Below are positions 1-16,118 of a stretch of DNA of 16,118 nucleotides, piece after piece. The notes below the pieces were generated by a model, which was given only the letters and a program-made list of their open reading frames with translations, was not told the origin of the DNA and searched no databases. Both the position numbers and the translations under genes were made by a program. This DNA is from Thermoplasmata archaeon (GTDB taxonomy: Archaea; Thermoplasmatota; Thermoplasmata; Thermoplasmatales; Thermoplasmataceae). The DNA lies in the NCBI GenBank assembly GCA_021847855.1, contig JAJZOT010000007.1, positions 1 through 16,118 on the forward strand, read 5' to 3'. Positions within the stretch are counted from its first letter, which is position 1; the number at the start of each line of letters is the position of its first letter.

Positions 1-151
1 GATATGAAGTTAAAGGGACACCAGCCAGCCTCAGCAGATCTTTCTGTCTCTGTGTCAGTTCCGGCTGGAATTTCTTCACGATCTTTCCTCCTGCCTCGAT
101 CCAGTTCAACTGTACCAGGGAGAAGTCCCTAAGTACCCTGTTAACTGTCGG
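1..151 (-). pseudogene. Fragment of a winged helix-turn-helix gene, cut by the window edge
   Basis: The reverse strand is open from position 151 to the left edge (50 codons) and has no usable start codon. The peptide contains PTVNRVLRDFS followed by WIEAGGKIVKKF. This resembles the recognition helix and wing of Crp- or MarR-type DNA-binding domains. The next part, PELTQRQKDLLRLAGVP, is charged and probably helical. In the same frame upstream, a TAG at 152-154 separates it from SIQICQEFISCE (155-190), which looks like the first helices of the same domain. A TAA lies at 218-220. I therefore read it as a broken or decaying regulator, or a transposase-associated HTH protein. The family is uncertain because the rest lies outside the window. 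Confidence 0.35.
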
Positions 152-333
152 CTATTCGCATGATATGAATTCCTGGCATATCTGTATGGATTTTCTAAAA
201 AAGTACTGCTGTTGGGTTTAAAAATCAGTAATACAAGCTTGTCGTGAAATTATTTCGTTGAGAAATTATCCAAACATACAGGGAAAAGATCTAAAACTAT
301 CCTGCCATAGTGTAAGAATTTAATGTAAAAAAA

Positions 334-340
334 TTTATAA
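334..340 (+). promoter_or_regulatory. TATA-like box of the MNT/HEPN pair
   Basis: TTTATAA lies in an A/T-rich run, centred about 25 nt before the ATG at 362. That spacing predicts a transcript that begins at or next to the start codon (leaderless), as is common in Thermoplasmatales. Confidence 0.5.
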
Positions 341-361
341 TTAAACAATGATAACTCACAT

Positions 362-931
362 ATGAAAACAATTGCTGTGGAGGATTCCACATATTCTAAG
401 CTGTCAAAACTAAAGTTTACTCTGAATAGAATGAGGGGGACATCCTTAACATTCAGCGAATTGTTAGAAGATACCATAAGAAAACCGCTTGGTATCTTAT
501 TGATCAATACCACCCTGAGAGAGGCACTTAAATCTCTGGTTAAATATCTTTCACAGGATGAGAGTATCCTCGGGGTCATTCTTTTTGGGTCAGTCGTTAA
601 GAACACCTCTCATGCAATTAGCGATGTTGATCTTTTTATTTTAGTTAGAGACGCTGATTCAAGAACATTCGATCACGTGGAGAGTTCTATCAGGAAAACT
701 GAAATCGAATTCTTCGATCGCCTCGTGAGGAGCAAACTCCCTGTACATTTCGCTCCATTTATATGCAGTCCGGACAAACGTGATTATGTGAGACCTATAT
801 TCTTTGATATAGCAGATAGTGGGGTGATACTTTTTGATCGCAATTCCGATGCGTCTGAGTTTATTGATAAATATCTTTCACTGCCACACAACAGAAAATA
901 TACGGAGAATGGGGAGGTATTGACATGGTAA
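362..931 (+). CDS. MNT-type nucleotidyltransferase with VapB-like N-terminal segment
   Basis: This 189-residue protein has two parts. Residues 1-45 (MKTIAVEDSTYSKLSKLK, then LTFSELLEDTIRK) look like archaeal VapB/UPF0330 antitoxins, which are short DNA-binding or toxin-binding proteins. Residues 50-160 form a minimal nucleotidyltransferase domain: LFGSVVKNTSH holds the GS motif (G76, S77) and SDVDLFIL the catalytic pair D88/D90. In known MNT-HEPN pairs the MNT protein is the antitoxin and transfers AMP to a tyrosine of the HEPN RNase. The next gene is a HEPN protein and starts inside the last codons of this one, so the two are translationally coupled. The VapB-like head is unusual for an MNT protein and may add operator binding. 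Domain calls are by motif only. The function as an antitoxin is inferred from the pairing. Confidence 0.8.
   Translation: MKTIAVEDSTYSKLSKLKFTLNRMRGTSLTFSELLEDTIRKPLGILLINTTLREALKSLVKYLSQDESILGVILFGSVVKNTSHAISDVDLFILVRDADSRTFDHVESSIRKTEIEFFDRLVRSKLPVHFAPFICSPDKRDYVRPIFFDIADSGVILFDRNSDASEFIDKYLSLPHNRKYTENGEVLTW
913..918 (+). promoter_or_regulatory. Shine-Dalgarno site of the HEPN gene
   Basis: GGAGGT inside the end of the MNT gene ends 6 nt before the ATG at 925. It decides that start over the ATG at 934 and supports coupled translation. Confidence 0.6.
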
Positions 932-1134
932 ACATGCACCTGGCCGAAAGAGCGCTTGCAGATGCCGAAGAATGGTTACAATCCGCGGAAAAGCTGAGGG
1001 AGATCGGCGCAGGCCCAAAGATACTGTATTCACTTGAAATGGGAGTGGAATTGGGTGTTAAGGCACTTTTGCTTTACCACGGAATAGATTTTCCCAAGAC
1101 ACACAACGTATTGAACACGAAATGGAAAATATGA
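925..1134 (+). CDS. C-terminally truncated HEPN domain protein
   Basis: The 69 residues match the first half of a HEPN domain: an amphipathic helix (LAERALADAEEWLQSAEKLR), a second helix around YSLEMGVELGVKALLLYHG, then the turn DFPKTHN. HEPN toxins of MNT-HEPN pairs are usually about 120-140 residues and carry an R-x4-6-H RNase motif in a late helix. That part is absent here, and the frame ends after VLNTKWKI. Reading on in the other frames gives no convincing HEPN continuation before the HMG-CoA reductase gene, which converges from the other side. So the protein is probably a remnant without RNase activity, cut by a deletion or rearrangement. It overlaps the MNT gene by 7 nt. A role as a short binding partner cannot be excluded. 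Confidence 0.65.
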   Translation: MVNMHLAERALADAEEWLQSAEKLREIGAGPKILYSLEMGVELGVKALLLYHGIDFPKTHNVLNTKWKI

Positions 1135-1183
1135 ACTCCAATACGTGGGTATTTGGTGACATGTAGTGAGCTAACGTTGAATT

Positions 1184-2440
1184 TCAGTGCATGCGTTTTA
1201 CTATGGTCTCTGCTGTCTTTCTGTCAATTTTGCCTTCCATGATCATTTCACTGACCACTGCGTCCACTTCCTCTGGTCTTGCACCAGCCTCAAGTGCAAT
1301 ATTCCTGGCATGGAGGGACATATGTCCCCTCTGTATCCCCTCGTCACACAATGCCCTTAAGGCAGCAAAGTTCTGAGCCAGGCCAACCGCTGCAAGAACG
1401 TTGGCGAGATCAGTGGAATTTTCTACTCCAAGTATCTTTCTTGAAATTTTTGCCTTTTCCACAGTACCTGTTGTACCGCCTACGGTACCCACCGCAAGCG
1501 GAATTTCAATGCTTCCAACAAGATCTCCATTCCGGTCTTCCTCAAATTTCGTCAGAGATAGATTTCCTGTCACATGCCCGTAAGTGTGGGCATTAGCCTC
1601 AACGGATCTCCAGTCATTCATGGTAGCAAGTATAACAGCATCTATGCCGTTCATTATGCCCTTGTTGTGGGTGGCAGCCCTGTATGGATCAATATTTGCC
1701 AGTTCACAAGCCCTTACTATGTTCCTTACAATTTGCGTCCCACCAATAAGTTCTTTCGGAAACGTTGCCCTGGATCTGGATACTCTCCTTACAGAGAGGT
1801 TGCTGAGTATCCTGAGAACACTTCTCCCTCCAGTAATATCCTCCACTATGGGTGCCACATGTTCACACATTGAATTGACAACGTTTGCACCCATTGCATC
1901 TCTCACATCAACAAATATGTGAACAACGATCATGTCGTCAATTCCTTCAAATGTCCTTATTTCCATGTCTACTGCACCAGCAGATAGCCTGGAAAGTGTC
2001 TGGCTTCTTGTATTGCTCTCCCTGAGTATTGCCTCCTTCTTCAGCATTAGCGATTGAATGGCACTTTCCCTTGACGGAATATTAACGATCTGAATCTGGC
2101 CAATCATAACCGGTCCTGAGGACTCTGATCTGAACCCACCTCTTTCTCTGGCAATCCTGGCAGCGTTTGAGCATGCCGCTATAACAGAAGGCTCCTCTAC
2201 CGCCATAGGGACAAGGTATTCTTTTCCGTTTACGATGAAATTGGTGGCAATTCCAAGGGGGATCTCAATGGTAGATATAACATTCTCAATGAGTTTGTCA
2301 GCATGCTGGATTTCCATAGACCCGGTTTTTCTGAGTGTTTCGATCTCACTTTCCGAAAGTTCACTGAATTTTTTAACTATCTCCAGCCTTTCTTCCGGAG
2401 TTTTTTTGTAGAACCCTGAAATCTTTGATTGTTTTTCCAT
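1184..2440 (-). CDS. hmgA: 3-hydroxy-3-methylglutaryl-CoA reductase (class II type)
   Basis: HMG-CoA reductase makes mevalonate, the precursor of archaeal isoprenoid lipids. The 418 residues show the family motifs in order: ENVIS (52-56), VEEPSVIAA with catalytic E83, PVMIGQIQ (110-117), the nucleotide-binding DAMGANVVN (181-189), THNKGIMNG with K260, NDWR with D276, and GHMSLHAR with H377. The length and the EEPS/DAMGAN/GHMSLHA forms fit the soluble class II enzymes, known from Pseudomonas mevalonii and from some archaea such as Thermoplasma and Archaeoglobus, rather than class I. There are no membrane segments. The ATG at 2440 lies about 26 nt from a TATA-like box. The gene is divergent from ubiA and the GGGP synthase gene, which act later in the same pathway. 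Class II enzymes can work in either direction with NAD(H) or NADP(H), and coenzyme preference is not visible here. Confidence 0.95.
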   Translation of the reverse strand: MEKQSKISGFYKKTPEERLEIVKKFSELSESEIETLRKTGSMEIQHADKLIENVISTIEIPLGIATNFIVNGKEYLVPMAVEEPSVIAACSNAARIARERGGFRSESSGPVMIGQIQIVNIPSRESAIQSLMLKKEAILRESNTRSQTLSRLSAGAVDMEIRTFEGIDDMIVVHIFVDVRDAMGANVVNSMCEHVAPIVEDITGGRSVLRILSNLSVRRVSRSRATFPKELIGGTQIVRNIVRACELANIDPYRAATHNKGIMNGIDAVILATMNDWRSVEANAHTYGHVTGNLSLTKFEEDRNGDLVGSIEIPLAVGTVGGTTGTVEKAKISRKILGVENSTDLANVLAAVGLAQNFAALRALCDEGIQRGHMSLHARNIALEAGARPEEVDAVVSEMIMEGKIDRKTAETIVKRMH

Positions 2441-2462
2441 ATGAACCCGTAAATGTCATAGT

Positions 2463-2470
2463 CATATAAG
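2463..2470 (-). promoter_or_regulatory. TATA-like box of the HMG-CoA reductase gene
   Basis: On the reverse strand CTTATATG is centred about 26 nt before the start at 2440, which suggests a leaderless transcript. It shares the 107-nt divergent region with the ubiA promoter, so a regulator binding between them could control both lipid units. Confidence 0.5.
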
Positions 2471-2515
2471 ATTTGGTTCAAAATGATCAATTTCGAAATG
2501 TCATTAGCAAATTAA

Positions 2516-2523
2516 CATATAAT
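2516..2523 (+). promoter_or_regulatory. TATA-like box of the ubiA-GGGPS operon
   Basis: CATATAAT is centred about 28 nt before the ATG at 2548. This again fits leaderless initiation. Confidence 0.5.
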
Positions 2524-2547
2524 TCATGGTGTTAACCTAACTAACCA

Positions 2548-3366
2548 ATGAATAGATGGGTGGATATAGTAAGGCCGGTAAACGGAGTAATGGGTATAGT
2601 TGCCACTCTCGTTTCTGCAGTTATTGGAGCAGGTCTGCACTTCAGTGCTTTTTATGTGAGCGTTGCATCTGCTGCAGCCATTGTATTTATGGTGATCTCA
2701 GCAGGTAACATCATTAACGATGTTGTTGATGTTGAAATAGACAGATTGAATCACCCGGACAGATCCCTTGTGAAATTTCCAGAAATGATTCCAAAGGCTA
2801 AGATGCTATTCGTGGTACTCTTCATTGTGCCTTTAATCCTGTCAATACTTTTCATATCAATTATGGCACTGCTTCTCGTCATTGTAGCTGAAATACTTCT
2901 GATCACATATGAGCTATATACGAAGAAACTTGGCATAACGGGGAACATTACAATAAGTATTCTTGTTGGACTCATATTTATATTCGGAGGAATTGCAGTC
3001 AATTCTGTCGTGAGAATGTTTCTGCTCTTCGGTATGGCATCTCTTGCAAACCTTGCAAGGGAGATCACTAAAGATGTTCAGGACATGGAAGGAGATGTGG
3101 ACAGAAAGACATTTCCAAAGAGATACGGAAAACAGATTTCGTCAATATTCGCGGCCGTTTTTACAGTTGCAGCTGTGATTATATCATTCATACCTTATTA
3201 CCTCGGAATATTCTCCATATACTATCTGTTGATTGTTCTCGTTTCTGATGTGTTTTTCATCATGTCAGTCTATATTCTTTTTGGAGATCCCGAGAGAGGG
3301 CAAAAGATATCAAAGTATGCAATGATACTGGGACTGGCAGCATTCTTTATCGGTGGTCTGGCATGA
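2548..3366 (+). CDS. ubiA: UbiA-family digeranylgeranylglyceryl phosphate synthase
   Basis: The protein is predicted to attach the second geranylgeranyl chain to geranylgeranylglyceryl phosphate, the second ether bond of archaeal membrane lipids. The 272 residues form a polytopic membrane protein with many hydrophobic segments (for example 11-30, 38-55, 85-120, 132-160, 198-245, 255-272). Both Asp-rich prenyl diphosphate/Mg2+ motifs of the UbiA superfamily are visible: NDVVDVEID (N57, D58, D61, D65) and KDVQDMEGD (D176, D179, D183). UbiA also includes ubiquinone and heme prenyltransferases. The ATGA overlap with the next gene, GGGP synthase, makes the lipid role by far the most likely. Confidence 0.92.
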   Translation: MNRWVDIVRPVNGVMGIVATLVSAVIGAGLHFSAFYVSVASAAAIVFMVISAGNIINDVVDVEIDRLNHPDRSLVKFPEMIPKAKMLFVVLFIVPLILSILFISIMALLLVIVAEILLITYELYTKKLGITGNITISILVGLIFIFGGIAVNSVVRMFLLFGMASLANLAREITKDVQDMEGDVDRKTFPKRYGKQISSIFAAVFTVAAVIISFIPYYLGIFSIYYLLIVLVSDVFFIMSVYILFGDPERGQKISKYAMILGLAAFFIGGLA

Positions 3367-4103
3367 AGGTTTACGATGAAATAATATCAACACTGAAAAA
3401 CGACAAGATTCACATGACACTCATAGATCCAGCCTCGCAGGATGTCGACAGGGCCGCGGCAATTGCAAAGGAGGCAGACAGGGCCGGAACAGATTATTTC
3501 ATGATCGGAGGTTCAACAGAAATTGACTCGAAGAGAATGGACTGCACAATAGGGGAGATCAGGAAGGTAACGGACAAGAAAATAATAATATTCCCAGGTT
3601 CTTCTTCCATGCTGAGCAGAAAGGCAGATGCCATATACTTCATGACGCTAATGAATTCACGAAATCCAGAATTTATCGTGAAACATCAGGTCAAGGCAGC
3701 CCCCATTCTCCGAAGTATAAAAATGGAGACAATTTCCATGGGGTACATAATCTTCAAGCCAGGAATGACTGTGGGAAGGATAGGAGAGGCAGATCTTCTG
3801 GACGAGACAAATATGGAGGAGGCGGTTTCCTACTCAATAGCGGCAGAGATGTTCGGACTGAAGATGCTGTATCTGGAGGCAGGAAGTGGATCTCCAAGCC
3901 ATATCAGACCTGATACTGTCAGTGGGGTGAGATCCTCTGTATCGATTCCACTCATAGTGGGAGGGGGGATACGTGATCCCGAAGCTTCTAGAAAAATATC
4001 ACAGGCAGGGGCGGACATCATAGTTACCGGTACTGTTGCGGAGAAATCCTCTAATATAGAGAAGGTTCTGGGAAACATAATAAAATCCATGAAAAGATTC
4101 TGA
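3363..4103 (+). CDS. Geranylgeranylglyceryl phosphate synthase
   Basis: This enzyme joins geranylgeranyl diphosphate to the C3 hydroxyl of sn-glycerol-1-phosphate, the first step specific to archaeal membrane lipids. The 246-residue TIM-barrel sequence shows the family landmarks: HMTLIDPASQD with Mg-binding D22, FMIGGST (46-52), IIFPGSSSML (75-84), YLEAGSGSP (170-178), PLIVGGGIRDP (196-206) and TGT (222-224), the last motifs holding the phosphate of glycerol-1-phosphate. The fold also occurs in bacterial PcrB, which uses heptaprenyl diphosphate. The FIVKHQ segment and the archaeal context point to the C20 enzyme. Its start overlaps the ubiA stop, so product and next enzyme are translated together. 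Confidence 0.95.
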   Translation: MKVYDEIISTLKNDKIHMTLIDPASQDVDRAAAIAKEADRAGTDYFMIGGSTEIDSKRMDCTIGEIRKVTDKKIIIFPGSSSMLSRKADAIYFMTLMNSRNPEFIVKHQVKAAPILRSIKMETISMGYIIFKPGMTVGRIGEADLLDETNMEEAVSYSIAAEMFGLKMLYLEAGSGSPSHIRPDTVSGVRSSVSIPLIVGGGIRDPEASRKISQAGADIIVTGTVAEKSSNIEKVLGNIIKSMKRF

Positions 4104-4113
4104 AACTGGAAGA

Positions 4114-4120
4114 TTTTATA
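4114..4120 (+). promoter_or_regulatory. TATA-like box of the purS-purL operon
   Basis: TTTTATA in the short gap after the GGGP synthase gene is centred about 25 nt before the purS ATG at 4142. It suggests that the purine genes have their own leaderless start and are not only read through from the lipid operon. Confidence 0.5.
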
Positions 4121-4141
4121 GTTTCCCCACAATACGGTTCC

Positions 4142-4384
4142 ATGGTTACTTTCAGGGTTGAGGTCAGGTATCTTCCCGGTGTTGAAGATCCTGAGGCTTT
4201 AACTGTCAAGAGGAATTTGAAAATTCTGGGTTATGATTCCGTTTCTGGAGTCAGTATGGCAAGGATTTACGAACTTACATTTGAGGATGGAAAAGATGCC
4301 CATGAAAAAGTGGAAAAACTGGCCAGGAATCTCCTATCAAATCCCGTAATAAACAGCTACACCATCACTGAGACGGGTGACTGA
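4142..4384 (+). CDS. purS: Phosphoribosylformylglycinamidine synthase, PurS subunit
   Basis: PurS is the small bridging subunit of the three-part FGAM synthase (PurS-PurQ-PurL) of purine synthesis, which converts FGAR, glutamine and ATP to FGAM. The 80 residues match the usual length and pattern: RVEVRYLPGVEDPEA, LKILGYDSVSGV, the central IYELTF strand, then LLSNPVINSYTI. The purL ATG follows its TGA directly with no gap, so both subunits should be made in step. Confidence 0.93.
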   Translation: MVTFRVEVRYLPGVEDPEALTVKRNLKILGYDSVSGVSMARIYELTFEDGKDAHEKVEKLARNLLSNPVINSYTITETGD

Positions 4385-6685
4385 ATGGATAACGTTGCCG
4401 GTTACAGAAAATCGGTTGGAATCATCGGTCTTACCGGTTCACAGCTTAAGGATCTGTCTGAGAACATGGCCCTTGGACTGAATGACGATGAACTCCGTAT
4501 GCTCCAGAATTACTTCAGTGACCTTAACAGGAACCCCACAGATATTGAATTACAGGCAATGGCACAGGCCTGGAGCGAACACTGCTGCTATAAGTCATCA
4601 AAATTCTATCTCAAGAAGTATCTCTCCGGCCTGAAGACACCTTATACAATACTGGCAATGGAGGATGATGCCGGGGTTGTTGAATTTGACAGTGATCATT
4701 CCTACGTTGTCAAGATGGAAAGCCACAACCATCCCAGTGCGGTTGAGCCTTATGGAGGAGCCGCCACAGGTGTAGGGGGAATATTAAGGGATGTACTGTG
4801 CATGGGGGCACAACCCGTTGCTCTCCTGGATTCGCTGTACTTTGGAAAACCGGATGAAACATTGGCCGAAGGTTTATCAACACGTTATATTATGAATGGA
4901 ATCATATCGGGCATCAGGGATTACGGCAACAGGGTCGGAATTCCCACTGTGGCCGGGTCCATAGATTTTGGCAGTTCTTATGCAGGAATGCCACTTGTAA
5001 ACGTCGGTTGCGTTGGAATTATGAAGAAGGAAAGTCTCTCAAGAAGCAGGATCAGTAAAATTGGAGACCTGCTGATTCTGGCTGGAGGAAGAACTGGAAG
5101 GGATGGTATACACGGAGTCAATTTTGCATCCAAGGCCATGATGGGAAACACCGAGGAGAGCAAGAGGGCCATACAGCTTGGAAACCCGATTATAAAGGAA
5201 CCACTCATACATGCAGTCCTGGAGGCAAATGAAGCAGGTCTGATAGATGGCATGAAAGATCTTGGTGGCGGTGGACTTTCAAGCTCTGCCGGAGAGATGT
5301 GCTTTGCTGGTGGGACTTCAGCCGAAATAGATCTTTCAAAGGTAATCCTCAAGGAAGACTCAATGGAACCGTGGGAAATCTGGGTGAGCGAGAGCCAGGA
5401 GAGGATGCTGATGGCGGTAGACCCTTCCAATCTATCCAGAATATCCAAAATATTTGAACTGTGGGATGTGGAGTACTCTGTCATCGGAACTGTTAAAGAG
5501 GGGACAAACCTTGTCCTGAAGTTTTACGGGGAGGAGATACTCAACCTGGATCTATCGTTTCTCACATCAGGACCAATGTATTGCAGGAACTTTGTGGAAA
5601 CGAAACCAAGTTCAAATCAGTATCTGATGCCACCCGAACCATCAGACCTTAATGCATTTGCAGTTAAATTCATGTCACATTACCTGAACTCTTCCAGATT
5701 TCCCGTAACACGGCAGTATGACCACACAGTCAGAGGAAATACAGTAGTTGGACCAGAACAGGGATATCCAAACCGGGAAACTCACTCCGACTGTGCAATA
5801 ATAAAGCCGGTGCATTCATCATTCAAGGGACTGGGTCTGACATCAGGTTCACTGAGCAGGATGGTCAGCATAGATCCGTACAATGGAACGATGCACACAA
5901 TGTGCGAAGCGTTCAGGAATCTACTGTCGGCAGGAGTTACGCCGCACGCGGTTGTGGACTCACTTAATTTCGGGAATCCGGAAGATCCGGAAATAATGGG
6001 CCAGTTTGTATCATCAGTACGGGCAATTGGCGATTTCTGCAGACGCTTCTCACTACCCATTGTTGCTGGAAATGTGTCACTTTACAACCAGTCCATGGGG
6101 AAAAATATACATCCGACTCCAACCATAATGATGACCGGTATTATAGAGGATGTGCGGAATTATGTCCCGTCATTTTTCACCTCATCTGACAGGGACGTAT
6201 ATGTTCTGGGAGAACCGCAGACAAATCTTGGGGGGAGCGCTTATCTTGAATATCTCGGTATGGACGCAAAGAGCATTGCACCACTTGATCTCAGGGAACT
6301 GGAGAAGATCACACCTGTGCTGAAGGGACTTCAGGAAAGAGGCATAGTGGAAGCATGCCATGACGTTTCGCAGGGTGGACTTTTTGCATCATTATGTGAA
6401 ATGTCATTTGGCAATCAGGTTGGTATACGGGGAGACATTTCCTGGATTTCTGGCGAACGATCAGTGCATAAACTGTTTGCTGAAGGAGGGAACCGTTTTG
6501 TGGTGCAGATTCAGAGGAAAAATGAAGAAGAGTTTCTGAAGCAGATAGAAGGAATCCACCACACCTTTATTGGCACCACTGAGGGGGACAGAATAGTTAT
6601 AGCAGACCATGGGAGAGAGATCATTAATGCCGGGATACTGGAAATAATGAAGCCATGGGAAAATGGGCTTGAGGAATATTTCTAG
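4385..6685 (+). CDS. purL: Phosphoribosylformylglycinamidine synthase, PurL subunit
   Basis: PurL carries the ATP-dependent FGAM synthase activity and receives ammonia from the PurQ glutaminase. The 766 residues fit the small type of PurL that works with separate PurS and PurQ, not the fused proteobacterial form of about 1300. Visible landmarks are WSEHCCYKSSK (63-73), the substrate loop ESHNHPSAVEPYGGAATG (112-129), DLGGGGLSSSAGEM in the first half, then the second pseudo-repeat with VVGPEQGYPNRETHSDCA and HDVSQGGLFASLCEM. The two halves mirror each other, as in the PurM/PurL fold. purQ is not next to it, so the glutaminase must be encoded elsewhere. The gene is intact and ends at a TAG. A weak AAAATC/GATTTT hairpin lies just after it at 6706-6723. 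Confidence 0.96.
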   Translation: MDNVAGYRKSVGIIGLTGSQLKDLSENMALGLNDDELRMLQNYFSDLNRNPTDIELQAMAQAWSEHCCYKSSKFYLKKYLSGLKTPYTILAMEDDAGVVEFDSDHSYVVKMESHNHPSAVEPYGGAATGVGGILRDVLCMGAQPVALLDSLYFGKPDETLAEGLSTRYIMNGIISGIRDYGNRVGIPTVAGSIDFGSSYAGMPLVNVGCVGIMKKESLSRSRISKIGDLLILAGGRTGRDGIHGVNFASKAMMGNTEESKRAIQLGNPIIKEPLIHAVLEANEAGLIDGMKDLGGGGLSSSAGEMCFAGGTSAEIDLSKVILKEDSMEPWEIWVSESQERMLMAVDPSNLSRISKIFELWDVEYSVIGTVKEGTNLVLKFYGEEILNLDLSFLTSGPMYCRNFVETKPSSNQYLMPPEPSDLNAFAVKFMSHYLNSSRFPVTRQYDHTVRGNTVVGPEQGYPNRETHSDCAIIKPVHSSFKGLGLTSGSLSRMVSIDPYNGTMHTMCEAFRNLLSAGVTPHAVVDSLNFGNPEDPEIMGQFVSSVRAIGDFCRRFSLPIVAGNVSLYNQSMGKNIHPTPTIMMTGIIEDVRNYVPSFFTSSDRDVYVLGEPQTNLGGSAYLEYLGMDAKSIAPLDLRELEKITPVLKGLQERGIVEACHDVSQGGLFASLCEMSFGNQVGIRGDISWISGERSVHKLFAEGGNRFVVQIQRKNEEEFLKQIEGIHHTFIGTTEGDRIVIADHGREIINAGILEIMKPWENGLEEYF

Positions 6686-6852
6686 TAATAACGAAACTTG
6701 CCCATAAAATCCACATAGATTTTGTGAAAGTGCTAGGGGTTTGGAGAATCAGTAAAACTCCGGTGCTTCAGCTGAGGAGAGTATGTCACAATTTGGGTAT
6801 GTAAATGAAATATCTGTAACGAAACTGCAGAAATAGTCTACCAATAAATGGA

Positions 6853-6861
6853 ATAATTATA
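6853..6861 (+). promoter_or_regulatory. TATA-like box of the small gene at 6885
   Basis: The run AATAATTATA is centred about 28 nt before the ATG at 6885 and touches the upstream in-frame GTG at 6864. It therefore favours the ATG as the true, leaderless start. Confidence 0.4.
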
Positions 6862-6884
6862 ACGTGTCCGGCAATACAGGTTGC

Positions 6885-7142
6885 ATGGATGATCATCTGG
6901 ACGAAAGCATATTCCTGAAAGATCAGGATGTAACTATAAGAGTGAGCTACAGGCTTAATTTCGATGCAGAGAGATTTTGCGGTTATTCAAAGATATTCAA
7001 GGGTATTCCAGAAAAAGAGGACGAGAGCTTTGAGATTTACATGGAAAATTATGAATGTGGTATGGATAGAGAGAAGGTTATGGGGAAATTCCAAAAACTT
7101 GTGGAAGAGGTTAAAGACGGAAAGATCGACGTGACATTCTGA
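6885..7142 (+). CDS. Small acidic protein of unknown function
   Basis: I do not recognise this 85-residue protein. It is highly charged, with a strand-like start (DQDVTIRVSYRLNF), a middle part with two cysteines (RFCGYS, YECGMD) and a C-terminal helix KVMGKFQKLVEEVKDGKI. There is no signal peptide or membrane segment. The frame can also begin at a GTG at 6864, seven codons earlier. I prefer the ATG because of the TATA spacing. It stands alone between purL and the convergent ribK gene, behind a 199-nt gap in which I see no other gene. Codon use and composition look like those of its neighbours, so it is probably a real gene of the lineage. Confidence 0.6.
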   Translation: MDDHLDESIFLKDQDVTIRVSYRLNFDAERFCGYSKIFKGIPEKEDESFEIYMENYECGMDREKVMGKFQKLVEEVKDGKIDVTF

Positions 7143-7187
7143 ACCAAAAAATTTCGATCTTCACAGTAGGAAGGGACAATAAGTCGC

Positions 7188-7904
7188 TCATAAATCCACG
7201 TGAAGGCTTATTTTCATTCCATCAGAAAGTTTCAGTTTCTCCCTCAGGAAAAAAGGTGATATAATTTCAAGTACATCACTGTAAACAGATCTTTCAGGAA
7301 GTATTGCAGCGCATTCCAGTCCATTCAAATTACCCATAAAAGTCTTTACAGCCCCAAATGTCCTGTCGTCGGTAACAAAACCATCTATGTGTATTCCAGG
7401 TGAATTCCTCAATCTTCTGAGTTTCCCCTCATTCTCTGGTTCTATCTTCATGTTCAGCGTTCCGAGGTATGGTATGAATCCAAGTTTCTCCTGAAACTGA
7501 ATAATATAAGATTTCCTGGATATGTAATACCTGCCCTCACCAAGGCCACTTATGACTTTTCCAACTATATCAAGTTGGTTATCCATCTCAAGCACGGTTG
7601 CCAGATCATTCATTTCCGAAAAAAGTAAGTCCAGGCCAACATCAGTAATTGATATGTTCTGGCGTCTGTCCTCTATTTTCCTCTGGATGAATCCCTCATC
7701 TATAAGTTTCAATATAATCCGGGATGCTGACTGCTGACTCATGCCCAGCATTTCCCCAAGCTCTCTGGAGGAAAGAGATATCAAGGCGTTCTTTCCCATT
7801 ATACGTTTGATTGTTTTCAAAGCCCAGTAATCATATGGATCCCTGCTGTCCATTTCAGGGGATATAACCGGAAACATATTAGTTTTATGCGAAAATGCAG
7901 GCAA
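7188..7904 (-). CDS. ribK: Archaeal CTP-dependent riboflavin kinase with winged-helix domain
   Basis: RibK phosphorylates riboflavin to FMN, using CTP in the characterised archaeal enzyme. The 238 residues show two domains. Residues about 25-95 are a MarR-like winged helix (ISLSSRELGEMLGMSQQSASRIILKLIDEGFIQR, split here as ISLSSRELGEML and SQQSASRIILKL). Residues about 110-238 are the kinase, with GLGEGRYYIS, FIPYLGTLNM, PGIHIDGFV, the RTFGAVK strand and the closing LREKLKLSDGMKISL. A winged-helix fusion is known in several archaeal RibK proteins and suggests autoregulation. The start is uncertain: the frame opens at a TTG (7904), but ATG codons lie at 7877 and 7853. The last gives about 221 residues, closer to what I recall for Thermoplasma homologues. 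It follows the PIN gene by 6 nt and is probably cotranscribed. Confidence 0.88.
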   Translation of the reverse strand: MPAFSHKTNMFPVISPEMDSRDPYDYWALKTIKRIMGKNALISLSSRELGEMLGMSQQSASRIILKLIDEGFIQRKIEDRRQNISITDVGLDLLFSEMNDLATVLEMDNQLDIVGKVISGLGEGRYYISRKSYIIQFQEKLGFIPYLGTLNMKIEPENEGKLRRLRNSPGIHIDGFVTDDRTFGAVKTFMGNLNGLECAAILPERSVYSDVLEIISPFFLREKLKLSDGMKISLHVDL

Positions 7905-7910
7905 TAAGAT

Positions 7911-8300
7911 TCAACTTTCCTTAATGTTCCAGTACGCAAGTCTCTTTTTACCCGTGAACATAACACATTTAATGCCTTTTTTCTGAAGTTTAAGGGAAAG
8001 ATCCCTGTCGTTGGTCACAACAATGCCATCTACCTTTACTGCAGTTTTCAGAACGCATTCGTCCCCGCTTCCATCCGACTCTACGATCTTGAATCTGTCA
8101 ATCATTCCCAGTGCCGTCCTTGCGTCCACATTTCCAGACGAAAGGCCTATTAATTCGTTAACCACGCACTTCGGAATGATTATCTCAGATTTTCCAAGCA
8201 GATATGGAATCTGTTCCCTCAGATCCAGGTGGGCCTTCACCATGTAAATGAGGGAGTTTGTGTCCAGGACCACAGTTTTGGGTTTATCTTCATTTTTCAC
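7911..8300 (-). CDS. PIN-domain RNase, Fcf1/VapC9-like
   Basis: The 129 residues form a PIN domain, a metal-dependent RNase fold. The acidic residues are visible: VLDTNSL (D13), VVNEL (E49), SGDECVL (D80) and TNDRDL (D98, D100). The pattern fits the archaeal Fcf1/Utp24-like group, which is linked to rRNA processing, more than plasmid-type VapC toxins. No antitoxin gene lies beside it. The GTG start overlaps the last 11 nt of the aIF2-beta gene, and ribK follows 6 nt after its TGA, so it is the middle gene of a three-gene operon. Location next to a translation factor supports a role in ribosome or RNA metabolism. The substrate is not visible. Confidence 0.82.
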   Translation of the reverse strand: MKNEDKPKTVVLDTNSLIYMVKAHLDLREQIPYLLGKSEIIIPKCVVNELIGLSSGNVDARTALGMIDRFKIVESDGSGDECVLKTAVKVDGIVVTNDRDLSLKLQKKGIKCVMFTGKKRLAYWNIKES

Positions 8301-8913
8301 GGTCTACAACTTCTGCTATAGCTGTATTGTTCCTTATCTTTTTTATGACTACCTTCACAGTTTCTCCCTTTTTAACCTTTGGAACAAAAATGTTGTAACC
8401 TCTGAATATGGCCCTTCCTTCCCCAGACGGACCTATGCTTGTTACCTGTATTGTATACTGTTTTCCCTCCTCTATATCTGTGTCACTCTCCTTTGATTCT
8501 CTTCCCATCCTGATTGGATGTTGAGCCCCACAGGCCTTGCAAACAAGAACTGTTGTTCTTCCAACCTTCTGCAGTTCAGTATCTGGAGCGTTGCATTCAT
8601 AACACATCACGAATGTGTCCATATACATGTTCATCTTTGACATAAGCTGTTCAAGTGTTACCTTGCGGTTGATAATAAGTCTCTTTCCGTTAAGCGTCAA
8701 TCCTATGCCAAGCTCACTCATGAGGAATTTTGTGATATGTCTTGGATCCCTGTTAATGAGGGTCAACATGTCTCCAAAATTTCTCACAATGGTCAATTTT
8801 CCCTCGTAGATAATATCTGGATCCGGTACTTTGAGTCTTTCCATATTTTTATTTGATTTTGATAGAATTTTCTCTCCCCTCTTCAAAAGGGCTTCGTAAT
8901 CTTCCTGAGCCAT
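8290..8913 (-). CDS. Translation initiation factor aIF2 beta subunit with TRAM domain
   Basis: aIF2-beta is part of the heterotrimer that brings initiator Met-tRNA to the small ribosomal subunit. The 207 residues hold an N-terminal helix, the central alpha-beta domain (about 30-98, with RHITKFLMSELG), a zinc ribbon with C104, C107, C125 and C128 (MCYEC and VCKAC), and an added C-terminal TRAM domain (about 148-205: QYTIQVTSIGPSGEGRA, FVPKVKKGETVKV, AIAEVV). Usual aIF2-beta ends near residue 140, so the TRAM part is an RNA-binding extension, known in some archaeal lineages. The ATG at 8913 lies behind a TATA-like box. The PIN-domain gene starts inside its last codons. Confidence 0.95.
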   Translation of the reverse strand: MAQEDYEALLKRGEKILSKSNKNMERLKVPDPDIIYEGKLTIVRNFGDMLTLINRDPRHITKFLMSELGIGLTLNGKRLIINRKVTLEQLMSKMNMYMDTFVMCYECNAPDTELQKVGRTTVLVCKACGAQHPIRMGRESKESDTDIEEGKQYTIQVTSIGPSGEGRAIFRGYNIFVPKVKKGETVKVVIKKIRNNTAIAEVVDREK

Positions 8914-8930
8914 GGTATGTCATCAAACGG

Positions 8931-8940
8931 CTTTATTAAT
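8931..8940 (-). promoter_or_regulatory. TATA-like box of the aIF2-beta-PIN-ribK operon
   Basis: On the reverse strand ATTAATAAAG is centred about 22 nt before the ATG at 8913, a spacing for a leaderless or nearly leaderless transcript. Confidence 0.4.
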
Positions 8941-9198
8941 ACTTTGACTGTGCCTGAAGTCTCTTTCGGATACAGTTCATTTAACCGGTCTCTACAGAGG
9001 GCCCAGAACCTGTTCGAATCCCAATTATAAATATATTATAATTGCAATTAAAATGTACATAAATTTCTTCATGTATGGCATATAATAAAATCTGATTCAA
9101 TATATTGCTTAATAATCAATGAAATACTATTTTATGTGAATATCTTAATTTTAAGTAAAAATATTTCATGTACATGAACTGTCCATACATGACAAAAA
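8941..9198. other. AT-rich intergenic region with repeated TCATGTA elements
   Basis: No gene is visible here. From about 9027 the region is very A/T-rich. It holds four related elements: the palindrome ATGTACAT (9053-9060), TCATGTATGG (9069-9078), the perfect 14-nt palindrome TTCATGTACATGAA (9165-9178) and CCATACATGA (9183-9192). The second and fourth are exact 10-nt inverted copies. The last two sit directly before the TATA-like box of the RHH operon, where a bound protein would affect initiation. The TTCGAATC at 9013-9020 resembles a tRNA T-loop but no tRNA folds around it. Confidence 0.5.
9165..9178. promoter_or_regulatory. Perfect 14-nt palindrome, candidate operator
   Basis: TTCATGTACATGAA is fully self-complementary and lies 20 nt before the TATA-like box at 9199. 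A two-fold symmetric site is what a ribbon-helix-helix dimer or tetramer would bind, and such a protein is encoded just downstream. Binding is inferred. Confidence 0.45.
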
Positions 9199-9206
9199 TT
9201 TAAATA
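9199..9206 (+). promoter_or_regulatory. TATA-like box of the RHH/FtsZ-like operon
   Basis: TTTAAATA predicts transcription to begin near 9225-9230. The leader to the TTG at 9241 would be only 10-20 nt and would have the SD site near its 5' end. An ATG pair at 9222-9227 opens a 19-codon frame that overlaps the RHH start in another frame. Confidence 0.45.
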
Positions 9207-9226
9207 CTTCGGTACGAATAGATGAT

Positions 9227-9232
9227 GGAGGT
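9227..9232 (+). promoter_or_regulatory. Shine-Dalgarno site deciding the TTG start of the RHH gene
   Basis: GGAGGT ends 8 nt before the TTG at 9241. An in-frame TGA at 9238-9240 lies immediately before that TTG and there is no nearby in-frame ATG, so TTG is the best start. Confidence 0.6.
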
Positions 9233-9240
9233 TAAACTGA

Positions 9241-9669
9241 TTGGAAGGAAAGGATACCAAGCTTACTATTCGTATATCTGAAAACGATCTGGAGGAGATA
9301 GATGAATTTCTCCAGAAAAATACGCGCTTTGGTAGCAGATCAGAATTTATAAGACATGCCTCAATTGATTTCATCTCAAAGAGCAGAGCGCAGTTCATAG
9401 AACCTTCTGAGACAAATGTAAATGTAAACCGGAAACTTCTGGAAATCCTCAACCTTGCAGTTGAGAAAGGGTACTTCAGTTCAATAAGTGCAGCCCTTGG
9501 TGAAATTATAAATTACTCCACAGAGAATGGAATTATTTCAGAACTCATAGCAAAAAGGCGCCAGGAATACAGAAAACTGGCAGCGAGTGCTACCGATATT
9601 TTTGCTGATGAGCCAGATCTGGAAAGTGGAAATAAAGGTTCAGACGTGATAAAGAAGGAGAAAGATTGA
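9241..9669 (+). CDS. Ribbon-helix-helix protein, CdrS/CopG-like, possibly with two RHH units
   Basis: The 142 residues begin with a clear RHH DNA-binding unit: the strand TKLTIRISE (6-14), helix DLEEIDEFLQKN and, after GSRSEF, helix IRHASIDFISK. A second, similar stretch at about 59-100 (NVNRKLLEILNLAVEKGYFS, then SISAALGEIINY) may be a degenerate second RHH. The tail is charged and probably disordered. RHH proteins bind symmetric sites as dimers. The related archaeal CdrS is encoded beside ftsZ2 in haloarchaea and controls cell division genes. Here the next gene, 1 nt after the TGA, encodes an FtsZ-like protein, so a similar regulatory or partner role is likely but inferred. The start is a TTG with a strong SD site. 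Confidence 0.8.
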   Translation: MEGKDTKLTIRISENDLEEIDEFLQKNTRFGSRSEFIRHASIDFISKSRAQFIEPSETNVNVNRKLLEILNLAVEKGYFSSISAALGEIINYSTENGIISELIAKRRQEYRKLAASATDIFADEPDLESGNKGSDVIKKEKD

Positions 9670-9670
9670 T

Positions 9671-10447
9671 ATGGAAAATGAATTTGATAGCAACATAGGA
9701 AGGCATGCTCGCGAGATAATAAGGAATTACTACGAGGACCGGGCTGATAATACCATCATATCATTTGGAGATGCGGGAAGAAGAATACTTGAGAATATAA
9801 TGCCGCTGGAATACAGGAGAGCAGTGTATCATTCAGTGGTGAGGAGCAGGACAGGTTACCACTTCAATGATCCTCAGGACAGATATACAGATATACTTGA
9901 GATAGTTGGCCCCGAGCCGATGGAGGTGGAACTTATCACAAAAACCCAGTATGAACTGGAGAGATCAAAGAAGGTAAAACTAGTGGAGAGAGATCCCATT
10001 AAGATAAGCGAGACAATCGTAGACTATAACCCACGTGATTACTCTCCCGCAGTCACTGCTAAGGAAATATTCTCAGGCATAGACAAGTCAAATTCATTCA
10101 TACTTGTCAGCGGTTTTGGAGGGCAGTTTGCTCAACCAACGCATATAGCTTTTTCAAAACTGCTTGCCAGTCGTAATATAACACACTACAGTTTTGTGGT
10201 GAAACCGTCAGTTAATGAATATTCCAAGAGACATATGGCAGAGGTTGGATTGAGAGAACTCTCATGCATTAACAACTACATAAGGGAATACGACCATGAC
10301 ATCCATCTGGGTCCACTCAACGGAACAGTGTCCCAGATATCAGAAAAAGTTAAGAATTTAAATATAAGGATCGCAAGAGACCTTGAGGTTGTCTCAACCA
10401 GGATGTCAGGTGCACTGGAAATGCTCAGGCTTCAGCTCATATTATGA
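9671..10447 (+). CDS. Divergent FtsZ/tubulin-superfamily GTPase-domain protein
   Basis: The 258 residues resemble only the N-terminal nucleotide-binding half of FtsZ. IISFGDAGRRILENI (29-43) fits the first glycine-rich loop (GxGxxGxxI). FILVSGFGGQFAQPTHIAF (143-161) stands where FtsZ has GGGTGTG, but the tubulin signature is changed. FVVKPSVNEYSKRHMAEVGLREL, seen in two parts (FVVKPSVNEY at 175-184, KRHMAEVGLREL at 186-197), matches the FtsZ segment following that loop. No NxDxxD T7 loop, needed for GTP hydrolysis between subunits, is visible, and the usual second domain is missing (FtsZ is about 350 residues). It could bind nucleotide without forming normal filaments. Noncanonical FtsZ-like families are known in archaea, but I cannot place this one. 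It is cotranscribed with the RHH gene. Confidence 0.6.
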   Translation: MENEFDSNIGRHAREIIRNYYEDRADNTIISFGDAGRRILENIMPLEYRRAVYHSVVRSRTGYHFNDPQDRYTDILEIVGPEPMEVELITKTQYELERSKKVKLVERDPIKISETIVDYNPRDYSPAVTAKEIFSGIDKSNSFILVSGFGGQFAQPTHIAFSKLLASRNITHYSFVVKPSVNEYSKRHMAEVGLRELSCINNYIREYDHDIHLGPLNGTVSQISEKVKNLNIRIARDLEVVSTRMSGALEMLRLQLIL

Positions 10448-10469
10448 ACATCTGTTCCGTGTCCATTTT

Positions 10470-10940
10470 TTATAGATTATTTAAAATCTCTTTTTCCTGC
10501 ATGTTTCTCTCGCAGTAATAACATCTCAGGATAAGCGGTTTTTTCGATATGACATGAAACTCACTTACGACCGGCTCTTTTGAGTTTGTTATGCAATTGC
10601 GATTTGAGCATTTTATTATGCCCGTAACCCTTTCCGGGATCTCCACAATGAATTTCTCCACAACCTCATAGTTTTTCACAATGCTTATTGAGGCCTCAGG
10701 AGCAACAAGGGAGATCTTGTCAACCTCGAACCTCTCAAGGTATCTCCCTTCTATCTTGACCACATCCTTTGATCCTATTCTTCCACTTGGTACTCTGATA
10801 CCAACGCTGACCGTCTGCGAACCCTTTTCGTCGATTCTCAGTATTGCCAGCACCTTTATTGCCTTTCCAGCAGGAATATGATCAATAACAGTCCCTTCCC
10901 TTATTTTCGAAATCTTAAGTGTCTGTTCCATTTTTTTCAC
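10470..10940 (-). CDS. pyrI: Aspartate carbamoyltransferase regulatory chain
   Basis: PyrI binds nucleotide effectors and tunes PyrB in the aspartate transcarbamoylase complex. The 156 residues fit the family length. The N-terminal allosteric domain ([15 protein letters not shown], then [11 protein letters not shown] and [11 protein letters not shown]) is followed by a zinc domain with C111, C116, C140 and C143 (IKCSNRNC and LRCYYC), which contacts the catalytic chain. The first codon is a GTG that overlaps the pyrB TGA. An ATG three codons later (10931) is an alternative. It is the last gene of the operon and converges with the FtsZ-like gene across 22 nt. Confidence 0.95.
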
Positions 10941-11851
10941 CCCAGTATTGTTGAAACAAGGGCCATCCTGACCGGTACACCATTCGCAGCCTGCCTGAAA
11001 TATGCAGCTTTTTTGGAATAGTCAACTTCCGGAGAGATCTCGTCAATCCTTGGAAGAGGGTGCATTATTATGGCATCCTCCTTCATCTCAGACACTGCCT
11101 TTTCATCAACTGAATAGGAACCTATAACACTCTGGTACTCATTCTGATCGGTAAATCTCTCTTTCTGTATTCTTGTCACATAAAAAACGTCAGACTTTTT
11201 CAGTACATCGGAAAGGTTGTCGGTAATGGTTATCTCCGTCCTGTCAGGCACTCTTGCCAGGATATGCTCAGGTATTCCGAGTATCTGGGGAGAAACCAGC
11301 GTTACACTGACGTCAAATCGTGAAAGGGCCAGAAGCAGTGAATGTACAGTCCTTCCGTATCGAAGATCACCAATCATTGCGATGTTCAGACCGTCAATCC
11401 TGCCTTTCTCCTTCTTAATAGTATAAAGATCCATAAGGGTCTGTGTGGGGTGTTGCCCGGAACCATCACCCGCATTAATCACTGGTTTTGATGAAAATCT
11501 GGATGCGAGTTTGGCAGCACCCTCCATTGGATGCCTGATCACAATGATATCAGAGTAGGATTCGGTCATCCTGATGGTGTCAGCAAGTGTTTCTCCCTTG
11601 GATATGGATGAACTTCCGGTGTCAGAAACTGTTATCACCGATCCACCAAGTCTGTTCATTGCGCTCTCAAAGGATAGCCTTGTTCGGGTGCTGGGTTCAT
11701 AGAAGAGAGTTGCCATGATCTTTCCATCCATAATCTTCAGGGGTTTGTGCTGTTCAAGCAGCCTGGACATTTCGTCAGAAGTTTCAAAAATTTCGGTCAG
11801 ATCCTCTTTTGACACATCATCAATTGAGACGACGCTCCTGTTTTTTAACAT
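10937..11851 (-). CDS. pyrB: Aspartate carbamoyltransferase catalytic chain
   Basis: PyrB joins carbamoyl phosphate and aspartate to N-carbamoylaspartate, the first committed step of pyrimidine synthesis. Counting from the ATG at 11851, the 304 residues place STRTR at 54-58, the SKGET lysine at 85, QHPTQ at 133-137 (H134) and HPLPR at 264-268, almost the same numbers as in the E. coli enzyme. The frame stays open upstream to an ATG at 11986, which would add 45 residues (349 in total) and nearly touch the trm1 stop. I prefer 11851 because of length and motif positions and a TATA-like TTTTTTAGA about 25 nt upstream. The stop overlaps the pyrI start, so both chains are made together. Confidence 0.95.
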
Positions 11852-11872
11852 CGGGTATGAATATCGGTCCTG

Positions 11873-11881
11873 TTCTAAAAA
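11873..11881 (-). promoter_or_regulatory. Possible internal promoter of pyrBI
   Basis: On the reverse strand the run TTTTTTAGA lies about 22-30 nt before the preferred pyrB ATG at 11851. If used, it would give pyrBI a leaderless transcript separate from the mptD-THEP1-trm1 genes. Confidence 0.3.
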
Positions 11882-11988
11882 ACCTTTCTTAAATGGATGG
11901 TATATGTCATACTGATGTACTGCCGGATCACTTACAGGAAGAATGCATCTGGCATATACGGTACTCCTTCTGTCCATACAATTCAATC

Positions 11989-13044
11989 TTACCTCTTCCG
12001 CGTGAAAACCTCAATTACCTGTTCATACCCTTCCTGCATTTTCAGTCCGGTTACAGAAAATTCTGTTCTTCCGAATTTACTGATTCCGGCACTGTAAAGG
12101 GATTCAAAAACTTTGTTGAAAGACGGGATATCTGTCCCAAGTTTTTTTCCTATATCTCTCAGGTCGATAAAGTATCTGGAAATATCCTCGTTTTTCATGA
12201 GTTCAAGAAACCTCTCAAGTTGGCTTTTGTTTTCCAGATAATCCGGCACCTCAATTTTCTGCAAAATATCCTGGTTATTGATACATTCAGTCCACACTGG
12301 ACCCTCGTCGACTGAAGGATAAATTTCTGACACTTCAACATTTTTGTTAAGGAATCCTAAATTTTTAAGCATTGCATCTGATCCGGTGGTGCCCTTAAAA
12401 ACCCTTATTATGACGCGGTAAAAATGTGATTTCCAGAAAGACATCTGTGGTTCAATATAACGGTCAAAGACGGCAGCCCTTTTTGCCAGATAGGCTATGA
12501 GATTTCTAATCCCAGCTTCATGTCTGGTTGAATCATTTGGCAGTCTGGATCCGTATCTGCGAAATGTTTTGGATGGTGCCGATCCGGTAAGTGCAGAAAG
12601 GTCCGTTGCGGTGAAAGCTATATATCCTCCATTCCTGATATTCCTTATTGCGTCGTCTGCATACCTTACAACTGAACCATAGGGATCCACATCTATGAAA
12701 TCGTATGGCACATCTCTAACTTCATCCTGAAAGTCCTTCATTTTAAGTATTGCGGAGCTTCTGTTCAGGATGCTGTTTCTCTCAAGGTATCTGTATGATT
12801 CAGGATTCTTTTCACATACTGTAACCTCAACTCCGGTTTCCCTCTCAACCCTGAACCCTCTTGCACCCGTGGAACCGAATCCGTCAAGAAAAGTCCTGAC
12901 TCCAGATTTCCTGATAAATAGGATGGTGAGATCCCTGTTGATCTGCTGAGACCGATTGTAAAAACCTGCGCCGATCTTTCCCGGTCCCTTTGATTGGCTG
13001 CTTTCCGGAATATAAAGTTGAACCAGCCCCTCACTTACAATCAA
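11989..13044 (-). CDS. trm1: tRNA (guanine-26-N2) dimethyltransferase
   Basis: Trm1 uses S-adenosylmethionine to dimethylate guanine-26 between the D and anticodon stems of tRNA. The 351 residues show the family pattern: AGFYNRSQQINRDLTI (the N-terminal FYN..NRD motif), the SAM fold with DGFGSTGARGFRVERE and VTVCEKNP, then the signature IDVDPYGSVVRY with the DPYG catalytic motif, FTATDLSALTGSAP and the C-terminal domain that closes on tRNA. Length is usual for archaeal Trm1 (about 350-380). The start is a TTG that follows the THEP1-like gene's TGA with no gap, so translation is probably coupled. There is no sign of damage. Confidence 0.93.
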   Translation of the reverse strand: MIVSEGLVQLYIPESSQSKGPGKIGAGFYNRSQQINRDLTILFIRKSGVRTFLDGFGSTGARGFRVERETGVEVTVCEKNPESYRYLERNSILNRSSAILKMKDFQDEVRDVPYDFIDVDPYGSVVRYADDAIRNIRNGGYIAFTATDLSALTGSAPSKTFRRYGSRLPNDSTRHEAGIRNLIAYLAKRAAVFDRYIEPQMSFWKSHFYRVIIRVFKGTTGSDAMLKNLGFLNKNVEVSEIYPSVDEGPVWTECINNQDILQKIEVPDYLENKSQLERFLELMKNEDISRYFIDLRDIGKKLGTDIPSFNKVFESLYSAGISKFGRTEFSVTGLKMQEGYEQVIEVFTRKR

Positions 13045-13599
13045 TCAGCTACCTTCTTCTCCCTTGATAACTCTTACAACCCTGAAGGGGAGCAGATTCC
13101 TGTTTATTGGTGTAATATCAAATACCCTTATCCCTTCAAGAGCCTTTATCTCCTGCAATACAGGGTTTCTCGATTTCTTATGCAGTGTAACAACAAGTGG
13201 TTTTTCCGATTTCAAAGTCTCAACGATCTCCTTCTGTATGTTCTTTGTAACATTTTCAAGCTTTCCAACCTCGTCAATAACTATTACATTAGCTTCTTCC
13301 CTTGCTTTCTGAAGGCTTGGTATGAGTATCTCCTCAAGGAGTCTTGTATCGACACCAAGTTTGTCTATCTTCACCCTTGAAACTATATCTGCCTCGGCAA
13401 AATTAACCCTCTTTTTCGTATTAATATCAAAAAGTGAATAGCCCTTGAGTTTTCCATGTTCCATCACCTCGTTCACAAGGACTCCCTGGATGATCATGCC
13501 GTCGTTAGTGAGCATATCCATTATCTTTCTCAGAGCCTCGGCTTTGATACTCCCTACTGGTCCGGTGATTCCAATCTTTACGGCTACCAAATTAATCAC
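13045..13599 (-). CDS. THEP1-like nucleoside-triphosphatase with degenerate Walker A
   Basis: The 184 residues have the THEP1 layout: an N-terminal P-loop region, a central zinc-free alpha/beta core, the Walker B VIVIDEVGKLE (D109, E110), and the closing strands PLVVTLHKKSRNP and RVFDITPINRNLLPFRVV. THEP1 proteins hydrolyse NTPs slowly and have been linked to nucleic acid or cofactor metabolism. In this protein the P-loop reads ITGPVGSIKAEAL: lysine 19 is kept, but the glycine before it is isoleucine and the following Ser/Thr is alanine. Nucleotide binding may therefore be weak or lost. The frame opens at a GTG that overlaps the mptD stop. A TTG at 13590, just after a GGTGAT site, is a good alternative. 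It is cotranscribed with mptD and trm1. Confidence 0.8.
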   Translation of the reverse strand: MINLVAVKIGITGPVGSIKAEALRKIMDMLTNDGMIIQGVLVNEVMEHGKLKGYSLFDINTKKRVNFAEADIVSRVKIDKLGVDTRLLEEILIPSLQKAREEANVIVIDEVGKLENVTKNIQKEIVETLKSEKPLVVTLHKKSRNPVLQEIKALEGIRVFDITPINRNLLPFRVVRVIKGEEGS

Positions 13600-13957
13600 C
13601 TTCCAGGTACATCAGCGGGTAGTCCATGTCAGGGACATATCTCAATCTTGCCTTTACCTCCTCGTTCCTGTACTTCACGGTGAGGCTAACATCCATCATG
13701 TCTCCACTCAGTGTAATGTATTTATAAACGCCCTGTTTCTTGTTCACAATGTCCCGGTCAATTCTCACCTGGGCTTCTGTCACGAAAGGCTGAACAAGAG
13801 CACTCTCCCTTATTGCATTTTCAATAGATTGCAAATTGGTGAGATTTATGGGAATACCAACGTACTGGTGATATATTGTTCCAAGTTTGATTCCTGCTTC
13901 AAAGGTTGCCCTCTCTCTATCTGTGCAGTTGAAATAATGTTCAGCGGGATCTTGCAT
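13592..13957 (-). CDS. mptD: Archaeal 7,8-dihydroneopterin aldolase
   Basis: MptD cleaves dihydroneopterin to 6-hydroxymethyl-dihydropterin, a step to methanopterin in methanogens and to folate-type pterins in other archaea. The 121 residues match this small family (COG2098/DUF372-like): DPAEHYFNCTDRERATFEAG, then IKLGTIYHQYVGIP with E20, H30 and Q31, SALVQPFV with Q56, VRIDRDI and the C-terminal DYPLMYLEGD. H and Q at these places correspond, as far as I recall, to residues reported as catalytic in the Methanocaldococcus enzyme. It is unrelated to bacterial FolB. The ATG at 13957 lies 23-31 nt after a TATA-like box and heads the operon mptD-THEP1-trm1-pyrB-pyrI. Confidence 0.9.
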   Translation of the reverse strand: MQDPAEHYFNCTDRERATFEAGIKLGTIYHQYVGIPINLTNLQSIENAIRESALVQPFVTEAQVRIDRDIVNKKQGVYKYITLSGDMMDVSLTVKYRNEEVKARLRYVPDMDYPLMYLEGD

Positions 13958-13979
13958 ATTTTACCTATATGACTGGATG

Positions 13980-13988
13980 TTAAATAAA
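13980..13988 (-). promoter_or_regulatory. TATA-like box of the mptD operon
   Basis: TTTATTTAA on the reverse strand is centred about 27 nt before the mptD ATG at 13957, fitting leaderless transcription of the five-gene operon. Confidence 0.45.
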
Positions 13989-14252
13989 CATTTTTCGAAA
14001 TTCAAAGATACCTGACTTGAACTGATAATCACAGGACCAGGTGCAGAGAACAGTAAATCTGCGTGGCTATTTTCCTGTACAATCAGCGATGGCATTCCTT
14101 AATGCTGAACCAGCGAAAGCCAGAAATTCTCGATCTTATACGGAAAATTTGAATAGGTTCATTCTCAACCGGCTTAACGGAAATCATGTGCTATGGTGCG
14201 ATAAAATAGAGACCATTCATAGGATTCGATCACTTACGAAATTTTTCATGGG
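13989..14252. other. Intergenic region without a supported gene
   Basis: I see no gene I can support between the mptD promoter and the promoter of the next forward gene. A GTG-started frame at 14041-14271 (76 residues, basic) has no family features, SD site or TATA box and ends in the next promoter. No tRNA or strong hairpin is visible. It may hold decayed coding sequence. Confidence 0.4.
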
Positions 14253-14253
14253 G

Positions 14254-14268
14254 AATAAATTTATATTT
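14254..14268 (+). promoter_or_regulatory. TATA-like region of the frameshifted gene
   Basis: The run AATAAATTTATATTT lies about 10-25 nt before the ATG at 14277. This fits a leaderless start at that ATG and supports reading it as the gene's original start. Confidence 0.4.
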
Positions 14269-14276
14269 TAGTTGAC

Positions 14277-14877
14277 ATGAAATATAACGCCAGACCACAA
14301 CAGCATAAAGAACGAAATTCTGTCCACCGGGAGTTATAAAAAGCTTCTCGAAATCCGCAGGACAATTCAGAATCTTAAAGGTTCATTTCCTTTCACAATA
14401 TTTGCCGATCTTCAGGGGAGAGTCGATGAGAGGATCAGGATCTTTGAATATCCGCTGTGTGAAAGCTGTGATATGAAGATCCTTTTTTCAAACGGACTCG
14501 CGGTTCCAGTTGTGAAACAGGACTGTATGGATGCAAGAAGCGAGGACAGGAAATTTACGGATCACATATTTGCAAAGTACGTTTCCACAAGGGACATTAT
14601 CACGGACCCCTCCAGGATAACAGGGGCATACGATAAAGACTATTTCCGGAGAGTATCAAGAAATGCACCTGAATCTGAAAAGCAATCAGGCGATCTTACA
14701 CAGTCATTTCAGAACAGGGTGGATCTGCTTGTTGCAAAGATTGAGAACTTCGAAAGCATGTACCGTCGGGATTTGACAAAGATAATGGGTAATCTGGACA
14801 GCCTCAACGTAAAAATTGACATAATCTACAGAAAGATATTCGAGAACTCGGAAGAAGATGATAAGGACAAACAATGA
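14277..14877 (+). CDS. Unknown protein with coiled-coil C-terminus; apparent +1 frameshift after the start codon
   Basis: The coding frame is open from 14281 to the TAA at 14877 but has no ATG, GTG or TTG before an ATG at 14473. The ATG at 14277 reads ATGAAATATAACG in the wrong frame and stops after 20 codons. Removing one A gives ATG-AAT-ATA-ACG and joins perfectly to the open frame, for a protein of 199 residues. The part between 14281 and 14472 looks coding (for example KKLLEIRRTIQNLKG, FADLQGRVDERIRIFEYP). Three cysteines (61, 64 and 83 in the restored protein) lie near the middle. The C-terminus (about 145-190) is helical and heptad-like: FQNRVDLLVAKIENFESMY, then LDSLNVKIDIIYRKIF. I do not recognise the family. 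If the frameshift is real, a shorter product from 14473 (134 residues) could still be made. Confidence 0.55.
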
Positions 14878-14951
14878 AAGGTTTCAAATGCTGTTTTCCA
14901 GTAACTTGACACTTAGGAATCTTTCCAGAGGTTGTGGAAAAATAGATAAAA

Positions 14952-14958
14952 AGATATA
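14952..14958 (+). promoter_or_regulatory. TATA-like box of the small membrane protein gene
   Basis: GATATAT would place the transcript start near 14980, followed by an SD-like GAGAGGT at 14985-14991 and the ATG at 15003, so this transcript should have a short leader. Confidence 0.35.
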
Positions 14959-15002
14959 TCCATGTTTCAATACCCACGTACTCTGAGAGGTAAAGAATAA
15001 TC

Positions 15003-15230
15003 ATGATTAAGAACAGGGATAACACAAAAACCAGGGTTCCATATGGCGGTTTTTACAGGGTTCTGGGTCTTTCACTTATAGTTGTTGGTCTCGCATTCTA
15101 CTTTGCATGGTCTATCATGTACGGCACCTGGCTTGATATAGGCCTGTATTCATTTGTAATCGTTCTTATTGTTTTCGGTATTCTCTCAATCGCACTGATT
15201 GATGCCAAAGAAAAGGAAGGAATAGCGTAA
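15003..15230 (+). CDS. Small membrane protein with two transmembrane segments
   Basis: The 75 residues start with a basic N-terminus (MIKNRDNTKTRVPYGG), then a hydrophobic helix (about 19-38: VLGLSLIVVGLAFYFAWSI), a short loop with GTWLDIG, and a second helix (about 47-66: LYSFVIVLIVFGILSIALID), with a charged tail DAKEKEG. Both ends should face the cytoplasm by the positive-inside rule. I do not recognise a family. An SD-like GAGAGGT lies upstream. It converges with the HerA-like ATPase gene and stands alone. A run of seven T follows its stop. Confidence 0.65.
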   Translation: MIKNRDNTKTRVPYGGFYRVLGLSLIVVGLAFYFAWSIMYGTWLDIGLYSFVIVLIVFGILSIALIDAKEKEGIA

Positions 15231-15248
15231 CTCATTATACACGTAAAA

Positions 15249-15255
15249 TTTTTTT
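15249..15255 (+). terminator. T-rich terminator candidate
   Basis: Seven T residues, 19 nt after the membrane protein stop, could end transcription on the forward strand, since archaeal RNA polymerase stops at T-runs without needing a hairpin. Confidence 0.35.
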
Positions 15256-15269
15256 GTGCAATAAGGTAG

Positions 15270-16118
15270 TCATTTTATGAGTTTTCGCTCATTTTCCGTG
15301 CTGATGATCCTTATTTTAAAGAGTTCTCTTCTCCTTATGAAGTAGCACTCAGAATAATCGACTGTCCTGCCTCCAAGAAGGGAATGGAACTCAGGCTCAT
15401 CAAATCCTTCGAGATTCAACATTTTCGCATATTCCATCCTCATGGATCTTGTTCTGAAAACAAAAATTGAGGATGTGTTTGCAAGGAGTGAACGATTTTC
15501 TCGGTACGAAAAGAGGTCGTCAATGCTCTGGGTTATGGATATTATGGAGAGCATGTAATGCCTGGAATGCCTGCTCAGGTTTGAAAGTATTCCTGAGGTA
15601 TATCTGCTCGAGAGCGCCAGATGAGCTTCTTCAATGACCAGCATCTTCTTCAAACCCGGTGTCTGGACAGAATAGGCAAAAAGAGAAAGTATCAATTCAG
15701 GAAGAAGGCTCTCTGAAGTTTCCTCTTCAAGTATATTTACTTTAAATATGACAACTTTTACATGTTCACGCATCCAGGATTCTGAACTGATCACATTGAA
15801 CTTCTGGGATCTCCCGTTATTCGGACCATATTTCATCCATATCCTGTGAATAATGTTGGAAGAACTTTCTTCTGGTTTTTCATGAACAAAGTATCCAATA
15901 TCCCTCTCAATCTCACTTTTCATATGATCGTCTCCAAAAATTGTTCCAGAAAGAATGGTCGCAAGAGGAGATACAAGATCCTGATTGAAGGGTCCCTGGC
16001 CAGATATATCCAGTATGTCTCCTTTTTTGAAATTTATCTCTACAGAATCAGGTCCGAACAGACTGGCACTGTATTCATTCAGTGGATCTATTATGAAGAT
16101 CTTTTCAGCATTCCCAGA
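15270..16118 (-). CDS. HerA/FtsK-superfamily ATPase, C-terminal part, running off the right edge
   Basis: The reverse frame is open from the right edge to the TGA/TAA end at 15270, giving 282 visible residues. The start and the Walker A motif lie outside the window. IFIIDPLNEYSASLFG at the edge matches the HerA stretch that follows the P-loop (often DPHGEY). Walker B with the typical acidic end is KKMLVIEEAHLAL (EEAH at visible residues 163-166), followed by SRHSRHYMLSIISITQS with the Q of the sensor-like motif and IFVFRTRSMRMEY. HerA-type proteins are hexameric DNA pumps. HerA works with NurA in end resection, while related DUF87/VirB4-like proteins serve transfer or secretion systems. No NurA, Mre11 or Rad50 gene is visible here, so the subgroup is open. 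Confidence 0.75.
   Translation of the reverse strand, partial: SGNAEKIFIIDPLNEYSASLFGPDSVEINFKKGDILDISGQGPFNQDLVSPLATILSGTIFGDDHMKSEIERDIGYFVHEKPEESSSNIIHRIWMKYGPNNGRSQKFNVISSESWMREHVKVVIFKVNILEEETSESLLPELILSLFAYSVQTPGLKKMLVIEEAHLALSSRYTSGILSNLSRHSRHYMLSIISITQSIDDLFSYRENRSLLANTSSIFVFRTRSMRMEYAKMLNLEGFDEPEFHSLLGGRTVDYSECYFIRRRELFKIRIISTENERKLIK

Follow-up and report, generated by a model that had tools for sequence, protein, structure and literature searches.

What an FtsZ reduced to its GTPase domain does beside a ribbon-helix-helix (RHH) regulator is the question raised by a two-gene locus in a Thermoplasmata archaeon of the Thermoplasmataceae. In the window, that is, the whole stretch of DNA analyzed (16,118 nucleotides of contig JAJZOT010000007.1), the neighbors of this locus are a diverging gene that encodes eIF-5/eIF-2B and TRAM domains, and a converging pyrI, then pyrB. 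A preliminary description had placed the two reading frames 1 nt apart, and their coordinates were confirmed. The features of positions 9180 to 10447 are given below; the promoter elements and ribosome-binding sites among them are candidates read from the letters themselves, in the first case by general archaeal promoter rules.

9180..9191, + strand: operator-like site TGTCCATACATG, immediately 5′ of the promoter
9199..9206, + strand: TATA-box-like element TTTAAATA
9227..9231, + strand: Shine-Dalgarno-like GGAGG of the RHH gene
9241..9669, + strand: RHH regulator gene (142 aa, TTG start), N-terminal RHH, C-terminal half apparently RHH-derived in some relatives
9430..9540, + strand: putative degenerate second RHH-like segment (LLEILNLAVEKGYFSSISAALGEIIN...), predicted from alignments A4 and A6 and from relatives
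9655..9660, + strand: Shine-Dalgarno-like AAGGAG of the FtsZ-like gene, within the RHH gene
9671..10447, + strand: single-domain FtsZ-like gene (258 aa), 1 nt 3′ of the RHH gene
9764..9778, + strand: T1-loop equivalent FGDAG, by the profile alignment of A3
10109..10144, + strand: T4-loop equivalent SGFGGQFAQPTH, in place of GGGTGTG, the best-conserved stretch of alignment A2
10328..10441, + strand: terminal helix, H7 equivalent, the protein stopping where T7 would start

As a single query, the FtsZ-like protein of the window gave no tubulin match in Pfam, NCBIfam, or PDB searches, and its kinship with FtsZ was therefore shown through alignments. The tubulin model PF00091 was matched by five of the eight members of alignment A1 (E ≤ 1; best 2.9e-7), and the alignment A3 profile reached the PDB with a best E of 3.3e-6, all 48 sequences listed being FtsZ. 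The AlphaFold2 model of the window protein (mean pLDDT 78.6) led to the same proteins, with FtsZ and CetZ alone among the 50 Foldseek matches listed. A match to DUF1350 (E 0.071) was rejected as noise, present in two of the eight A1 members versus Tubulin in five. The N-terminal, GTPase-domain fold of Tubulin/FtsZ is present in the window protein, and the FtsZ/tubulin-like identity proposed in the preliminary description is thus borne out by structure and by profile.

The nucleotide-binding parts of this domain have fared unequally. The T1 loop was kept, as had been proposed, with FGDAG as its equivalent by profile alignment; the A3 profile matched short FtsZs with intact motifs at E 6.1e-13, and next to nothing came from a simple BLAST comparison of the window protein with a motif-intact short FtsZ (E 0.038). 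At the T4 position, SGFGGQFAQP stands where GGGTGTG is expected and the signature GGGTG[TS]G does not occur. This region is under the strongest conservation in alignment A2, in which the six best-conserved 13-residue windows all fell inside residues 139–158, and G150 and H158 were invariant in 23 of 23 members. The catalytic T7 loop (NxDxxD) and the C-terminal domain are absent: the structural alignment of the model stops at residue 213 of 1w5f, and the protein ends with an H7-like helix (residues 220–257 by DSSP on the AlphaFold2 model), in contrast to canonical FtsZ loci, of which 57 of 59 had T7 by pattern. Sequence and model thus agree with the replaced T4 and the missing T7 and second domain described earlier. 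In the accepted view of FtsZ activity, each GTPase site becomes complete through the T7 loop of the neighboring subunit. The same genome does encode a canonical FtsZ (L001; 359 aa, with GGGTGTG and NLDFND); compared with it and with the canonical FtsZ of M. jannaschii (1FSZ, 1W5x), the window protein is without GGGTGTG, T7, and the C-terminal domain.

The RHH protein of the window matched Pfam RHH_8 (E 0.001) and RHH_1 (E 0.0015), both under the gathering cut-offs, and the NCBIfam CdrS model NF058555 at 18.7 bits against a model cut-off of 100 bits; the CdrS model was matched by 17 of the 18 members of alignment A4 (E ≤ 0.1; best 1.1e-7). A model built from N-terminal halves matched 8 of 55 C-terminal halves (E ≤ 0.01) versus 0 of 1,100 shuffled ones, from which we infer that the C-terminal half may derive from a second RHH; the C-terminal half of the window protein itself was absent among the best matches listed in this search.

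Within the family to which the window belongs, 62 of 77 genomes contained a PF00091 match and 44 contained the short form (E < 1e-20), which in G247 was the sole such match. Tallied over the family profile searches, an RHH match directly adjoined the short form in 43 of the 44, counting one (G239) whose RHH match is partial, weak (E 9.4e-4), and at a contig start; in the 44th, the FtsZ match itself begins at a contig end. The pair is accordingly a feature of many genomes and not of this one alone. The other 18 PF00091-positive genomes belong to g5 (12) and g11 (4) or are G223 and G240. In g5 and g11 the RHH gene is followed by a further-changed partner of 235–255 aa, linked to the short form by profile (E 9.8e-7), with an open reading frame that was intact in nine of the ten loci examined (8/8 in g5, 1/2 in g11) and split in G162. 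The 15 genomes of g2, g3, and g12 had neither a PF00091 match nor a short form (A2 profile); the RHH gene was retained in 14 of them (E < 1e-30), and the weak RHH match of the 15th (G186) is apparently the paralogue.

Some further observations were made in this family. In all 10 loci examined of the 14 that retain RHH without FtsZ, an open reading frame of 157–179 aa follows the RHH gene, and this ∼160-aa protein overlaps the RHH gene in the FtsZ-less genera, Picrophilus and two others (L141-L142, L147-L150, L152-L154, L159). It was considered as an FtsZ remnant, but the profile comparison did not link it to FtsZ (E 0.011, prob 3.7), and homology is not claimed; with its model (pLDDT 83.9), the PDB search yielded nothing at E ≤ 0.001, and FtsZ was absent from the 50 matches listed. 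An RHH paralogue of ∼100 aa is present in many family genomes and, by eye, lies just 5′ of a pheT-like gene in two loci (L215, L216). In the draft genome G211 (contig C1, 2753–3246), the canonical FtsZ match is in two pieces with a TAG inside.

Across the class Thermoplasmata, the RHH profile matched 194 of 200 genomes at E ≤ 1e-3, paralogues counted in. A non-random sample of 38 RHH loci, taken among the better matches listed and covering 24 families, was searched with an HMM built from 42 canonical FtsZ; of the class's 29 families seen besides the window's own, f7, f13, and f28 were left out and f12 entered through one locus (L268). All 38 loci had an FtsZ-homologous open reading frame just 3′ of the RHH gene (worst E 6.4e-5). 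The HMM match stopped before T7 in 34 of these and extended past it (to 238–252) in four, none of which had the T7 pattern; L207 alone of the 38 has that pattern, yet its HMM match ends before T7. The single f12 locus, from a family with weak or no RHH matches, encodes an FtsZ-like protein of 316 aa that keeps GGGTG and has no T7 pattern. When six further class matches were added to the 38 loci, the GGGTG core was kept in 29 of the 44 members (24 by a stricter T4 pattern) and altered in 15, from 12 families. Among seven class-level matches, one (L020, 302 aa) falls outside the RHH-linked type. Another altered variant was seen in f26 (L204, L212), where the RHH-linked FtsZ-like protein, ∼325 aa in length, reads GGHTSS at T4 and carries a long tail, and PF00091 was matched 5 to 9 times per genome in many Thermoplasmata. 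The setting first suggested for the pair, a wall-less archaeon, was too narrow, the pair being present in most class families sampled.

Genomes with taxon titles gave 76 parsed loci out of 80: the 19 nearest were short and without T7 (discounting a chance hit of the pattern, TDDIAE, in L300), with RHH upstream in 15, and the other 57 all had T7, with RHH upstream in two; because the query was itself a short form, short forms rank first by design and it is the contrast that counts. Twelve of the 19 were from Methanomassiliicoccaceae, Methanomethylophilaceae, or Methanoplasma, five from Thermoplasmata, and two from Euryarchaeota. Outside the class but within the phylum, 12 of 19 RHH loci, chosen among the matches listed, precede an FtsZ with T4 and T7; the remaining seven, one of them at a contig end, had no FtsZ with both.

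In each of three trees, the short forms and canonical FtsZ lay on two sides of a branch (SH-aLRT 100; 92/93; 100/99). In the unrooted tree, the RHH-linked full-length FtsZ were placed between the short forms (100/99) and the canonical FtsZ of the class (100/100), which leaves the origin of the short forms undecided; the rooted tree places them. This tree had 89 rows, with 12 bacterial FtsZ as outgroup and the canonical FtsZ of the class thinned to 24; eight short forms (three partial, five on long branches) were left out, as was the window's own family, and long branches were flagged by the tree tool. The short forms made one clade (100/98), as did the 24 canonical FtsZ (100/98). The short forms, the RHH-linked full-length FtsZ, and L334 came together (92/92), and the clade that encloses them also takes in four other archaeal FtsZ (100/93). 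A topology joining the short forms to the canonical FtsZ of the class was rejected (p-AU 0.036), and an exclusive clade of short forms and RHH-linked full-length FtsZ was not (p-AU 0.273).

The best reading of these results, from a tree that lacks the window's family, is that the pair is probably a remodeled version of the archaeal cdrS-ftsZ2 operon. According to the text available for each source, the cdrS-ftsZ2 locus is widely conserved in archaea (PMC7439475), ftsZ2 is often found with parD (PMC8178401), and haloarchaeal FtsZ2, in which both tubulin domains are present, is required for division (PMC7439475). The window pair resembles haloarchaeal cdrS-ftsZ2, as far as it is described there, in having an FtsZ-family gene immediately preceded by one for an RHH protein (PMC7439475, PMC8406309), and differs from it in the missing T7 and C-terminal domain, the rewritten T4, and an RHH protein with a second half. 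The relation to CdrS and FtsZ2 raised in the preliminary description is supported by the upstream RHH gene, the CdrS matches of its relatives (that of the window RHH itself being weak), and the rooted tree, and the term remodeled module proved apt, with T7 and the C-terminal domain lost, T4 rewritten, and the RHH pairing kept. Other divergent members of the FtsZ superfamily are known: FtsZl1 and FtsZl2 are likewise divergent (PMC2875224, in the part available), and FtsZl1 is described in the same part as without recognizable T6-H7 elements or FtsZ-like C-terminal parts. In FtsZl1 the C-terminal regions are coiled-coil and helical and the context is VWA/GTPase/OmpA (PMC2875224, same part), whereas the window protein lacks an extension and lies next to an RHH gene. 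Three of six class members were weakly matched by Tubulin_2 (PF13809) (best E 1.7e-5, 24.7 bits versus a cut-off of 27), and the Pfam search gave no such match for the window protein.

Upstream of the RHH gene, a partly conserved operator-like motif is suggested by comparison with relatives. Against the 29 other family upstream regions, TGTCCATACATG had a mean best match of 8.97/12 versus 7.25 in shuffles; a match at p < 0.05 was found in 13 of the 29 and not in the other 16, and any combined p is not independent because the upstream regions are related. In six genomes, the strict motif TGTMNNTACATG was rarer than its backward control (15 matches versus 44) and stood at the RHH promoter in two (G000, G082); no other gene with TGTMNNTACATG recurred across the six as a shared regulon would.

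The relation of the pair to the division ring was examined through SepF, searched in 29 of the 77 family genomes and in 22 genomes of f8, a family of Methanomassiliicoccales type with Methanomassiliicoccaceae and Methanomethylophilaceae as nearest titled relatives. SepF was found in 18 of 19 FtsZ-bearing family genomes, the sole miss being the window's own 80% complete draft, and in 0 of 10 FtsZ-less ones. Nine of the 22 f8 genomes had the RHH-linked short form as their single PF00091 match, and SepF was matched in 0 of these 9. The other 13 had a second FtsZ match, and since 9 of the 13 also had a SepF match (two below the cut-off), short form and ring occur together in that part of f8. ESCRT-III was matched in 0 of 22 f8 genomes by an insensitive Snf7 model under whose cut-off the sole positive control also fell, and by this weak model in 7 of 15 family genomes, including that of the window. 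In the eight loci read by eye (L217, L240-L246), the second f8 FtsZ was divergent, exceeded the short form in length, and followed an RHH-like gene of its own (∼100 aa); the locus adjoins a P1/L12-like ribosomal gene in L240-L246. The pair thus persists in genomes where the known ring was not detected, and appears uncoupled from it there. The division, shape, or membrane role proposed in the preliminary description has found no support so far, both because the parts of a polymer-forming GTPase are missing and because of these nine f8 genomes with a short form and no other PF00091 or SepF match.

With a short FtsZ beside an RHH protein, a division gene may have been remade for a different task. 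The computations above directly give the fold, the parts that are missing, the recurrence of the pairing and its spread, and where the short forms of the class fall in the tree; the contact between the two proteins, the signal, and the direction of regulation are what we infer beyond them. A transcription-factor partner is favored because the pair persists without a detected ring and the promoter motif is partly conserved, and on balance the pair is probably the Thermoplasmata version of cdrS-ftsZ2, in which the short FtsZ would now serve as a co-regulator of the RHH protein and tie expression to a signal. An FtsZ2-type protein would have lost its T7 loop and C-terminal domain in the class, the GTPase domain alone surviving, and in several lineages, the window's included, the GTP-binding T4 loop would have changed too. 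The RHH protein would regulate the operon from a TGTNNNTACA-type site that it binds in its own promoter, and the FtsZ-like protein would contact it through the conserved former nucleotide pocket. The signal may be a guanine nucleotide where the motif is intact and something else in the lineage of the window.

The idea considered first was that a subunit with only the GTPase domain caps or inhibits canonical FtsZ filaments at one end, the RHH protein setting its dose. Of the two halves of the FtsZ interface, the short form retains the domain for one and lacks the other, and it is absent from all 15 family genomes that lack PF00091. The idea lost weight because the RHH gene stays in the FtsZ-less genera and because the nine f8 genomes with the short form as sole PF00091 match contain nothing known to cap; the nucleotide face is, moreover, rewritten in the window's family, and capping now seems unlikely. 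Somewhat less likely still is a division or membrane-remodeling GTPase that works without T7 and may be the sole division tubulin in some Methanomassiliicoccales, to which the T4 core intact in most class members and the nine f8 genomes without another PF00091, SepF, or ESCRT-III match would lend themselves; T7 and the C-terminal domain, required for polymer-linked hydrolysis in known FtsZ, are missing, however, the core motif is altered in 15 of the 44 members and in the window's family, there is no tie to SepF, and the ESCRT-III absence comes from the insensitive model. A toxin-antitoxin-like pair, with the RHH protein neutralizing an FtsZ-derived toxin, is very improbable: two genes with RHH first are typical of ParD-type systems and a ParD-family antitoxin model was matched by 3 of the 18 RHH members, but the pair is widespread, mostly single copy per genome in the family, and not patchy, and the PADLOC anti-phage models gave 0 families for either protein.

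In the part of PMC10936438 available, several Thermoplasmata are given as having FtsZ but neither SepF nor a PRC barrel, whereas FtsZ is stated to be absent in Picrophilus, Acidiplasma, and Ferroplasma; that part is silent on such an FtsZ being single-domain and RHH-linked, as in the nine f8 genomes, which need not be the same species. An RHH-linked FtsZ without T7 was not found in the open-access PMC literature, supplements excluded and as far as its text was accessible, and Thermoplasmata may be included where PMC7439475 tabulates CdrS loci. FtsZ is unmentioned in the main text of PMC4153887, on Methanomassiliicoccales genomes.

Scoring of FtsZ presence is affected by these findings, given that nine PF00091-positive genomes of at least 95% completeness hold the short form alone. 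It is conceivable, though we hold it with some doubt, that throughout the class a GTPase domain of the tubulin superfamily has passed from filament subunit to signal-sensing partner of a transcription factor, and that in part of the Methanomassiliicoccales it is the sole tubulin-family protein left. The methanogens with those nine genomes, in which neither SepF nor ESCRT-III was detected, would then rely for division either on this one-domain FtsZ or on some unknown machinery. A widespread half-FtsZ next to a protein that binds DNA would be a clear example of gene regulation having recruited part of the cytoskeleton.
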